Below, one piece after another: positions 1 to 64,000 of a stretch of 64,000 nucleotides of DNA. The stretch comes from Bacteroidales bacterium. Lineage in GTDB: Bacteria > Bacteroidota > Bacteroidia > Bacteroidales > UBA3824. Where the stretch lies: assembly GCA_017960885.1 (NCBI GenBank), contig JAGCYI010000100.1:1-64000 (forward strand). The letters run 5' to 3'. The notes beneath the pieces are model-generated. The model was given only the letters and a program-made list of their open reading frames with translations, searched no databases and was not told the origin of the DNA. Made by a program: the position numbers and the translations under genes. How positions within the stretch are numbered: position 1 is the first letter of the stretch; each line of letters begins with the position of its first letter.

Positions 1-136
1 GACCTTCCAACTCGTCGCCGTGCGTGCCTGTAACCACACAGAGGCGTTTCCCCTCGTGTTCGCCCCTGATTTCGTTTTTCTGAATCATCAGTTTCTCATC
101 GGCAGGCAGTTTTGCAGAAAGTATTGTTTTGATCAT
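1..136 (-). CDS. Succinylglutamate desuccinylase/aspartoacylase-family zinc acylase, N-terminal fragment
   Basis: Only the first 45 codons are in the window; the gene runs off the left edge. The visible end carries GTHGDELEG (His39, Glu42), the pattern that supplies two zinc ligands in the AstE/aspartoacylase branch of the M14 metallopeptidase fold. These enzymes hydrolyse N-acyl or amide bonds of acylated amino acids. The ATG at 136 overlaps the TGA of the upstream transglutaminase gene (133-135) as ATGA, so the two are probably translationally coupled and belong to one four-gene operon with the alpha-E and ATP-grasp genes. There is no signal peptide, which suggests a cytoplasmic enzyme. Substrate is unknown; in this context it might remove or trim what the ATP-grasp adds, which is inference. 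Confidence 0.75.
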   Translation of the reverse strand, partial: MIKTILSAKLPADEKLMIQKNEIRGEHEGKRLCVVTGTHGDELEG

Positions 137-891
137 TTTACTTCAATTTCTATGTTCATTGTTTCGGTGGCATTCCCATAATAAATTCCTCTGTTTAGCG
201 GGCAGTCGGCGGCGTCGCGGCCGTGGGCTATTTTGATGTAACCGTTTGTTACAAAGAAGTTTTCGGTGGCGTCGAAGGCGTGCCAACAGCCGTCGTAAAA
301 TGCCTCTGTCCAAGCGTGACTAAGTTTCAATCCTTTTACATATCCGCTTACATACCGCGCGGTTATTCCGTTGATTCTCAAACAAGTAATCAACACGTGC
401 GACAAATCTTGACAAACGCCGCTTTTCTGTGCAAAAACCTCCGACGATGTGGTTGAAATCGACGTTACAGCAGGTTTGTAGGCTATTTTGTCGTGGACAG
501 CCGCACCGAGGTTTTTGAGAGTTTGTTCGGCGGAAATGCCTGCAAAAGTTTTGGCAAAATCTGTCAGTTCGGCATTGGGCATTGTCAAAGGTGACGGATA
601 TTTGAATACGGGGCAGAATGTTTTGTCTGTCAACGAATTGTCAATCTCTACACGTCCCGAAGAAATCACCGAAAATGTGTTGTGATAATCTTTGATCAAT
701 CCAAACATCGTAGAATTTCCAAAACCATCGATGGCGGTTTGTAGAGACCCAATTTGCGTGTTTGATGCCATCACCTTAACATTCTGTCCCTTACTATTTT
801 CCGGTGTACATCTCAGCAAAAACGAATGATTGTAAACCGGCTGCGAAAATTCCGACGTGCTTTTGTATTCAAAATCCAAAACCTCGCGCAT
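133..891 (-). CDS. Transglutaminase-like cysteine protease/amidase
   Basis: A 252-residue cytoplasmic protein of the transglutaminase-like superfamily. The N-terminal third resembles the beta-rich domain that precedes bacterial transglutaminase cores. The catalytic triad is visible: Cys160 in SGVCQDLSH, His192 in SHAWTEAF and Asp207 in WHAFDATEN. Bacterial members usually act as peptidases or amidases rather than crosslinkers. It lies five bases downstream of the alpha-E gene and overlaps the zinc acylase gene by four bases, so it is the third gene of a tight operon. ATP-grasp, alpha-E and transglutaminase proteins recur together in many bacteria and were proposed by comparative genomics to form peptide-synthesis or peptide-tagging systems; the substrate is not known. 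Confidence 0.85.
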   Translation of the reverse strand: MREVLDFEYKSTSEFSQPVYNHSFLLRCTPENSKGQNVKVMASNTQIGSLQTAIDGFGNSTMFGLIKDYHNTFSVISSGRVEIDNSLTDKTFCPVFKYPSPLTMPNAELTDFAKTFAGISAEQTLKNLGAAVHDKIAYKPAVTSISTTSSEVFAQKSGVCQDLSHVLITCLRINGITARYVSGYVKGLKLSHAWTEAFYDGCWHAFDATENFFVTNGYIKIAHGRDAADCPLNRGIYYGNATETMNIEIEVK

Positions 892-896
892 TTTTG

Positions 897-1586
897 TTAG
901 GCTTTAAACATCGAGTTTATGCAATTGAGAATTTCCACTGTGTCTTTGCCGTCGTTTTTGCCTGTGCGGTGCTCTATCAACTCTTTGAGACGTAGAGTTT
1001 TAGACTCGTCGGTAACTACCGATAGCATTTCGGCGTTGGTGAGCACACCGCCTTTGAGGATTTCATTGATTTTTTCCCAATCAGATTTCAGGCGGATGTT
1101 GAGGTCCAACGATTCCAAACGCCGTCCCAAGCGCAAAAGACTCATTGTGCGGATTTCTACAACGGTTTCGTCGATGCTGCCCCAAAACGACAGCATATAG
1201 TCGGCAACAGGTTGCAACTCACCGATTTTGGCATTTGCGGCGGCACATTTTTTTATCACGTCCAAACCCAAATGAACATACGACAGCGATTCGGAAGTGA
1301 TGTCGTTGCGGAGTTCGATACCGTTGTCAAACGCGTTTACAAGCATATTGTAAATGCTGTACGGATTATCCTTGTCGTAGAGGTAACTGCGCTTAAAATC
1401 CCGACTATCTTTGTAATTATCAGGAATAGAGATATTTGCGCAATACTCACGAAACGCCTCGCCATCCTTGTCGATAGTGGCATCGATGTATTTTTTTACG
1501 GCGTTAATGCTAAGGAAAGTCCTCTCAACATACCTCCCAAGCCAAAACAACCTGTTTGCTTTCGTTAATGAAATTGAACGGTTCAT
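897..1586 (-). CDS. Alpha-E domain protein (DUF403 family)
   Basis: A 229-residue all-helical protein recognised by its N-terminal ANRLFWLGRYVER stretch (residues 10-22), the hallmark of the alpha-E/DUF403 family. The family has no established biochemical activity but is genetically linked to circularly permuted ATP-grasp ligases and transglutaminases, as here. At 229 residues it is shorter than many family members, which are often near 300; both ends look intact, so this is probably a compact Bacteroidetes version. It follows the ATP-grasp gene after an 80-base gap filled with short AT-rich repeats, and precedes the transglutaminase gene by five bases. The role of a partner or scaffold for the ligase is inference. 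Confidence 0.85.
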   Translation of the reverse strand: MNRSISLTKANRLFWLGRYVERTFLSINAVKKYIDATIDKDGEAFREYCANISIPDNYKDSRDFKRSYLYDKDNPYSIYNMLVNAFDNGIELRNDITSESLSYVHLGLDVIKKCAAANAKIGELQPVADYMLSFWGSIDETVVEIRTMSLLRLGRRLESLDLNIRLKSDWEKINEILKGGVLTNAEMLSVVTDESKTLRLKELIEHRTGKNDGKDTVEILNCINSMFKA

Positions 1587-1589
1587 ATT

Positions 1590-1666
1590 TTAATTACGAA
1601 TTATGAATTACGAATTACGAATTACGAATATTGAATTATGCATTATGAATTATGCATTATGCATTC
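1590..1666. repeat. AT-rich short tandem/dispersed repeats between ATP-grasp and alpha-E genes
   Basis: The spacer contains 8-9 base near-tandem units of the form GAATTACGA/GAATTATGA (about 1592-1630), followed by GAATTATGCATTATGAATT at 1633 and more of the same unit to 1666. Read on the minus strand, the second part matches the repeat found at 9567-9598 and 26867-26921. It is a dispersed, low-complexity repeat family without coding potential. Confidence 0.8.
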
Positions 1667-2980
1667 TTACTCCATCACCCACGTATCCTTAAATCCTCCA
1701 CCTTGCGATGAGTTGACTATAAACGAGTCGGGGTTGCGGGAGAAGCGGGTGAGGCCGCATTTCCACACTTCGGTCTCTTCGCCGGAGACAACGTAGGCGC
1801 GGAGGTCGGCTTTGCGTTCAACGATTTGGTCGCCTTCAAAAATAGGTAAGTCGTTGAAATCCACCACTTCTTGTGCTATCCATCGGCGCGGCTGAGTGAT
1901 TACAAGGTTGCGAATCTCTTCGAGTTTTTCTCTTGACAATTTTTCGCAGAAGATTACGCCGTAGCCGCCTGCCTCTGCAACGTCCTTGATAACAAGGCGT
2001 TTGAGGTTGTCGAGCACAAATTTTCTGTCCTCCTCGTAAAACGGCAGATAGGTGGGGGCGTTGTGCAAAATAGGTTCTTCGCCAAGATAGTATTTTATCA
2101 TTTTGGGGACAAAATAATATATTCCCTTGTCGTCTGCCACGCCGTTGCCGGGCGCGTTGATGATGGCGAGGTTGCCCTTGCGGTATACCTGCATAATGTT
2201 CGGCACACCGAGAAGCGAGTCGGCATTAAACACAAGCGGGTCGAGATACTCGTCGGAAATGCGTCGGTAAACTGCGCTAACTCTTTGTTTTTCGTTACCA
2301 ATTCCGATATAATAAAGCATATCGTCTTCAACCCTAAGTTCTGAATTTTCTGCCAATACCGCGCCCGTTTTTTCGGCAAAATACGAATGTTCAAAATATG
2401 CCGAATTGTAGCGTCCGGGGGTGAGGATTACGTTGATGCCGTCGCCGGTTTTCACATAGTCCATCATATTTTTGAGCATCTTGGCGTAGTTGCGGTTGTC
2501 GGCTACGGCGTTGGTTTCAAATGTTGATGGCGACACGTTTCGCGTTATCTCTCTCGCTATCAGCGGATACGACGCACCCGAAGGAATACGTAGGTTGTCT
2601 TCCAAGATGTACCATTCGTCGTTTTTGCCGTGCACCAAGTCGATGCCCGAAATGTGCGAATAGATGTTTTTCGACGGTTTAATTCCCTCGCAGAAAGGAA
2701 GATAGCCCGACGACGAGAATACGAAATCCTCCGGCACAACATTTTCCTTTATGATCTGTTTCTGAGAATAAACGTCCGCCAAAAATAGATTGAGAGCCTT
2801 AACACGTTGTACAAGGCCTTTTTCTAAAAATTTCCACTCCGAGGCAGAAATCTTGCGCGGAATCGGGTCGAAAGGAAAAATTTGTTCCTTAAATTCGCCG
2901 TTTTTGTAAATTCCGAATCTTACTCCGTAACGCTTCATCCAATTGTTTACGGTGTCTCTCTGTGTTATTAATCCGTCCAT
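1667..2980 (-). CDS. Circularly permuted ATP-grasp ligase (DUF404/DUF407-type)
   Basis: A 437-residue protein of the circularly permuted ATP-grasp family. Diagnostic stretches are the central DLVHGKNDEWYILEDNLR region (about 114-131), and the C-terminal VNSSQGGGFKDTWV end that is highly conserved in this family. ATP-grasp enzymes join a carboxylate to an amine through an acyl-phosphate; this branch is predicted to make amide or peptide bonds, but no substrate is established. It is the first gene of the operon with alpha-E, transglutaminase and zinc acylase genes. A promoter -7 box lies upstream at 3004-3011. No signal peptide, so cytoplasmic. Assignment to family is firm; function is inferred. 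Confidence 0.85.
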   Translation of the reverse strand: MDGLITQRDTVNNWMKRYGVRFGIYKNGEFKEQIFPFDPIPRKISASEWKFLEKGLVQRVKALNLFLADVYSQKQIIKENVVPEDFVFSSSGYLPFCEGIKPSKNIYSHISGIDLVHGKNDEWYILEDNLRIPSGASYPLIAREITRNVSPSTFETNAVADNRNYAKMLKNMMDYVKTGDGINVILTPGRYNSAYFEHSYFAEKTGAVLAENSELRVEDDMLYYIGIGNEKQRVSAVYRRISDEYLDPLVFNADSLLGVPNIMQVYRKGNLAIINAPGNGVADDKGIYYFVPKMIKYYLGEEPILHNAPTYLPFYEEDRKFVLDNLKRLVIKDVAEAGGYGVIFCEKLSREKLEEIRNLVITQPRRWIAQEVVDFNDLPIFEGDQIVERKADLRAYVVSGEETEVWKCGLTRFSRNPDSFIVNSSQGGGFKDTWVME

Positions 2981-3003
2981 AATGTTATTATTTTATTCGT
3001 TTC

Positions 3004-3011
3004 AAAAATAT
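3004..3011 (-). promoter_or_regulatory. Promoter -7 box of the ATP-grasp operon
   Basis: On the minus strand the sequence reads TATTTTTG, a perfect match to the Bacteroidetes -7 consensus TAnnTTTG, 23 bases upstream of the ATP-grasp start. I see no clear TTTG -33 element. The rest of 2981-3135 is AT-rich and holds no gene. Confidence 0.5.
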
Positions 3012-3135
3012 AATAAAAAAACGGCGTTTAAAACACTCTGAGCGGCATTTAAGGGAATAACTTAGTGTGGTATAAGTAAAAATACTGAGTGGATTTACTG
3101 ATAATTGATTTTTGGTGAATATTATTGAAAATATC

Positions 3136-5210
3136 TTAAACCCTGATACCAATCATGGTCATGTCATCTATAAGGGGACGGCCGTTGCGCCAGTCGTCGA
3201 TTGCTTTTTCAAGAAGACGGCATTGGGTTTCGGTAGAACGGTAATAGTTTGTCTTTAAGAAGTTTACGAGTCCTTTGCTTGAAAACTTGCGGCCTATGAT
3301 GTTGGCTATTTTGTGGTTTGATGTGTCGGTGATTTCACCACCGGGCTGGTCTTGTATGCCATCGGAAAAAGTATATACCATATCGCCCTTTTCTAATGGC
3401 TGGATAAAGGTTGTAAAATGTTCTATTTCAACCACATAAAAACCCACAGGCATAGAGTCGCCCCTAAGTTTGTGCACCTCGCCACGGCGTATGAGGTATG
3501 CTGTCTGGTTGGCTGTGGCGTACCGCATCTCCATTGCTTCAAAATCGAAACTGCAGATGGTCATGTCCATGCCTTCTCCAATTGCGCTCTGGTTGCCCGA
3601 GGTGAGTGTAGATTTTACAAAGTCGCGCATGCGGTCGAGAATGGTGCCAGGGTTTTCGGCATCCTTTTCGGTAACGCAAAACTCTTTGAGCGCCGAAATG
3701 CCCAGCATCGACAGGCACGCACCAGGAATACCGTGTCCAGTGCAGTCGGCGGTAACCAACACGTGGTATCTGCCGCATTGTGTCACATGGTAAAAGTCGC
3801 CGCTGAGTATGTCGCGGGGACGGTAGAATACGAAGTTTTCGGGAAACAGACGGTTGATCTCTTTTTGTGCCGTAATTGCCGCTTTTTGTATCCGCTGAGC
3901 GTATGCTATGCTTCGGTACAACTTTTTGTTTACATCCGACAACTGCTGGTTGGAGCGGTGCTTGATTTTTAATGCCATTATGATAACGAATACGAGAAGC
4001 ACAGCGAGAATGAGTCCCACCACAAGCGATGTGATAATGGTTTGCAGTTGTGTTTTTTCGGCTTCAAGACGGCTGTTTTCCGCCTGCTGTATTTTGCTCT
4101 CCTGCTCGGCTTTGAAGTCTGCAATCACGTTCATTGTGCTGTCGTTGGCTGACGAAATGCGGTATTCGTGCATTATTTTAAAATTGTCGTAGGCTTCTTT
4201 ATAGTTGCCCAAATAGGCATATTCTTCAGAAAGTTGCCCGTAGTATTGCGTGAGCATCGCAACGCCTTCGCCTAATTCTAACAGCGGCTTGCAGTCGATA
4301 AGTGTTTTTAATGCTTCTTCGTGCTGGTTGCAGAACGACAGGTAGCGGGAGTAGTATATGGATTTGAATATTTCAGAACTATACACGCCGTTGTAAATGA
4401 AGTAGTTGCCTATTTTTTTGATGTAGAAGAAACTGCTGTCGGCATATTTCTTTTCGCCAGTTTCTTGGGCAAAGTTTATGTATGTGGCTGTGAGTCCGAG
4501 ATATGTGGCGTATTTGATGTAGATGTAGTAGGGGTCGGAGGTGGTGGCAGTGTCGAAAATCTGCACCGATTTGCGAAGATATTCGAGCGCGTTTTTTTTA
4601 GCGCCGGTTTCGGTTTCGGCAAAGGCTATGTTTTGATAGTCGAACGCCATATCGAGGTAGTTGCCTGATAATGAATCTATTTCAAGGGCGTAAAGGTAGT
4701 ATTTGCGGGCGGTTATAGGAAAGCCGAGGTCAACATTTACCGCACCTATCGACTGGTAGGTGTACGCAATGTTGGCTGTGTCGTGAAGATCGGTATAGAT
4801 GTCGAGCGCCATATCAAAGTAGTAGAAAATGCTGTCCTTGATGTCGACGTCGTGGTAGCATTTGGCGGCTAGGATATAGTTGCGGGCTATTTCAGACTTG
4901 TTGCCTATTTTTTTGTTAATGTCCAATGCCATAAGGCAATAGTTCAACGCGTCTGTCGACTTGTTTTGCATGTAATACGACTTGCTTATGCAGAAATAGT
5001 TTGAGGCAACGAGCGTGAAGTCGGTTTCGTTGCAGTATTTGAGCGAGAGATTGGCAAAATAGATAGCCGAGTCGATGTTTTATTGGATGCAATATCGTTG
5101 TAATACGACGCCTTGTCGCTGTCGTTGGGTGGAACTGGTGGGTTTTGTGCGGAAACGTTCCACTGTATCATCGTTGTTATTGATATAAGTATTGCAAATA
5201 GGCGTTGCAT
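3136..5210 (-). pseudogene. TPR-SpoIIE (PP2C-type) phosphatase, single apparent frameshift
   Basis: Two minus-strand frames belong to one gene. The first (4986-5210) begins with a signal peptide ending in VSAQ and runs into YYNDIASNK; the second (in frame to 3136) continues with NIDSAIYFANLSLKYC, a TPR helix, upstream of its first ATG. The frames would join if the T4 run at 5078-5081 had one more base. The joined product, about 690 residues, has TPR repeats, one membrane segment followed by a coiled coil, and a C-terminal SpoIIE/PP2C phosphatase with SGDFYHV, DCTGHGIPGA and TFSDGIQD, the metal-binding acidic motifs. It would be a membrane-anchored serine phosphatase with a periplasmic TPR sensor. 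A real mutation, a phase-variable run and a sequencing error are all possible. If translated from 4971, a 611-residue protein without the signal peptide would result. Confidence 0.75.
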
Positions 5211-5229
5211 AAGTTTCTAATAAATTACA

Positions 5230-5266
5230 AAAACGCCGCAAAAAGGTGTTCCTTCTGCGGCGTTTT
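5230..5266 (-). terminator. Intrinsic terminator of ffh-folD
   Basis: An 11-base arm AAAACGCCGCA (5230-5240) pairs with TGCGGCGTTTT (5256-5266). On the minus strand it is followed by a T-run, 22 bases after the folD stop. Confidence 0.85.
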
Positions 5267-5287
5267 TATATTGTGCTTCTTAAAACC

Positions 5288-6154
5288 TTATCTCTGTTTT
5301 GCGGCTTTGAGAGTGTTTTTGAGCAGCGAGCAAATCGTCATAGGACCTACGCCGCCCGGTACCGGTGTTATATACGAACATTTGGGCGATACTGTTTCAA
5401 AATCTACGTCGCCTTTTAGTCTGAAACCAGATTTTGTGTCGGCGCAGGGAACACGTGTGGTGCCCACGTCGATAACAGCGGCTCCCTCTTTTACCATATC
5501 GGCTGTAACGAAACCGGGACGACCGAGCGCTGCCACCAAAATGTCGGCTGTGCGGGCAATCTCTTTGAGGTTTTCGGTACGGCTGTGGCATACGGTAACA
5601 GTGGCATCGATGCCCTTCTGGCTCATAAGAATGCTCAGCGGACGTCCTACTATATTGCTGCGGCCTATGATTACGCAGTGCTTGCCCGAAGTTTCTATCT
5701 TATAGCGTTTTATAAGGTCAACTATTCCCGAAGGAGTAGCCGAAACAAAGGTGTCTAATCCAGCAACCAGACGACCGAGGTTTACGGGATGGAATCCGTC
5801 AACGTCTTTTTTGGGCGAAATGGCCTCGATTATCTTCTGCTCGTCGATATGTTTTGGAAGGGGCAGTTGCACAATAAAACCGTCAACGTCGGGGTCGTTG
5901 TTGAGTTTTGCCACAGTGTCGAGAATCTGCTGCTCGGTGGCGTCGTCTTCGAACCTTATGAGCGAAGATTTGAAACCAACCTCCTCGCACGATTTTATTT
6001 TGTGGGCCACGTAGGTTTCGCTGCCACCGTCGTGACCAACAAGCACAGCAGCAAGGTGCGGGGCGCGTTTGCCTGCCGAGGTCATCTGCTTAACTTCCTG
6101 AGCTATTTCGGCTTTGATTTCTGCCGATGTCTGTTTTCCGTCTATGAGTGTCAT
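5288..6154 (-). CDS. folD: Methylenetetrahydrofolate dehydrogenase / methenyltetrahydrofolate cyclohydrolase
   Basis: A 288-residue bifunctional enzyme that interconverts 5,10-methylene-, methenyl- and 10-formyl-tetrahydrofolate in the cytosol, supplying one-carbon units for purine and formyl-methionine synthesis. The catalytic Tyr48-x3-Lys52 (YVAHK), the QLPLPKHI loop, the NADP-binding [14 protein letters not shown] and the C-terminal [14 protein letters not shown] are all present, and length is typical. It starts 14 bases after the ffh stop and is followed by a strong terminator, so it is the last gene of an ffh-folD operon. The product of this pathway is used by PurH, also in this window. 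Confidence 0.97.
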
Positions 6155-6168
6155 ATTATATAAGGTGT

Positions 6169-7506
6169 TTATCTATGTCTTCCCAAGCCCGACATCATAC
6201 CCATAAGACGGCGTCCGCCTCCGCCTGAGAGCATTTTCATCATTTTGCGGGTCTCTTCAAACTGTTTGAGAAGGCGGTTTACAACTGCAACGTCGGTGCC
6301 CGAGCCAGCGGCTATGCGGCGGCGGCGCGAACCGTTGATAATGTCAGGATGTTCGCGTTCGAACGGGGTCATCGACTTGATGATTGCCTCAATCTCTTTG
6401 AATGCGTCGTCGCTGATGTCGAGGTTTTTGATAGCCTTGCCCACGCCAGGAATCATAGCGGCGAGGTCTTTGAGGCTACCCATCTTCTTGATCTGCTGTA
6501 TCTGGTCGAGAAAATCGTTGAAGTTGAACTGGTCTTTGCGGATTTTCTGTTGCAGTTTGGCTGCTTCCTCAGCGTCGTATTGGGCTTGCAGGCGTTCTGC
6601 CAAAGAAACGATGTCGCCCATGCCGAGAATACGGTCGGCCATACGTGCAGGGTAGAATATGTCGAGGGCGTCGATTTTTTCGCCCGATGATACGAACTTG
6701 ATAGGCTTGTCAACAGTGTATCGGATAGAGAGGGCAGCACCACCGCGGGTGTCACCGTCGAGTTTTGTGAGCACCACGCCGTCGAAGTTGAGTCGGTCGT
6801 TGAATGCCTTTGCGGTGTTTACTGCGTCCTGACCTGTCATAGAGTCTACTACGAACAGAATCTCGGTGGGTTTTGTCTCGTTTTTGATGTTTGAGATCTC
6901 GGTCATCATCTCCTCGTCAACAGCCAGACGACCAGCGGTATCGATGATTACCACGTCGTTGCCGTTTTCCTTTGCCTGCTTTATGGCGTCGCGGGCAATT
7001 TTTACGGGGTTCTTTTCGCCTTCTACAGTATAAACGGGAACATCAATTTGCGCTGCGAGCACTTTCAACTGGTCGATAGCGGCAGGACGGTAAACGTCGC
7101 CAGCCACGAGCAAGGGTTTCTTGCCTTTTTTGCTTTTTACAAAGTTGGCGAATTTGCCAGAGAAAGTTGTCTTACCAGAACCTTGCAGACCGGCTATAAG
7201 GATGATAGCGGGGTCGGCTTTGAGGTTCACTTCCGATTCGGTAGTACCCATAAGAGTGATAAGTTCGTCGTGCACGATCTTGATCATCAACTGGGTAGGG
7301 TTAAGTTGACCCTGAACTTCGGAACCGAGTGCTTTTTCTTTTACGTTGTTGGTAAAATCCTTAACAATGTTGTAGTTAACGTCGGCGTCGAGCAAAGCGC
7401 GGCGTACGTCTTTAAGTGCGTCCACAACGTTGATTTCGGTAAGTTTGCCGTCGCCTTTTATCTTTTTGAACGACTGTTCGAGTTTTTCGCTTAGACTTTC
7501 AAACAT
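6169..7506 (-). CDS. ffh: Signal recognition particle GTPase Ffh
   Basis: A 445-residue SRP54 homologue that binds signal sequences of nascent membrane and exported proteins and docks with FtsY. The N domain covers about residues 1-90; the G domain has the P-loop GLQGSGKTT (106-114), DTAGR and [10 protein letters not shown] motifs; the methionine-rich M domain follows from about 300 and ends with a glycine/methionine-rich tail containing GGGGRR. The length is standard. A good promoter is upstream at 7573-7603. It is cotranscribed with folD. No SRP RNA gene was seen nearby. Confidence 0.97.
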
Positions 7507-7572
7507 TTATATTCTGCTATTAAGTTGTAATTCAGTTATTTAATATCATAAAGCGCAATACTGCGCAATGCG

Positions 7573-7603
7573 CAAAAATAAAAATAATTTTATTTACTAC
7601 AAA
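7573..7603 (-). promoter_or_regulatory. Promoter of ffh-folD
   Basis: On the minus strand: TTTG (7600-7603), a 19-base spacer, then TATTTTTG (7573-7580), a full match to the Bacteroidetes -33/-7 pattern. The untranslated leader of about 65 bases contains several GCGCAAT-like steps (7552-7573) but no riboswitch I recognise. Confidence 0.7.
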
Positions 7604-7619
7604 GTTTTTTTGGTAGGAT

Positions 7620-7651
7620 AAAAAAAACCCGACTTTGTTTTCAAAGCCGGG
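7620..7651 (-). terminator. Terminator of the lipoprotein gene
   Basis: On the minus strand CCCGGCTTTG pairs with CAAAGTCGGG (one G-T pair) around an AAAA loop, followed by a run of eight T. It lies 29 bases after the stop of the gene ending at 7680. Confidence 0.85.
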
Positions 7652-7679
7652 ATTTTTAAAGAATTATTATAAATTGTGA

Positions 7680-8339
7680 TTATTCGCGTTCGCTGTCGAT
7701 GCGGGTCATTTCGAGTTTAGAGTTGTCGCCAGAAGTCAAAGTCATGCTTTCTTCGCTGAGGTTTTCAACGCCCCAAGGCATGTAGAAAGAGCTTTCGCCG
7801 TTTTTAACTTCGAATTCGATGGTGTTGTTGTCTTTCATACGCCAAGATTTGAATTCGGTTTTCTGACCTTTGCCAACGTTTTTGCATTTGCCGCTCTTGC
7901 GGAGTTCGAATGTGATTTCGTTGTTGGCTGTACCCCATTTGCCGAGGAGTTTTTTGAAGTTAGCTGCCTGCGAAAGGTCGAGAGATTTAGCATTGTCGGT
8001 AGCAGCTTTGTTAGCACCTTCAGCTTCAATGTATTTGATGATGATGGGCTCGCCTTCGATAAGTTCCTCACCAGGATTGGGGATAGAAACTGTGATGGTT
8101 TGACCTTCGGCGTTGCGGATTACGTAGTCGTTGCCGTTGATAGATTCGATCCAGCCTTGGAAAGATTTAGCAGATGCAAGTGCCTGCTCTTCTGCTGCTG
8201 CCTGCTGAGCTGCTGCGTCTTGAGCTGCTGTTTGTTCTGTGCCTTCGGTGGCGTTGCCTTCTGCGTTGTTGTTGTTGCCGCTCTTGCAAGATGCGAGAGC
8301 CAATGCAGCTACTGCTGCTACATAAAATAACTTTTTCAT
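7680..8339 (-). CDS. Lipocalin-like lipoprotein
   Basis: A 219-residue predicted lipoprotein: signal peptide MKKLFYVAAVAALALASC with lipid-anchored Cys18, then an Asn/Glu/Ala/Gln-rich low-complexity linker (about 20-58). The C-terminal half has a LLGKWGTANNEITFELRKSG pattern (about 131-150) and WRMKDNNTIEFE, typical of small lipocalin-like beta-barrels of Bacteroidetes. The role is unknown; such proteins sit in the outer membrane. It is a single-gene unit with its own promoter (8388-8416) and terminator (7620-7651). Confidence 0.7.
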   Translation of the reverse strand: MKKLFYVAAVAALALASCKSGNNNNAEGNATEGTEQTAAQDAAAQQAAAEEQALASAKSFQGWIESINGNDYVIRNAEGQTITVSIPNPGEELIEGEPIIIKYIEAEGANKAATDNAKSLDLSQAANFKKLLGKWGTANNEITFELRKSGKCKNVGKGQKTEFKSWRMKDNNTIEFEVKNGESSFYMPWGVENLSEESMTLTSGDNSKLEMTRIDSERE

Positions 8340-8387
8340 AGTAGTAAATAAATTTAATATTGTTTTTATATTTTTTATTTAACACCG

Positions 8388-8416
8388 CAAAATTATAAAA
8401 AATCTGATTGTGCAAA
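8388..8416 (-). promoter_or_regulatory. Promoter of the lipocalin-like lipoprotein gene
   Basis: On the minus strand: TTTG (8413-8416), a 17-base spacer, then TAATTTTG (8388-8395), 48 bases upstream of the start codon. Bases 8417-8519 are AT-rich with nothing else recognised. Confidence 0.55.
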
Positions 8417-8519
8417 CTTTTTTTTGCCTGATTTGTTAAAAAAAATTAAAAAAAAGTGCTTTTATTGACAATCTGTCTCACCTATATTTATTTTATTAAT
8501 AAAAAAAAACGACTCTTGT

Positions 8520-8551
8520 TTTGGAGAATAAAAAAAAAGCCCTTATTTTTG
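8520..8551 (+). promoter_or_regulatory. Promoter of the aromatic amino acid operon
   Basis: TTTG (8520-8523), a 20-base spacer and TATTTTTG (8544-8551) match the Bacteroidetes -33/-7 consensus. Transcription would start near 8555, about 18 bases ahead of the leader peptide. Confidence 0.75.
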
Positions 8552-8572
8552 CGCCGTTAAAACGAAAATAAG

Positions 8573-8635
8573 ATGAAACAGAACAACAAGATTTATTTTA
8601 TTTATTATTATCACTTTAGCGGCTTAGCGAGGTGA
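8573..8635 (+). CDS. Tyr/Phe-rich leader peptide of the pheA operon attenuator
   Basis: A 20-codon open frame, MKQNNKIYFIYYYHFSGLAR, ending with TGA at 8633-8635. Nine consecutive residues (7-15) contain four Tyr and two Phe, a composition expected only by design for a control peptide of phenylalanine/tyrosine synthesis. It sits between a consensus promoter and an intrinsic terminator and its last codons contain GCGAGG (8627-8632), complementary to the 5' arm of that terminator. Stalling at the aromatic codons would leave this segment free and allow read-through into pheA; a ribosome reaching the stop would cover it. Not recorded as a gene by length-based methods. Confidence 0.75.
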   Translation: MKQNNKIYFIYYYHFSGLAR

Positions 8636-8706
8636 TATTTCTTTGTTGTATATGTTTATGATATAAAGATTTAGAGCCTCGCCAAGCAATACGGCGAGGT
8701 TTTTTT
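8627..8706 (+). promoter_or_regulatory. Attenuator: antiterminator/terminator pair ahead of pheA
   Basis: Terminator: CCTCGCC (8677-8683) pairs with GGCGAGG (8693-8699), followed by seven T (8700-8706), 17 bases before the pheA ATG. Antiterminator: GCGAGG (8627-8632), at the end of the leader peptide, can pair instead with CCTCGC (8677-8682). The two structures exclude each other. Confidence 0.75.
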
Positions 8707-8722
8707 GTTAATTATAAAAAAA

Positions 8723-9565
8723 ATGAAAGTAGCAATACAAGGAGTAAGAGGCGCATTTCACGAGGTGGCAGCGCGAGAGTTTTTCGCTGGAAAAGAGATA
8801 GAACCTGTTGAGCGTCTCACTTTTAACGACGTAATGGAGTCTGTGCTCGGATTTGAGAGCGATTATGGCATTATGGCTATTGAAAACACTATCAGTGGCA
8901 CTATACACGCCAATCTTAAACTGCTCCGTCAGTACGATGTGAAAATTTGCGGCGAGGTGTCGCTCCGTATCAAACAAAACTTGGTGGCTCTGCCTGGTAC
9001 TAAACTTGAAGATATACAGGAAGTTAGAAGTCACTACATGGCTATCAACCAAACCCGTCAGTTTTTCCGTAAATATCCCGACATCCGACTTGTGGAGAGC
9101 GAGAGTACCGCTATCAGCATGCGTCAGATTGCAGAAAAACAGATTGCAAACATTGGCGCAATAGGAGGGGAGTATGCCGCACAAATGTATGGGTTAGAGA
9201 TTATTCAATCAGGCATCGAAACCAACAAGAAAAACTATACACGTTTCCTGATTGTTCAGCCCAACAACGGCAACCGCCCCGCAAACTGCGACAAGGCGTC
9301 GCTCTCGATTATACTTCAAAACCATCCCGGAAGTCTTTCGCAGATTCTCAGCATTATTTCGTTCTACGGCGTAGACCTCACCAAGATTGAGTCGAGCCCC
9401 ATTATCGGACAGCCTATGCACTATATGTTCTACATCGACGTAAGGTTTGCCGAGTATCAGAAATACTGCGACATGCTCACCGCAATACGTCCTCTGTTGA
9501 AGGAACTTACGGTTCTGGGCGAATATAAGGCGGGCGAGGAATCGTGGAACGCTGTGATGATGTAA
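8723..9565 (+). CDS. pheA: Prephenate dehydratase
   Basis: A 280-residue monofunctional prephenate dehydratase that makes phenylpyruvate, the last committed step to phenylalanine. The N-terminal periplasmic-binding-like catalytic domain ends with the KNYTRFLIV motif (Thr-Arg-Phe), and a C-terminal ACT domain (about 195-275) contains NHPGSLSQIL and KIESSP, the phenylalanine-binding regulatory site. The ATG at 8723 is chosen because an in-frame TTG at 8705 lies inside the terminator T-run. First structural gene of the attenuated operon pheA-tyrA-aroG/CM-aroD; a short dispersed repeat separates it from tyrA. Confidence 0.95.
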   Translation: MKVAIQGVRGAFHEVAAREFFAGKEIEPVERLTFNDVMESVLGFESDYGIMAIENTISGTIHANLKLLRQYDVKICGEVSLRIKQNLVALPGTKLEDIQEVRSHYMAINQTRQFFRKYPDIRLVESESTAISMRQIAEKQIANIGAIGGEYAAQMYGLEIIQSGIETNKKNYTRFLIVQPNNGNRPANCDKASLSIILQNHPGSLSQILSIISFYGVDLTKIESSPIIGQPMHYMFYIDVRFAEYQKYCDMLTAIRPLLKELTVLGEYKAGEESWNAVMM

Positions 9566-9566
9566 C

Positions 9567-9598
9567 AATGCATAATTCATAATGCATAATGCATAATT
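9567..9598. repeat. Dispersed AT-rich repeat between pheA and tyrA
   Basis: The 32 bases starting AATGCATAATTCATAATGCA are identical to 26867-26898 and match 1633-1666 on the other strand. It lies directly after the pheA stop, inside an operon, so it does not obviously block transcription. The rest of the gap to tyrA (9599-9640) is AT-rich. Confidence 0.85.
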
Positions 9599-9640
9599 AA
9601 CAAATTAATTTGAGTATAAAATTTGTAAATACGATATAAG

Positions 9641-10486
9641 ATGAAACTATCAGTTATAGGATTGGGACTTTTGGGCGGTTCGCTCGCTCTCGATCTCAGA
9701 AAAAGAAAATTTGCCGACACCGTGATAGGTTACGACAAGAATCCTGTTCACTCCGCCTTTGCCAAACAGGTTGGTATTATCGACGAGGAGGTCTCTTTCG
9801 ACGAGGCCGTGGCGCAGGGCGACATCATAATTGTGGCTGTGCCGGTGAGCGCAGTTGTAAAAATACTGCCGCAGATTCTCGACAAAGTTACTGAGCGTCA
9901 GATAGTAATAGATGTAGCAAGCTGCAAGGGAACTATCTGCGAACGTGTGAAATATCATCAAAACCGCCGCCGCTACGTTGCCTGTCACCCCATGGCGGGA
10001 ACCGAAAATTCAGGTCCTTGGTCGGCTATTTCGGGCATGTTCGACGGCAAGGCGTTTATCATCTGCGATGCCGAAGACAGCGACGAAAAGGCAGTGGCTA
10101 CAGTTAGGGATATGTTCGAGGTGCTGAATATGAATCCTATGTTCTTCAACTCTTACAATCACGATATCCATGTGGCTTACGTGTCGCACATTCCGCACGT
10201 TTGCTCGTTTGCGCTGGCTCTCACAGTTTTGGAGAAAGAGAAAAACGAGAAGAACATCTTCAACCTGGCTTCGGGTGGTTTCAAAAGCACTGTCCGTCTT
10301 GCCAAGAGTAACGCCGAGATGTGGACTCCGATTTTCCACGACAACAAGGAGAACGTTTTGTCGGTGCTCGACACCTATATCGAGAAGCTCAAAGACTTCC
10401 GTGAGCTGCTTCAGAACGGCGACACCGACGGTATGGACAACTACATCAACCAAGCCAACAGAGTAAAGAAAGTATTAAACAAATAA
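9641..10486 (+). CDS. tyrA: Prephenate dehydrogenase
   Basis: A 281-residue NAD-dependent prephenate dehydrogenase producing 4-hydroxyphenylpyruvate for tyrosine. The Rossmann glycine motif GLGLLGGSLALDLR is at about residues 7-20, and CHPMAGTENSGP (about 114-125) carries the substrate-site histidine. The helical C-terminal dimerisation domain follows. There is no fused chorismate mutase or ACT domain; the mutase is fused to the next enzyme. Second gene of the aromatic operon, 18 bases ahead of the DAHP synthase gene. Confidence 0.93.
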   Translation: MKLSVIGLGLLGGSLALDLRKRKFADTVIGYDKNPVHSAFAKQVGIIDEEVSFDEAVAQGDIIIVAVPVSAVVKILPQILDKVTERQIVIDVASCKGTICERVKYHQNRRRYVACHPMAGTENSGPWSAISGMFDGKAFIICDAEDSDEKAVATVRDMFEVLNMNPMFFNSYNHDIHVAYVSHIPHVCSFALALTVLEKEKNEKNIFNLASGGFKSTVRLAKSNAEMWTPIFHDNKENVLSVLDTYIEKLKDFRELLQNGDTDGMDNYINQANRVKKVLNK

Positions 10487-10504
10487 ACATAAAACATTCA
10501 GATT

Positions 10505-11569
10505 ATGATAGATCTTAACAGCCTTTTTGATAAAAGACCATTGATTATAGCCGGCCCGTGCAGCGCCGAAACAGAGGAACAGACCATTGAAACAGCCCGT
10601 CAGCTCGCAGCCAACGGCATCAAAGTTTTCCGCGCAGGTATCTGGAAACCCCGCACACGTCCGGGCAACTTCGAGGGTATCGGCACAGTGGGACTTCCCT
10701 GGATGCAGCGTGTGAAAGAGGAGACCGGCATGGTAACATCTACCGAAGTGGCAAACACCCATCACGTGGAGGAAGCCGTAAACGCCGGTATCGACATCAT
10801 CTGGATTGGCGCACGTACATCAGCCAACCCGTTTGCTATGCAGGAGATAGCCGACTGCCTCAAAGGTGTGGAGATTCCCGTATTGGTGAAGAACCCTGTG
10901 AACCCCGACGTTGACCTCTGGCTTGGCGCTGTTGAGCGTCTTCAGGATGCCGGCATCAAACAAATCGGACTTATTCACCGTGGATTCTCAAGCTACGAGA
11001 AGATTCTCTACCGCAACGCTCCGCTGTGGCAGATTCCTATCGAGATGAAACGCCGCCGTCCCGACCTTCACCTTATCTGCGACCCGAGCCACATAGCCGG
11101 CAAACGCGAATACCTGTTTGAGATTGCACAGAAGGCTCTCGACTTGAATGTCGACGGTCTTATGATTGAGTCGCACATCAATCCCGACAAGGCTTGGAGC
11201 GACGCTAAGCAGCAGCTTACTCCCGCAGCATTGCAAGAGATGCTCGGCAACCTCATTATCCGCGACATCATGCCGCAAGGTATCTCGCCCAAACTTCTCG
11301 ATGAGCTCCGCGCCAAAATCGACGTGATCGACGACCTGCTTATCGACCTCTTGAAAAAGCGTATGAGCATTTCGGAAGGCATCGGACGTTACAAAAAGGA
11401 GAACAAGATGGCAGTGCTTCAGCCCGCACGCTGGGATTCGTTGCTCAACAAGTATATGATGATGGCAGGCGAAAACAGCCTGAGCCGCGAACTCATCACC
11501 AAGATATTCCAGGCCATACACCAAGAATCTATCAACATACAGGATAAAATCATTAACCCCAAGAAATAA
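10505..11569 (+). CDS. Bifunctional 3-deoxy-7-phosphoheptulonate synthase / chorismate mutase
   Basis: A 354-residue fusion that catalyses the entry step of the shikimate pathway and the branch-point rearrangement of chorismate to prephenate. The N-terminal aldolase-type domain (about 1-255) contains AGPCSAE (16-22), FRAGIWKPRTRPG, the VLVKNPVNPD region and LICDPSHIAG with the metal/phosphoenolpyruvate ligands. The C-terminal AroQ-type mutase (about 265-354) has LRAKIDVIDDLLIDLLKKR and GRYKKENK. This order is the usual Bacteroidetes fusion. Its TAA overlaps the ATG of aroD by one base, so the two are cotranslated. Confidence 0.92.
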   Translation: MIDLNSLFDKRPLIIAGPCSAETEEQTIETARQLAANGIKVFRAGIWKPRTRPGNFEGIGTVGLPWMQRVKEETGMVTSTEVANTHHVEEAVNAGIDIIWIGARTSANPFAMQEIADCLKGVEIPVLVKNPVNPDVDLWLGAVERLQDAGIKQIGLIHRGFSSYEKILYRNAPLWQIPIEMKRRRPDLHLICDPSHIAGKREYLFEIAQKALDLNVDGLMIESHINPDKAWSDAKQQLTPAALQEMLGNLIIRDIMPQGISPKLLDELRAKIDVIDDLLIDLLKKRMSISEGIGRYKKENKMAVLQPARWDSLLNKYMMMAGENSLSRELITKIFQAIHQESINIQDKIINPKK

Positions 11570-12216
11570 TGCTCTACGTATGCCTATCGGCCGAAGGCGT
11601 GGACAATGCGATGCGGCAGCTCGGCGACCACAAGTGTGCTGAGCTGCGCGTCGACTTGGTGAAACCCACCGCCGACGAAATGATACAGATGCTCTCTGCC
11701 GAGGAGTACAAATATATAGTAACATGCCGTCCCGGTGTGTATGAGCAGGATTACGACATATCTATGCTCGAAACAGCCGCGCTCAACGGTGCCGAATACA
11801 TCGACTTGGAGCTAGAGCGTGCGCCTGAGTTTTCGCTCAAACTGCGCCGCGCATGCCTGCTGAGCAAGAAATGCAAGCTTATTATCTCGTATCACAACTA
11901 CGAGACCACTCCCGACGCCGGTATTCTCAAAGGTATTATCAAATACTGCAAGGAATTGGGCGCTGATATAGTGAAGATGGCGTGCAAGTCTAACTCGGTG
12001 TCGGACAATGCCCGTATTCTCGGACTCTATGGCGAGTACAACGACATTGTGGCATTCTGCATGGGCGAAACCGGCAAGATAACACGTGCCGCCTCGGTGA
12101 TGATGGGTGCGCCATTCACCTACGCCGCTGCCGACGACGGAGCACCTACCGCTCCCGGTCAGCTTACTATCAAGCAGATTAAAAAAATATTAGACGCTTT
12201 TGAGTCCGCTCACTAA
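11569..12216 (+). CDS. aroD: 3-dehydroquinate dehydratase, type I
   Basis: A 215-residue class I dehydroquinase that forms 3-dehydroshikimate through a Schiff base. His109 (SYHNYETTPD) and Lys136 (DIVKMACKS) are 27 residues apart, as in the Escherichia coli enzyme (His143/Lys170), and the early ELRVDL acid/arginine motif is present. The C-terminal GAPTAPGQ loop closes the active site. Last gene of the aromatic operon; its end overlaps the convergent moxR gene by four bases. Confidence 0.92.
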   Translation: MLYVCLSAEGVDNAMRQLGDHKCAELRVDLVKPTADEMIQMLSAEEYKYIVTCRPGVYEQDYDISMLETAALNGAEYIDLELERAPEFSLKLRRACLLSKKCKLIISYHNYETTPDAGILKGIIKYCKELGADIVKMACKSNSVSDNARILGLYGEYNDIVAFCMGETGKITRAASVMMGAPFTYAAADDGAPTAPGQLTIKQIKKILDAFESAH

Positions 12217-13178
12217 AGCATCATTTTTATCAAGTCGTCTTCGGTAAGGCCTTCTGCCTCTGCCTGATAGTTGCGTATGATACGGTGACGGAGCACTGGC
12301 AGTGCCACGGCTTTCACATCGTCGATGTCGGGCGAATATTTGCCGTGGAGCATTGCGTAGGTCTTGGCACCTGCCACAAGGTATTGCGACGCACGCGGAC
12401 CAGCTCCCCAGTTGAGGTACTTGTCGGCGGCGGTGTGCGCGGTGGCGGTGTGAGGACGTGTTTTGGCGGCGAGTGTCACGGCGTATTTCACCACGTTGTC
12501 GGATACTGCTGCTTTTTTTATCAGGTTGCGGAAATAGATGATTTCTTCCGCAGAGATTATTTTTGCGGTTTCTACAGTGGTGTCGCGGGTGGTGTTTTTT
12601 ACTATGGTAATCTCCTCGTCGATAGAGGGATAGTCTAAAATCACATTAAACATAAAACGGTCTAACTGCGCCTCGGGTAGGGGATATGTTCCTTCCTGCT
12701 CCACGGGGTTTTGTGTGGCGAGCACAAAGAAAGGTTCGTCTAACACATAATTGTTTCCCGAAACGGTAACTGTATGCTCCTGCATAGCCTCCAAGAGAGC
12801 CGACTGGGTCTTAGGCGGAGTACGGTTTATCTCGTCGGCGAGGATGATGTTGGCAAACACAGGACCTTTGATAAAGCGGAAATTCTTCTGCTCGTCGAGA
12901 ATCTCGCTGCCGGTGATGTCAGACGGCATAAGGTCGGGAGTGAACTGAATGCGCTTGTATTTGAGGTCGAGAGCCTTGGCTATGGTGTTTACTAAGAGAG
13001 TTTTAGCCAATCCAGGGACGCCGACCAAAAGGCAGTGTCCACCGCTGAACATAACGGCAAGCACCTGTTCTATAATCTCTTTTTGTCCGAAAACCACCTT
13101 GCCAATCTCTTCGATCAGCTGGTCGTGTTTTTGTTTTAAGGCGTCTGCGGCTTCAACGTCGCTTTTGTATTGTATCAT
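12213..13178 (-). CDS. MoxR-family AAA+ ATPase
   Basis: A 321-residue AAA+ ATPase with Walker A GVPGLAKTLLVN, Walker B IILADEINR, the PPKTQSALLEAMQE segment and sensor motif ATQNPVEQEGTYPLPEAQLDRF, all typical of MoxR. These act as chaperones that activate von Willebrand factor-domain partners or assemble complexes. No such partner is adjacent; the gene instead is the last of an operon with three periplasmic peptidyl-prolyl isomerases, 13 bases after the last of them. It is cytoplasmic while its operon partners are exported, so a direct physical link is not implied. Confidence 0.92.
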   Translation of the reverse strand: MIQYKSDVEAADALKQKHDQLIEEIGKVVFGQKEIIEQVLAVMFSGGHCLLVGVPGLAKTLLVNTIAKALDLKYKRIQFTPDLMPSDITGSEILDEQKNFRFIKGPVFANIILADEINRTPPKTQSALLEAMQEHTVTVSGNNYVLDEPFFVLATQNPVEQEGTYPLPEAQLDRFMFNVILDYPSIDEEITIVKNTTRDTTVETAKIISAEEIIYFRNLIKKAAVSDNVVKYAVTLAAKTRPHTATAHTAADKYLNWGAGPRASQYLVAGAKTYAMLHGKYSPDIDDVKAVALPVLRHRIIRNYQAEAEGLTEDDLIKMML

Positions 13179-13191
13179 AGTCTAACAGTTT

Positions 13192-14736
13192 TTATCTATC
13201 ATATTCGGGATGAATCCAGCCTTTGTATTTAAAATTTACGTTTTTGTATTCGTCGGCAATTTTCACATACACCGATTTAGATTTTTCCTTCACCCATTTG
13301 TCGTAAGCCTCGGAGTATTTGTGCTCGAGCGCCATGTCTTGGATGGTCTGGTAGTCGGTTTCGATAGAGGCTACGTGAGGTTCGGTTTTTGATTTTACAA
13401 GTATTATCTTGTAGGCAGTGTTGCCTTTGTCGTCGTAAGATTCAAAAGGTTTTGAGATTTCGTTAGCAGCCATGTTTCTGATATAGTAATAGTCGGCGGG
13501 AGCGGCTTGCTGCAATGCCTCAACAGTGAATTTTGCGTTGCCGGAGTATGGGTTCACTTTTACACCGCCGTTTTTTCCAGTTTTGTCGTTGGTGGAGAAA
13601 AGTTTGGCAGCGTCTTCAAAAGTGATAGATTTTTCGGTGAGCGCCTGGTATATGCTGTCGATTTTAACCTTAGCTTGAGCTTTGGCTTCGGGTGTGAATT
13701 TAGGTTTCATAAGGATGTGACGCACATTTATGCGTTCGCCTTTGCGGTCGATAAGCTGTATGAGGTGGTATCCGAATTCTGATTCCACAACGTCGGAAAT
13801 AGAGTCTTTTTTGAGGTTGAAAGCTGCTGCGGCAAACTCAGGCACAAGTTCGCCACGCGACATCATACCTAATTCACCGCCGTCAACTGCCGAACCTGGG
13901 TCTTCGCTGTAGAGCACCGCCTTGGTTTCAAACAGTGAACCGTTTTCGAGGACGTCTTTTTTAATGTCCAAAAGTTTCTTTTTCACTTCGTCGCGGTCTT
14001 TTTTTGATATAGTGGGATGAATCACTATCTCGTTGATTTCATATTGGAGGTCGATAAGCGGCAGCGAATCTTTTGGGAGAGATTTGTAGTATTTGTTTAC
14101 TTCGGCAGGCGTAACTTTTACATCCTTAGTGATTTCGCCTTGCTCGGTGCTAGCAATCAGCTGGTCGCGGGTTACGTCGCGGAGGTCTTCCTTGATTTCG
14201 GCGAGGGGTTTGTTGAAGTATTCTTCCATTTTCTCCACGCCGCCCATCTCGTCGATAAAGCGGTTGAGCTTTTCGGTCACCTGGTCTTCTACCATCTTGT
14301 CGGTGATTTTTACGTCAATGCTGTCGATTTCGGCTTGAGCCACAAGCAGTTTTTGGTAAAGAAGGTCTTCAAAAACCTGACCTTTGTCGGCAGATGCGTT
14401 GCGAGCCTGAGCCTGCATATACTGCGACTGCACTTCTGATTCGAGAATAATTTTGTTTCCCACTACGGCAATCACCTTGTCTACTACAATGGTGTCGGTG
14501 GAAGTAGGCATATTATCGGGTTGCAGTACGGTGATAATTTGGTTAGCTGCAGCGGCGGTATCTTTTGTTACAGCAACGGTATCTTTTGTTACAGCAACGG
14601 TATCTTTTGTTACAGCAACGGTATCTTTTGTTACAGCAACGGTATCTTTAACCACAGCGGTAGAATCTTGAGCGGCGGCAGTGCCAGCCACAACCGAGCA
14701 AAATATTGCGGATAATATCAAAATCTTCTTAATCAT
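13192..14736 (-). CDS. SurA-like periplasmic peptidyl-prolyl isomerase/chaperone with tandem-repeat N-terminus
   Basis: A 514-residue exported protein: signal peptide ending TAAAQ, a repetitive segment of (VAVTKDT)n at about residues 25-60, a SurA-type helical chaperone domain (VDKVIAVVGNKIILESEV onward), and two parvulin domains, the first around GGELGMMSRGELVPEF and the second around GGVKVNPYSGNAKF. SurA proteins escort outer-membrane beta-barrel proteins through the periplasm. The start overlaps the stop of the upstream lipoprotein gene by one base (TAATG). The N-terminal repeat is encoded by four identical 21-base copies (14557-14640). Second parvulin copy looks more degenerate. Confidence 0.9.
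   Translation of the reverse strand: MIKKILILSAIFCSVVAGTAAAQDSTAVVKDTVAVTKDTVAVTKDTVAVTKDTVAVTKDTAAAANQIITVLQPDNMPTSTDTIVVDKVIAVVGNKIILESEVQSQYMQAQARNASADKGQVFEDLLYQKLLVAQAEIDSIDVKITDKMVEDQVTEKLNRFIDEMGGVEKMEEYFNKPLAEIKEDLRDVTRDQLIASTEQGEITKDVKVTPAEVNKYYKSLPKDSLPLIDLQYEINEIVIHPTISKKDRDEVKKKLLDIKKDVLENGSLFETKAVLYSEDPGSAVDGGELGMMSRGELVPEFAAAAFNLKKDSISDVVESEFGYHLIQLIDRKGERINVRHILMKPKFTPEAKAQAKVKIDSIYQALTEKSITFEDAAKLFSTNDKTGKNGGVKVNPYSGNAKFTVEALQQAAPADYYYIRNMAANEISKPFESYDDKGNTAYKIILVKSKTEPHVASIETDYQTIQDMALEHKYSEAYDKWVKEKSKSVYVKIADEYKNVNFKYKGWIHPEYDR
14557..14661. repeat. 21-base tandem repeat inside the SurA-like gene
   Basis: Four identical copies of GGTATCTTTTGTTACAGCAA plus a final C (14557-14577, -14598, -14619, -14640) and a fifth diverged copy to 14661. 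The unit keeps the frame and encodes VAVTKDT on the minus strand. Confidence 0.95.
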
Positions 14737-15617
14737 TACTTTATAGTGTTATTGTTGTCAAAGTATTCTACTAAATTGCCGTTACCTACGGCGTTTTGGT
14801 AAAGTTCGTTTTCGAGCATGTTCAATCCTTTAGCCATTTTTGATTTGAGCAACACTTCGGTAACTCTGTGCTGTGCCATTTCAAAAGGCTCAAGATGTCC
14901 GGCAGGGAGAAAGTCTCTGATTTTGAGCAGGTACATAAACTGTTCGTCGGGTTGTGTGATAATTCGGCGGCTTTTTACATGGTCGTCGTTTTCGTCGATG
15001 TTTTCGGGCAGTTTTTCCGACGCTTCTGCAAGGGTTATCCATTCGTCGCCAAAATTGTCGTAAGTGAGCGAATGGTCGCGGCAAAAATCCATTAATCTTA
15101 TGGAGTCTTTTTCGGAACGGTAGTCTAACAGCACGCGCAGAGATGGAATGTCGTTAGATTCAAGAGGAATTTTTACAAAGAAAGCCTTCACAGCGTTTCG
15201 TTGCAGCTTAAAATCGTCTTGGTGCTGCTGGTAGTATTCTTTAATTTCGTTGGGGGTAACGGTGGTGTCGAAGTTTTCTGCCAGATATTTTTGCTGGTAC
15301 TTGTAAATCAAAAGGCTAGCCCGATAGTCTTCGAGCTGACGTTCAACGTCTTTCTGCTCGTCGGTGAGATAGAGCTCCGCTTTTTTGATCATAAGCTGCT
15401 TGCGCACCCACACGTCTACATAGTTTTTTACTTTGAGAGCGCTGTCCTGCGGAGATGTGCCTTCGGGAACGAGTGCTTCGATGTCGTCTTGGTAGAGATA
15501 TTTGTCGTAGACTTTTACTATCGGAATGCGTGTGCCTGTAGGTGTTTCCTTGCCACACGACGCTAATAGTATATTTGCTAAGATTGCTATAAGCAGTATT
15601 CTGTTGAAGTTTTTCAT
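14736..15617 (-). CDS. SurA/PpiC-related lipoprotein
   Basis: A 293-residue lipoprotein (signal MKNFNRILLIAILANILLASC, Cys21). The body resembles the N-terminal helical domain of SurA/PpiD: VKNYVDVWVRKQLMIKKAEL and TPNEIKEYYQQHQDDFKLQ are the usual SurA patterns. A complete parvulin domain is not evident, so it may be a chaperone rather than an isomerase. It lies between two SurA-like genes in the same operon, 14 bases after the 643-residue protein gene. Role in outer-membrane protein folding is inferred from context. Confidence 0.75.
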   Translation of the reverse strand: MKNFNRILLIAILANILLASCGKETPTGTRIPIVKVYDKYLYQDDIEALVPEGTSPQDSALKVKNYVDVWVRKQLMIKKAELYLTDEQKDVERQLEDYRASLLIYKYQQKYLAENFDTTVTPNEIKEYYQQHQDDFKLQRNAVKAFFVKIPLESNDIPSLRVLLDYRSEKDSIRLMDFCRDHSLTYDNFGDEWITLAEASEKLPENIDENDDHVKSRRIITQPDEQFMYLLKIRDFLPAGHLEPFEMAQHRVTEVLLKSKMAKGLNMLENELYQNAVGNGNLVEYFDNNNTIK

Positions 15618-15631
15618 TTTATCGAGGTATA

Positions 15632-17563
15632 TTAATAAGATTCTTTAAGTATCGTTTCTGAGTTTTTGGATATTTTTAAGTCGTATTTGTTGCGAAGGTT
15701 GTTGGAGTATCCAGATTTGAGAGTGCTGCGGTATTCTGCGCTCACTTGCGGATATATCTGGCTGAGTTCGATAGGATGCGGCTCTTCCAACACCTTTACT
15801 ATTACAATCCTGTTTTCGTTGTCAAGATTTATAACCTTGTCGGCGGGATAAGAGTATTCGCCAGAGTTGAATCCCCTTATCACAATGTCGGCGATGGGGT
15901 TTTGTCCTAATTGAAACGTGTCGGCTGCCACTGGGCGCATCAGCGAAAGGTCGGGAGCCTTGTCGGGTGATGACGCAAGATCCAACGCCGCTTTTGAAAT
16001 TTTCTTTGGCGCTGCTCCTTGTACTGGTTCTAATATTCTGAGGTACAATGAATAACTGCTAAGATATTTCGACGAGTTTTTCTTGTAATACTCTTCCACT
16101 TCGGAGCGGTTGTCGGCCTTTTGTTCTAATGTGTTGTAGCGGTCGGCGAGAGAGTATAGGATAGGGTAGGTGTATTCGTGCAGGAGCACGTTGTATTGCG
16201 GATAGCGACGCAAAAGCATCTTTTTAGCAGCCTCTACGGCAAGATTGTCGGTCATCTCTTTGAGCTTGTTGTCGAGATAGGTGCGTGGTGACGTTACAGC
16301 GCACGGAGTTTGGTTTTCGTAGATGTATCTGGCAAAATCGCCTATGGTGTAAGTGTCTTTGCCAAAGGAGAATAGCTTGTCGTCGATGAGTGTCAGACCC
16401 TCTTGCGGCACCCACTCGCCGTCAAATATGGTTTCGTCGATAGCGTTGACGAGCGAGCCGTAATTTTCCACGCCTTTGAAACCCGATACATTTTTTATAC
16501 TGTCGAGAAATTCGTCGGAAAGTTCCTCAAATTTGTGGCTGAGCATAAAGCGCGACCTCACTTTCTCGTTGATAGCTTTGCTGTCGGCGCTGCGAGGAAA
16601 TAGCTTGTTGAGCTTGACAATAAATAACGAGCCGTATGTTTCGCTGGGTTTGGCGTAAGAGTCGCCCTCTTTTTTAAGGTCGTTGATTTGCGAACCGTAA
16701 CGGTCTACCGCCTCAAATATAGAGAGTTTCTGGCTTCCGATTTGGAAAGAGTGCTTTTTTTGGAGCGCGGCAAAGTCTTCGCCTTTTTTTATCTTTTCGC
16801 AGAGTTGCGTAGCGAGGGTGCGCAGCGAATCGTCTACTCTCCAGCGTTTGGTTTTGCGAATTTCGATGCACGAAATCAAAATAGAATCTGCCGCCGGTCG
16901 TTTGTCCGACACCTTTATTATATGATATGCTTTTTTGTCGTGCACGGGCTGCGAAATTTCTGAGTTTCCGTAGTTGGCTTTAACGTATTGCGCAAAGTTG
17001 TATCCAGGCATTTCGAGAACCGAAATATATCCGAGGTCGCCGCCGTTGAAGTTGGCAGAGGGGTCGTCGCTCAGCTGACGTGCCACAAGAGCGAAATCGG
17101 CACCAGAATTGAGCCTTGTGCGTATTTTTGCAGCTTTGAAGAAGGCGGCGGCAGTGTCGGAAGGCTGGTCGCTGTCGATATTCACTTGAATATGCGATAC
17201 ACGGTATTGAGTGCCGCATTCGCGGGTAAGCTGCGAAATTATCCTCTGGGCTTGTTTGCCTTCGGATATATGCTTGGTTATTAAATAGTTTTGATAATAA
17301 TTACGGGCGCTTTTCACCGAAGTAGCGGTGTCTAAGTTCCGCTGTTCCGCATCGTAAATTTGCAGACGGTAGTTTGCATATCGTTCTACCAGAAGTTTTA
17401 AGTCGTCAGGTTCAGAGTCGCTGTGCTGCTTGTAATCGCGCCAAAATTCGTCGGCGTAAACTTCGAGCTTGTTGTCTATTGTAAATATAGGCTCGGCTTG
17501 TTGAGCTTTTACGCTTATTGTTATGCTGCTTGCAGTTATTATTGATAATAATAATTTTTTCAT
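15632..17563 (-). CDS. Periplasmic parvulin-type peptidyl-prolyl isomerase
   Basis: A 643-residue exported protein with signal peptide ending VKAQQ. A parvulin domain lies near residues 115-215 (SHIQVNIDSDQPS, FALVARQLSDDPSANFNGG, LGYISVLEMPGYNF, AYHIIKVSDKRP); the long C-terminal region is helical and contains a second weakly similar segment. First gene of the four-gene folding-factor operon ending in moxR. A consensus -7 box TATATTTG (17566-17573, minus strand) ends only two bases before the ATG, so the message may be leaderless. Confidence 0.85.
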   Translation of the reverse strand: MKKLLLSIITASSITISVKAQQAEPIFTIDNKLEVYADEFWRDYKQHSDSEPDDLKLLVERYANYRLQIYDAEQRNLDTATSVKSARNYYQNYLITKHISEGKQAQRIISQLTRECGTQYRVSHIQVNIDSDQPSDTAAAFFKAAKIRTRLNSGADFALVARQLSDDPSANFNGGDLGYISVLEMPGYNFAQYVKANYGNSEISQPVHDKKAYHIIKVSDKRPAADSILISCIEIRKTKRWRVDDSLRTLATQLCEKIKKGEDFAALQKKHSFQIGSQKLSIFEAVDRYGSQINDLKKEGDSYAKPSETYGSLFIVKLNKLFPRSADSKAINEKVRSRFMLSHKFEELSDEFLDSIKNVSGFKGVENYGSLVNAIDETIFDGEWVPQEGLTLIDDKLFSFGKDTYTIGDFARYIYENQTPCAVTSPRTYLDNKLKEMTDNLAVEAAKKMLLRRYPQYNVLLHEYTYPILYSLADRYNTLEQKADNRSEVEEYYKKNSSKYLSSYSLYLRILEPVQGAAPKKISKAALDLASSPDKAPDLSLMRPVAADTFQLGQNPIADIVIRGFNSGEYSYPADKVINLDNENRIVIVKVLEEPHPIELSQIYPQVSAEYRSTLKSGYSNNLRNKYDLKISKNSETILKESY

Positions 17564-17565
17564 TT

Positions 17566-17573
17566 CAAATATA
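17566..17573 (-). promoter_or_regulatory. -7 box abutting the start of the PpiC operon
   Basis: On the minus strand TATATTTG, a perfect TAnnTTTG, is separated from the ATG at 17563 by two bases. Transcription would then start at or next to the ATG. Confidence 0.45.
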
Positions 17574-17693
17574 AATCTTCAAAATATAGAGGTTAGAAAA
17601 CCCGTCGGAAAACACTATCCGTAATTTTCGCCAAAATTAGAAAAATATTTATCCTCAGCCATTTTTTTAACGTTAAATAAGAAAAAAAATTTT

Positions 17694-17701
17694 TACCTTT
17701 G
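17694..17701 (+). promoter_or_regulatory. -7 box abutting the start of recQ
   Basis: TACCTTTG matches TAnnTTTG and is followed after five bases by the GTG chosen as the recQ start. No TTTG -33 box is seen. Bases 17574-17693 are AT-rich intergenic sequence. Confidence 0.4.
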
Positions 17702-17706
17702 TGCTT

Positions 17707-19626
17707 GTGAGTATTTATACCGACATATTGAAGCACTATTGGGGCTATACGTCGTTTCGTCCATTGCAGGAAGAGATAATTAAATCAGTGGCAGACGAGG
17801 GGCGCGACACGCTTGGACTTTTGCCTACAGGTGGCGGCAAAAGCATTATATTTCAAGTGCCTGCGCTTAGCAAAGAGGGTGTATGCATTGTGGTAACTCC
17901 TCTTATAGCCTTAATGAAAGACCAAGTGGAAAACCTCCGCCGCCGCAACATCAACGCTGTGGCTGTGTATTCGGGACTCACTTATCACGAAATTCAGGCT
18001 GCGTTTGACTCTTGCACTTTTGGCGGCACCAAGTTTTTGTATCTTTCGCCCGAAAGGCTTAGTACAGAATTGTTTTTGGAACGTCTTAAGACCTTGAAAG
18101 TGAGTATGCTGGCTATCGACGAGGCTCACTGTATATCGCAGTGGGGTTATGATTTCCGACCGTCGTATCTCAAAATTGCCGACGTCCGCCGATTGTTGCC
18201 AGGTGTGCCTGTGCTCGCCCTTACCGCCACCGCCACGCCGCAAGTGGCCGACGATATTCAAGAAAAACTCCTTTTTAAAGAAAAGAACCTCTTTAAAAAA
18301 AGCTTTGCCCGCAGCAACCTTATTTATATTGTCCGCAAGGTAGAAGACAAGGAAAACTATCTGATGCGCATTGTAAAAAATCAGCCTGGCACGGGCGTGG
18401 TGTATGTGCGCAACCGTAAAAAAACTCGCGAAACATCTGATTTCTTGAAATCAAAAGGCGTTTCGGCAGATTATTTTCACGCCGGACTTACCCAGGCTTA
18501 CAAAGATTTCCGACAGCAGCAGTGGAAAGACGGCAAGACCCGTATTATCTGCGCTACAAATGCCTTTGGAATGGGTATCGACAAGTCTGACGTAAGGTTT
18601 GTGGCGCATTTGGATATTCCCGACAGCCTTGAAGCATATTTTCAGGAGGCGGGAAGGGGTGGACGCGACGAAAAAACTGCATACGCCGTGTTGATGTACA
18701 ACGACCGCGACATTTCAAACCTTCGCCGCAATCTTACCACTTCGTTCCCTCCAAAAGAGTATATCAAGCAGGTTTACAATATGCTCGGCAACTATTACCA
18801 GATTCCAATAGGCAGCGCCAAAGGTCGCACGTTTGAATTTAAGATTGGTCATTTTGTGGAGCAGTACAACCTTAATATATTGCAGTGTATGAGCGCGTTG
18901 AAAATACTTCAGCGCAACGGCTACATCGAAACCACCGACGAAGTGTTTGTGTGTTCGCGCATTATGTTTTTGATTTCGCGCGAAGACCTTTACAAATACC
19001 AGGTGGCAAACCGTCAAACCGATGCCTTTATCAAACTGCTTCTGCGCAGTTACACGGGATTGTTTAGCAACTATGCCGACATCGACGAGGATATGCTTGC
19101 AAAATATGCGCAATGCAGCCGCGACACCGTGGTGGAGGTGCTCAAAAAAATGTCGCAGCAAAAAATCATAAGCTACATACCGCAAAAGCGCACGCCGTTT
19201 CTCATTTTTTCAGAAGAACGTCTCGACGACAAGAGCGTTATAATTTCGCCCGAATCATACGACATGCTTAAAGAGCATTATTCCGAAAGAGTAAACGCTG
19301 TTATAAAATATTGTATCAACGATCAGACATGCCGCAGCCGTCAGCTTACCAGCTATTTTGGCGAAAACAGCGACAAAGACTGCGGATGCTGCGATGTATG
19401 CCGTTCAAAACGTGATAGATATGAGTTTTCTGAAGAGTTTGATGCCATATTCGACAATATATTCCACTTTGTGAAAAACACGCCCCGCACATTGGCTGAC
19501 ATTACCGGCAACTGCACCTACGACCCCGACCACACAACACAGGTGCTGCGCAAAATGGTCGACGACGGAGTTGTGGTATTAAACGACAAAGGCGAATACT
19601 ACGCCGAAGTGCAAAAAATGGAATAG
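17707..19626 (+). CDS. recQ: ATP-dependent DNA helicase RecQ
   Basis: About 639 residues. SF2 helicase motifs are in order: SFRPLQEEII (Q-motif side), GGGKSIIFQVPA (Walker A), IDEAHCISQWGYDFRP (DEAH and the RecQ aromatic loop), TATATPQVADDI, and GRGGRDEK in the second RecA domain. A zinc-binding RQC segment follows with Cys at QTCRS and CGCCDVC, then a winged-helix region; no HRDC domain is apparent. It unwinds DNA during recombination and repair. The start is uncertain: GTG at 17701 is part of the -7 box, so GTG 17707 (MSIYTDILKHYWGY) is preferred. Transcribed divergently from the PpiC operon. Confidence 0.93.
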   Translation: MSIYTDILKHYWGYTSFRPLQEEIIKSVADEGRDTLGLLPTGGGKSIIFQVPALSKEGVCIVVTPLIALMKDQVENLRRRNINAVAVYSGLTYHEIQAAFDSCTFGGTKFLYLSPERLSTELFLERLKTLKVSMLAIDEAHCISQWGYDFRPSYLKIADVRRLLPGVPVLALTATATPQVADDIQEKLLFKEKNLFKKSFARSNLIYIVRKVEDKENYLMRIVKNQPGTGVVYVRNRKKTRETSDFLKSKGVSADYFHAGLTQAYKDFRQQQWKDGKTRIICATNAFGMGIDKSDVRFVAHLDIPDSLEAYFQEAGRGGRDEKTAYAVLMYNDRDISNLRRNLTTSFPPKEYIKQVYNMLGNYYQIPIGSAKGRTFEFKIGHFVEQYNLNILQCMSALKILQRNGYIETTDEVFVCSRIMFLISREDLYKYQVANRQTDAFIKLLLRSYTGLFSNYADIDEDMLAKYAQCSRDTVVEVLKKMSQQKIISYIPQKRTPFLIFSEERLDDKSVIISPESYDMLKEHYSERVNAVIKYCINDQTCRSRQLTSYFGENSDKDCGCCDVCRSKRDRYEFSEEFDAIFDNIFHFVKNTPRTLADITGNCTYDPDHTTQVLRKMVDDGVVVLNDKGEYYAEVQKME

Positions 19627-19706
19627 TTATTGCCATAAAATCAAAAAGTTTAATGAAACTTAATATTAAAATTACAAAAATATATATACAATAAGCAAAA
19701 ATACAT

Positions 19707-19714
19707 TATCTTTG
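19707..19714 (+). promoter_or_regulatory. -7 box of the CBM48 protein gene
   Basis: TATCTTTG matches TAnnTTTG, 30 bases before the ATG at 19745. No clear -33 element. Confidence 0.5.
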
Positions 19715-19744
19715 CGACATTAATAATAACCAAAAACTAAAAAC

Positions 19745-20125
19745 ATGGCAACAAAGAAAAAAGCAACTGAGGCAGAAGAAAAAGCCCCCAAAACTGCTAA
19801 GACAACCACCAAAAAAACAGCAGCTAAAAAAGAAGAACCCAAAAACATCTTTGGTTCTAAAGTAAAAACACTCTTTTCTATCTCTCAGGAGGCTGCCAAC
19901 AACGCGCAGACAGTAAACCTCGCCGGCGACTTCAACAACTGGGACAAAGAAATTACAGTGATGAAATTCGATAAAAAAACTAAGAAATTTTCAGCCGAGA
20001 TAGAACTTGAAAAAGGCGTTCACCAGTTCCGCTATATCTTCGACGGTACTATCTGGGGCAACGATCCCAACCTTCCTACCGAAGAAAACGACCTCGGCAT
20101 CAACTCGGTGATTGAAGTTAAGTAG
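19745..20125 (+). CDS. Small glycogen-binding (CBM48/isoamylase N-domain) protein
   Basis: A 126-residue protein with a lysine/alanine/threonine-rich, disordered N-terminal tail (1-35) and one E-set domain (about 40-126) with VNLAGDFNNWDKE and GVHQFRYIFDGTIWGNDP, the signature of CBM48 domains found in glycogen branching/debranching enzymes and AMPK beta. No catalytic domain is attached. It may bind glycogen or act as an adaptor; function is unknown. The tail looks like basic nucleic-acid- or surface-binding extensions. Has its own promoter and terminator (20150-20185). Confidence 0.8.
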   Translation: MATKKKATEAEEKAPKTAKTTTKKTAAKKEEPKNIFGSKVKTLFSISQEAANNAQTVNLAGDFNNWDKEITVMKFDKKTKKFSAEIELEKGVHQFRYIFDGTIWGNDPNLPTEENDLGINSVIEVK

Positions 20126-20149
20126 TTTTTTTACTGAAAAAGGTATAAA

Positions 20150-20185
20150 AAAAGCAAAATGATACTTTCATTTTGCTTTTTTTTT
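20150..20185 (+). terminator. Terminator between the CBM48 gene and lptB
   Basis: AAAAGCAAAATGA pairs with TCATTTTGCTTTT across a short TACTT loop, followed by a T-run. An in-frame ATG of lptB at 20159 lies within this stem, which excludes it as the start. Confidence 0.85.
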
Positions 20186-20215
20186 AGATATTTGCGCTAT
20201 CAAAAAAACGAACAG

Positions 20216-21025
20216 ATGAAGCTTCAAGCAGAACACCTAATTAAAATATACGGAAAACGTACCGTTGTAAAAGACGTGTCGATAAATGTTTCGCAAGGCG
20301 AAATTGTGGGATTGCTCGGTCCTAACGGCGCCGGAAAAACCACATCTTTTTATATGATAGTAGGCTTGATCAAGCCAAACGGCGGTCAAATTTTTCTCGA
20401 CAACACCGAGATTACAAAATTCCCGATGTACAAACGTGCGCAACTCGGCGTGGGATACCTGCCACAAGAGGCTTCGGTATTCCGTCAGATGAGCGTAGAA
20501 GACAATATCAAGTCGGTGATGGAGGTGCGCGGTTTCAGCAAAGAGTATCAGAAAGAGAAACTCGAAAGCCTTATTGCCGAATTTGGTCTCGGACACATAC
20601 GCAAGAGCCTCGGCATACAGCTCTCGGGTGGCGAACGTCGCCGTACCGAAATCGCCCGTGCATTGGCTGTTGACCCCAAGTTCATTCTTTTGGACGAACC
20701 CTTTGCAGGTGTAGACCCTATCGCTGTGGAAGATATTCAGGGCATTGTTGCCACCCTCAAAAACAAGAACATCGGTATCCTTATCACCGACCACAACGTT
20801 GACGAAACCCTCGCAATCACCGACCGCGCATACCTGCTCTACGACGGCAAAATACTTCAAGCCGGCACGCCCGAAGACCTTGCAAACGACCCTGAGGTGC
20901 GTCGCGTTTACCTCGGCAAAAACTTTGAACTGCGCCGTCCGGCTTACATCACCAACAGAGAAGACAAACCGTCTACCGAAGATAATAACTCCAATAACGA
21001 TTCTACTTATGGAACTGAATCTTAA
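20216..21025 (+). CDS. lptB: LPS export ABC transporter ATPase LptB
   Basis: A 269-residue ATPase starting [15 protein letters not shown]; an upstream in-frame ATG (20159) is inside a terminator hairpin. Walker [11 protein letters not shown], the Q-loop [18 protein letters not shown] that is diagnostic of LptB, signature LSGGERRR, Walker [14 protein letters not shown] and switch His in ITDHNVDE are present. With LptFG it extracts lipopolysaccharide from the inner membrane; LptC is encoded at 56997 in this window. The C-terminus has an Asn/Ser/Asp-rich tail. The end overlaps the next gene by 17 bases. Confidence 0.95.
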
Positions 21026-21785
21026 GAAACCGATTGTGTTTTTTGATCTGGAAACCACTGGCATTAATGTGGCTACCGACCGTGTGGTGGAGGTGTGCGT
21101 GCTCAAAATCAATCCCGACCACACTGAGGAGACTTTTACAGCACGTGTAAATCCCACAATACCTATGAGCAAAGAGGCTTCTGAAGTTACTGGCATTACT
21201 GATGCCGACCTCAAAAATTGCCCCACCTTTGCCGAAATTGCTCCAAAACTAAACAAGTTTATCGAAAACTGCGATTTGGCAGGTTTCAATTCTAATAAGT
21301 TCGACATTCCGATGCTGGCTGAGGAACTTCTCCGTGCCGGTTTCGACTTTGATATGAAAAAACGCCGTGCTATCGACGTGCAGGTTATTTATCACAAACT
21401 CGAACAGCGCAATCTGGCTGCAGCATACAAATTTTACTGCGGCAAAGACCTTACCGACGCTCACTCTGCGCTCGGCGATACCCGTGCCACTTACGAAGTG
21501 CTGAAAGCTCAGCTCGAAAAATACAAGGACCAGATTGAAAACGATGTGGAAAAACTTTCTGAGTTTTCGGTGCAGACCAACAATGTGGACTTTGCCGGAC
21601 GTTTCGTATACGATGAGCAAGGCAACGAGATTGTAAACTTTGGCAAGCACAAAGGTTTGAAAGTGGAAGAAGTGCTTAGGCGTGAACCAAATTATTATAC
21701 TTGGATGATGAACGGCGACTTCCCCCTTTATACAAAAAAAGTGCTCACAGCCATCAAATTACGGGGTGCACGGTTCAACCGATAA
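21009..21785 (+). CDS. DnaQ-family 3'-5' exonuclease with C-terminal DUF3820-like domain
   Basis: A 258-residue protein starting [18 protein letters not shown]; the ExoI motif (DLETTG), ExoII region ([13 protein letters not shown]) and Exo[13 protein letters not shown] are intact, so it should be an active DEDDh exonuclease. A C-terminal module, [14 protein letters not shown]...YYTWMM (about 207-250), matches the small domain often fused to epsilon-like exonucleases. It may be a proofreading subunit or a stand-alone nuclease; there is no adjacent polymerase. The start at 21009 overlaps lptB by 17 bases; a longer in-frame extension to 20745 lies wholly within lptB and is rejected. Confidence 0.87.
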
Positions 21786-21892
21786 ATTTTTTTTTAATTT
21801 TTTTTGGTTTTTATTATCACTAATCAAAAAAAATATTGTATATTGCGACACTTTTAATTTATAATATATTAAAACTCTAAACTAACACAATT

Positions 21893-22243
21893 ATGGCAGA
21901 AGAAACAACACCAGTTCAAACTGGAAACGAGCCCAACAAACTTATGGGCGTACTTAGCTACTGTGGAATTCTTTTTCTCATTCCATTGTTGGCTGTTAAA
22001 CTTGAAGACAGAGACGATTACCTCAGAACTCATCTTCGTCAAGGATTAGGCTTGTTCATCCTTTGCTTGATAGCAAGTATTTTAGGTAACTTTGGAACTA
22101 TCGGAGGTTTGATCGCCATGGTTCTTTACCTTGTTATCTTTATTTTCTGGATTCTCGGCGTAGTACATGCTGTGAAACCTAACACCGACAAGCTTCCCAT
22201 TTTCGGAGAGATGTTCGACAAATCGTTCACTTTTATTAAGTAA
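21893..22243 (+). CDS. DUF4870/Tic20-like small membrane protein
   Basis: A 116-residue protein with a polar N-terminus and three or four hydrophobic segments: MGVLSYCGILFLIPLLAV, LGLFILCLIASILGNFG and LIAMVLYLVIFIFWILGVV. The intervening DYLRTHLRQGLG is the conserved HxxQ/R-type segment of the DUF4870/COG3296 family of inner-membrane proteins of unknown function. Single gene followed by a strong terminator. Confidence 0.8.
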   Translation: MAEETTPVQTGNEPNKLMGVLSYCGILFLIPLLAVKLEDRDDYLRTHLRQGLGLFILCLIASILGNFGTIGGLIAMVLYLVIFIFWILGVVHAVKPNTDKLPIFGEMFDKSFTFIK

Positions 22244-22265
22244 GCAATTTTTTCATCATTAAATT

Positions 22266-22298
22266 GGCGGCGGCTGACAAAGTTGCCGCCTTTTTTTT
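22266..22298 (+). terminator. Terminator of the DUF4870 gene
   Basis: GGCGGC (22266-22271) pairs with GCCGCC (22285-22290), then eight T. The T-run overlaps the stop of the convergent sensor kinase gene. Confidence 0.8.
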
Positions 22299-24516
22299 AT
22301 TTGCTTAGTACGGCAGCCATTGCCTCGTAGATGCTGGCGCTTTCTGGCATGTTGCCGTTTTCAGGAGAGTCTAAATATATAACAGGGGCTGATTTGTCTT
22401 TCAAAAACTCCTCTATAATATCACCATATTCTGATTTTACAAGTCGGGAATCCATAAGCACCACATCGTAGCTAACGTGGAACTGGTCTTCGCTAAACGG
22501 CCGGTTGCGCTCTATGGTGTACACCTTGTAGTGGATGTCGGTTTTCATAAGGATGTTGGTGATATACACCGACAGAAGGCGGTCTTTGCAAATTACCACG
22601 GCGTTTTTGTCTTTCCATTTGTATTGGTTGTCGGCGGCGATAATTGCTTTTTTGTAGGGAATAGTAAACCAAAAAGTGGTGCCTTCACCCACAGTGGATT
22701 CCACATGGATTTCGCCGCCCAAGGCTTCCACAACGGCTTTTGCAACAGGCAGACCTAAGCTTGAACCGTAGCCGCGTGTGTTGGCTGGTGCTTGATGTGA
22801 GCGTGAGAATATCTCTTTGAGGGTTTCGCTGTCGATGCCTATGCCGGTGTCAGAAATCTCAAATTTGATTTCGGTGTCGTTGTTGAAGAGCGAGCAGCTG
22901 AACCGTATTTCGCCCTTGTCGGTAAAGGCGCAAGCATTGTTGATTATGTTTTTGAGCACGATCCGCAGTTTTGCAAAATCGGTTTTCACAGCCTGTTTCT
23001 CGCCCCTGATGCTCAATCGGTGAATAAACTCTATGCGCTTGTTGTTGAGGAATAGGCTTCGGAGCTTGTAGTGCTCGCATATCTCGTTAAACAGGTAGCC
23101 GATGTCGCCGGCGGTTTCGCTTACAGTAAAACATCCTTCGTCGATTTTTTCGAGGTCAGAAATCTCTTCGAGCAGCAGCATAATGTCGTCGCACTGCTGT
23201 TTTACAGCCGTTATAAACTGAATGTGGTCTTCGGTTTTGTGAAACGGATTTGCTGCGGTGTCGAGATAGTTGTTGATGGTGGCCAATGGCGCTTTTATCT
23301 CCTGGCTGATATTAGCTATGAAATTCTTTTTGGCTTGTTCGGCGTTTTCGAGCTGGGTTTTTGCGGTAACAAGGTCTTGGTTTATCGAGTTGATTTTTTC
23401 GTAGTTGGTTTTCAGCTCGTTGTTGAGAGTTTCGTATTGTTTGTTTTGCTCGCGAAGCTGCATCTGGTTTCGACGCATAAGTTCGTGCTGCATATACTGC
23501 TCGTTAGCGTTGTGGATAATGCCAATGTATCCGGCAAGATTTCCAAACCTGTCGAAACGTTTCATACCACGAGCTGTGCAGTGAATCTGAGCGCCGTCTT
23601 TGTGCTGCAGCACCAATTCGTTGTCGAAAATGTCGTTTGGGTTTGAGTTGTTGAGCACGTATTCTAAAATACGGTTTTTCGATTCCAAATCATTGAGAAA
23701 CTGGTAAGGCTTTTTCGCTATTATTTCGCGGGGCGAATAGCCTATAATTTTAGCCACAGTGTTGCTCACATACACAACAAACCCCTTGCTGTCGATTTCC
23801 CAGAAACAGTCGTCGGAGCATAGCGCCACCTTGTTGAATTTGTCTTCGGTGTACGAAAGCTGGGCTTTGAGGTCCCATCGTGTGGCATCGGTAATCATAA
23901 GCCGTCCGAGCAGCACGGTGGCAGCAGGAAATACGCACAAAATAGTAGGCGCAATAGCCACCATATTATAAAGTGTCTGGTCGGTGATGATTACCGGAGT
24001 CATAAGATACATCAACAGGTGCACCGCCCACGCAAGTGTAGCAAGGGTCTTGATTTCGTGAAGCGCCACCCATCTTTGGTGAAACCTGTTGAAAAGTATT
24101 CCGCACAGTGCCGAAATTACAATGGTGTAGATGTCGAAAATAAGCATTCCGTCGGCGTTCCACACGTCGGTGCCCACATCAACGGCGTAGAATTGAAGTT
24201 CCGGCTCAAAATATCTGTAAGCGGCATAGCCAGCAATTACGATTGCGGCAGTGATAGTGGTTCGAGTGCCAAGAAACAGACCAGAGAGCGACAAAAGCAC
24301 AGTTTTGGCATCTATAAAAATTTTAGATCCGCTGTACCAGCCAATATTTTCTATCATAAGCATAATGCCAACCGAGCCTATTACTAAGCCGGTGGCATAT
24401 TGCATAAGCGTTTTGAATGTTTCGCGGTATTTGACCCAGTAGAAATCGTATATCGACCTAAAAATCAATAAGATTCCTACATTAATAATAAAATTGGTAA
24501 TATCGCTCTTGGTCAT
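22297..24516 (-). CDS. Hybrid sensor kinase with Gln in place of the phospho-acceptor His
   Basis: A 739-residue membrane protein. Residues 1-210 form a 5TMR-LYT-like sensor with about six membrane segments; a PAS domain follows (about 222-335), then a coiled coil (340-395), HisKA (395-455), HATPase (505-622) and a receiver-like end (635-739). In the H-box, NFIANISQEIKAPLATINNY, the residue normally His is Gln405 (codon CAG, 23302-23304). The N-box NIINNACAF, G1 DTGIGI and G2 GSSLGLP are intact, so ATP binding is likely. The receiver keeps a phospho-acceptor-like Asp689 (VVLMDS) but has VICKD instead of the acidic pair. It is probably a pseudokinase or regulator of another kinase. Single gene; galM lies upstream. 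Confidence 0.85.
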   Translation of the reverse strand: MTKSDITNFIINVGILLIFRSIYDFYWVKYRETFKTLMQYATGLVIGSVGIMLMIENIGWYSGSKIFIDAKTVLLSLSGLFLGTRTTITAAIVIAGYAAYRYFEPELQFYAVDVGTDVWNADGMLIFDIYTIVISALCGILFNRFHQRWVALHEIKTLATLAWAVHLLMYLMTPVIITDQTLYNMVAIAPTILCVFPAATVLLGRLMITDATRWDLKAQLSYTEDKFNKVALCSDDCFWEIDSKGFVVYVSNTVAKIIGYSPREIIAKKPYQFLNDLESKNRILEYVLNNSNPNDIFDNELVLQHKDGAQIHCTARGMKRFDRFGNLAGYIGIIHNANEQYMQHELMRRNQMQLREQNKQYETLNNELKTNYEKINSINQDLVTAKTQLENAEQAKKNFIANISQEIKAPLATINNYLDTAANPFHKTEDHIQFITAVKQQCDDIMLLLEEISDLEKIDEGCFTVSETAGDIGYLFNEICEHYKLRSLFLNNKRIEFIHRLSIRGEKQAVKTDFAKLRIVLKNIINNACAFTDKGEIRFSCSLFNNDTEIKFEISDTGIGIDSETLKEIFSRSHQAPANTRGYGSSLGLPVAKAVVEALGGEIHVESTVGEGTTFWFTIPYKKAIIAADNQYKWKDKNAVVICKDRLLSVYITNILMKTDIHYKVYTIERNRPFSEDQFHVSYDVVLMDSRLVKSEYGDIIEEFLKDKSAPVIYLDSPENGNMPESASIYEAMAAVLSK

Positions 24517-24548
24517 AAAAGTTCGTGTGACGTTTGTAAAAAAAAGTT

Positions 24549-25604
24549 TTACAACTCAGGGAAGAACTTGCGGTCGTTGTCGTTCTCTACCTCAAACTTG
24601 AAAATGGTCTTCTGGTTGTACGATTTTCCGGGACGGAGAATTGCACTGGGGAAGTTGCTATTGTTGGGTGCGTCGGGGAAGAACTGTGTTTCAAAACAGC
24701 ATGCGCTCTGGCGGGGAATCTTCTTGCCGCAGCGGTGTGTGAGGGTGTTGTCGAGCCAGTTGCCAGTGTAAAACTGCATTCCGGGATAGTTGGTGAACAC
24801 CTTTAATATACGTCCGCTGTTGGGGTCTTCCACCTCGGCAGCAAGAAACATGTCGCCGTCTTTGGTGTTGAGCACGTAGTTGTGGTCAAATGCAAAATCC
24901 TTGATAGTTTTTAAACGGCGGAATTTGCGGAAATCAAAGTCGGTGTCGTAAACGGGCATCAGCACACCTGTAGGAATACAGTCGCTCTTAACCTCGGTAA
25001 TGGCATCGGCGTTGATCATTATGGCGTAATCGGCTATAGTGGTATCTTTAAAGTCGCCGCTGAGGTTGAAATATGCGTGCTGGGTAAGGTTAACGGGAGT
25101 AGCCTTGTCGGTAACAGCCTGATAGTGCATTACAAGCTCGTTGTTTTTTGTAATCTTGTAAGTAACAGATGCTGTGAGGTTTCCGGGGAAATTCTCCTCG
25201 CCGTCGGGACTTATATATTCAAAAGTGATTTCGGGTTCGTCGCCGTCGACAGTGTTTTTTACGCTCCAGTCGCGAACGCTGAAACCTGTAGGTCCGCCGT
25301 GAAGGCTGTTGGGTCCGTCGTTGGGGTTAAGTTTGTATTCCACTCCGTCGAGAGTGAATTTTGCACCGCCGATACGGTTTGCGTAACGTCCGGGAACTAC
25401 GCCTATATACGACTGGTTTTTAACATATTCGTCGTAGTCTTTAAGTTCGAGGATAACGTTTTCGGATTTGCCGTCCTTGCCGGGAACATTGATATTAGTG
25501 ATAGTGGCGCCGCGTTGAATAAAACCGGCCTCCATGCCCATACCGTTGCTAAGTATGTAGCGTTTTATGCCTTTGGCGGCATCGTAAATTTCTGTCTTTA
25601 TCAT
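24549..25604 (-). CDS. galM: Aldose 1-epimerase (galactose mutarotase)
   Basis: A 351-residue cytoplasmic mutarotase that interconverts alpha and beta anomers of galactose and glucose. Recognisable stretches are PGRYANRIGGAKF (substrate arginine), GPNSLHGGPTGFSVRDW (catalytic-site His), VNLTQHAYFNLSG (second His) and, near the C-terminus, GKKIPRQSACCFETQFFPDAPN with the catalytic Glu. Length and motifs are those of active enzymes. Its own consensus promoter lies at 25654-25684. No other galactose genes are adjacent. Confidence 0.94.
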   Translation of the reverse strand: MIKTEIYDAAKGIKRYILSNGMGMEAGFIQRGATITNINVPGKDGKSENVILELKDYDEYVKNQSYIGVVPGRYANRIGGAKFTLDGVEYKLNPNDGPNSLHGGPTGFSVRDWSVKNTVDGDEPEITFEYISPDGEENFPGNLTASVTYKITKNNELVMHYQAVTDKATPVNLTQHAYFNLSGDFKDTTIADYAIMINADAITEVKSDCIPTGVLMPVYDTDFDFRKFRRLKTIKDFAFDHNYVLNTKDGDMFLAAEVEDPNSGRILKVFTNYPGMQFYTGNWLDNTLTHRCGKKIPRQSACCFETQFFPDAPNNSNFPSAILRPGKSYNQKTIFKFEVENDNDRKFFPEL

Positions 25605-25653
25605 AGTTGAATTATTTTTTCGTCAGAGCTGTTGCGCCCAAGTTTTTTATTGG

Positions 25654-25684
25654 CAAATATAAGCAAAAAACAAATTAAACACAA
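25654..25684 (-). promoter_or_regulatory. Promoter of galM
   Basis: On the minus strand TTTG (25681-25684), 19-base spacer, TATATTTG (25654-25661); both elements match the consensus. Bases 25685-25879 hold only the AT-rich upstream region of rpoD with no clear promoter match. Confidence 0.7.
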
Positions 25685-25879
25685 CAATAGTTGATTATTT
25701 CAATTGGCGAGATGATATTTTTTGAGGGGAGAGTATTTTTTTATACATTATTCACAAAAATGAACAAAATGAATAGTAGTATTGTTTTTATATACTCGGT
25801 ATATTAGCATTGGAAACTGAAAACAAATTTTTCAGACAGCTAATTAAAAAACACACATTAAAAAAAAGAGAGATATATT

Positions 25880-26734
25880 ATGAGACAGTTGAAAATTACA
25901 AAACAAGTTACCAACCGCGAGGCAGCCTCGCTTGATAAATACCTTCAAGAAATAGCCCGTATAAGTCTCCTTAAAGATGATGAAGAAGTTGATCTTGCGG
26001 CAAGAATACGCAAAGGCGATTCTCGAGCTCTCGACCGCCTTATTAAAACTAACCTTCGTTTTGTAGTTTCGGTTGCAAAACAATATCAGAATCAAGGTCT
26101 TAGCTTACCCGACCTTATCAACGAGGGCAACGTTGGCTTAATCAAAGCTGCTCAACGTTTCGACGAAACCAAAGGATTCAAATTTATCTCTTACGCAGTT
26201 TGGTGGATCCGTCAGTCGATTCTCCAAGCTTTGGCAGAGCAGTCGAGAATGGTTCGTCTGCCCCTCAACAAAATTGGTGCGATATCTAAAATCAACCAAA
26301 CATATAGCAAACTCTTTTACGAATTTCAACGTGAACCCAGTCCCGAAGAGGTAGCAAAAGAGCTCGACCTTCTTCCCCGCGAAGTTCGTTGCGCACTTTC
26401 GAATGCAAGCCATCACGTAAGCATTGATGCTCCTATCAACGAAGGCGAAGATTCGTGCGTGGTAGATTTTATGCCCACAAGCGAGCTTTCAAAACCCGAC
26501 AACAAGCTTATGAACGATTCGCTCCGCATCGAAATCAAACGTATGCTCAGCACTCTTGGCGAACGCGAAGCCGACATCGTAAGACTTTATTTCGGAATTG
26601 ACGCTCCTCACGCTTTTACTCTTGAAGAAATCGGCGAAAAATTCGGTCTTACCCGTGAGCGTGTTCGTCAGATTAAGAGCAAGACTATCAAAGCGTTGAA
26701 ATCAAAAAGTTTTCTTATCAAACAGTATTTGTAG
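25880..26734 (+). CDS. rpoD: Primary RNA polymerase sigma factor (Bacteroidetes RpoD)
   Basis: A 284-residue sigma-70 of the short Bacteroidetes primary type, lacking the large region 1.1 and non-conserved insert. Region 1.2 ([16 protein letters not shown]), 2 ([46 protein letters not shown]), 3 and 4.2 ([20 protein letters not shown]) are in order. This sigma recognises TTTG/TAnnTTTG promoters, which fits those seen in this window. The gene is followed by a structured 3' region (26757-26866). Confidence 0.95.
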
Positions 26735-26756
26735 CAAGTAGTAATATATTTTCATC

Positions 26757-26866
26757 GGGAATTGTCTTTGCAGTATAGATTTTTCTTTTTCATTAATTTA
26801 TTCTCCTCTATATTCCCTTTTTATAGTGCAAACTAAACAATAAGCAAGGCAATTCCCATTTTTTTT
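26757..26866 (+). terminator. Structured rpoD 3' region: long-range stem with T-run, possible small RNA
   Basis: GGGAATTG (26757-26764) pairs with CAATTCCC (26850-26857) and is extended by CTTTGC/GCAAGG (26766-26771 with 26844-26849, one G-T), closing a loop of about 72 bases that holds a smaller TATAGA/TCTATA hairpin; eight T follow at 26859-26866. It may be an extended terminator or a 3'-derived RNA of about 110 bases. Confidence 0.5.
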
Positions 26867-26921
26867 AATGCATAATTCATAATGCATAATGCATAATTCA
26901 TAATGCATAATGCATAATTCC
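26867..26921. repeat. Tandem 21-base AT-rich dispersed repeat
   Basis: The unit CATAATTCATAATGCATAAT plus G occurs twice with a partial third copy. Its first 32 bases are identical to 9567-9598. No coding potential. Confidence 0.9.
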
Positions 26922-26962
26922 TTTCTTCTTAATCCTAATTTAAAAGTTAACAATTTGAAAAC

Positions 26963-27003
26963 CTACCGTTTTTGGTAGTAATCTGAAACTTTTTTTATTT
27001 TTG
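26963..27003 (+). promoter_or_regulatory. proBA promoter with overlapping inverted repeat
   Basis: TTTG (26971-26974), 21-base spacer, TATTTTTG (26996-27003), 22 bases before the proB ATG. CTACC-GTTTTT-GGTAG (26963-26978 region) is an inverted repeat that spans the -33 element and could be an operator. Confidence 0.6.
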
Positions 27004-27025
27004 CGTTTCAGAAAATAACGCAAAA

Positions 27026-28105
27026 ATGACATTCACCATAAAAATAGGCTCAAATGTGCTTACACGCGCTGATGGTACGTTAGATACCGAGCGCATGGCA
27101 GGTCTTGTAGCCGAAATTGCTCAACTTCATCGCGCCGGACACCGTATCATTTTGGTAACTTCGGGAGCTGTGGCAGCAGGCCGCAGTATGATTTCGGGCT
27201 ATCAGGAATTAGACCCCGTGGCTCAGCGTCAGATACTTTCGAGCATAGGTCAGGTAAAACTTATCGACCAATACAAACAGATTTTCGACCTTTACAACAT
27301 ACGCATAGGGCAGATTTTGGTAACAAAGCAGGATTTTTCTACCCGCGAGCACTACCTAAATATGCGCAATTGCATTCTTGCCCTGTGGGGTAGCAACGTT
27401 ATCCCTGTGGTAAACGAAAACGACACCGTATCAGTAACTTCGCTGATGTTTACCGACAACGACGAACTTTCGGGACTTATGGCGTCGATGATGGCTTGTC
27501 AAAAGTTGTTTATACTCAGCAATATCGACGGCATTTTTAATGGAAATCCTTCCGACCCTGGCACTTCGGTGATAAGGGAAATAAAGCAAGGCGCAAATAT
27601 TTCGCAATATGTTCAAACCACAAAATCGGGTTTTGGACGTGGTGGAATGCAGACCAAATGCCGCATTGCTCGCAAAACCGCCGATTCGGGTATCGATGTT
27701 TACATTGCCAACGGAACCAAAAAAGACGTGATAACACGCTTGGTAAACGGCGACCCCGATTTTGTATGCACGCACTTTGCCGCCGGCGAACCAAGTGCAG
27801 CCGTAAAAAAATGGATTGCATATTCCGACGGTTTTGCAAAAGCCTCTGTTACAGTCAACAACGGTGCAAAAGCCGCACTGCTTGCTCACGATAAGGCTGC
27901 AAGTTTGTTGCTCCCCGGCGTTACCAATTACAACGGCGACTTTAAAAAAGACGACATTCTTTTGATTAAAGACCAAGATGGCAACACCTTAGGCGTAGGT
28001 CGCGCAGGTATGGACAAAGACAAAGCCGAAAAAATGACTTCCGACGATCATTCTAAACCTTTAATACATTACGACTATCTTTATATATATCCTGAAAATC
28101 AATAG
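27026..28105 (+). CDS. proB: Glutamate 5-kinase
   Basis: A 359-residue enzyme that phosphorylates glutamate in the first step of proline synthesis. The amino-acid kinase domain covers residues 1-255 (KIGSNVLTR, VTSGAVAAGR, VVNENDTVS, and GTSVIREIKQG), and a C-terminal PUA domain covers about 270-350 (VTVNNGAKAALLAHDKAASLLLPGV..., split here). It forms gamma-glutamyl phosphate for ProA, whose gene starts 12 bases downstream. Length is normal; the promoter is well defined. Confidence 0.95.
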   Translation: MTFTIKIGSNVLTRADGTLDTERMAGLVAEIAQLHRAGHRIILVTSGAVAAGRSMISGYQELDPVAQRQILSSIGQVKLIDQYKQIFDLYNIRIGQILVTKQDFSTREHYLNMRNCILALWGSNVIPVVNENDTVSVTSLMFTDNDELSGLMASMMACQKLFILSNIDGIFNGNPSDPGTSVIREIKQGANISQYVQTTKSGFGRGGMQTKCRIARKTADSGIDVYIANGTKKDVITRLVNGDPDFVCTHFAAGEPSAAVKKWIAYSDGFAKASVTVNNGAKAALLAHDKAASLLLPGVTNYNGDFKKDDILLIKDQDGNTLGVGRAGMDKDKAEKMTSDDHSKPLIHYDYLYIYPENQ

Positions 28106-28117
28106 TTTGAACAAACA

Positions 28118-29365
28118 ATGGAACAAACACTTACACAATTGAAAGCAGTTAAGGAAGCGGCACGACGCACAAATCCTATTGCAGCAGACAAAAGTACCGA
28201 GATTCTCAACGCATTTGCCGACGCTCTTGAACAAAACACCGAGCGCATTATTGAGGCTAACAAAAAAGACCTTGCGCGTATGAATCCCGAAAACCCAATG
28301 TACGACCGTTTGTTGCTCAATGCCGACCGTATTAAGGGAATTGCAGCCGACACACGCAATGTGGCTACATTAGAAGCTCCTTGCGGCGAAGTACTTGAAA
28401 CAAAAGAACTTCCGTCGAAACTCAGTCTCAAAAAAGTGCGTGTTCCGTTAGGTGTAGTGGGCGTAATTTACGAAGCACGTCCCAATGTAACTGTTGATGT
28501 AGCAGCACTTTGCTTGCGTTCGGGAAATGCCGTTGTGCTCAAAGGCGGTAGCGATGCAGCCGACAGCAACGCCGTTTTGGTAGATATAATGCACAATGTA
28601 TTAACTAATTGCGGAGTAGACAAAGATATAATCCAACTTTTGCCTCCCGGTCGCGAGGCTGCCACCGACCTTATGAATGCTGTTGGATATATCGACGTGC
28701 TTATTCCCCGTGGTAGCAAAAACCTTATCAATGCAGTTCGCGACAACGCCAAAGTGCCTGTAATTGAAACAGGTGCAGGCGTGGTTCACACATATTTTGA
28801 TGTTAAAGGCGACCTCGAAAAAGGCAAACGTGTGGTTTGCAACGCCAAAACTCGCCGTGTGAGCGTTTGTAATGCGTTAGACTGCTTGATTATCAATAGT
28901 CAACGTCTTGCCGACCTGCCCGCTATTGCCGCTCCCCTTGCCGACAAAAATGTAGAAATTCTTGCCGATGAGCGAGCTTACAAGGCATTAGAAGGCAATT
29001 ACAAAGCATCGTTGAAACACGCCCAAGAGAGTGATTTTGGATACGAATTTCAGGCTTTGCGCATGGCGATAAAAACGGTTGACAATCTTCAAGAGGCATT
29101 AGACCATATTTATACATATTCGTCGAAACATTCTGAGGCGATAATTACCGAAGACCCCGCCGCCGCCGAAACATTTGTAAACGCCGTGGATGCAGCATGT
29201 TGCTACATAAACACAAGCACAGCATTCACCGACGGAGCACAGTTTGGACTTGGTGCCGAAATAGGTATCAGCACGCAGAAACTCCACGCACGCGGACCTA
29301 TGGCATTAAAAGAACTTACAAGCTACAAGTGGATAGTAACAAGCGACGGCGCAACCCGTTCGTAA
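28118..29365 (+). CDS. proA: Glutamate-5-semialdehyde dehydrogenase
   Basis: A 415-residue NADPH-dependent gamma-glutamyl phosphate reductase of the aldehyde dehydrogenase superfamily. GVVGVIYEARPNVTVD, the ALCLRSGNAVVLKGG cofactor loop, the VCNALDCLI segment with the catalytic cysteine and the C-terminal GAQFGLGAEIGISTQKLHARGP are conserved. Second gene of proBA. After the stop, a weak hairpin ACAAAC-TTGC-GTTTGT (about 29394-29410) may help end transcription; the remainder of 29366-29545 is AT-rich with no clear feature. Confidence 0.96.
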   Translation: MEQTLTQLKAVKEAARRTNPIAADKSTEILNAFADALEQNTERIIEANKKDLARMNPENPMYDRLLLNADRIKGIAADTRNVATLEAPCGEVLETKELPSKLSLKKVRVPLGVVGVIYEARPNVTVDVAALCLRSGNAVVLKGGSDAADSNAVLVDIMHNVLTNCGVDKDIIQLLPPGREAATDLMNAVGYIDVLIPRGSKNLINAVRDNAKVPVIETGAGVVHTYFDVKGDLEKGKRVVCNAKTRRVSVCNALDCLIINSQRLADLPAIAAPLADKNVEILADERAYKALEGNYKASLKHAQESDFGYEFQALRMAIKTVDNLQEALDHIYTYSSKHSEAIITEDPAAAETFVNAVDAACCYINTSTAFTDGAQFGLGAEIGISTQKLHARGPMALKELTSYKWIVTSDGATRS

Positions 29366-29545
29366 TCACCACACCTTATATAATATATGTATTTACAAAC
29401 TTGCGTTTGTTTACAATAACTTTAAATACAAATTATATATTTATTCATTTTTCTTTATAATTTTGGCGAAAATTGTATATTTATCCATTTTGGTGTATTT
29501 GTCAATTTAAAGAGGAAATAATACGTATTCAAAAACAACAATAGT

Positions 29546-29815
29546 ATGAATGATTCAGAAAGCTTTTCATTTGCATTAAAGCTGATGGCAATAGGTTTGA
29601 GCACTGTGTTTGTGGTGCTTATACTTATTATACAGTTTGGTAAATTGCTTATCAAATTGGTAAACAAAATTGCTCCCGAAGAAGAAAAACCGCAACAGGC
29701 AGTAGCAGCGGCGGCTCCGGCAGCAATTGCGCCTGACGTTCAGCAGGCTATCGCAAAAGCGGTAGAGCAAATAACAGGCGGCCTTGGTCGCGTAGAAAAA
29801 ATTGAAAGAATTTAA
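29546..29815 (+). CDS. oadG: Oxaloacetate decarboxylase gamma-like subunit
   Basis: An 89-residue protein with one N-terminal membrane helix (FALKLMAIGLSTVFVVLILI) followed by a short alanine/proline-rich cytoplasmic tail, the usual build of OadG/MmdD subunits that anchor and assemble the sodium-pumping decarboxylase. Identity rests on this architecture and on position immediately before the biotin-containing alpha and the membrane beta subunits, all on the same strand with short gaps. Confidence 0.8.
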   Translation: MNDSESFSFALKLMAIGLSTVFVVLILIIQFGKLLIKLVNKIAPEEEKPQQAVAAAAPAAIAPDVQQAIAKAVEQITGGLGRVEKIERI

Positions 29816-29850
29816 TTTAAACACGGTTAAACCGAAACAAGTATTAAAAA

Positions 29851-31980
29851 ATGAGCAAACAAGTAAAATTCAACCTTGTATTCAGAGACTTGTGGCAGAG
29901 TTCGGGAAAATATCAGCCACGTGTCGACCAACTTTTAAAAGTTGCACCCGCCATTGTAAAGATGGGCTGCTTCGACCGCGTTGAAACCAACGGCGGTGGT
30001 TTTGAGCAAGTTAACCTCCTTTACGGCGAAAACCCAAACAAATCGGTTCGCGCATGGACCAAACCTTTTCACGAGGCAGGTATCCAAACCGAAATGCTCG
30101 ACCGCGCACTCAACGGAATCCGTATGAACCCGTGCCCGGTAGACGTTCGTAAACTTTTCTACAAAGTAAAATATACTCAGGGAACCGACATCGCACGTAC
30201 ATTCTGCGGATTGAACGACCCGAGAAACATCATTCCTTCTATCGGTTATGCTCACGCGGCTACCCGTCCCGACGGCACTCACATGATTTCGCAGTGCTGC
30301 CTCTGCATCACCGAAAGCCCTATTCACACTGTTGAATACTACGTAAACCTTGCTAAGCAGCTTATCGACGCAGGCGCCGACGAAATCTGTATCAAGGATA
30401 TGGCTGGTATCGGCCGTCCCGTAAAACTCGGCAAAATTGTTAAAGGAATCAAAGATTACAAAGATATAGTTGTAGAATACCACTCTCACGCAGGTCCTGG
30501 TTTTGCTATGGCTTCTGTTTTGGAGGTTTGCAAAGCAGGTTGCGACTACGTTGACGTTGGTATGGAACCCCTCTCTTGGGGAACAGGTCACGTTGACATC
30601 CTTGCCGTTCAGCCTATGTTGAAAGATGCAGGTTTCGACGTTAAAGAAATCAATATGAGCGCTTATATGGAAGTTCGTTCGTTGATTCAAGAGATGATGG
30701 ACGATTTCCTCGGATACTATATTCCTCAGCGCAACCGTTTTATGAACTCGCTCCTTATCGCTCCTGGTCTGCCCGGCGGAATGATGGGTTCGCTTATGAC
30801 CGACCTCGAATCAAACCTCGAATCGGTAAACAAATACAAAGAGAAACACAACTTGCCCAAACTCACACAGGACGAACTTATGATAAAACTCTTCGACGAG
30901 GTTACATACGTTTGGCCTAAGATGGGCTATCCTCCATTGGTAACACCTTTCAGCCAATACGTTAAGAATATGGCTCTTACCAACGTTATGCAGATGGAAA
31001 AAGGCAAAGAGCGTTGGAGCCTTATCGCCGACGATATTTGGGGCATGTTGCTTGGCAAATCAGGTAAACTTCCTGGCGAAGTGGCTCCCGAACTCGTGGC
31101 ACTTGCAAAAGAGCAGGGTCGCGAATTCTTCACCGGTAATCCTCAAGACGAATATCCCGACGCACTCGACTCGTTCCGCAAAGAAATGCAAGACAACGGT
31201 TGGGATTTTGGCGAAGACGACGAAGAGCTCTTTGAGCTTGCAATGCACCCGCAACAATACCGCCTCTACAAATCAGGCGCAGCTAAGAAAGATTTCGAAG
31301 CCGACCTCGCAAAACGTAAAGCTGAAAAAGCAAGCAAAGGTGGTAGCAACGTTCCCGCACTTGCATCGTTCCCGCAGACAGTTACAGTTGACGTTAACGG
31401 TGTTAAATACGCTGTTACAATCGGTGCAAACGACGGCAAATCAGCCGCTCCCGCAGCATCGGCACCTGCCGCAGCCGGAACAGGCAAACCGCTTTCTGCT
31501 CCCCTCGAAGGCAAATTCTACCTTGTTAAAAACTCTGGCGACCCCGCTGTAAAAGTTGGCGACAAGGTTAAGAAAGGTCAGACAGTTTGCTACATTGAGG
31601 CAATGAAAACATTCAACGCTATTTCGGCAGAATGTGACGGTGTAATTACCGAAATTTGCTTCAAATCAGGTGATTCAGTTTCGGAAGACGATGTAATTAT
31701 GCGTATTGCAGCCGAAGGCGAAACCGCTCCCGCAGCTTCTGCCGATGGCGCAGCCGACCTTACATCACCCCTCGAAGGCAAATTCTACCTTGTTAAAAAC
31801 ACCGGCGACCCTGCTGTAAAAGTTGGCGACGCTGTTAAAAAAGGTCAGACAGTTTGCTACATCGAAGCAATGAAAACCTTCAACGCCATAGCCGCCGAAT
31901 CAGACGGTGTAATTGCCGAAATCTGTTTTAAATCAGGTGATTCGGTTTCAGAAGACGATGTTTTAATGAAAATAAAGTAA
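29851..31980 (+). CDS. oadA: Oxaloacetate decarboxylase alpha subunit (carboxyltransferase) with two biotinyl domains
   Basis: A 709-residue protein. The N-terminal carboxyltransferase barrel (about 1-300) has FRDLWQSSGK (metal Asp), GADEICIKDMAG (carbamylated-lysine region) and VEYHSHAGPG (metal His pair); the conserved OadA C-terminal region follows to about 500. An alanine-rich linker leads to two tandem biotin/lipoyl-attachment domains with EAMK at Lys586 and Lys675, 89 residues apart and nearly identical (31501 onward and 31768 onward). Most OadA proteins have one. The enzyme transfers carboxyl from a 2-oxoacid to biotin; the beta subunit then decarboxylates it and exports Na+. Substrate could be oxaloacetate or another acyl compound. 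BirA, needed for biotinylation, is at 50651. Confidence 0.9.
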   Translation: MSKQVKFNLVFRDLWQSSGKYQPRVDQLLKVAPAIVKMGCFDRVETNGGGFEQVNLLYGENPNKSVRAWTKPFHEAGIQTEMLDRALNGIRMNPCPVDVRKLFYKVKYTQGTDIARTFCGLNDPRNIIPSIGYAHAATRPDGTHMISQCCLCITESPIHTVEYYVNLAKQLIDAGADEICIKDMAGIGRPVKLGKIVKGIKDYKDIVVEYHSHAGPGFAMASVLEVCKAGCDYVDVGMEPLSWGTGHVDILAVQPMLKDAGFDVKEINMSAYMEVRSLIQEMMDDFLGYYIPQRNRFMNSLLIAPGLPGGMMGSLMTDLESNLESVNKYKEKHNLPKLTQDELMIKLFDEVTYVWPKMGYPPLVTPFSQYVKNMALTNVMQMEKGKERWSLIADDIWGMLLGKSGKLPGEVAPELVALAKEQGREFFTGNPQDEYPDALDSFRKEMQDNGWDFGEDDEELFELAMHPQQYRLYKSGAAKKDFEADLAKRKAEKASKGGSNVPALASFPQTVTVDVNGVKYAVTIGANDGKSAAPAASAPAAAGTGKPLSAPLEGKFYLVKNSGDPAVKVGDKVKKGQTVCYIEAMKTFNAISAECDGVITEICFKSGDSVSEDDVIMRIAAEGETAPAASADGAADLTSPLEGKFYLVKNTGDPAVKVGDAVKKGQTVCYIEAMKTFNAIAAESDGVIAEICFKSGDSVSEDDVLMKIK
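31501..31977. repeat. Duplicated biotinyl-domain sequence within oadA
   Basis: The segments 31502-31710 and 31769-31977 align over about 209 bases with only scattered, mostly third-position differences, separated by a 58-base Ala-rich linker. This marks a recent in-frame duplication. Confidence 0.9.
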
Positions 31981-31984
31981 GGCA

Positions 31985-33373
31985 ATGTTCGACGTTTTAG
32001 AAAAAATATTCCACATGACTGCGCTCGATTCGCTCATCGATCAGCCGCAGTTTTTGATAATGTACGCTTTGGCTTTTCTGCTGCTCTATTTGGGTATTAA
32101 GAAAGGCTACGAGCCGTTGTTGCTGATTCCTATCGCATTCGGTGTGTTGATTGCCAACTTCCCGGGTGGTGATATGGGCGTTTTGGCTGTTAACGGTGAA
32201 GGCGAACTATTTAGAATCTCCAACGAATTCTTTAACAACGGTATCGAAGGATTTAAATATCTTCCATTAAAAGAAGGTGTTAAAGAATTTCACGAAGGAT
32301 TTGTGCAAGTAGGCGCATTGTGGTACGACTTAGAAAAGAACCCCATTTTGCAGACTCCTGATATTGTAAGTCACATCGAGATTTTCAAGATTTGGGATAT
32401 GCCTTTGCACGATATCGCTCACGAATTTGGCGTAATGAACTTTATTTATTACGCTTTGATTAAGAGCGGTTTACTCCCCCCGATTATCTTCATGGGCGTA
32501 GGTGCGTTGACCGACTTTGGTCCTATGCTCCGCAACCTCAAGCTCGCTATCTTTGGCGCAGGTGCTCAGTTTGGTATCTTTGCTGTATTGCTCGTAGCTT
32601 GCAACTTCTTCACCTTGCAAGAAGCAGGTTCGCTCGCCATCATCGGTGGTGCCGACGGTCCTACAGCTATCTTCACTACCATTAAGTTGGCTCCTCACTT
32701 GCTCGGACCTATCGCTATCGCAGCTTACTCTTACATGGCTCTCGTGCCTGTGATTGTTCCGCTCGTAGTAAAACTCACTTGCAGCAAAAAAGAACTCTCT
32801 ATCAACATGAAGGAGCAGGACAAGCTCTATCCTTCAAAAACAGAGTTCAAGAATATGCGTGCTTTGAAAATCATCTTCCCGATTGCCGTAACCACAGTGG
32901 TTGCCATCATCGTTCCTTCGGCAGTTCCGTTGGTAGGTATGTTGATGTTCGGAAACTTGATTAAAGAGGTTGGTAACTCTACCTCACGTATTTTCGACGC
33001 AGCTTCTAACGCCATTATGAACTCCGCTACTATTTTCCTCGGTCTTAGCGTAGGTGCTACCATGACCGTTGACGCATTCCTCAATTGGACAACAATTGGT
33101 ATTGTTTGCGGCGGATTCTTGGCATTCGGATTCTCGATTTTTGGTGGCATCATGCTTGCCAAACTCTTCAACCTCTTCTCTAAGAAGAAAGTTAATCCGC
33201 TTATCGGAGCTACCGGTCTTAGCGCAGTGCCCATGGCATCACGTGTTGCCAACGACATCGCTCTTAAATACGACCCCCGCAACCACGTGCTCAACTACTG
33301 TATGTCGTCAAACGTTTCAGGCGTTATCGGCTCGGCAGTGGCAGCAGGTATTTTGATTGCGTTCTTGGGATAA
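31985..33373 (+). CDS. oadB: Sodium ion-translocating decarboxylase beta subunit
   Basis: A 462-residue membrane protein with about nine or more hydrophobic segments. Family stretches include GVLIANFPGGD, GALTDFGPMLRNLKLAIFGAGAQ (sodium-site Asp), SLAIIGGADGPTAIF and the C-terminal GATGLSAVPMASRVAN. It decarboxylates carboxybiotin on OadA and couples this to Na+ export, giving a sodium gradient. It starts four bases after the oadA stop and ends the operon at a bidirectional terminator. Confidence 0.95.
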   Translation: MFDVLEKIFHMTALDSLIDQPQFLIMYALAFLLLYLGIKKGYEPLLLIPIAFGVLIANFPGGDMGVLAVNGEGELFRISNEFFNNGIEGFKYLPLKEGVKEFHEGFVQVGALWYDLEKNPILQTPDIVSHIEIFKIWDMPLHDIAHEFGVMNFIYYALIKSGLLPPIIFMGVGALTDFGPMLRNLKLAIFGAGAQFGIFAVLLVACNFFTLQEAGSLAIIGGADGPTAIFTTIKLAPHLLGPIAIAAYSYMALVPVIVPLVVKLTCSKKELSINMKEQDKLYPSKTEFKNMRALKIIFPIAVTTVVAIIVPSAVPLVGMLMFGNLIKEVGNSTSRIFDAASNAIMNSATIFLGLSVGATMTVDAFLNWTTIGIVCGGFLAFGFSIFGGIMLAKLFNLFSKKKVNPLIGATGLSAVPMASRVANDIALKYDPRNHVLNYCMSSNVSGVIGSAVAAGILIAFLG

Positions 33374-33395
33374 GATTCGAAGCAATTTAATAATA

Positions 33396-33434
33396 AAAAA
33401 ACTGCAATCCTCATTTAGGGTTGCAGTTTTTTTT
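33396..33434. terminator. Bidirectional terminator between oadB and the xylanase gene
   Basis: ACTGCAATCC (33401-33410) pairs with GGGTTGCAGT (33418-33427, one wobble); A-run before and T-run after make it functional on both strands. Confidence 0.85.
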
Positions 33435-33451
33435 ATCAGATAATCAGATTA

Positions 33452-35209
33452 TTATCGTTTAACTATGCTTACAGTGTAATCTACATTGTTGTTGCTGTCG
33501 TTGTCGGAACGCCACATTTTGTATTCTGTTATTTTGTCGTACGAAATTGAATAATTAACCACGTCAACCTTTTCTTTGTCGGGAACTTCAATTTCGATGT
33601 CTTTCATAAGACCGAGCAGATAGCCGGGTTGTTGTTGCGAATGCCAAGCCAGTGTGTGTCCAAAAATTGTTACGCCAGCGTTTTGGGCATTAGTTATAAA
33701 TGTTTTAACTCGGCTGAAATCGAACTCTCCGCCACCGTTGACACACGATTGGTATTTCATAGCATTGCCAGCCACAACTTCGTCGAAATTCTCTTTAACA
33801 ATTGTTTTGAGCGTAGCATTGCTGCTGAACTCAGAAACGTCGAGAGCGCCGCTAATTTTGAAAATCGGGTGGTTTGAACGTTTGATGTAGCTTTTGAGGG
33901 GCTTTAAGTCGGCAAGGTCGTCGGAGAGCTTTTGTTCAGCAAGACCTTGTGCAAAACCTTTGTAGGCAGCTTTCCTAACGTATCCAGCTTTCCAAATACC
34001 TACGGGTTCGCCGGCTCTCCAGCTTGTATTGTCGGGAGCGTCGGTCATGCACCATTGGCAGAATCCGTATTGCTGCTCAGGAGGTACTATCTCAAAATAT
34101 TTGTTGAGAATAAACTCGTAATAATCAGCCATCTTCTGTAGTTCAGCAGCTGTAACTTGAGATGTTTTGAGCTGTGTGTTGCCACGCATATAGCCCATAT
34201 CGAGTTCCGACACGCGTACAAGTTTGCCAGTGGCAGCCATCAGTTCAAACATTTTTACAATGTGCTCCTCCTTGCTTTTTTGAGTGCCTTCATCATCGTA
34301 ATACGAAATGTGCATCTGAGTTCCGAGACCGTCAATTTTGGTAACTCCGTCAGCTTCCCATTTGTCAACCCAGTAGATAAGGCTTTTGAGCTTCTTGTTG
34401 TCGTCCCAGTCGCTTTCAAGGTTGTAGTCGTTGATAAAGAGTTTCAGTTCGTCGGGGTCGCCTTTGAAGTGCTTTCTTGCGCTGGCTACTGCAGTACGGA
34501 CATAGTCAATGTCGCCCATATAGTCCTGCCAGAAGAAATTGCCCGATTGTACCACCACTTCATCGTCGTTGGGATTGCTTGAGTGTTGCAGAGTGTAGAA
34601 ACCTTCGATACTGCCACCTCCAGAGATAGCCTCGTTTACCACGTCCCAAGATTTAACAAAGCCGTTGGTGGCGGTCATCATTCCTTCAATCCAATGATCC
34701 ATAGCCCAAACAAGAGTGTCGTGTTTCTGTTGTTCGGTAAGGGGAATGGTTTTTCCGCTACCTTTGTGGGTAATGGTTACGCTTTCGATATAGATGTCGC
34801 CCACAAAGTCGCCAGTCTGGAATAGTACATGACCATCGTCGGCGCTGGGTTCAAAAGCCAACTTGTGTTCCTTCATTTCGGTTGTGGCATCGATAGAAAG
34901 ACTGATGGTGTTTTGCCAGTCGCCGATAAGAAACGACAGCTTGGCATCTTTCGAAGCTTTCAACTTAATGGTGATTTCGTACGATTTTCCTTTTTTTACA
35001 CCAATGTTGTCGGCAACCACATATTGCACCTGGTATGCCTGAGTCGACACTTTGTTGTTGTGGATGCAAAGCATCGAAGTGGTCGGTTTTACCTGTTTTT
35101 GTGTGGTGTCAGGTTTGTTGTCGGGGACAACTGTGTCGTCGTTGTCGTCCTTTTTGCAGCCAGATAATCCTATTAATGCTGCAAATGTTAGTAGCAAGAA
35201 TTTTTTCAT
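33452..35209 (-). CDS. Endo-1,4-beta-xylanase, GH10, apparently circularly permuted, lipoprotein
   Basis: A 585-residue outer-surface lipoprotein (MKKFLLLTFAALIGLSGC, Cys18). Residues about 45-150 are a carbohydrate-binding-module-like beta domain. Then comes the second part of a GH10 barrel (about 156-425): LTEQQKHDTLVWAMDHW, WDVVNEAIS with acid/base Glu193, and VRVSELDMGY with nucleophile Glu335, ending WCMTDAPDNTSW...GIWKAGY. The first part of the GH10 barrel follows at the C-terminus (about 446-535): FKISGALDVSEF, GNAMKYQSCVNGGGEFDF and GHTLAWHSQQQPGY. In ordinary GH10 the latter precede the former. The start is the ATG of the lipoprotein signal; an in-frame ATG at 35254 would bury it. 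It should cut xylan; no SusCD pair is adjacent. Confidence 0.8.
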   Translation of the reverse strand: MKKFLLLTFAALIGLSGCKKDDNDDTVVPDNKPDTTQKQVKPTTSMLCIHNNKVSTQAYQVQYVVADNIGVKKGKSYEITIKLKASKDAKLSFLIGDWQNTISLSIDATTEMKEHKLAFEPSADDGHVLFQTGDFVGDIYIESVTITHKGSGKTIPLTEQQKHDTLVWAMDHWIEGMMTATNGFVKSWDVVNEAISGGGSIEGFYTLQHSSNPNDDEVVVQSGNFFWQDYMGDIDYVRTAVASARKHFKGDPDELKLFINDYNLESDWDDNKKLKSLIYWVDKWEADGVTKIDGLGTQMHISYYDDEGTQKSKEEHIVKMFELMAATGKLVRVSELDMGYMRGNTQLKTSQVTAAELQKMADYYEFILNKYFEIVPPEQQYGFCQWCMTDAPDNTSWRAGEPVGIWKAGYVRKAAYKGFAQGLAEQKLSDDLADLKPLKSYIKRSNHPIFKISGALDVSEFSSNATLKTIVKENFDEVVAGNAMKYQSCVNGGGEFDFSRVKTFITNAQNAGVTIFGHTLAWHSQQQPGYLLGLMKDIEIEVPDKEKVDVVNYSISYDKITEYKMWRSDNDSNNNVDYTVSIVKR

Positions 35210-35264
35210 GATATTGAATTTAAATATTAATAATAAATGGTTGAGTATGGTCAACTAAAAGATG

Positions 35265-35777
35265 TTACTTCTTAGTAATCAAAAACTGCGATAGAATTAC
35301 AAATAAGATAGTTACCGCAGAAGTGAAGAATACTTTGGCTGCTATTTGAGTGAATGAGAAAAAGCCTATTGAATCAATTAAGAAGAAAAAAAGATGGTGG
35401 GCTAAAACCAATGGAACGCAGTAGCGGACGAACCATTGCATACCCATATAAGAAGCGTAAGGATAGAGACCTGACTCATAGCCGTCGCGAGGTGCGAGCA
35501 TATTGAGCATCATGGGACGTAGAAACGCCATAAATACCGAAGCTGCCGTGTTGAGTCCAGGTGTGTCGGCAAACATATCCACAGTGTAGCCCAGCACAAA
35601 GGCAAAGAAGAGTTGCAGCCAATTAGGAACCTCAAACGGCACCATAAGTACAAACAAGACATAGAACATAGGCGTAATACCCAAAGAGCTGATTTTTATA
35701 TTGTTGAAAATCAGCACCTGCAATATTACCAATAGTAAATATTGACCTAAAACTTTTAGATAACCCCTGAGATCCAT
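35265..35777 (-). CDS. mreD: Rod shape-determining protein MreD
   Basis: A 170-residue membrane protein with about five hydrophobic helices, including QYLLLVILQVLIFNNIKI, the MFYVLFVLMVPFEVPNWLQL segment and FVLGYTVDMFADTPGLNTAAS, the conserved MreD aspartate motif. It is part of the elongasome that organises lateral wall synthesis. It starts one base from the mreC stop (35777). In many Bacteroidetes, penicillin-binding protein 2 and rodA follow; here the next gene is the xylanase. Confidence 0.9.
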   Translation of the reverse strand: MDLRGYLKVLGQYLLLVILQVLIFNNIKISSLGITPMFYVLFVLMVPFEVPNWLQLFFAFVLGYTVDMFADTPGLNTAASVFMAFLRPMMLNMLAPRDGYESGLYPYASYMGMQWFVRYCVPLVLAHHLFFFLIDSIGFFSFTQIAAKVFFTSAVTILFVILSQFLITKK

Positions 35778-36613
35778 TATTGTACAAATTTAGATGCTTG
35801 TTCTTCTAACTGATATTGCTCTTCCTGCATGAGGTTTTCAATTACAAATACGCTTGAGAGGCATTTAAGGTCGGTAGTGAATTTAACCTTTATGCTGTAA
35901 AAGTTGTCGTCGCTGTTTCGCACAAACGATTCGATAACCGCAACAGGAATGCCTGGGGGAAAGATGGCAGAGTAGCCGCTTGTAACTACTGTGTCGCCAA
36001 CTTGAAGTGTCACGTGGTTTGGAATTTCATGAAGAATGCCGGTGTGGTAGTCTTCGCCGCTCCAGTTTAGTTTGCCGTAAAAGTTGCTATTCTTAAGTCC
36101 GGCACTGATGCCTACCTTGTTGTTTAGCAGAGAAATGGCGAGCGAAAAGTGTTCTGATGTGTTTACTACTATTCCTACTGCACCTGAAGCCGACACCACA
36201 GCCATGTCGGGACGGACGCCTTGCGCCTCGCCTACGTCCAAGGTCATAAAGTTGTTTTGGCTGTTGATTGAGTTTTTAAGTACCGATGCTGTGATAAAGC
36301 GGTATTTGAGTTTGCCTAATGAGTCGGTCTGGTTTCTAAACTGGGCAGTGTCGGCAACGTAAAAATTGTTGCTCTTCCGGCGAAGATTCGATAGCTGCTC
36401 CATAAGCATAGCGTTCTCCTCGCGAAGGTTGAAGTAACTTACGTATGTCCAAGCAAGGTCGTAAATATTGCCCGTAACAAAATTGGCGGAGGTGCAGAAA
36501 ACGCTGTTTCGTTTTGCATCGCCACCTATGGCCAATATGAGAGCTATCACCTCCAATACAATAAATATAATTTGGAAGTGAATCTTTTTTAGAAACCTTA
36601 ACAGACTATCCAT
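35777..36613 (-). CDS. mreC: Rod shape-determining protein MreC
   Basis: A 278-residue bitopic protein: an N-terminal membrane helix (FQIIFIVLEVIALILAIG), a coiled coil (about 60-100) and a periplasmic beta domain with GVRPDMAVVSASGAVGIVV and GDTVVTSGYSAIFPPGIPVA, both conserved in MreC. It links MreB filaments to periplasmic wall synthases. It follows mreB after a 63-base gap holding a strong stem-loop (36634-36669) and is coupled to mreD. Confidence 0.95.
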   Translation of the reverse strand: MDSLLRFLKKIHFQIIFIVLEVIALILAIGGDAKRNSVFCTSANFVTGNIYDLAWTYVSYFNLREENAMLMEQLSNLRRKSNNFYVADTAQFRNQTDSLGKLKYRFITASVLKNSINSQNNFMTLDVGEAQGVRPDMAVVSASGAVGIVVNTSEHFSLAISLLNNKVGISAGLKNSNFYGKLNWSGEDYHTGILHEIPNHVTLQVGDTVVTSGYSAIFPPGIPVAVIESFVRNSDDNFYSIKVKFTTDLKCLSSVFVIENLMQEEQYQLEEQASKFVQ

Positions 36614-36633
36614 AACTATAGATATTAGAGTTT

Positions 36634-36669
36634 CGACCTAAACCACATTAGCGATTGTGGTTTAGGTCG
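36634..36669 (-). promoter_or_regulatory. 14-bp perfect stem-loop between mreB and mreC
   Basis: CGACCTAAACCACA (36634-36647) is the exact complement of TGTGGTTTAGGTCG (36656-36669), around an 8-base loop. No T-run follows on the minus strand. It may be a partial terminator, RNA-processing or RNA-stability element. Confidence 0.65.
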
Positions 36670-36676
36670 TACTCCG

Positions 36677-37699
36677 CTATTTAAGCAAGAATGGGAATTT
36701 GTCAACGTTTTTCAAAGCGATGCCAGTACCGCGGGCAACAGCGTGCAGCGGGTCTTCCGATACTTTTACGGGAAGGTTGGTCTTCTCCGACAGACGCTTG
36801 TCTAATCCGCGAAGCAATGCTCCGCCACCTGTGAGGTGGATGCCGTTTTTGAAAATATCGGCATAAAGTTCGGGCGGTGTCTGCTCCAAAACGTTGAGGA
36901 TAGCCGCTTCGATTTTGCATATCGATTTGTCGAGACAGTGTGCAATCTCTTGATACGAAATAGGAATCTCCACGGGCAATGCGGTCATCTGGTGAGGTCC
37001 GCGTACCATATAGTCGGCTGGCGGGTCTTCAAGGTCGGTGATGGCTGAGCCAACGTTGATCTTGATGGCTTCGGCTGTACGGTCGAACACCTTGATATTA
37101 TGTTGATGACGCATGTATTCCATGATGTCTTCGGTGAAGTCGTCGCCCGCAATACGGATACTGCGGTTGCAGACAATACCTCCGAGTGAGATTACAGCGA
37201 TTTCGGTTGTACCACCGCCTATATCTACTACCATGTTTCCTTCTGGTGCCTCTACGTCGATACCGATACCGAGAGCTGCAGCCATAGGTTCGAAAATCAT
37301 CCAAACCTCGCGTGCTCCGGCGTGCTCGGCGCTGTCGCGAACGGCGCGGCGTTCTACCTCGGTGCTACCAGAGGGGATACCTACTACGATTTTGATAGAT
37401 GGGTTGAAAAACAACCTGCGGGTGTTGCCCATCTTGATCATACCGCGGATCATCATCTCGGCTGCCTTAAAGTCGGCAATCACACCATCGCGAAGGGGAC
37501 GGATTGTGCGGATGTTCTCATGCGTTTTACCGTGCATGAGCTGCGCTTTCATACCTATGGCGATTGTCTTTTCCGAGATATGGTCGATTGCTACGATGGA
37601 CGGCTCGTCAACCACGATTTTGTCGTGCATGATGATGACCGTGTTGGCCGTGCCAAGGTCCATCGCCAATTCCTGTGTAAAGAATGAAAATAATCCCAT
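36677..37699 (-). CDS. mreB: Rod shape-determining actin homologue MreB
   Basis: A 340-residue bacterial actin. The phosphate loops DLGTANT and DIGGGTTEIAVISLGG, the adenosine motif LTGGGALLRGLDKRL and MIFEPMAAALGIGI are conserved, and the N-terminus starts with the hydrophobic MGLFSFFTQE membrane-binding segment. It forms membrane-bound filaments that guide wall synthesis in rod-shaped cells. It follows purH after 60 bases, a linkage common in Bacteroidetes, and heads the mreBCD set. Confidence 0.97.
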   Translation of the reverse strand: MGLFSFFTQELAMDLGTANTVIIMHDKIVVDEPSIVAIDHISEKTIAIGMKAQLMHGKTHENIRTIRPLRDGVIADFKAAEMMIRGMIKMGNTRRLFFNPSIKIVVGIPSGSTEVERRAVRDSAEHAGAREVWMIFEPMAAALGIGIDVEAPEGNMVVDIGGGTTEIAVISLGGIVCNRSIRIAGDDFTEDIMEYMRHQHNIKVFDRTAEAIKINVGSAITDLEDPPADYMVRGPHQMTALPVEIPISYQEIAHCLDKSICKIEAAILNVLEQTPPELYADIFKNGIHLTGGGALLRGLDKRLSEKTNLPVKVSEDPLHAVARGTGIALKNVDKFPFLLK

Positions 37700-37759
37700 A
37701 TTTTGCTTTTGTTTTTCTTGTAACGTATTTAAAAGAACGGAAATATCCGTTGAAATATT

Positions 37760-39292
37760 TTAGTGTTTAAAGTGGCGTACACCAGTGAAGACCATGGCAA
37801 CGCCGTTTTGGTTGCAGTAGTCGATGCTTTCGTTGTCGCGAACGCTTCCGCCGGGCTGAATTACGCTTGTGATGCCTGCCTTGTGAGCAAGTTCCACGCA
37901 GTCGCCGAAGGGGAAGAATGCGTCGGATGCCATAACTGCGCCGTTGAGGTCGAATCCGAAGCTCTTGGCTTTTTCGATGGCTTGTTTGAGCGCGTCAACA
38001 CGTGAGGTCTGGCCTATGCCCGATGCGTACAGCTGCTTGTGGTTGGCAAGTACTATTGCATTTGATTTTGAGTGTTTTACAATCTTGTTGGCGAACAGCA
38101 TGCTTTCGATTTCCTGCTGGGTGGGTTTCTTGTCGGTAACGCTTGTGAGGTCGTCGGGAGTCTCTGTCTTGAGGTCGCGTTCCTGATAGAGGAACCCGTT
38201 GAGAGCCGAGCGTACGAGCGTTGTGGGAGTCTTGGTGATTTTCTGAACCAAGATGATGCGGTTCTTTTTGGTTTCGAGTATTTCGAGAGCCTCCTGGTCG
38301 TATCCGGGAGCGATGATAACCTCCATAAAGAGCGAGTTCATCTCCTCAGCCACCTCTTTGGTAATCTGACGGTTGGTGATAACTACGCCGCCGAATGCCG
38401 AAACGGGGTCGCAGGCGAGGCAGTCTTTCCAAGCCTGGAGCAATGTTTCGCGGCAAGCCACACCGCAGGCGTTGTTGTGTTTCATGATGATGAATGTGGT
38501 TTCGTCAAACTCGTTCATCATGTTAACAGCGGCGTCAACGTCGAGCATATTGTTGTAAGAGAGGTCTTTGCCGTGGAGTTTGTCGAATATTGCGTTGATG
38601 TCGCCAAAGAACATAGCTTTCTGGTGAGGATTCTCGCCGTAGCGCATCTCCTGTTTTGTGTCTTCGGCAATGCGGAGGTTGGCGTGGAACTGGTCGTTGC
38701 CACCGTCGAAATATGTGAAAATCTTGCTGTCGTAGTATGAAGATACTGCAAATGCTTTTTTAGCAAATTCGCGACGTTGTTCCAATGTGGTTACACCGTT
38801 CTGATTTTCAAGTATTTCAAGAATGTCGGCGTATTGGTTTGTTGAAGGAACGATAACTACGTCTTTGTAGTTTTTAGCGGCTGCGCGGATGAGCGAGATA
38901 CCGCCTATATCTATCTTTTCGATGATGTCCTGGTCAGAAGCACCGCTTGCAACGGTCTGCTCAAAGGGATAGAGGTCAACAATCACGAGATCCATCATAG
39001 GAATCTCGTATTTAGCGGCTTCCTGTGCGTCGGTTTCGTTGTCTCTGCGTGCGAGAATTCCGCCGAACACTTTGGGATGGAGAGTCTTAACTCGTCCGCC
39101 GAGTATCGAGGGATAGCCGGTGAGACCTTCCACTGTTTTGCATTTTACGCCGAGACCCTCAATAAATTTCTGAGTGCCGCCGGTGGAATATATTTCAACT
39201 TCCTGTTCTGCAAGTTTTTTTACTATTTTGTCGAGGTCGGTTTTGTAGAATACCGAGATCAGTGCCGATTTTATTTTTTTATCAGTGCTCAT
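37760..39292 (-). CDS. purH: Bifunctional AICAR transformylase / IMP cyclohydrolase
   Basis: A 510-residue enzyme for the last two steps of IMP synthesis. The N-terminal cyclohydrolase (MGS-like, about 1-195) has SALISVFYKTDL, STGGTQKFIEGLG, GRVKTLHPKVFGGIL. The transformylase contains LRYGENPHQKA-like MRYGENPHQKAMFF, KHNNACGVA (catalytic Lys-His), SDAFFPFGD and a C-terminal QPGGSVRDNESIDYCN. It uses 10-formyl-THF from the FolD pathway. A -7 box is at 39333-39340. First of the purH-mreBCD operon. Confidence 0.97.
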   Translation of the reverse strand: MSTDKKIKSALISVFYKTDLDKIVKKLAEQEVEIYSTGGTQKFIEGLGVKCKTVEGLTGYPSILGGRVKTLHPKVFGGILARRDNETDAQEAAKYEIPMMDLVIVDLYPFEQTVASGASDQDIIEKIDIGGISLIRAAAKNYKDVVIVPSTNQYADILEILENQNGVTTLEQRREFAKKAFAVSSYYDSKIFTYFDGGNDQFHANLRIAEDTKQEMRYGENPHQKAMFFGDINAIFDKLHGKDLSYNNMLDVDAAVNMMNEFDETTFIIMKHNNACGVACRETLLQAWKDCLACDPVSAFGGVVITNRQITKEVAEEMNSLFMEVIIAPGYDQEALEILETKKNRIILVQKITKTPTTLVRSALNGFLYQERDLKTETPDDLTSVTDKKPTQQEIESMLFANKIVKHSKSNAIVLANHKQLYASGIGQTSRVDALKQAIEKAKSFGFDLNGAVMASDAFFPFGDCVELAHKAGITSVIQPGGSVRDNESIDYCNQNGVAMVFTGVRHFKH

Positions 39293-39332
39293 TGTTGCTG
39301 TGTTTTCAGATTTTGATATTTGCTATATTCGG

Positions 39333-39340
39333 CAAATATA
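39333..39340 (-). promoter_or_regulatory. -7 box of purH-mreBCD
   Basis: TATATTTG on the minus strand, 40 bases before the purH ATG and 26 bases after the hisS stop. No clear -33 TTTG. Confidence 0.5.
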
Positions 39341-39365
39341 AACTTTTTTTCTAAATAGTTGTATT

Positions 39366-40922
39366 TTATTTTTCTAATATTTTTTTTATTTCTTCTGCAA
39401 TTTTTTCGATTGCCACCTCTTGCTGCACCTTGTTTTTCCACTCGTTTTTGTCGGCGATAGATTCAGCCAGCTGCTTGCCCAGACGGAGGTTTTTGATGGT
39501 GGCGACGCCTTTTTCAGCCTCGTTGCTACCAATGATTACTGCCAAAGGACTATTGTTGCGGTCGGCGTATGCCATCTGGTGCTTGAGTCCGCGTTTTGCG
39601 CCGTAGTATATTTCGGTGTCGATGCCGGCTGCACGCAGCTGCATGGCTGTTTTTTGGTAGAGCGGCATAAGGCTGTCGTCGAACGCGATTATTATCACAG
39701 GTCCGTCGTTGTTGATCTGCGCCTGGTTGGTGAGTGTGAGAAGTTCTGCCAAACGGTCAACGCCTATCGACGCACCTGTGGCGGGAACTTTTACACCCAA
39801 GAGGTTCTCCACTAAGCCGTCGTAGCGACCGCCTCCGCAGATTGAGCCCACACGGCGTTCACGTCCTTTCTCGTCTTTGTAGGTCTGCAACGATTCCACT
39901 TCGTAGATAGGTCCTGTGTAGTATCCCAATCCGCGGACCATACCCGGGTCGAGTATTGCAACTTCCTCGTTGTAACCAAGTTGTGCGAGAATTGTGTCGA
40001 TTTTTTCAAGCTCTTCCACACCTTCTTTATATGTGTCGTTTTCAAAGGCGGGTTTTGCTTTGAGTTTTGCTAAAACCTCGGCACGAGTGCCACGGGTTTC
40101 AAAGTCTTTGATAAACTGTATGATGATGTCAACAAATTTCTTTTCGATGTTGAGACCGGGGATTTCTGCGCCCGAAACCTCGTCGACACGACCCTTGCCA
40201 AGTTCCTTAGCCACGGCGTCGATGCCAATTTTGTCGAGCTTGTCGATAACGCGCATCACTGCCATCTCCTGCTCCTTGTCGGTGATGCCTGTGTAGGCGA
40301 GCAGTCCGTTTACAATCTTGCGGTTGTTGATTTTGATAAGGTATGTGCCGCGTTTGAGACCGATGTTTTCTAATGCCTGCGAAAGAATCATGCAGTTTTC
40401 GGCGTCGGCGCTTACGTCTTCTGCGCCCACGGTGTCGAAGTCCATTTGCCAGAACTCGCGGAAACGTCCTGGGTCGAGCTTGGCCTCAAAACGGAAAACA
40501 GGTCCGTACTGGTAACGGCGGAAAAGGTTTGTCTTGCCTTGGATTTCGCCCCTGAGGTGCTGCTGCCAAAGGCTTTCGGCGTAAACACGTGCGAGCGGAG
40601 CGGTAAGGTCGTAACGGAGAGCCACAAAGTGGTTTTCCATGATCACACGGTTTTCGGCGTCGCGCATTTCGCGTCCGTTGGTGTCGAAAACTGGTTCTTC
40701 CTCGGGATTTTTAAACGAGTAAACGCCCTGAGCCACGGTGTCGGCATCGGGTAGATATTTGCCGAGACACTCGGCATATTCCATTATCGGGGTGTCGTAA
40801 CGGCTGAATCCGAAACGGCGGTAAACCTCTGTAGCTTTGTCGATTATGAACTGTCGGAGCAAGTTCTGCCCCGGTGTGATATCTCTGAATCCTTTAACTT
40901 TTTGGGGAACTATTCCTCTCAT
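39366..40922 (-). CDS. hisS: Histidyl-tRNA synthetase, alphaproteobacterial-like type
   Basis: A 518-residue class II synthetase. Motif 2 region FRRYQYGPVFRFEAKLDPGR, then FREFWQMDFDTVG, the histidine-specific RGLGYYTGPIYEV and SICGGGRYDGL, and motif 3 ATGASIGVDRL are present, followed by the anticodon-binding domain (about 410-518). The stretch GLKRGTYLIKINNRKIVNG and MRVIDKLDKIG with GKGR resemble, from memory, the HisRS form of alphaproteobacteria more than the common Bacteroidetes one, and the length exceeds the usual 420-455. It charges tRNA-His. Single gene with a -7 box at 40970-40977. Confidence 0.93.
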   Translation of the reverse strand: MRGIVPQKVKGFRDITPGQNLLRQFIIDKATEVYRRFGFSRYDTPIMEYAECLGKYLPDADTVAQGVYSFKNPEEEPVFDTNGREMRDAENRVIMENHFVALRYDLTAPLARVYAESLWQQHLRGEIQGKTNLFRRYQYGPVFRFEAKLDPGRFREFWQMDFDTVGAEDVSADAENCMILSQALENIGLKRGTYLIKINNRKIVNGLLAYTGITDKEQEMAVMRVIDKLDKIGIDAVAKELGKGRVDEVSGAEIPGLNIEKKFVDIIIQFIKDFETRGTRAEVLAKLKAKPAFENDTYKEGVEELEKIDTILAQLGYNEEVAILDPGMVRGLGYYTGPIYEVESLQTYKDEKGRERRVGSICGGGRYDGLVENLLGVKVPATGASIGVDRLAELLTLTNQAQINNDGPVIIIAFDDSLMPLYQKTAMQLRAAGIDTEIYYGAKRGLKHQMAYADRNNSPLAVIIGSNEAEKGVATIKNLRLGKQLAESIADKNEWKNKVQQEVAIEKIAEEIKKILEK

Positions 40923-40969
40923 TTTTGTCTTTCTGTTTGTGTTAAATATGCTTTACGCCTAATTTTTTC

Positions 40970-40977
40970 CAAATGTA
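40970..40977 (-). promoter_or_regulatory. -7 box of hisS
   Basis: TACATTTG on the minus strand, 47 bases before the hisS ATG. Matches TAnnTTTG. Confidence 0.5.
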
Positions 40978-41018
40978 TAAAAAAGTTGGAATAATATGCT
41001 AAAAAAATGAGATTTTTT

Positions 41019-42962
41019 TTACTCAATTACTATTTTTTGCGAAATGTTGGTATTATCAGCCTTGATATTGATGATGTAAATACCTGGAGCAATGTCTGTT
41101 ATGTTGAAAAAATATGGATTGCCGCCGATGATGTCGGTTTTAATAGATTTTATTGTTTTTCCAGATATGGAATAAAGCGTTATTCTACATTGCCCTAAAT
41201 CTTTGGAGGACAATATGTTTATACTATTTTTAGCTGGATTTGGAAATATCAGCGGAGCGGAGTTGTCGGCTTCTTTGCTAACAGGAACAGGGTCGGGAGC
41301 GGGAATTGTGTTAACAAAGTTTGCTAATACAGTGCCGTTGCTTCGCGATGTTACAGTAGCGTCTTCAAAAACACTCTCTATATAAAAGGTGTATGTAGAA
41401 TTAGGTGATGTGTTTGTAAAAGTGTATCTGTTTGATTCTCCGTAGTTTATTTCTTTAATAACGGTATTGTTGCAGTAAATGCGGTAGAGGACCGGCTCGC
41501 CATAGTCTTCCCATTCGAGTTCGATGGCGGTAGAATCATCGTTCCACCAGCCTGAGAGCCATGCCATAGCGATGCTTGAAAAATTGCCATAGGGGTCGAA
41601 CCCTTCTATTTCGGTGATTTCTTGATTGTTGGCAAGCCAGTAAGCCAACTGATGGTTTGGATTTGGGTTTGTGTTCCAAACAGTGGCAATCATTTGATAA
41701 AAATCGTCGTAGGGTTCTTCACAATTGGCGAAACCACCCGAAAGCACTCCGATGATTTTTTTATCTTTGTTGATAAGCGGAGCTCCCGAAGAACCTGTTT
41801 CGGTGTAACCAGAATGCCATGTGTCGATATGCCAATGTGAATTGTTGTTGAAAATCTCGTCGCTGATGGGGTATGAGTCTTGGTATGGCGGCATATTGCT
41901 TACAGCTATTGCTTTTTCGTTGCCTGCCGGATGGTGGATGGTTGCCACAGTGTCGATATTTTTTCGTGTTGACAACGACAGTCCGATATAATAGGGGAGG
42001 TATGATTTCGGCGGTATGGTGTGGAGTTTCAACAAACTTATGTCGTAATCGTTGTAATCATCTTCCTGAATCCTTACACCAGTGAAGTCGCGCAGTCCCC
42101 AACGGTGAGTCTTGGTGGGAAAGGCGATTAATTCAGCGCCCGAAAGTGTCTGAAATGGAGATGGTGAGAACCCGTCAGACGCCAATTCAAAGTTGAAATA
42201 CGTAACCACAGTAGCCGCCTGGCTTTGCTTGCAGATACAGTGCGCCGCTGTTAATAAATAAGGTGTGGCATCGTTTGCAGTGTTGTTGACAAGTGTGCCT
42301 GTGCAAACATAGCTGTAGTCATCGTCGTCGTCGAACTGATAGAGCACAACTGCGTGTTTTTCAATCTGATATTTTTGTCCAATGGCACTGTTGATGTCGG
42401 GTTGCTCGCATTTGTTTTCGGTGTGTCCATGTCCTTTGAGCATTTTGGATATGGGGTAAAAACCGTAGGCTATTTTAGCTATAGTAAAGTCAGGTTGGTA
42501 AATGTTTTTTGGCACAAATAATTCAATAGTGATAGAATCATTGTCGATATAGCGAGTGCGGAGGTTTTGGTTTTCATTGTTGATGGTGTCGGTGATAATA
42601 CCTAAAAAATCGTTGCCGCCATACAAGCACATTTCAACACCTTTTGACAGTGTTATGCCTTGAAAATCAACTCCAACAGAGCCGGCATTCTTGGCACTGA
42701 CACCTATACGCCACAGCGTGCCTCCTTCCACATTTGTTTCTTCTGCGTTGTTGAAGAAACTGCGGTTGCATTTGGCAAGTCGTCCAACACAATTTTCTGG
42801 AATTTCTGTCTTAGTTGATGGAGTAAGATTGATGTCGATATATTCCTTAGTTTCAGGCAGATACGAAAAACGGCTATGCGTAAGTCTGTTTGTGGTGATC
42901 TGCGCAGAAAGATTTATGGTTATAAATGCAGAAAAAATAAGTGTTAATAGATTTTTTTTCAT
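41019..42962 (-). CDS. Secreted trypsin-like serine protease with type IX sorting domain
   Basis: A 647-residue exported protein; the start is MKKNLLTLIFSAFITINLSAQ, because a longer in-frame start (42995) overlaps a -7 box. After a propeptide-like region (21-200), the protease domain shows His241 (LLTAAHC), Asp307 (DYDISLL) and Ser392 (TGSSGAPL), the lysyl-endopeptidase arrangement. A fibronectin III-like domain follows (about 465-550), then a C-terminal sorting domain (about 570-647) with PLIFPNPAKNSINI, YSISGKTI and GIYIINIKA. That domain is cleaved during type IX secretion, so the organism probably has T9SS. Substrate unknown. Confidence 0.9.
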   Translation of the reverse strand: MKKNLLTLIFSAFITINLSAQITTNRLTHSRFSYLPETKEYIDINLTPSTKTEIPENCVGRLAKCNRSFFNNAEETNVEGGTLWRIGVSAKNAGSVGVDFQGITLSKGVEMCLYGGNDFLGIITDTINNENQNLRTRYIDNDSITIELFVPKNIYQPDFTIAKIAYGFYPISKMLKGHGHTENKCEQPDINSAIGQKYQIEKHAVVLYQFDDDDDYSYVCTGTLVNNTANDATPYLLTAAHCICKQSQAATVVTYFNFELASDGFSPSPFQTLSGAELIAFPTKTHRWGLRDFTGVRIQEDDYNDYDISLLKLHTIPPKSYLPYYIGLSLSTRKNIDTVATIHHPAGNEKAIAVSNMPPYQDSYPISDEIFNNNSHWHIDTWHSGYTETGSSGAPLINKDKKIIGVLSGGFANCEEPYDDFYQMIATVWNTNPNPNHQLAYWLANNQEITEIEGFDPYGNFSSIAMAWLSGWWNDDSTAIELEWEDYGEPVLYRIYCNNTVIKEINYGESNRYTFTNTSPNSTYTFYIESVFEDATVTSRSNGTVLANFVNTIPAPDPVPVSKEADNSAPLIFPNPAKNSINILSSKDLGQCRITLYSISGKTIKSIKTDIIGGNPYFFNITDIAPGIYIINIKADNTNISQKIVIE

Positions 42963-42992
42963 AATTTTGCAAAATAAAACTAGTTGCAATTG

Positions 42993-43000
42993 CAAAAGTA
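42993..43000 (-). promoter_or_regulatory. -7 box of the secreted protease gene
   Basis: TACTTTTG on the minus strand, 30 bases upstream of the ATG at 42962. It rules out the in-frame start at 42995. Confidence 0.5.
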
Positions 43001-43009
43001 ATTGTTTTT

Positions 43010-43039
43010 TTTGAAATTGCGTCGGTTTTGGTAAATTTG
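43010..43039 (+). promoter_or_regulatory. Promoter of the LysM protein gene
   Basis: TTTG (43010-43013), 18-base spacer, TAAATTTG (43032-43039), 22 bases before the GTG start. Confidence 0.6.
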
Positions 43040-43061
43040 GATTATAAAACTTAATATCACA

Positions 43062-44900
43062 GTGAAAAAATTATTAATAATACTCTTGTCGATGATGTGC
43101 TGCGGCATAGTGCAGGCACAGCAAGTAAAAAAATCAGACATCTTTGTACAGATTTTTGGTACAAAATACTATCTACACACCGTCCGCGAGGGCGAAACCT
43201 TGGACGCCATAGCCAAAGCGTACGGCGTAACGGTGCAGGAAATCAATATGGAAAACAAGGCTCTCGGCGGCAAAATAGCTCCCGGCACAAGCTTGAAAAT
43301 TCCTGTTATCGGTTCGAATCAGACTCCTGGTTATACGCAACAGTTTGTTTATCATACCGTTGAGAAAAAGCAGACGCTCTATTCAATCTGCAAGCAGTAC
43401 GGTGTGTCGCAGGAAGACATTTTTCAATACAATCCCGACACCAAGAACGGTCTCAAAACCGGCACGGTGCTGAAAATTCCCAAAGGAAACCCTGGCAAGC
43501 CCGACCGTCAGGATGCCGAGTTCGTGTATCACACCGCCCGTCAGAACGAAACTTTGTACTCATTATCCGAACGTTACTCAATTAGCATCGAGGATATTGT
43601 TAAGTATAACCCTGGACTCAAAAACGGCATTCCGCAAGGCACTATCATCAGATTTCCCCGTACTATTGTGCCTGAGGACGTTGCATTTAACCCCGACCAA
43701 GAGCAGGATTCCGACAACAACATGGTTAAAGACCGTGCTATGCGAAACTCAGACTATGTGCCTTGCGACGGCTATCGCTACAATAAGAACACCACATTCA
43801 AAGTGGCTTTGCTCTTGCCTTTGTTCCTCAACAACAATGCTTTGCAAAGCGAAAAAGTTAAGGCCGATCCCGAAAGAGAGCAACTTTACAAAAACAGCGA
43901 GAGAATTTTTGAGTTTTACGAGGGAGTTCTTCTCGCAGTTAAGGAGATGCAGCAGAAAGGCATAAATGTGTCGCTCCATGTTTACGACACCGAAAATAGC
44001 TTTGCCACTACCGACCGTATCCTTAGCGCACCTGAAATGAAAAAAATGGATCTCATTATTGGTCCTCTATACACCGACAATGTGGTGAGGGCTGCAAGAT
44101 TCTCTACCGAAAACCAAATTACCCTAGTGTCGCCTTTTGCACAAAAGAACGACCTGCTCAACAACAATCCTTATCTTTATCAGTTTTCGCCATCTACCGC
44201 TACATCGATAGCTCAAACCGCCGACTATTTTGCCGACCTCAAAAACGCTACTGTGATTGTGGTGCACAACGGTTCGGCTGCTGAGGTGGATATGACCAAG
44301 CTTTACCGCGACAACCTTACCCGCAGTTATTTCTCCGACAGAAATGTTCCGGATATGATTTTCAAGGAGATAAACTATAAGAGCGGAGGTATTGCCCGTG
44401 TGCAGGAGGCTATGAGCGCTACCAACACCAATGTGCTGCTGATTCCAAGCAACGACGAGGTGTTTATCACCAATGTTGTAAACCAACTTACCACCGTTGT
44501 TAAGACTAATAAATATAAGGTGGTGCTTTTTGGTTCGCAGAGCTGGGAAAAATATATCAATATCGACGTGGAGTTTCTCCAGAGTATGAATTTCTGCTAC
44601 CGTTCCAACAGTTTTACCGATTATAACAATCCGGCTGTTAAGTTGTTCGTGTCAGATTTCCGCGATAAGTTCAATACCGAACCTGGTATCTACGGATTCA
44701 GTGGTTACGATATTGCAAAATGCTTTATTACAAAGCTTTACAAACATGGAAAGTATTTCTGTTTTTGTGAAGACGACAATGATCGCGGTTTAGTTTATAA
44801 ATTTGATTTTCAGCGAGTTTCTCCCGTTGGCGGATTTGAAAACCAGTCTACATTTGTGCTAAGATACGGAAAAGATTTCAGCGTAGAAGAGGCGAAGTAG
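43062..44900 (+). CDS. LysM-domain protein with type I periplasmic ligand-binding domain
   Basis: A 612-residue exported protein with a GTG start. The signal peptide ends IVQAQ. Three LysM domains follow: HTVREGETLDAIAKAYGVT, HTVEKKQTLYSICKQYGVS and HTARQNETLYSLSERYSIS (about 39-205), which bind peptidoglycan. The rest (about 235-600) is a two-lobed periplasmic-binding-like domain (FKVALLLPLFLNN, DLIIGPLYTDNV, TVIVVHNG), similar to LivK/LpoA-type proteins. It may tether a sensor or a regulator of wall synthases to peptidoglycan; function is unproven. A strong bidirectional terminator follows. Confidence 0.85.
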   Translation: MKKLLIILLSMMCCGIVQAQQVKKSDIFVQIFGTKYYLHTVREGETLDAIAKAYGVTVQEINMENKALGGKIAPGTSLKIPVIGSNQTPGYTQQFVYHTVEKKQTLYSICKQYGVSQEDIFQYNPDTKNGLKTGTVLKIPKGNPGKPDRQDAEFVYHTARQNETLYSLSERYSISIEDIVKYNPGLKNGIPQGTIIRFPRTIVPEDVAFNPDQEQDSDNNMVKDRAMRNSDYVPCDGYRYNKNTTFKVALLLPLFLNNNALQSEKVKADPEREQLYKNSERIFEFYEGVLLAVKEMQQKGINVSLHVYDTENSFATTDRILSAPEMKKMDLIIGPLYTDNVVRAARFSTENQITLVSPFAQKNDLLNNNPYLYQFSPSTATSIAQTADYFADLKNATVIVVHNGSAAEVDMTKLYRDNLTRSYFSDRNVPDMIFKEINYKSGGIARVQEAMSATNTNVLLIPSNDEVFITNVVNQLTTVVKTNKYKVVLFGSQSWEKYINIDVEFLQSMNFCYRSNSFTDYNNPAVKLFVSDFRDKFNTEPGIYGFSGYDIAKCFITKLYKHGKYFCFCEDDNDRGLVYKFDFQRVSPVGGFENQSTFVLRYGKDFSVEEAK

Positions 44901-44916
44901 ACAAAGCTAGTATTAT

Positions 44917-44956
44917 AAAAAAACGCCGCGCAAACTATGTTTGCGCGGCGTTTTTA
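44917..44956. terminator. Bidirectional terminator between LysM and DUF2795 genes
   Basis: AAAACGCCGCGCAAAC pairs almost perfectly with TTTGCGCGGCGTTTT around a TATG loop, with A- and T-runs at the ends. Serves both convergent genes. Confidence 0.92.
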
Positions 44957-44967
44957 CGGTATTGGGT

Positions 44968-45189
44968 TTAGTATTCGTCTTCGTTGAAGAAGAAATCGTC
45001 TTTGCTTGGGTAGTCGGGCCAGATATCCTCGATTCCCTCGTAGATTTCGCCGTCGTCGTCGATTTCTTGCAAGTTTTCAATAAGTTCGAGCGGTGCGCCC
45101 GAACGTTGTGCGTAGTCGATAAGTTCGTCTTTGGTTGCCGGCCACGGAGCGTCTTCCAATTTAGTGGCTAATTCAAGTGTCCAATACAT
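44968..45189 (-). CDS. DUF2795 family protein
   Basis: A 73-residue acidic soluble protein, MYWTLELATKLEDAPWPATK at its start and ending in DDFFFNEDEY. The family is short, strongly conserved in Bacteroidetes, and of unknown function; the PWPATKDELIDYAQRSGAP core is its signature. Single gene with its own -7 box (45241-45248) and a shared terminator. Length is complete for the family. Confidence 0.9.
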   Translation of the reverse strand: MYWTLELATKLEDAPWPATKDELIDYAQRSGAPLELIENLQEIDDDGEIYEGIEDIWPDYPSKDDFFFNEDEY

Positions 45190-45240
45190 AGTGTTTTATT
45201 TTAGTTTTATGTTATAACTGCCGTTTTTCAAAAAAAGTTG

Positions 45241-45248
45241 CAAATATA
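45241..45248 (-). promoter_or_regulatory. -7 box of the DUF2795 gene
   Basis: TATATTTG on the minus strand, 51 bases upstream of the start codon. Confidence 0.5.
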
Positions 45249-45308
45249 TACAATTATTAATATGCGAAACAAATATTTGTAAAATTTTTTGAGATTGGAG
45301 AATTCCCA

Positions 45309-45809
45309 TCACGGGCAGTTTTCACATTCCGAATCGTGGATTACGTTTTCTTCGGTGGTGGTGATGGTGTGCGAACGGCTGTCGATAAGGTTGTTGACCG
45401 ATTTTTGAACTTTGTCTAACTGTGTGCGGGTGCTTTTTAAGCCGGTTTCAAGTTGAAGTTTCACCTCTTCGAGATTGGCTTTTTCGCTGTTGATTTGGTC
45501 GAGCATGGTTTGGAGTTCTACCATAGAGCCGATGGTTTGCGCAAGACGGAGGTTCATGTCTTGGAGGCGTTTTTCGAGGTTGGCGTTTTCCACAGTGGAT
45601 GTGTAGTAGTTTTGCGTGGAAATCTGCAGCTTGCGCTCGTATTCGGCACGTTCGCGGTTAAACTTTATGTGGTTGTATATCCAGAGGGTGCCAAAGAGTA
45701 TCATCAGTATAGCGGCTGTCCACACAGCCAACACCAACCACGATTTTGCGCGTTTCGACAATCTTCGCAAAAAATACTCTGTGCGGTCGGCTATTGCAGT
45801 AAATTTCAT
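45309..45809 (-). CDS. Single-pass membrane coiled-coil protein, unknown function
   Basis: I do not recognise a family. The 166-residue product has a basic N-terminus, one membrane helix (about 24-47, WLVLAVWTAAILMILFGTLW) and a long predicted coiled coil (about 50-140) rich in Leu, Gln, Glu and Asn, then a tail ending in SECENCP, with two cysteines spaced CxxC. The layout resembles division or conjugative-transposon accessory proteins (for example TraK-like), but nothing specific supports this. The 133 bases upstream hold no clear promoter match. It is probably a bitopic inner-membrane protein. Confidence 0.6.
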   Translation of the reverse strand: MKFTAIADRTEYFLRRLSKRAKSWLVLAVWTAAILMILFGTLWIYNHIKFNRERAEYERKLQISTQNYYTSTVENANLEKRLQDMNLRLAQTIGSMVELQTMLDQINSEKANLEEVKLQLETGLKSTRTQLDKVQKSVNNLIDSRSHTITTTEENVIHDSECENCP

Positions 45810-45942
45810 AGGTCTTTTGTTGTTATAAACCGAAAAATTAAACTATCGGCGACATTTTGGGTTGTATAATTATAAAATGCCCGATTTCACATGTAAAGTT
45901 CCGAAAAAAAGATTTATTTGCCAAAAAATTCTTTGTCAAATT

Positions 45943-47370
45943 TCAATTCTGTTTTTCTACAAACTCTTTAAGGCGAATATCCGCCAGCGGAAATGAAAAT
46001 GCCGACAGATGGCTAAAATGCCACCATTCGGTGCGGATGCCTCGGAAGCCGTGTTTCTCCATAACCTCTTTTAGCAGTGTGCGGTTGGCTATCACCTCCG
46101 AGGGCAGGTTGAGATTGGTCATATATGCCTCAAAACCGCAATGGTCGAAATCGGTGCCCATGTCTAAATCTTTGCCGTCGAGGGTGGTGATGGTGAGGTC
46201 TACAGCGCCGCCACGGTTGTGTATAGAGCCTTTCGACGGGTCGGAAAGAAAATTGGGATTGGGTATAATTTTCCACATTGCATATTGAATCGAGTGCGGT
46301 CGGTACCCGTCGAAAATCTTGATTTTGTAGCCTTTGTCTAAGAAATCTTGCGCAATTTTTAAAAGGTCGCGTGCGGGTGCGTAGCGCATGTAGCAAAACG
46401 GCTCATCGTAAAGCACGGTGTGCGTAAAATTGTTTTCGGTGGCATAGCGGATGTCGAAGCTGAACAATTCGGGAAATAGTTTCAGATTGATGAAATCGCC
46501 GTCGCAACCATCGAACGGAAGCGCGAGCTTCATCTGCGGAATCACCAAGTTGTTGGCCACAATGCGGAGTTCTGCCTCTGACGGCGGAGTAAATCCTATG
46601 GCATTTGTGATGTGTACAAAGGTGCGTCCGTTGCGGTTTTCTATAGTGCCTTCAAAATATCGTTTCTCCTCGGTGAAAAATGCCGCGCTGCCGTTGCTGC
46701 GTATCACCCACGAGGCTTTGAAACCATTGTTTGTGATGCTAAGGATTTTGTCGGCAAGCGCGCCGAAGAGGTTGCTCTTGTAATTGTCGGCAAATGAGCG
46801 TTGTAGGTTGCCAGTGGGAGTGCTGGTTTCTGAGGCGGTTACCTGTGCGGAGTCGTTGAGCAAAACACCGTTGTTGTAGATGTCGATACGCTCAATGGCG
46901 TGTATGTGACGCGGTTCGGCGGTGCTGATGGCTACCGACACGAGCGAGTCTTTCACAAATTCGGCGCGGCGGCCTTTTTCGTTGCTTACAATTACAAACG
47001 ACAGTGAATCAGCCACCACGGGCTTGATATTGATTTCGGGATTGTTGCCGGTGCATTTGTAATAATTTCCTGCTATTTTTACAAACAGGGTAAAATCGGT
47101 GCTGTATCCACGGCGTTTGGCAGGGGTGAACCTTATGCTCGAAATCGTTGACTGTGAGATTTTTAGGTCGTAGGTGCGCATCTCGTCGGGTGCGAAGGCT
47201 GTGTATTGCATATCGTCAAACATGTTTGAAATCTTGTGCGCCGGATCATCAGCAGCTGTGGTTATCTGCATAAAAGTGCGTGGTTTGGAGGCTGTTTGTT
47301 CTCCTTTTGGGGCGCAGGTTGCAAAAAAAATCGAAATAGTTAATGTGGCTATTAAATAAAGGTGTCGCAT
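45943..47370 (-). CDS. Lipoprotein with C-terminal VanX-like D-Ala-D-Ala dipeptidase domain
   Basis: A 475-residue lipoprotein (lipobox FFATC, Cys19). The C-terminal 200 residues are an M15D peptidase with the zinc motif GSIHNRGGAVD (His384, Asp391) and EWWHFS (Glu448, His451), plus the IFDGYRP arginine segment, all as in VanX/DdpX. Such enzymes cleave D-Ala-D-Ala or related wall dipeptides. The N-terminal 260 residues do not match anything I know; they look beta-rich and may bind a ligand. VanX itself is a stand-alone domain near 200 residues, so the fusion and the periplasmic anchoring point to wall recycling rather than glycopeptide resistance. Last gene of the CNNM-birA-TolB-like operon, 11 bases after the previous stop. 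Confidence 0.8.
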   Translation of the reverse strand: MRHLYLIATLTISIFFATCAPKGEQTASKPRTFMQITTAADDPAHKISNMFDDMQYTAFAPDEMRTYDLKISQSTISSIRFTPAKRRGYSTDFTLFVKIAGNYYKCTGNNPEINIKPVVADSLSFVIVSNEKGRRAEFVKDSLVSVAISTAEPRHIHAIERIDIYNNGVLLNDSAQVTASETSTPTGNLQRSFADNYKSNLFGALADKILSITNNGFKASWVIRSNGSAAFFTEEKRYFEGTIENRNGRTFVHITNAIGFTPPSEAELRIVANNLVIPQMKLALPFDGCDGDFINLKLFPELFSFDIRYATENNFTHTVLYDEPFCYMRYAPARDLLKIAQDFLDKGYKIKIFDGYRPHSIQYAMWKIIPNPNFLSDPSKGSIHNRGGAVDLTITTLDGKDLDMGTDFDHCGFEAYMTNLNLPSEVIANRTLLKEVMEKHGFRGIRTEWWHFSHLSAFSFPLADIRLKEFVEKQN

Positions 47371-47381
47371 TATTAAAAAAA

Positions 47382-50300
47382 TTAGAAATCGAGACCGAGC
47401 GAGAAGTAGAACACGCGGGGCATAATTACGTGACCCTCAACACCCCAAGCCCAGTCAAAACGTAGGAAATATCCTAAGAGCGATGTGCGGAATCCGAAAC
47501 CGTAGCCTGCTACAATTGAAGGACGGTCTACGTCGATGGTCATGGTAATGGGCCCGTTTTGAAGCTCGTATTTGTCGTAGGCGTTTTTATCTTTGAAGGG
47601 TATGACTCCTGTCCAAGCCGATCCTGCGTCAAAGAATCCTACAAGCTGGAAGTCGTTGATTAATTTAGAGTTGATGGGTCTATTCGCCAAATAGCGGAAC
47701 AATGGCCAGCGGATTTCGTTGTTGAGCACAGCAAACGAGTTGCCATTGCGGCAGTTTTGGATAAATCCGCGCATGTTGGTGGCAACTGCCTGATAGATAT
47801 AGTTTTCTTTTTGGTCTATCTGTATCGACTGGTCGAACATGCCATCGGTTTTAAACTTGGTCCAATTGTCTACTGCACCGAGGTAGTATATGATTTTTCC
47901 AGAACCAAAAGATGTGGCTCCGGCAAATCGTGTGGCAAAAATCAAGCTGCGGTGAATCTTTTGGTAATATCTAAAATCGAATCCCCACGACGAGATAATG
48001 TCGTAATTGCCTTCAACCTGTTGGTAAAGTTCGCTCCACGCTTTGGCTCTTACGCCAGCGGGAGTGTTGGTGCCGAGACTGCGGGTGTTGTCGAAGTTGT
48101 ATTCCAGTTTTGCTTTGGCAAATACTTGGTACTGAGGTTTTTGTTCCAAATATTGATAGTCGGTGACAAGGTATTGCGCCTGGTCGTAACGCAGTCCGAG
48201 TGTGCCTTTTACAGCCGAGGTCTGGTTAAACGGATAGCTTGCTATAAACATGCCCTCGTTGGTGATTACCTTGGTGGCGTAATAGTCGTAGATATTGCGG
48301 AATGTGCTGCGGTGGAAAATGTACTCTTTGTCGAGACGGTGTTTGAGGTCTTCGAACGAGAGGTAGAAATCGTAACTGTCGAAATTGCCTCCTACGTTGA
48401 TGCCTGCTGTAAGCCGGTAATCTTCAAACAAATCCTTGATTCCTATTTTGAAATATGCGCTTGCGCCGGGGTTGAAGTAGTAAGGTCCGCCCGTAAACGC
48501 CTGGTAGCTTTGGTTCTTGCCGCTGAAATCTATCTGGCTAACAAGGTAGTCTATGTAGAAATTTGTGAAATATAGGCGTTGGTGAGGACGCACTGCAGCT
48601 TCGTTTTTGTGACGTTCTTTCAAATCCTCGTGATAGAAAGCAAGCTGCTGAGCAAGAGGACGTTCCTCCTCAAAAGTATAGTTGGTGATGTCGTATTTGA
48701 GGCTGTCGGGATGAACCCACTCTTTGGGCGGATTTGCGGCAATGCTGTCGGCAATCTGGCGGTCGCGGATGGCTTTCTTACGGCGTACAGCGGCAAGACT
48801 GTCCTGACGCTGCTGACGACGGTTTTCGCGAGCCTTGAAATATGTGAGAGGCAACGGCTGGGGAATGTCGGCAGTGGATTGCTGTGTTGAATTGTCAAAC
48901 ATATAATAGCGGTCTTTGTAGCGCAGCACTTTGTCAGCCTTTTTGTTTTTGGTGCTGGCGTTGAAACTTAGAATGTTTCTGCCATAGTTAGATGCTGCTT
49001 TGTAACTATTTGTATATCTGTAATGTACAATAGTATCTATGGCAATAATAGTGCTGTCGAACATTGAGGCGTACTGGTTTTTGATACCGTTTTTGTCGCT
49101 TATATATGTATACGAGCCTGTTGATATCTCGTGTGGTGCGGTTTCGTTTTCGTAAGGAGTATTTGTGATGCGGCGGAGCACAGGATTCTTGCTGCCGAGA
49201 GTATATTCAAAAAGGTCGTAAGTGCGTCCTGCTGGTTGATGCTGGTCGGGTTTTTCCGCCACAAGGGTGTCGCTGAGACGGTTTGATGCAAATACTATTT
49301 TCTTATCACCTGCGAATTTTGGGTCGATATCGTCGGCAAGGTCTTGGGTGATGTTTTCAAATGTTCCCGAAGCCACGTTGAAATATACAATGTCGCGCAT
49401 GCCAGATAGTTGCACGCTCATTACCATGTTAAGTCCGTCGGCGGAATAGTCCATGGAGTATACCTTGTCGAACCTTGGCAGCATTTTGCTGTTTAATGAT
49501 TTGGAGTCGGTATTGTATTGATACAGAAATACATATCCGCGTTCCTCAATTATAAAACTGAGGATTTTGGATGTGGGATGCCAAGCTGCGATGGGGTAGG
49601 AGTAGTCGGTAATCTGTTCCAGCTTTTGTTCACGGCGCAGCAGTTTTTTGAATTCTTCTGTTGTGTTGTCGCGAAGATAAATTTTGTACTTGCCCATGCA
49701 GTTGGTGGTGTAGAAAGTGTATTTGCCGTCGGGCGATGTGGCGGTATGGTCGTACACCGTGTTGCGCTTGGGCTTTTTAATAATTGTGTCGGAGAGAGGA
49801 ATCGGGTTGTCGGGCTTGTTGAGGGCAAATTTTTCGGTGTAAAACTCCTTCCATTCGGGCGAAAGCTTCTTGATAGATTTGCCCAGTGCCTGCGCGATAG
49901 CGTTGTTGAGGTTTTTGTTGATGCCTGTCAAGTAGATGATGTTGGGTATGGCATCGCGACCGTAAGCAATTGTGATATAATGCCATAGCGAGTAACCGGC
50001 ATATTTGGCGTCGTCGCCACGAAGGTGGTTGATTTTTTTGTATTTTTTATTTTCAAAACCGTCGCGGATAATGTCTTCGACGTCGGAATTCCATTTGATT
50101 GAAGCGTAGGCAGTGAGACCTCGGCTGTACCATTCAGGCAGCGAAATCACAGCAGAATTTGCCACTTTGTTTTTTAGACCTGTTCCATAAAGGCTCGATG
50201 TTAAAAGCACAGATGCCACAGCCTCGCGGATTTGTTCGTCGAACTTTATATGGTCGCCGTCGAAATATAGAAAAACCTTGTTGTCGATAATCTTGGTTGT

Positions 50301-50654
50301 GCCTCCGAGGTTTGACGACACGTCTTGAGTCTGCAGTCCAATGTTGCTTTGGCGGAATTCTGTAAGTCGGTTGTAGACAATAAAAATGATACGCTTTTGC
50401 ATTTTTTTGCCAAAGAATTTTTCCATTTCTGGAATCACCTCCTGGGCACGGTCGCAGACGAATTGAGCAAGGTCTTTTCCTTGTTGATAATAATATGTGT
50501 CGAACTGCGGATAGCGGTAGTACATCCATTGAAACTCGCTGTACTGCACGCGGTTCTGTCCGAAATTCATCTGGTGACCGTTGTAAAACTGAGCCTGTGC
50601 CGCAAACGAGGCAAATATCATTAATAACGCGGCTATATATTTGATATTCTTCAT
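47382..50654 (-). CDS. TolB-like beta-propeller / outer-membrane beta-barrel protein
   Basis: A 1090-residue exported protein (signal ending AAQAQ). The N-terminal part (about 25-275) resembles the peptidase MA fold, with SLPEWYSRGLTAYAS at the helix following the active site, but the zinc-binding HExxH is replaced by IREAVAS, so it is likely inactive. A TolB-like propeller follows (about 300-560; TATSPDGKYTFYTTN, DYSADGLNMVMSV, KKIVFASNRLSD). The C-terminal third (about 680-1090) has alternating aromatic strands ending FYFSLGLDF, typical of an outer-membrane barrel terminus. Such proteins are common in Bacteroidetes under the name TolB, but no function is established. The ATG overlaps the birA stop by four bases. 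Confidence 0.75.
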   Translation of the reverse strand: MKNIKYIAALLMIFASFAAQAQFYNGHQMNFGQNRVQYSEFQWMYYRYPQFDTYYYQQGKDLAQFVCDRAQEVIPEMEKFFGKKMQKRIIFIVYNRLTEFRQSNIGLQTQDVSSNLGGTTKIIDNKVFLYFDGDHIKFDEQIREAVASVLLTSSLYGTGLKNKVANSAVISLPEWYSRGLTAYASIKWNSDVEDIIRDGFENKKYKKINHLRGDDAKYAGYSLWHYITIAYGRDAIPNIIYLTGINKNLNNAIAQALGKSIKKLSPEWKEFYTEKFALNKPDNPIPLSDTIIKKPKRNTVYDHTATSPDGKYTFYTTNCMGKYKIYLRDNTTEEFKKLLRREQKLEQITDYSYPIAAWHPTSKILSFIIEERGYVFLYQYNTDSKSLNSKMLPRFDKVYSMDYSADGLNMVMSVQLSGMRDIVYFNVASGTFENITQDLADDIDPKFAGDKKIVFASNRLSDTLVAEKPDQHQPAGRTYDLFEYTLGSKNPVLRRITNTPYENETAPHEISTGSYTYISDKNGIKNQYASMFDSTIIAIDTIVHYRYTNSYKAASNYGRNILSFNASTKNKKADKVLRYKDRYYMFDNSTQQSTADIPQPLPLTYFKARENRRQQRQDSLAAVRRKKAIRDRQIADSIAANPPKEWVHPDSLKYDITNYTFEEERPLAQQLAFYHEDLKERHKNEAAVRPHQRLYFTNFYIDYLVSQIDFSGKNQSYQAFTGGPYYFNPGASAYFKIGIKDLFEDYRLTAGINVGGNFDSYDFYLSFEDLKHRLDKEYIFHRSTFRNIYDYYATKVITNEGMFIASYPFNQTSAVKGTLGLRYDQAQYLVTDYQYLEQKPQYQVFAKAKLEYNFDNTRSLGTNTPAGVRAKAWSELYQQVEGNYDIISSWGFDFRYYQKIHRSLIFATRFAGATSFGSGKIIYYLGAVDNWTKFKTDGMFDQSIQIDQKENYIYQAVATNMRGFIQNCRNGNSFAVLNNEIRWPLFRYLANRPINSKLINDFQLVGFFDAGSAWTGVIPFKDKNAYDKYELQNGPITMTIDVDRPSIVAGYGFGFRTSLLGYFLRFDWAWGVEGHVIMPRVFYFSLGLDF

Positions 50655-51418
50655 TTTAACGTTGTATGCTTGTTTTGTTCGGGAATAATCAGCTCTATCT
50701 CTTTAAAATCGTATTGCTTAGATTCGCCGGTCTGCTCGTTTTCCACAGTGATAAATCCAAACGGGTCGATGTCGCGGATTATTCCTTTAAAAATATTGCC
50801 TTGCGAATTGTATACCAATGTCTTGTTTAATCCGAGAAGGCGTTTCATATAGTTTTGACGGAGAATATCCCTTTCTCCGTTTTGAATATGCGCGAGGTGT
50901 TTTTGTAATATCTCCAAAAAAACGTCCAACTCCTTGTCGAGATTGTATTCCAATCCTGTAATTATTTTCATCGACACTGGATTTGGCAGATTTTCGGGAA
51001 AAGTCTCCTGGTTTACATTGATGCCTATGCCCAACACGCTGGTTCTGATAAACTTGCCCGCAACTGAGTTTTCGATAAGCATGCCGCAGATTTTTTGCAT
51101 GCCTGTGTATATGTCGTTGGGCCATTTGATTGAGACATCAGGTATCTGGCGGCTCTCAAAATATTCGGCAACGGCTGCGGCTGTGGCTTGCGACAGCATA
51201 AACTGATTGTTTACAGCGAGTTCCTTAGGGTGAAACACATAGCTGAACATCAGGTTTTTGCGGCTTTCGCTCTCCCAGATGTTGCCACGCTGTCCACGTC
51301 CGTCGGTTTGAAAGTCGGCACGGATTACAAAGTCGTCGGTGGCTTCGCGGTCTTGCGATATGCGGCGCTGTGCCTCGTCGTTGGTGGAATCTATTATGCT
51401 GAGGTGTATTATATTCAT
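50651..51418 (-). CDS. birA: Biotin--[acetyl-CoA-carboxylase] ligase
   Basis: A 255-residue ligase that activates biotin with ATP and attaches it to lysine in carboxyl-carrier domains. The biotinyl-adenylate loop TDGRGQRGNIWES (GRGxRG), the substrate segment SIKWPNDIYTGMQKICGMLIE and the lysine site are present, with a short C-terminal SH3-like domain (about 210-250). There is no N-terminal helix-turn-helix, so it is a non-regulatory BirA. Its likely target in this window is the OadA biotinyl domains. It follows the CNNM gene after two bases and overlaps the next gene. Confidence 0.93.
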   Translation of the reverse strand: MNIIHLSIIDSTNDEAQRRISQDREATDDFVIRADFQTDGRGQRGNIWESESRKNLMFSYVFHPKELAVNNQFMLSQATAAAVAEYFESRQIPDVSIKWPNDIYTGMQKICGMLIENSVAGKFIRTSVLGIGINVNQETFPENLPNPVSMKIITGLEYNLDKELDVFLEILQKHLAHIQNGERDILRQNYMKRLLGLNKTLVYNSQGNIFKGIIRDIDPFGFITVENEQTGESKQYDFKEIELIIPEQNKHTTLK

Positions 51419-51420
51419 TT

Positions 51421-52650
51421 TTAGTCTTTTACTGTTATCCTTACTGTGTTAATCTTCGGTTTTTTCACCTGCAAAACCTTTATTTTGATACCGTTGTCGG
51501 TAAATTCGTCGCCGTTTTTGGGGAAATCCTTGTTGAGCGTAAGTATGTATCCTGCAAGGGTTTCGTAGTCGTCGCTCTTGGGCAGGTGGAGTTTGTATTT
51601 CTCGTTGATATAGTCGATTTCCAAACGTCCCGAGAATACATATTCGTTTTTACCAATCTGACGTTCAACGAGTTCCTGAATATCGTGCTCGTCTTCTATC
51701 TCGCCGGTAATCTCTTCGATAATGTCCTCCACGGTGAGCATTCCAGCCGTTCCGCCGTATTCGTCGGTAACCACAGCCACGCTCTTGCGGCGCTTTACAA
51801 ACTGCTTGAGAAGTTTGTCGGCGGTCATTGTCTCCGGGGCTTCGATGGCTGGAATTATTATCGACTTGATGCTCTTGGGATTTTTAAACAGGTCTAACGC
51901 GTTGACATAGCCGGTGATACGGTCGAGACTGCCGTTGCATATCACTATTTTGGAATATCCGCTCTGCACAAAAGCGTCGGTGAGGGTTTTGATAGAGTCG
52001 GTAACGTTGGCAGAAACAATCTCGTTGCGCGGCACTATGCATTCGCGAATACGTATCTCCTTGAAATCGAGGGCTTTTTTGAGGAATTGCAGACGTCCGT
52101 CGTCGTACTCTTCCTCGTCGGCTTTGGATGCTGAGGTGGGAATAAGTTCCGAAATATTGTTGGCCTCGGTGTCGTTGTTGCGTCCCTTGATTTTTCCGCT
52201 TGCCGAAATCACCTGAAACATCACCAAATATACCACAGGGTAGAGGAAATTGGAAATAAAGTCGGCGAGAGGGACAAATGTGCGTAGCATCTGATTGGCA
52301 TTACGCGAAAAAAAAGCCGTAGGCACTGCCTTGCACAATATGGCGGCGGCTATCAGCGACGAAACCAGGAAAATGCAGTTGCCCGAAGTGCTGAGTCCGA
52401 GCCGTCCGCAGAGTATAAACAATGTGCTTGCCAGCACGCACTGCGAAAGAATCTCACCTGTGCGCATACATGTGATACACAGTTCGATATTGTCGGCGGG
52501 ACGGAACACGATGCCCTGACGGATGGTTCCGTTCTTGATGTCGATGTCGAGCACAAGGCGGTCGCTGCCGGTGAGAGCGGTTTTGATACCGGCGAAAAAT
52601 GCCGCTGATAATGCCGATACTGTGAGTACTATTATTAATAGTGTAAGCAA
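51421..52650 (-). CDS. CNNM/HlyC-type transporter with CBS pair (GldE-like)
   Basis: A 409-residue membrane protein: an N-terminal CNNM (DUF21) domain with about four helices (residues 1-150), two CBS motifs (about 190-310) including DEYGGTAGMLTVEDIIEEITGE, and a C-terminal CorC/HlyC domain (about 325-405). The family exports Mg2+ or is required for gliding (GldE) in some Bacteroidetes. The N-terminal membrane region looks shorter and more divergent than in standard CNNM proteins. First gene of the operon with birA, following the receiver gene after 46 bases. Confidence 0.85.
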   Translation of the reverse strand: MLTLLIIVLTVSALSAAFFAGIKTALTGSDRLVLDIDIKNGTIRQGIVFRPADNIELCITCMRTGEILSQCVLASTLFILCGRLGLSTSGNCIFLVSSLIAAAILCKAVPTAFFSRNANQMLRTFVPLADFISNFLYPVVYLVMFQVISASGKIKGRNNDTEANNISELIPTSASKADEEEYDDGRLQFLKKALDFKEIRIRECIVPRNEIVSANVTDSIKTLTDAFVQSGYSKIVICNGSLDRITGYVNALDLFKNPKSIKSIIIPAIEAPETMTADKLLKQFVKRRKSVAVVTDEYGGTAGMLTVEDIIEEITGEIEDEHDIQELVERQIGKNEYVFSGRLEIDYINEKYKLHLPKSDDYETLAGYILTLNKDFPKNGDEFTDNGIKIKVLQVKKPKINTVRITVKD

Positions 52651-52696
52651 TGCGATTTTATAGTTATGTTACTCAAATTAATTAACACTTTTTGCG

Positions 52697-53080
52697 CTAT
52701 CCTTTTTTAGATTTTGCAAAGGCGTATTCTATTGCCACGCCGAGGTTGCGCTTGTACACTGGTTTGGTCATAAATCCGTAGACGTTTTCGAGAGTGGCAG
52801 CCTCTATGGTTTCGGGCGAGGAGTCACCGGTGATAAATATAATAGGTGTCTTGTGTTTTTTGGAGATCTCGAGGGCGGTTTGTACGCCGTCGATGTCGCC
52901 GTCTAAGTGAATGTCCATCAGAATTACATCGATGTCGCCGTATGTGTCGCAGGCTGCTATTGCATCTTCGCCGGTGCGAACCGTGGCTACTATTTCATAG
53001 TTTAGCTCTTGGATAAACATCTGAAAAATAGTGCATAACATCTTGTCATCCTCTACAATAAGAATTTTTTTTGCGTTCAT
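52697..53080 (-). CDS. Single-domain response regulator
   Basis: A 127-residue receiver starting MNAKKILIVEDDKML. The acidic pair EDD (residues 9-11), phospho-acceptor Asp in VILMDIHLDGD, Thr in FITGDS and switch Lys in MTKPVYKR are all present, so it should be phosphorylated. There is no output domain. The longer frame to 53194 is rejected because the extra N-terminus has no receiver similarity and overlaps coaX. A -7 box TAATTTTG (53108-53115, minus) lies 27 bases upstream. Its kinase is not identified; the nearest sensor in this window (22297) lacks the phospho-acceptor His. Confidence 0.9.
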   Translation of the reverse strand: MNAKKILIVEDDKMLCTIFQMFIQELNYEIVATVRTGEDAIAACDTYGDIDVILMDIHLDGDIDGVQTALEISKKHKTPIIFITGDSSPETIEAATLENVYGFMTKPVYKRNLGVAIEYAFAKSKKG

Positions 53081-53156
53081 TGAGGTAGTGTTAGTATTTT
53101 TAATTTGCAAAATTAGTAACTTCGCCCCAAAATTAATAAAAATTCCTTTTCGGCGT

Positions 53157-53897
53157 ATGAATTTGGTAATAGATTTTGGAAATACCCGCTGCAAATTTTA
53201 TTTTTTTGATGGCGAACATCTGTCAGACACGATAGTTTTTGACAACGACGCAGCAGATTTTTCCGAAAAAGTGTTAACTATTGTTAATAAATCAAAAATT
53301 TGCAATGCTATAGTTTCGTCGGTAGGAGCCAAGCCTGATTTGCTAACTTCCTTATTATCAAATAAATGCAATGTTATAACGCTAAATTCTAACACAAATA
53401 TCCCAATATCAAATAGTTACGTCAATCCAGAGCAACTTGGCAACGACCGTTTGGCTGCGGCAGTGGGTGCTTCGGTGCTGTTCCCTGGTCGCGATGCTTT
53501 GGTTGTAGATGCTGGAACTGCAATAACTTACGAGTTTGTTGAAGGCGGAAAACGTTATCTTGGCGGCTCTATTTCGCCGGGACTTTCGCTCCGTTTTGCC
53601 GCATTGCACGAACATACCGCCAAACTGCCGTTGCTGCAGCCTTCACCCGTGTCGGATAAAATCCCTACTGATACGCAAAGTGCTATAAATAACGGAGTTA
53701 TCAATGGTGTGATAGCCGAAATTGAATGGTTTGTTGCATACGCAAAGCAAAAATTTAAAAATCCAGCAATAATTTTTACAGGAGGAGACACTATTTTCTT
53801 GGCTGGGAAATTAAAAAACACGATATTTGCAGAGCCAAATTTAGTGGCAATTGGATTAAACAGAATTTTACAATACAATGTATCTGAAAACGATTAA
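53157..53897 (+). CDS. coaX: Type III pantothenate kinase
   Basis: A 246-residue enzyme for the first step of coenzyme A synthesis. The ASKHA phosphate loop NLVIDFGNTRCKFYFFDG, the PEQLGNDRLAA motif, DALVVDAGTAITYEFV and the GGSISPGLSLRFAALHEHTA segment are characteristic. The start is MNLVIDFG (53157); an upstream extension overlaps the divergent receiver gene. Type III kinases are not feedback-inhibited by CoA. Its last 20 bases overlap the next gene. Confidence 0.95.
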   Translation: MNLVIDFGNTRCKFYFFDGEHLSDTIVFDNDAADFSEKVLTIVNKSKICNAIVSSVGAKPDLLTSLLSNKCNVITLNSNTNIPISNSYVNPEQLGNDRLAAAVGASVLFPGRDALVVDAGTAITYEFVEGGKRYLGGSISPGLSLRFAALHEHTAKLPLLQPSPVSDKIPTDTQSAINNGVINGVIAEIEWFVAYAKQKFKNPAIIFTGGDTIFLAGKLKNTIFAEPNLVAIGLNRILQYNVSEND

Positions 53898-55185
53898 AAT
53901 ATTAATATTTACACTGTTAGCATCGGTATCGCTGCCGTTGTCAGCGCAAAAGATTACTTATTCGCCCTATTCACGTTATGGTTTGGGCGACATATATGCC
54001 CCATCACTTGGTCACAATATAGCAACAGGAGGCGCAGGTTTGGCTCGCAGTTCCGAGATGTTCCTTAACCTGAAAAACCCTGCCGGCAACAACGATTTGC
54101 CGATGCAGCGTTTTGTGTTTGACGTAGGAATGGACACCAAGTATACTTCTGTGTCGTCGTCGTCGGCCACACAGCGCAACAACAACACAACGTTTAAATA
54201 TCTCGCCGGAGGTTTTTCTGCAAAACCTTGGTGGAGCTTTGTTTTTGCATTGCGTCCCTACAGCTCGGTTGGATATACCATGAACGATACCACCTTATTG
54301 GAAAATCCTTCCGACAAGCTTTTGTATGGATATACTCAAAAGTACGAAGGTTCTGGAGGTTTAAGCACGGTTTCGTTGTCTACATCGTTTAAATTCCTGA
54401 ATATGGTTTCGATAGGTGCTACCGGCTCGTATCTTTTTGGAAGTCTCGACCGCAATAATCTTGTTTCCACAGTAGCCTTCGACAATTATAATACAGATGT
54501 GACTTATTCAAACCGCTACTTCCTCAATGGGTTCTCATACGAGATCGGCGCATTAGTTTCCAAAAGCATAAAATCTTCTAAAGACACCACCAAAAATATG
54601 CTCCGTTTTAACGTCGGAGTCACCTACGGTAGTGAAACAAAGTTAAAATCGCGCAACGAATTGTTAATTATTAATAATTACACTATAGACAATGCTTCAT
54701 CTTTTGATACAATTTGCAACGATACATTAACAAAGGGGCACGTAATAATTCCCCAAAAAATCGGAGTCGGAGTCTCGGTTGAAGTAAACGACAAATTTAC
54801 CGTAATGGCCGACTACACTCTGCAAGATTGGAAGAACTTTGACATAGAAGGAGAGAACAACACTCCTTTACGCAAGAGCACATCCTTAAACGCTGGCGTG
54901 GAATACGTTACCGACAAGTATTCGTCTCGTTTTTTCAAGACCATACACTATAGGGCTGGATTTCACACCGAAGACACTTACCTTGAGCTTAACGGCACAG
55001 GCATTAAGAATCAGGGTGTAACATTTGGTTTAGGTATGCCGCTGCGTACTTTGTTGCTCAATGTATCTTGCGATATGGGCAAAAGGGGTACTACACAGAA
55101 CAATTTGTACGAAGAAAAATACTTTCTACTCCATTTCAACGTTACTATACATGACGTTTGGTTTGTAAAGAGGAAGTTTCAATAA
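53878..55185 (+). CDS. Outer-membrane beta-barrel protein (FadL/OmpP1-like)
   Basis: A 435-residue exported protein with signal ending PLSAQ. The start KITYSPYSRYGLGDI and repeated amphipathic strands with many Tyr, Ser, Thr and Phe, ending with an aromatic strand, indicate an outer-membrane barrel similar to FadL/OmpP1-type proteins of Bacteroidetes. Cargo is unknown. Bacteroidetes often encode such a protein after coaX and before lptC, as here, which suggests a role in envelope biogenesis. The gene starts inside the end of coaX. Confidence 0.75.
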   Translation: MYLKTIKILIFTLLASVSLPLSAQKITYSPYSRYGLGDIYAPSLGHNIATGGAGLARSSEMFLNLKNPAGNNDLPMQRFVFDVGMDTKYTSVSSSSATQRNNNTTFKYLAGGFSAKPWWSFVFALRPYSSVGYTMNDTTLLENPSDKLLYGYTQKYEGSGGLSTVSLSTSFKFLNMVSIGATGSYLFGSLDRNNLVSTVAFDNYNTDVTYSNRYFLNGFSYEIGALVSKSIKSSKDTTKNMLRFNVGVTYGSETKLKSRNELLIINNYTIDNASSFDTICNDTLTKGHVIIPQKIGVGVSVEVNDKFTVMADYTLQDWKNFDIEGENNTPLRKSTSLNAGVEYVTDKYSSRFFKTIHYRAGFHTEDTYLELNGTGIKNQGVTFGLGMPLRTLLLNVSCDMGKRGTTQNNLYEEKYFLLHFNVTIHDVWFVKRKFQ

Positions 55186-55224
55186 TAGAGAGAATTAATT
55201 TTTAATATTTTAAATTTTAGTATT

Positions 55225-56898
55225 ATGATAAAGATGAAATCGGAAAAATTAGCATTAGCATTTTCGGCTGTACTTCTCTCAGGAAGCATGGCTATGGCTC
55301 AAACTCCGGAAGATGTAATTAAAGCAAAGTTTCCCGAAACTGCCGGTGAACTTGCTATTACTCCCGGCAAAACCACTTACAACAAGGCTTTGAAATCCCG
55401 TTATCGCGAACTTTACGCTCAAATGCACGACGGTCTCGACGAAATCGAAAAATTCAAACTTGGTGGTGCAGACTCTGAAGTTCTGTCGGTTTTCGACCTT
55501 AAAACTCTTAAAGATATGCAAAAGGCCGGCACTATCGACGAACTCGAAGGAAAGCTCAGAAACGAGCAGCACAAAATCGTGGATCTTATGAAAGAACACG
55601 AAAAATACGGTGCCGACAGTGCATTTTGCGTACGTCAGCTTTCTATGTTCTCTGAGTTTATCAAGCAGAACAACTATAAAGACGCATACAATCCTTGGTC
55701 GGTGCTCATCAAAGAGTACCCCATGTGTAACGCTAACATCTACCAGCACGGTAGAAACATTATCGTTTACCAAATGCAGCAGGTGAAAACCGGCAAAGAG
55801 CAGCAGCCCTGGATCGACACCCTTATGATGGTTTACGACAACCGTATCAAGTATTTCGCCCGCACCAGCAAACTTTACGGCGAGGGTTACGTGCTCGGCC
55901 GCAAGGGCGTGGACATGGCTAAATACCGTCCTGCTATGGTTGACTCTTACTACGAAGTGCTCAACCGCTCGGTAGAACTCGGACAAGAGAAAACCGAAGT
56001 GGCTGTAATCCAAACTGCTATGAAGGCTACTATCGACATGTACAACGCTGAGAAAATCGACGCTTCGGTAGTTGTTGACAAGTACCTCCTCTTTACCGAC
56101 ATTCTACAGAAACAGCGTGCCGACATTTCTGAGCGTATTGCTGGCGGCAAGGAAAAAGACCCCGCAAAAACTCAGAAAGAACTCGACAACTGCAACACTG
56201 TTATCTCTGGCGTTGACCAGTTGTTCTCAAACAGCTCGGCTGCACAGTGCGAAACTCTCAACAAGGCTTTCGAACCCAGATTCAAACAGAATCCCGAAGA
56301 CATAGAGCTGCTTAGAAAAATCGTGAACATCCTCGATAAAAAAGGATGCACCGACCTCAAACTCTACGAAGATGCCACTATCAAGCTCGTAGGCAAAGAA
56401 CCTTCGGAACTCGCTTGCCGCAACCTTGGCCGTATGCTCGACAAGAAAGGACGCTACGACGAGGCTATCGACAACTACAAGAAGGCTATCGGATTCGCTA
56501 CTGCCGACACTATGAAGGCTACTTACAACTACTACATCGCTCTGGCTCTCCACAAACAGAAACAGTACAGCAACGCCCGCTCATACTGCAACAAGGCGCT
56601 CGAACTTAAATCTAACTTCGGTCAGCCCTACATCCTTATTGCTACAATGTATGCTCAAACCGCCAACACTATCGGCGAATCGGCATTCGACCATCAGCAG
56701 GTTTACTGGCTCGTAGTTGACAAACTCAACCGTGCCAAAGCTGTTGACCCCAGCGTTACAAGCGACGTTAACAAACTGATCGGCTCTTACAAGGCTCAGT
56801 TCCCCAATAAGGAAGAGGCATTTATGCACTCTGTAACCAGCGGAGCAACTGTTACTATCGGCGGCTGGATCGGTGAAACTACCACTGCAAGATTCTAA
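55225..56898 (+). CDS. Periplasmic tetratricopeptide-repeat protein
   Basis: A 557-residue exported protein (signal ending SMAMAQ). The sequence is alpha-helical; a TPR tandem at about 394-470 contains LACRNLGRMLDKKGRYDEAI, DNYKKAIGF and YSNARSYCNKALELK. It lies between the beta-barrel gene and lptC, so a scaffold role in outer-membrane assembly is plausible but inferred. A second ATG at codon 4 (55234) could be the start. The gene is followed by the hairpin 56936-56970. Confidence 0.8.
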   Translation: MIKMKSEKLALAFSAVLLSGSMAMAQTPEDVIKAKFPETAGELAITPGKTTYNKALKSRYRELYAQMHDGLDEIEKFKLGGADSEVLSVFDLKTLKDMQKAGTIDELEGKLRNEQHKIVDLMKEHEKYGADSAFCVRQLSMFSEFIKQNNYKDAYNPWSVLIKEYPMCNANIYQHGRNIIVYQMQQVKTGKEQQPWIDTLMMVYDNRIKYFARTSKLYGEGYVLGRKGVDMAKYRPAMVDSYYEVLNRSVELGQEKTEVAVIQTAMKATIDMYNAEKIDASVVVDKYLLFTDILQKQRADISERIAGGKEKDPAKTQKELDNCNTVISGVDQLFSNSSAAQCETLNKAFEPRFKQNPEDIELLRKIVNILDKKGCTDLKLYEDATIKLVGKEPSELACRNLGRMLDKKGRYDEAIDNYKKAIGFATADTMKATYNYYIALALHKQKQYSNARSYCNKALELKSNFGQPYILIATMYAQTANTIGESAFDHQQVYWLVVDKLNRAKAVDPSVTSDVNKLIGSYKAQFPNKEEAFMHSVTSGATVTIGGWIGETTTARF

Positions 56899-56935
56899 CA
56901 ATGGTTTTGCATTATTGAAAATATTTAAATTGGTT

Positions 56936-56970
56936 TGTAGAGACGTGCCATGGCGCGTCTCTACATTTTT
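56936..56970 (+). terminator. 30-base palindrome with T-run after the TPR gene
   Basis: TGTAGAGACGTGCCA (56936-56950) is followed at once by TGGCGCGTCTCTACA (56951-56965), complementary except for one T-G pair, then five T. Works as a terminator; the sequence looks like a dispersed palindromic repeat. Confidence 0.7.
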
Positions 56971-56996
56971 ATGGCGCTAACATTTAAACAAATATA

Positions 56997-57611
56997 ATGA
57001 TGAATTACAAATTATTCTTGTTGCTGTTGGTGTTTAGTGTGTTTCTCTCTTGTTCGTCGAAGATGGAGCAGCTGAACAATTACAATATTGACGCTACATT
57101 TCCTCAGCAGTCGGTTGAGAATCTCAATCTCAAATACTACTCGCAGCATAAGATGAAGACTTTGGTTACCGCGCAGCAGGCCGACGATTACGAAAACGGC
57201 GAAATATCATATCTTGAGTTTCCAAAGGGTGTCGACGTGGTATTCTTAGACGAGAACCTCAATCAAAAATCGCGACTTACCGCCGACTATGCCATTTATT
57301 ACAAGAAAAAGAAACTCTACGAGGCACGCCGCAACGTGGTGATTACCAACGACGATGGTACATCGCTCAAAACTGAGCAGATTTTTTGCGACGAAGGTAA
57401 GCAGAAGATTTTTTCGGTAAAGCAGGTAACTGTGTCGCAGCCTGGCGACGGTTTTTCAATCGATGGCAAGAGCGGATTTGAAAGCGACCTTACATTCAAA
57501 AACTACAAGTTTCTGGATGTGAACGGCGTGGTGCAGTTGAAAAACGAGTATCAGGAACTTAATGTATCACAGTCGGTAGTATCCGACACCACTAACACAC
57601 AGCAGCCATGA
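56997..57611 (+). CDS. lptC: LPS export periplasmic protein LptC
   Basis: A 204-residue lipoprotein-like protein (VFLSCSS). The body matches the Bacteroidetes LptC family: SYLEFPKGVDVVFLDENLN, SRLTADYAIYYKKKKLYEAR and VVITNDDGTSLKTEQIFCDE form the OstA-like beta-jellyroll. LptC links the inner-membrane LptB2FG complex to LptA across the periplasm. LptB is encoded at 20216. Its stop overlaps the start of the next small gene (ATGA). Confidence 0.92.
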   Translation: MMNYKLFLLLLVFSVFLSCSSKMEQLNNYNIDATFPQQSVENLNLKYYSQHKMKTLVTAQQADDYENGEISYLEFPKGVDVVFLDENLNQKSRLTADYAIYYKKKKLYEARRNVVITNDDGTSLKTEQIFCDEGKQKIFSVKQVTVSQPGDGFSIDGKSGFESDLTFKNYKFLDVNGVVQLKNEYQELNVSQSVVSDTTNTQQP

Positions 57612-57805
57612 AACCTAAAGTTAAGAAAAGCCCTATGGAAGTGCTCTGGGTCTGCATGGCTGTCATGTGCTTGATTATTGCCATAATACGCACAGTCAAT
57701 TTTGGATTCAACGAGGGTATTGTAATGTATGCGGCTTCCGCAGTTTGCATGCTAATGTTCCTTTGGCGCAGAAGCATACGCCGCAATGAGGAAAATAAAC
57801 TATAG
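57608..57805 (+). CDS. Small two-helix membrane protein next to lptC
   Basis: A 65-residue protein with two membrane helices (about 10-28, VLWVCMAVMCLIIAIIRTV, and 36-54) and basic cytoplasmic ends. I do not recognise the family, but in Bacteroidetes a small membrane protein commonly follows lptC. Its ATG overlaps the lptC stop by four bases, which supports a real, coupled gene. The stop lies three bases from the end of the convergent gene, without a terminator between. Confidence 0.7.
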   Translation: MKPKVKKSPMEVLWVCMAVMCLIIAIIRTVNFGFNEGIVMYAASAVCMLMFLWRRSIRRNEENKL

Positions 57806-57808
57806 TTG

Positions 57809-58282
57809 CTATTTGTTCTCTGGAGCGGGTTGTTGTTGATGTTGTTGTTGCGGTTGAGGATGTGGCGATGGCGGCAGAGGTTTCTCTCTTCTTGCCGATG
57901 CCGGAGTCTTCTGGCGCATTTCAAGCGTTTTGTTCACAAAGGTCTCCACAATGTCGTTGATAGCTTTTTTCGACTTGCAAAGGTTGCCTGAGATTATTAA
58001 TTCTTCGCCGTTGTCGAGACGGAGTTTAACATCGCTGCGGTGTAGGCGCACCCATTCTACTATTGAGCTAAAAAGCATGGTAAGAGGCTCTGTGGCTGCT
58101 CCTACAAGCCCTACAATAGCTGAGCCTAATCCAGGACCCATCTGACCTTTTTTGATTTTTTCTTGAGCCAGGCTGACGTTTTTTACACCTTTGATGTTTT
58201 TCTTTTCTACAAATTGCTTCATTTTCAGCAAGTCCTCGTTGCCGAATTTCTGCTTGTCCTTGTATTCTACCTTAAACTTCAT
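57809..58282 (-). CDS. Protein of unknown function, weakly EACC1-like
   Basis: A 157-residue protein. It begins with a charged alpha/beta segment, has a glycine-rich hydrophobic patch (GPGLGSAIVGLVGAATEP, about 51-68), a WVRLHRSDVKLRLDNGEELIISG segment (about 77-100, written in part here) and a disordered His/Gln/Pro-rich tail. The middle part resembles the effector-associated constant component 1 (EACC1) module of some bacterial conflict systems, but I see no effector, NTPase or other system part next to it, so this is a weak resemblance. Single gene; the upstream promoter is not clear. Confidence 0.5.
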   Translation of the reverse strand: MKFKVEYKDKQKFGNEDLLKMKQFVEKKNIKGVKNVSLAQEKIKKGQMGPGLGSAIVGLVGAATEPLTMLFSSIVEWVRLHRSDVKLRLDNGEELIISGNLCKSKKAINDIVETFVNKTLEMRQKTPASARREKPLPPSPHPQPQQQHQQQPAPENK

Positions 58283-58386
58283 AATACTAATGGTTTAAAA
58301 TTGAGTATCTGATTTTTGGCACAATATACGGATTATTTTTTATTTTGTAAAAAAATTTTAGAAAAAAGTTTTGAAAAAGTGATTTT

Positions 58387-59076
58387 TTATCCTATACGGC
58401 TTATTTTTTTAAGGCGTTCGATGTCGAGTATCTCGATTTTTTTGCCGCTTGCCGATATGATATTGTCGCTTGCAAAATTTCTAAGGGTGTGGATAATCTG
58501 CTCTTTGCTACATCCTGCAAAGTCGGCGAGCTCCTGTCTAGAAAACGAGAGAGAGAACACGTTTGATTCGTAAATTTTTTCGCTCAGGTAGAGAAGCACA
58601 TCTGCCACACGTCCGTTGCTCTGCTTGCGGGCTATGCTTATGAAATTGTTGATAGCGCCTCTGAACATCTGTGTGGAGAGGCTCATAATCTCAAACATGA
58701 AGTTCCTGTTGTTGAGCATCAGCAGTTTGAACCGCGAAAGGTTGATGGCGCATCCTGTGCACTCGGTGGCTGCCCTTACGGTGAAGTAGTTGATGTCCTC
58801 GTTGAGGATGTTTGCCAATCCGATGAGCGTTTGGGCTTTGTCGATGGTAACAATAAACTCCCGGCTGTTGTCTTCAAGTATGAATTTAACAATGCCTTTC
58901 GACAAGTATATCAGGTCGTTACACTTGGAACCTTGCTGCAAAATCACATCGCCTTTTTTGTATCGGCGTAGTTTTGCCTGGCTTACAAGGCTGTTGAGGT
59001 CTTCTTGCGAGAGTCCGCGGCACAGTAGTTCTTTAAGCTTGCAGTTGCTGCATTGTTTGTTGTCTGTTGATGTCAT
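58387..59076 (-). CDS. Crp/Fnr-family regulator with Fnr-like cysteines
   Basis: A 229-residue regulator: cNMP-binding-type sensor domain (about 20-130), dimer helix, and winged helix (about 160-215) with SFSRQELADFAGCSKEQIIHTL as the DNA-binding helix-turn-helix. Cys9, Cys12 and Cys19 at the N-terminus (CSNC, then LLC), plus Cys106 and Cys109 (ECTGC), resemble the arrangement that holds the oxygen-sensitive [4Fe-4S] cluster of Fnr (CX2CX5C and a distant Cys). The cyclic-nucleotide residues are not obvious. It may sense oxygen or redox state; targets are unknown. Its ATG overlaps the relA stop by four bases. Confidence 0.85.
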   Translation of the reverse strand: MTSTDNKQCSNCKLKELLCRGLSQEDLNSLVSQAKLRRYKKGDVILQQGSKCNDLIYLSKGIVKFILEDNSREFIVTIDKAQTLIGLANILNEDINYFTVRAATECTGCAINLSRFKLLMLNNRNFMFEIMSLSTQMFRGAINNFISIARKQSNGRVADVLLYLSEKIYESNVFSLSFSRQELADFAGCSKEQIIHTLRNFASDNIISASGKKIEILDIERLKKISRIG

Positions 59077-61313
59077 TGTTGAACTATTAAGTTGAGGATT
59101 CCGTCTATTTCAGATAATTTGTTAACTAATTTGTCGAGGTGGCTCTTTGATAGCACATACACTTCGATCCATCCCGAGAAGCTTGTGTCGTCGCTTTCGA
59201 TGTGTATGGTTTTGAGGTTGAGCTCCACTTCCTGGGTAACTGTGGTGGTGATTTTTTGTGCGATACCTTTCTGGTCGACGCCTTCAAACACGATTTTGGC
59301 AGTTCCCGACAGCTCGCGGTGAGTTTTCCACGATACAGGCACGAGCAGGTTGGGATGCTCTGTGATAGTGGTCATGGCGTAGGGACACTTCTTTTTGTGA
59401 ATGAATACGGTGTGCTTTTCGCGGTCGATAAGACCCACTGCTTCGTCGCCCGGGATAGGGTTGCAGCAGTCGGCGAGCTCGTAGTTGTTTTCGAGGTTTT
59501 CGCCAATGAGGTATTTCGACACGTCGGAGTCGGAGCGCTGTTCCTCGTTGTTGTCGCCAAACTGAAGTTTCCAAAACCTTACAAATGTGCTCTTTGCAAA
59601 TTTCCTTACGGTCTGCTCCAGTTCGTCGGCAGATATTTTCTGGTTAGAAATATTGGTGAGCAGGTCGGTCTTGGTGATGCAGTTGAATGTCTGAATAAGT
59701 TTGTTGGTAACTTCTATCTCGTTCATAATATGATACTTTCGTATGATATTATGAAGTATTCTCTGACCTTCGGCAATCTCTACCCTTAGGAAGTCGTGAA
59801 GCTGGTCTTTGAGTATTTCACGGGCTTTTTTGGTGTGCACAATCGAGAGCCATTCGGGTTTCGGTTTGGTGCGGTTGGATGTTACAGGTTCCACAAGGTC
59901 GCCGTTTTGAAGGCGTGACGCAATTGTTACCATCTTGTGGTTTACCTTTGCGCCTATGCACGAACTTGCTTTTTCGGGGTCGCAGTAGTATGCGAAATCG
60001 AGCACGGTGGCACCTTGAGGCAGCGTGGTGATTTTGCCGTCTTGCGAGTATACAGATATTTCGTCTGATATCAGGAACTTGAAGTCTTCGGCAAAGTCGA
60101 ACTCCACCGAGTTGGGGTTCTCGAGTTTCTGCTTGAGGGTTTTAAGTTTGTCGTCGAATCCTTTGCGCTTGTCTGAAATGCCTTTGTATTTCCAATGCGC
60201 TGCAAAACCGTATTCTGCAATCTCGTCCATGCGCTTGCTGCGGATCTGAATCTCTACCCACACTTTGTTCTTGTCGTCGAATACGGTGATGTGGTATGCC
60301 TCGTAGCCGTTTTCTTTGGGCATTGTAATCCAGTCGCGGGTGCGTGCCGGATGCACATAAAAGTCTTCGCTTATTACGTTTACAATGTAGAGGCACTCTT
60401 CTTTTTCGAGGTCGGGATTATGAGGGGTAAAGATAATGCGAATTGCAAACTTGTCGAACACCTCGTCGAAGCTGACGTTTTTTTTCTGCATCTTCTGGTA
60501 AATCGAGTAGATGCTTTTAGGACGTCCTTTTATGTCGAAATTGATGTTGTTTCTCGAAAGTTTGGCAATAATCTGCAGCGTGAACTTGTTGATGAATTTC
60601 TTGCGTTCGTTCTCGGTGAGAAGCAGCTTTGATGATATTTCGTCGTATGCCTTACGGTTGAGAAATTTGAACGAGAGGTTCTCTAATTCGGTTTTTATCT
60701 TGTTGAGACCCAGACGGTGGGCAAGGGTGACGTAAATCTGCATGGTTTCGTACGCCACCTGGTACTGCGTGTCTTTGGGCTTGATTTCTAGAGTGCGGAG
60801 GTTTGAAAGCCTGTCGGCAAGTTTTATAAGTATGATTCTCAGGTCGTTGGTAAGACCGAGAATAATTTTTTTGTATACTTCGGGTTCGGAGTCTTTGAAA
60901 TATTCCGACGTACCTTTTATTCTGGCAAGAGAGTCCACAATGTTGGCCATCTGCTGACCAAACATCTGCTTGATATCTTCTATTTTGAGGTCGGTGTGGA
61001 AAGTGATTTCGTGGAGAAGAGCGCCTGCAGCACCTGCGGCGTCTAATCCGATGTCCTGCACCACTATGCTCATTACATCGAACAGGTGGTAAATAAAGCT
61101 GTCGCCCGTGTGCCTTTTTTGTCCGTGGTGAACTTGTTTTGCCACATCGTAAGCCTTGCGCACCAGTTCCTTGTCGCTCTCTTTGGGGAAATAGAGGTCG
61201 GTTGCAAGCATACGCTCGAACATTACGTCGGTGTCTTCTTCCGAGTAAGCTTCCCTGTGCAGCACCGTTTCGGCTGGTGTTTTTTCTGTAAGGTAGTTGG
61301 ATGAAATGGCCAT
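59073..61313 (-). CDS. (p)ppGpp synthetase of RelA/SpoT family, degenerate hydrolase domain
   Basis: A 746-residue protein. The HD hydrolase domain (about 30-230) has HE (101-102) where His-Asp is required, and TFHT where the Glu-Asp pair is expected, so hydrolysis is probably lost. The synthetase (about 250-400) has KGRPKSIYSIYQKM, KFAIRII, DWITMPKENGYEAYHITV and EIQIRSKRMDEIAEYGFAAHWKYK, all conserved. TGS (about 415-475) and a C-terminal ACT domain (about 670-746) follow. It should act as a RelA-like synthetase in the stringent response; a second, hydrolytic homologue is expected elsewhere. Between a K+ channel gene and the Fnr-like regulator, with which it overlaps. Confidence 0.9.
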   Translation of the reverse strand: MAISSNYLTEKTPAETVLHREAYSEEDTDVMFERMLATDLYFPKESDKELVRKAYDVAKQVHHGQKRHTGDSFIYHLFDVMSIVVQDIGLDAAGAAGALLHEITFHTDLKIEDIKQMFGQQMANIVDSLARIKGTSEYFKDSEPEVYKKIILGLTNDLRIILIKLADRLSNLRTLEIKPKDTQYQVAYETMQIYVTLAHRLGLNKIKTELENLSFKFLNRKAYDEISSKLLLTENERKKFINKFTLQIIAKLSRNNINFDIKGRPKSIYSIYQKMQKKNVSFDEVFDKFAIRIIFTPHNPDLEKEECLYIVNVISEDFYVHPARTRDWITMPKENGYEAYHITVFDDKNKVWVEIQIRSKRMDEIAEYGFAAHWKYKGISDKRKGFDDKLKTLKQKLENPNSVEFDFAEDFKFLISDEISVYSQDGKITTLPQGATVLDFAYYCDPEKASSCIGAKVNHKMVTIASRLQNGDLVEPVTSNRTKPKPEWLSIVHTKKAREILKDQLHDFLRVEIAEGQRILHNIIRKYHIMNEIEVTNKLIQTFNCITKTDLLTNISNQKISADELEQTVRKFAKSTFVRFWKLQFGDNNEEQRSDSDVSKYLIGENLENNYELADCCNPIPGDEAVGLIDREKHTVFIHKKKCPYAMTTITEHPNLLVPVSWKTHRELSGTAKIVFEGVDQKGIAQKITTTVTQEVELNLKTIHIESDDTSFSGWIEVYVLSKSHLDKLVNKLSEIDGILNLIVQQ

Positions 61314-61352
61314 AATGTTGTTTTTAGTTTTATACTTGCAATGTGTTTTCTA

Positions 61353-62219
61353 TTAGTCTAATTTGTGTCCGCAGTACGGGCAGTATTGTTTGTGGCACTT
61401 TTCGCCGTCGTGATGTTCGGTGGATTGCTCTTTTTCTGGTTCTTTATCTTTGTTTTTTTCGTTTAGTTTTTCAAGGAATCCGGCGCTGATGATACCTGTA
61501 GGAAGTGCTACAAGTCCTATGCCGAGAAATGCGATAACTCCGCCAATAAACCTGCCAATGCCCGTAACCGGAAACACGTCGCCGTAGCCTACCGTGGTGA
61601 GTGTGACTATCGACCACCAGATGCAGGCGAGTACGTTTGGAAAATGGTCGGGCTGAGCGGCATTTTCTGCATAAAACATTAGGAATGAGGCTATTATCAT
61701 TACGATAAGAATCACAAAGCATGTTACCCCAAGTTCCGAACGTTTTTCGCTCATCACCGATTTTATAAGTTCCATAGAATTGTTGTAACGTGTTATCTTA
61801 AAGAGTCTTAAAAATCTCAATAAGCGCAATGTCCTTACAATTCTGAGGTCTAATTTGGTAAACGGCATATAGAACGGCAAAATGGCAAGCAGGTCGATTA
61901 ACCCGTAAAACGAAAACATATATTTCAATATGCTTCTCAATCTGTTTCCGCATGGAAAAGCAAGGTCGGCTGTAAGGATGCGCATTATGTATTCGCATGT
62001 AAACACCGCTATTACAAATAGTTCGAAGGCGTAAAAATAAGAGTGATATGGTTCGTAAACGGATTTTACGGTTTCTAAAATCATAGATACCACATTCACA
62101 AGTATCAGCGTCATGATAAAGTAATTGAAATACTTTGGAAATCCTTTGTCACGGGTTTCCTCGCTGAACAGTGCAAATATTTTGCGCCTTATTGCCGATG
62201 CTTGTTCTTGTTGTTCCAT
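61353..62219 (-). CDS. Voltage-gated-type potassium channel with Cys/His-rich C-tail
   Basis: A 288-residue channel subunit. S1-S3 hydrophobic segments span about 30-120, the S4-like voltage sensor is DLRIVRTLRLLRFLRLFKIT (about 124-143), S5 lies at 165-183 and the selectivity filter is TLTTVGYGD (206-214), with S6 at about 222-245. Filter and S4 predict a tetrameric, K+-selective, possibly voltage-sensing channel. The C-terminus after residue 265 is unusual: two His and CHKQYCPYCGHK (Cys275, Cys280, Cys283) look like a metal-binding knuckle. Second gene of the tsaD operon, 11 bases after tsaD; relA follows 39 bases later. Confidence 0.88.
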   Translation of the reverse strand: MEQQEQASAIRRKIFALFSEETRDKGFPKYFNYFIMTLILVNVVSMILETVKSVYEPYHSYFYAFELFVIAVFTCEYIMRILTADLAFPCGNRLRSILKYMFSFYGLIDLLAILPFYMPFTKLDLRIVRTLRLLRFLRLFKITRYNNSMELIKSVMSEKRSELGVTCFVILIVMIIASFLMFYAENAAQPDHFPNVLACIWWSIVTLTTVGYGDVFPVTGIGRFIGGVIAFLGIGLVALPTGIISAGFLEKLNEKNKDKEPEKEQSTEHHDGEKCHKQYCPYCGHKLD

Positions 62220-62230
62220 GGGTTACGGTG

Positions 62231-63250
62231 TTAGAATTTGAGGCGTGCGTCGGGAGCGATGTCCATTCCCACGAACTCTTTTTTCAAAAATTTGTAGTAA
62301 CCTGCGCCTGCTATCATAGCTGCGTTGTCGGTGGTGTATTTGCGCTCAGGGATATAGACCTTCCATCCGTAGCGTTTTGCCTCAAATTTAAGCACTTGTC
62401 TTAGTTCTGAGTTGGCTGCAACGCCGCCGCCGATGGTAATGCGGTTGATGCCTGTCTGCTCCACTGCTGCCACAAGCTTGTCTATTAATATAGAGGTGAT
62501 TGTAAACTGGAGCGATGCGCAAATGTCGTTGATATTCTTGTCGATGAAGTCGGGTTCGTCTTTGAGCTTGTCGCGGAGGGTGTAAAGAAACGAGGTCTTT
62601 AATCCGCTGAAGCTGAAGTTCAAACCTTCGATATGGGGACGTGCGAAATGGAAACGTTCGGGGTCGCCTTCCTGTGCGTAACGGTCAATTACAGGTCCGC
62701 CGGGATAGCCGAGAGCCATCACCTTGGCGCATTTGTCGAAAGCCTCGCCCGCTGCGTCGTCGATGGTGGTGCCGATTATCTCCATGTCGAAATAGTCTTT
62801 TACGAGAATTATCTGTGTGTGTCCGCCCGAAACCAAGAGTGTGAGAAACGGAAAATCTGGATGGTTTTCGGGTTTGTCTTTTTCGTGTACAAATTGCGAG
62901 AGCACGTGTCCTTGCAGGTGGTTGACCTCAATCAACGGAATGCCAGCCGCAAGAGCGAATCCTTTGGCAAACGATGTGCCCACGAGCAGCGAACCCAGCA
63001 GTCCAGGACCGCGGGTAAACGCCACAGCGTTGATTTGGTCTTTGGTGATGCCAGCCTGTTTTATAGCCTGGTCTACCACCGGAATTATGTTTTGCTGGTG
63101 CGCACGCGACGCTAATTCTGGCACAACTCCGCCGTAAGCGCAGTGCACTGCCTGGCTTGCTATTACGTTTGAGAGCAATACGCCGTCGCCAACCACTGCC
63201 GCAGACGTGTCGTCGCACGACGATTCTATGCCTAATATATTAATATTCAA
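62231..63250 (-). CDS. tsaD: tRNA N6-adenosine threonylcarbamoyltransferase
   Basis: A 339-residue ASKHA-family enzyme that adds the threonylcarbamoyl group to A37 of ANN-decoding tRNAs with TsaB/TsaE. ILGIESSCDDTSAAVV, the metal-binding LASRAHQQNIIPVV, GPGLLGSLLVGTSFAKG, SGGHTQIILV and TIGGGVAANSELRQ are conserved. Length is standard. First gene of an apparent operon with the K+ channel, relA and crp genes. The divergent gap 63251-63410 is AT-rich and holds no clear consensus promoter. Confidence 0.97.
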   Translation of the reverse strand: MNINILGIESSCDDTSAAVVGDGVLLSNVIASQAVHCAYGGVVPELASRAHQQNIIPVVDQAIKQAGITKDQINAVAFTRGPGLLGSLLVGTSFAKGFALAAGIPLIEVNHLQGHVLSQFVHEKDKPENHPDFPFLTLLVSGGHTQIILVKDYFDMEIIGTTIDDAAGEAFDKCAKVMALGYPGGPVIDRYAQEGDPERFHFARPHIEGLNFSFSGLKTSFLYTLRDKLKDEPDFIDKNINDICASLQFTITSILIDKLVAAVEQTGINRITIGGGVAANSELRQVLKFEAKRYGWKVYIPERKYTTDNAAMIAGAGYYKFLKKEFVGMDIAPDARLKF

Positions 63251-63410
63251 TGTATTATATTTAAAAAATATTGTTTTTAATTTTGTATAAAATTATAACA
63301 AATATCATTAATGACAAAAAAAAATTGGATTTAAAACCACAAACTATATGTTTTATATTATTTTTTCTTATTTTTAACCCGAAAACTTAATATTTATAAA
63401 TAGACAAAAA

Positions 63411-64000
63411 ATGAATAATTTCACATTTCAGAATCCAGTAAAGATCATTTTTGGCAAGGGTTCTATCGCAGAACTGCCCAACAACATGTATAAGGGCGAG
63501 AAAATAATGCTCACCTACGGCGGCGGCTCCATCAAGAAAAACGGAGTTTACGACCAGGTGAAGAAGGCTCTCGAAGGCTTTACGATTATCGAGTTTGGCG
63601 GAATTGAGCCCAATCCCGATTTCGACACCTTGATGAAGGCTGTGAAAATCTGCCGCGAGGAGGGCGTAGGCTTTCTGCTCGCAGTGGGCGGCGGCTCGGT
63701 TATCGACGGCACAAAGCTTATTGCCGCAGCTGTTGATTTCAAGGGCGACCCGTGGGATATTCTCGCTAAGGGCGCTGATTTTGAGGAGGCTCTGCCGCTT
63801 GCATCGGTGCTTACCATGCCCGCTACCGGCAGCGAGATGAACTGCAACGCTGTGATTTCGCGCCGTGCCACCAAAGAGAAATTCGCTTTTGGAAGTCCTA
63901 AGGTTTATCCTGTGTTTTCAATTCTCGACCCCGAGGTTGTGTATTCTATTCCTAAGCGTCAAAAAGCCAATGGTTTGGCAGATAGCTTTATCCACGTTTT
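63411..64000 (+). CDS. Iron-containing (NADH-dependent) alcohol dehydrogenase, 5' part
   Basis: The first 196 codons are present; the gene runs off the right edge. MNNFTFQNPVKIIFGKGSI is typical of butanol dehydrogenase/YqhD-type iron-dependent alcohol dehydrogenases; the NAD(P)-binding GGGSVIDGTKLIAAA and PATGSEMNCNAVIS loops follow, and LADSFIHV approaches the metal-binding region (Asp and first His). Such enzymes reduce aldehydes, often during fermentation or detoxification. The upstream 160 bases are AT-rich; the start ATG is preceded by an A-rich stretch, the common weak Bacteroidetes translation signal. Confidence 0.88.
   Translation, partial: MNNFTFQNPVKIIFGKGSIAELPNNMYKGEKIMLTYGGGSIKKNGVYDQVKKALEGFTIIEFGGIEPNPDFDTLMKAVKICREEGVGFLLAVGGGSVIDGTKLIAAAVDFKGDPWDILAKGADFEEALPLASVLTMPATGSEMNCNAVISRRATKEKFAFGSPKVYPVFSILDPEVVYSIPKRQKANGLADSFIHV

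Follow-up and report, generated by a model that had tools for sequence, protein, structure and literature searches.

A GH10 xylanase gene with its barrel halves in permuted order in a Bacteroidales bacterium: a probable natural circular permutant

The window analysed here is a stretch of 64,000 nucleotides (contig JAGCYI010000100.1, assembly GCA_017960885.1) from a Bacteroidales MAG that is 84.7% complete and 5.5% contaminated; most of the genomes compared with it are also MAGs. The minus strand carries an open reading frame at 33452-35209, with its ATG at 35209 and its stop codon at 33452-33454, which encodes 585 amino acids and, as the initial annotation had it, runs without an internal stop. 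The protein matches the GH10 profile PF00331 at 162.8 bits, against a curated cut-off of 22.1, in two pieces that are swapped: profile positions 96-309 lie at residues 161-420, and positions 10-92 lie C-terminal of that. The linear GH10 order from β1 to β8 is broken, with β4-β8 coming ahead of β1-β3. The parts of the gene, from the whole to the pieces in chain order, are as follows.

33452..35209, minus strand: circularly permuted GH10 xylanase gene, 585 amino acids plus stop (open reading frame, permuted homologues, dN/dS).
35156..35209, minus strand: lipoprotein signal peptide with lipobox LSGC and Cys18, followed by KKDDNDD (sequence).
35078..35155, minus strand: low-complexity linker, residues 19-44 (sequence; low pLDDT).
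34742..35077, minus strand: residues 45-156, the present N-terminal domain, which make up the C-terminal two thirds of the CBM (matches 4mgs chain residues 33-148; abuts the other CBM piece in unpermuted orthologues).
33938..34741, minus strand: GH10 second half, α3-β4 to α8, residues 157-424, with E193 and E335 (PF00331 profile 96-309; VIA-align).
33899..33937, minus strand: new junction linker, residues 425-437, from the old barrel C-terminus to the old N-terminus (length in permutants; pLDDT).
33614..33898, minus strand: GH10 first half, β1-β3, residues 438-532, with N482, K485, H518, W522 and Q525 (Pfam match; model).
33455..33613, minus strand: residues 533-585, the present C-terminus, which make up the N-terminal third of the same CBM (rejoined CBM against 4mgs; kept in permuted homologues; dN/dS).

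The Pfam LPAM_1 match to the signal peptide is weak (10.2 bits, under the cut-off of 20), and the KKDDNDD stretch after Cys18 resembles the Bacteroidetes surface-export signal. A scan for promoters and terminators gave no signal above chance. The motif WDVVNE lies at residues 188-193 (E193), SELDMG at 334-339 (E335), GNAMK at 481-485 and GHTLAWHSQ at 517-525. The active-site and substrate-contact residues are all present (E193, E335, K485, H518, W522, Q525, N192, Q298, H300, W386 and W397), and the active-site residues are retained in the permuted relatives described below.

The initial annotation had placed the half with the acid/base and nucleophile ahead of the half with GHTLAWHSQ, and had read the gene as a naturally permuted form of a module-inserted Bacteroidetes GH10. 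The motif positions and the swapped PF00331 pieces bear out this order, as does a scan in which the rotated window protein was aligned locally to seven unpermuted orthologues. The best rotation fell at residue 423-437 in all seven, and the local alignment score rose by 27-32%. Together with the orthologue alignment, the scan shows that the old termini are fused, that the new termini lie elsewhere and that no segment is duplicated. No intact N-terminal half of GH10 is present before residue 150. The permutant reading is upheld, the parent type being a Xyn10C-like GH10 with an inserted CBM, and the active-site residues are intact.

The position of the new termini differs from the one first proposed. 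They had been put at the insertion point of the module, with the C-terminal ~50 residues as the start of another module; the orthologue alignment and the comparison with 4mgs place them within the inserted CBM, where one strand turns into the next (a β-hairpin), and make the C-terminal residues the second piece of the same CBM. In the unpermuted orthologues G017, G011, G008, G003 and G006 the order is GHn-CBMn-CBMc-GHc, and the alignment is practically gapless at the split point: where G011 reads ...DYSIDLSNK|MLHIKNNK..., the window protein ends in ...DYTVSIVKR and has ...SMLCIHNNK... in its N-terminal piece. When the two pieces are rejoined in the old order they align with residues 4-148 of the 150 in the 4mgs chain (83.1 bits, E 1.7e-22), whereas in the native order the score is 68.7 bits and the N-terminal piece alone is matched. 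The Pfam family CBM_4_9 gives 18 bits in the native order and 22.3 bits rejoined, both under its cut-off of 25.9. Both 4mgs and 4qpw are deposited as (putative) GH10 proteins, and 4mgs is the CBM of a Bacteroides intestinalis enzyme. The end-to-end match of the rejoined pieces argues for one CBM common to both termini, interrupted by the barrel. The N-terminal binding-like domain of the initial annotation is therefore incomplete, being only one piece of a CBM split over both termini. With the new termini inside the CBM instead of at the point where it is inserted in GH10, host and guest have changed places: a CBM in a barrel would have become a barrel in a CBM. The CBM of the window protein borders the same two elements as in Xyn10C-like enzymes, β3 and α3, but is split over both termini instead of lying between them.

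The permuted order recurs. It was found complete in four further species of the genus, at 96% (G002), 64% (G014), 63% (G005) and 60% (G010) identity, and a sixth species, G007, has a partial permuted copy broken at a contig edge. The sources of the permutants include RUG (a 298-kb contig) and yak-rumen MAGs; G002 is Tb.RUG.368, which is 99% complete, and G014 is from yak rumen. The permuted order is thus confirmed. Searches of 393 order-level and 395 class-level genomes showed no permutant beyond the genus. Among 17 loci from a contig scan, which reaches close relatives only, just two genus members were permuted. Plasmids yielded no close relative, only four weak matches at 26-36% identity, none covering 80%, and viral contigs yielded no close relative either.

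Several members of the genus have a xylan locus that holds, in turn, a TonB receptor, susD, a susE-like lipoprotein, GH10 slot 1, GH10 slot 2, an esterase/GH5-like gene and DUF6057. Among the slot-2 genes, those of G005 and G014 are permuted and those of G008, G003 and G006 are not, so that unpermuted orthologues sit at loci matching those of the permutants in sister species. The window copy, unlike those of G005 and G014, lies outside any xylan locus and is not downstream of susC-susD-susE-like genes; the SusD of G005 as query found no match in the window genome or in the 99%-complete G002. In both of these genomes the permuted gene is convergent to oadB and lies just downstream of mreBCD; the window copy sits between mreD and oadB.

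Both GH10 halves of the permutants group with the slot-2-type genes of the xylan locus. On the whole-barrel tree, however, the permutants are not one clade but stand at three separate places, which raises the question of whether the same CBM hairpin was opened several times, independently, in different species of the genus. The AU test of a single permutant clade gave a divided answer, with rejection for GHn (8e-5) and the first part of GHc (3e-4) but not for the CBM (p-AU 0.43) or the last part of GHc (0.50). All permutants have the same break point, a junction of near-identical length and common junction residues, and none was seen outside the genus. The junction linker, counted from FAQGLA to the next helix, is 14 residues in five of the six permutants and one longer in G007. 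Moreover, four sites split the permutants from the unpermuted genes: V583 lies at the new C-terminus, and L368, F383 and Q421 precede the junction. No other of the 1287 label sets reaches four, the next highest count being three, although the comparison is small, with four sites and with one of the five permutant rows partial. Several origins are on this evidence unlikely. The common junction linker, the diagnostic residues and the segment-wise AU tests point instead to a single origin of the permuted junction in the genus as the most likely history, with later recombination between the interior of the gene and unpermuted orthologues.

A somewhat less probable alternative concerns the parents of the permuted gene. 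In several genomes slot 1 and slot 2 hold their GH10 genes side by side in the same orientation, and the 3' half of slot 1 could have been fused to the 5' half of slot 2, in place of a duplication of one gene. The trees disfavour such a fusion: the permutants lie within the slot-2 clade and apart from slot 1 in the concatenated tree (100/99), and the GHn tree likewise places them in the slot-2 group (92/99), while the GHc tree is poorly resolved. For a gene of single slot-2 origin, the route first suggested, tandem duplication followed by truncation with loss of the outer halves, is compatible with the data and is the probable one; no duplication intermediate was seen.

Structure prediction with AF2 gave, for the permuted barrel alone (384 amino acids), a pLDDT of 89 and a pTM of 0.91, with the elements in the expected permuted order, and the chain is predicted to close into one (β/α)8 barrel. 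For the full protein the values were 81.5 and 0.72, and strands were predicted in both terminal CBM pieces. Residues 1-38 are disordered in the model (pLDDT <50). The junction linker, residues 425-437, has a pLDDT of ~95 and the first half of GH10 (β1-β3) is mostly >80, while residues 531-585, where the CBM pieces are joined across the termini, are moderate at 55-82 across 10-residue blocks. VIA-align against GH10 structures gave Z scores of 16-18 with coverage of β4-β8 only. Indeed, in searches of the PDB with Foldseek and VIA-align, both order-dependent, β4-β8 alone was aligned and β1-β3 had no positive match, and that sequential aligners stop at β4-β8 is what is expected of a permutant. These searches showed no permuted GH10 structure in the PDB, although sequential aligners would not rank one specially. 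Completion of the barrel by domain swapping between two chains is very improbable: monomer runs leave dimers possible, but closure of a single chain is predicted, with a junction pLDDT of ~95, and the 13-residue linker joins elements that are expected to be adjacent in a TIM barrel.

The dN/dS value against G002 is 0.126 overall and 0.02-0.19 across four segments, with 0.02 for GHn and 0.07 for the C-terminal CBM piece (residues 533-585). An assembly artefact or a decaying gene, which the incomplete and contaminated MAG and the broken copy of G007 might suggest, can hardly be credited, since the same order stands at 60-96% identity in separate assemblies and the gene is under purifying selection; assembly error is ruled out on these grounds.

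Given the order, the conservation, the purifying selection, the predicted closure of the barrel and the retained active-site residues, the gene product is very probably a functional, surface-anchored endo-xylanase, derived by natural circular permutation, of single origin, from a slot-2-type Xyn10C-like GH10. From an ancestral order of GH10 β1-3, CBM and GH10 β4-8, a short conserved linker would have come to join the old barrel termini, and the chain would have been re-opened at the hairpin inside the CBM. The two CBM pieces would then fold as one β-sandwich, into which the barrel is inserted. By homology, xylan would be cleaved by the normal GH10 double-displacement mechanism, and the surface xylanase would make the first cuts in xylan while the CBM holds the substrate. 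The lipid anchor would have shifted from the barrel N-terminus to the CBM, and because the tether has moved, the orientation at the membrane should change, with the active site facing the cell surface differently. A fuller account, in which the nested domains swapped host and guest recently and in place, the anchor left the back of the barrel for the CBM and altered the surface orientation, and permuted and unpermuted alleles are still recombining through their common interior, is put forward tentatively, at slightly short of even odds.

Much of this is already known from other enzymes, namely the GH10 fold, the inserted CBM and the PUL context. Xyn10C-like GH10 enzymes (Pm25, BACINT_04215 of B. 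intestinalis, BACOVA_04390) have a CBM4 inserted between β3 and α3, and for Pm25 it has been shown that the catalytic module works independently of the CBMs (PMC7848910). The window gene shares with them the GH10 type, the insertion site, a CBM matching 4mgs and 4qpw and the lipoprotein character, and several of its relatives lie in susC-susD-susE-like xylan loci; it differs in its permuted chain, in the insertion of the barrel in the CBM, in the anchor on the CBM and in its position outside a xylan locus. The closest natural precedent is that of the GH70 glucansucrases, in which the catalytic (β/α)8 barrel is circularly permuted relative to GH13/GH77 and domains are likewise made of two discontinuous segments (PMC5388325). 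GH70 is another family, however, and was permuted between long-diverged families, whereas here the change lies within a single genus, whose members also have unpermuted orthologues at matching loci. A recent survey treats domain nesting as separate from circular permutation (PMC13114784); the permutation in the window also inverts the nesting.

Natural permutation of a carbohydrate-binding module was reportedly described for CBM36/CBM60 by Montanier in 2010, a work cited in PMC4725902. That is a permuted single module, unlike the CBM here, the two pieces of which have an entire catalytic domain between them. For the Bacillus circulans xylanase, engineered permutants were reportedly made by Reitinger in 2010, a work cited in PMC6719137; they too are xylanases with a re-opened chain, but engineered and not natural. 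The Bacillus circulans xylanase is a GH11 enzyme. The literature searched, which takes in few subscription papers, showed no natural GH10 permutant, in agreement with the initial annotation, nor any host-guest inversion of GH10 and CBM.

In a group of rumen bacteria, then, a common xylan-cutting enzyme has been found in rearranged form. As a rule, natural circular permutants are inferred by comparing families that diverged long ago. With permuted and unpermuted orthologues at matching loci in sister species, the route, the fitness effect and the folding consequences can be compared nearly like with like, and enzyme engineers gain a naturally tested GH10 cut site and linker. Since sequential searches by fold or domain order catch such proteins only in part, others may have escaped notice.

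Several further features of these loci were observed. A gap of 55 bp separates mreB-mreC-mreD from the start of the window xylanase, which follows them on the same strand (33452-37699, minus) and may be read together with these cell-shape genes; G002 (L053) shows the same arrangement. In G013 an unpermuted GH10 adjoins oadB at the end of its xylan locus (3542-5494 of L059) and has a different, non-CBM4-like insert. Over the first part of GHc, no other unpermuted gene is closer to the window gene than this one (LQHSSNPN signature), a likeness that suggests recombination. Related GH10 barrels without any CBM insert (436 and 476 amino acids) lie at 7701-9011 of L061 (G009) and 4884-6314 of L044. 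Unrelated genes, one with ATPase-like motifs, stand between tandem GH10 genes at 12100-13452 of L055 (G011) and 9112-12338 of L058 (G006), and so this interval takes insertions. In G010 (L051, 9125-12376) the usual slot-1 GH10 upstream of the permuted gene is replaced by one for a GH98-like protein of 1083 amino acids that carries a secretion tail. Finally, the window encodes at 29851-31980 (plus strand) an OadA-like oxaloacetate decarboxylase alpha subunit with C-terminal tandem, near-identical biotin-carrier repeats (VCYIEAMKTFNAI, twice).
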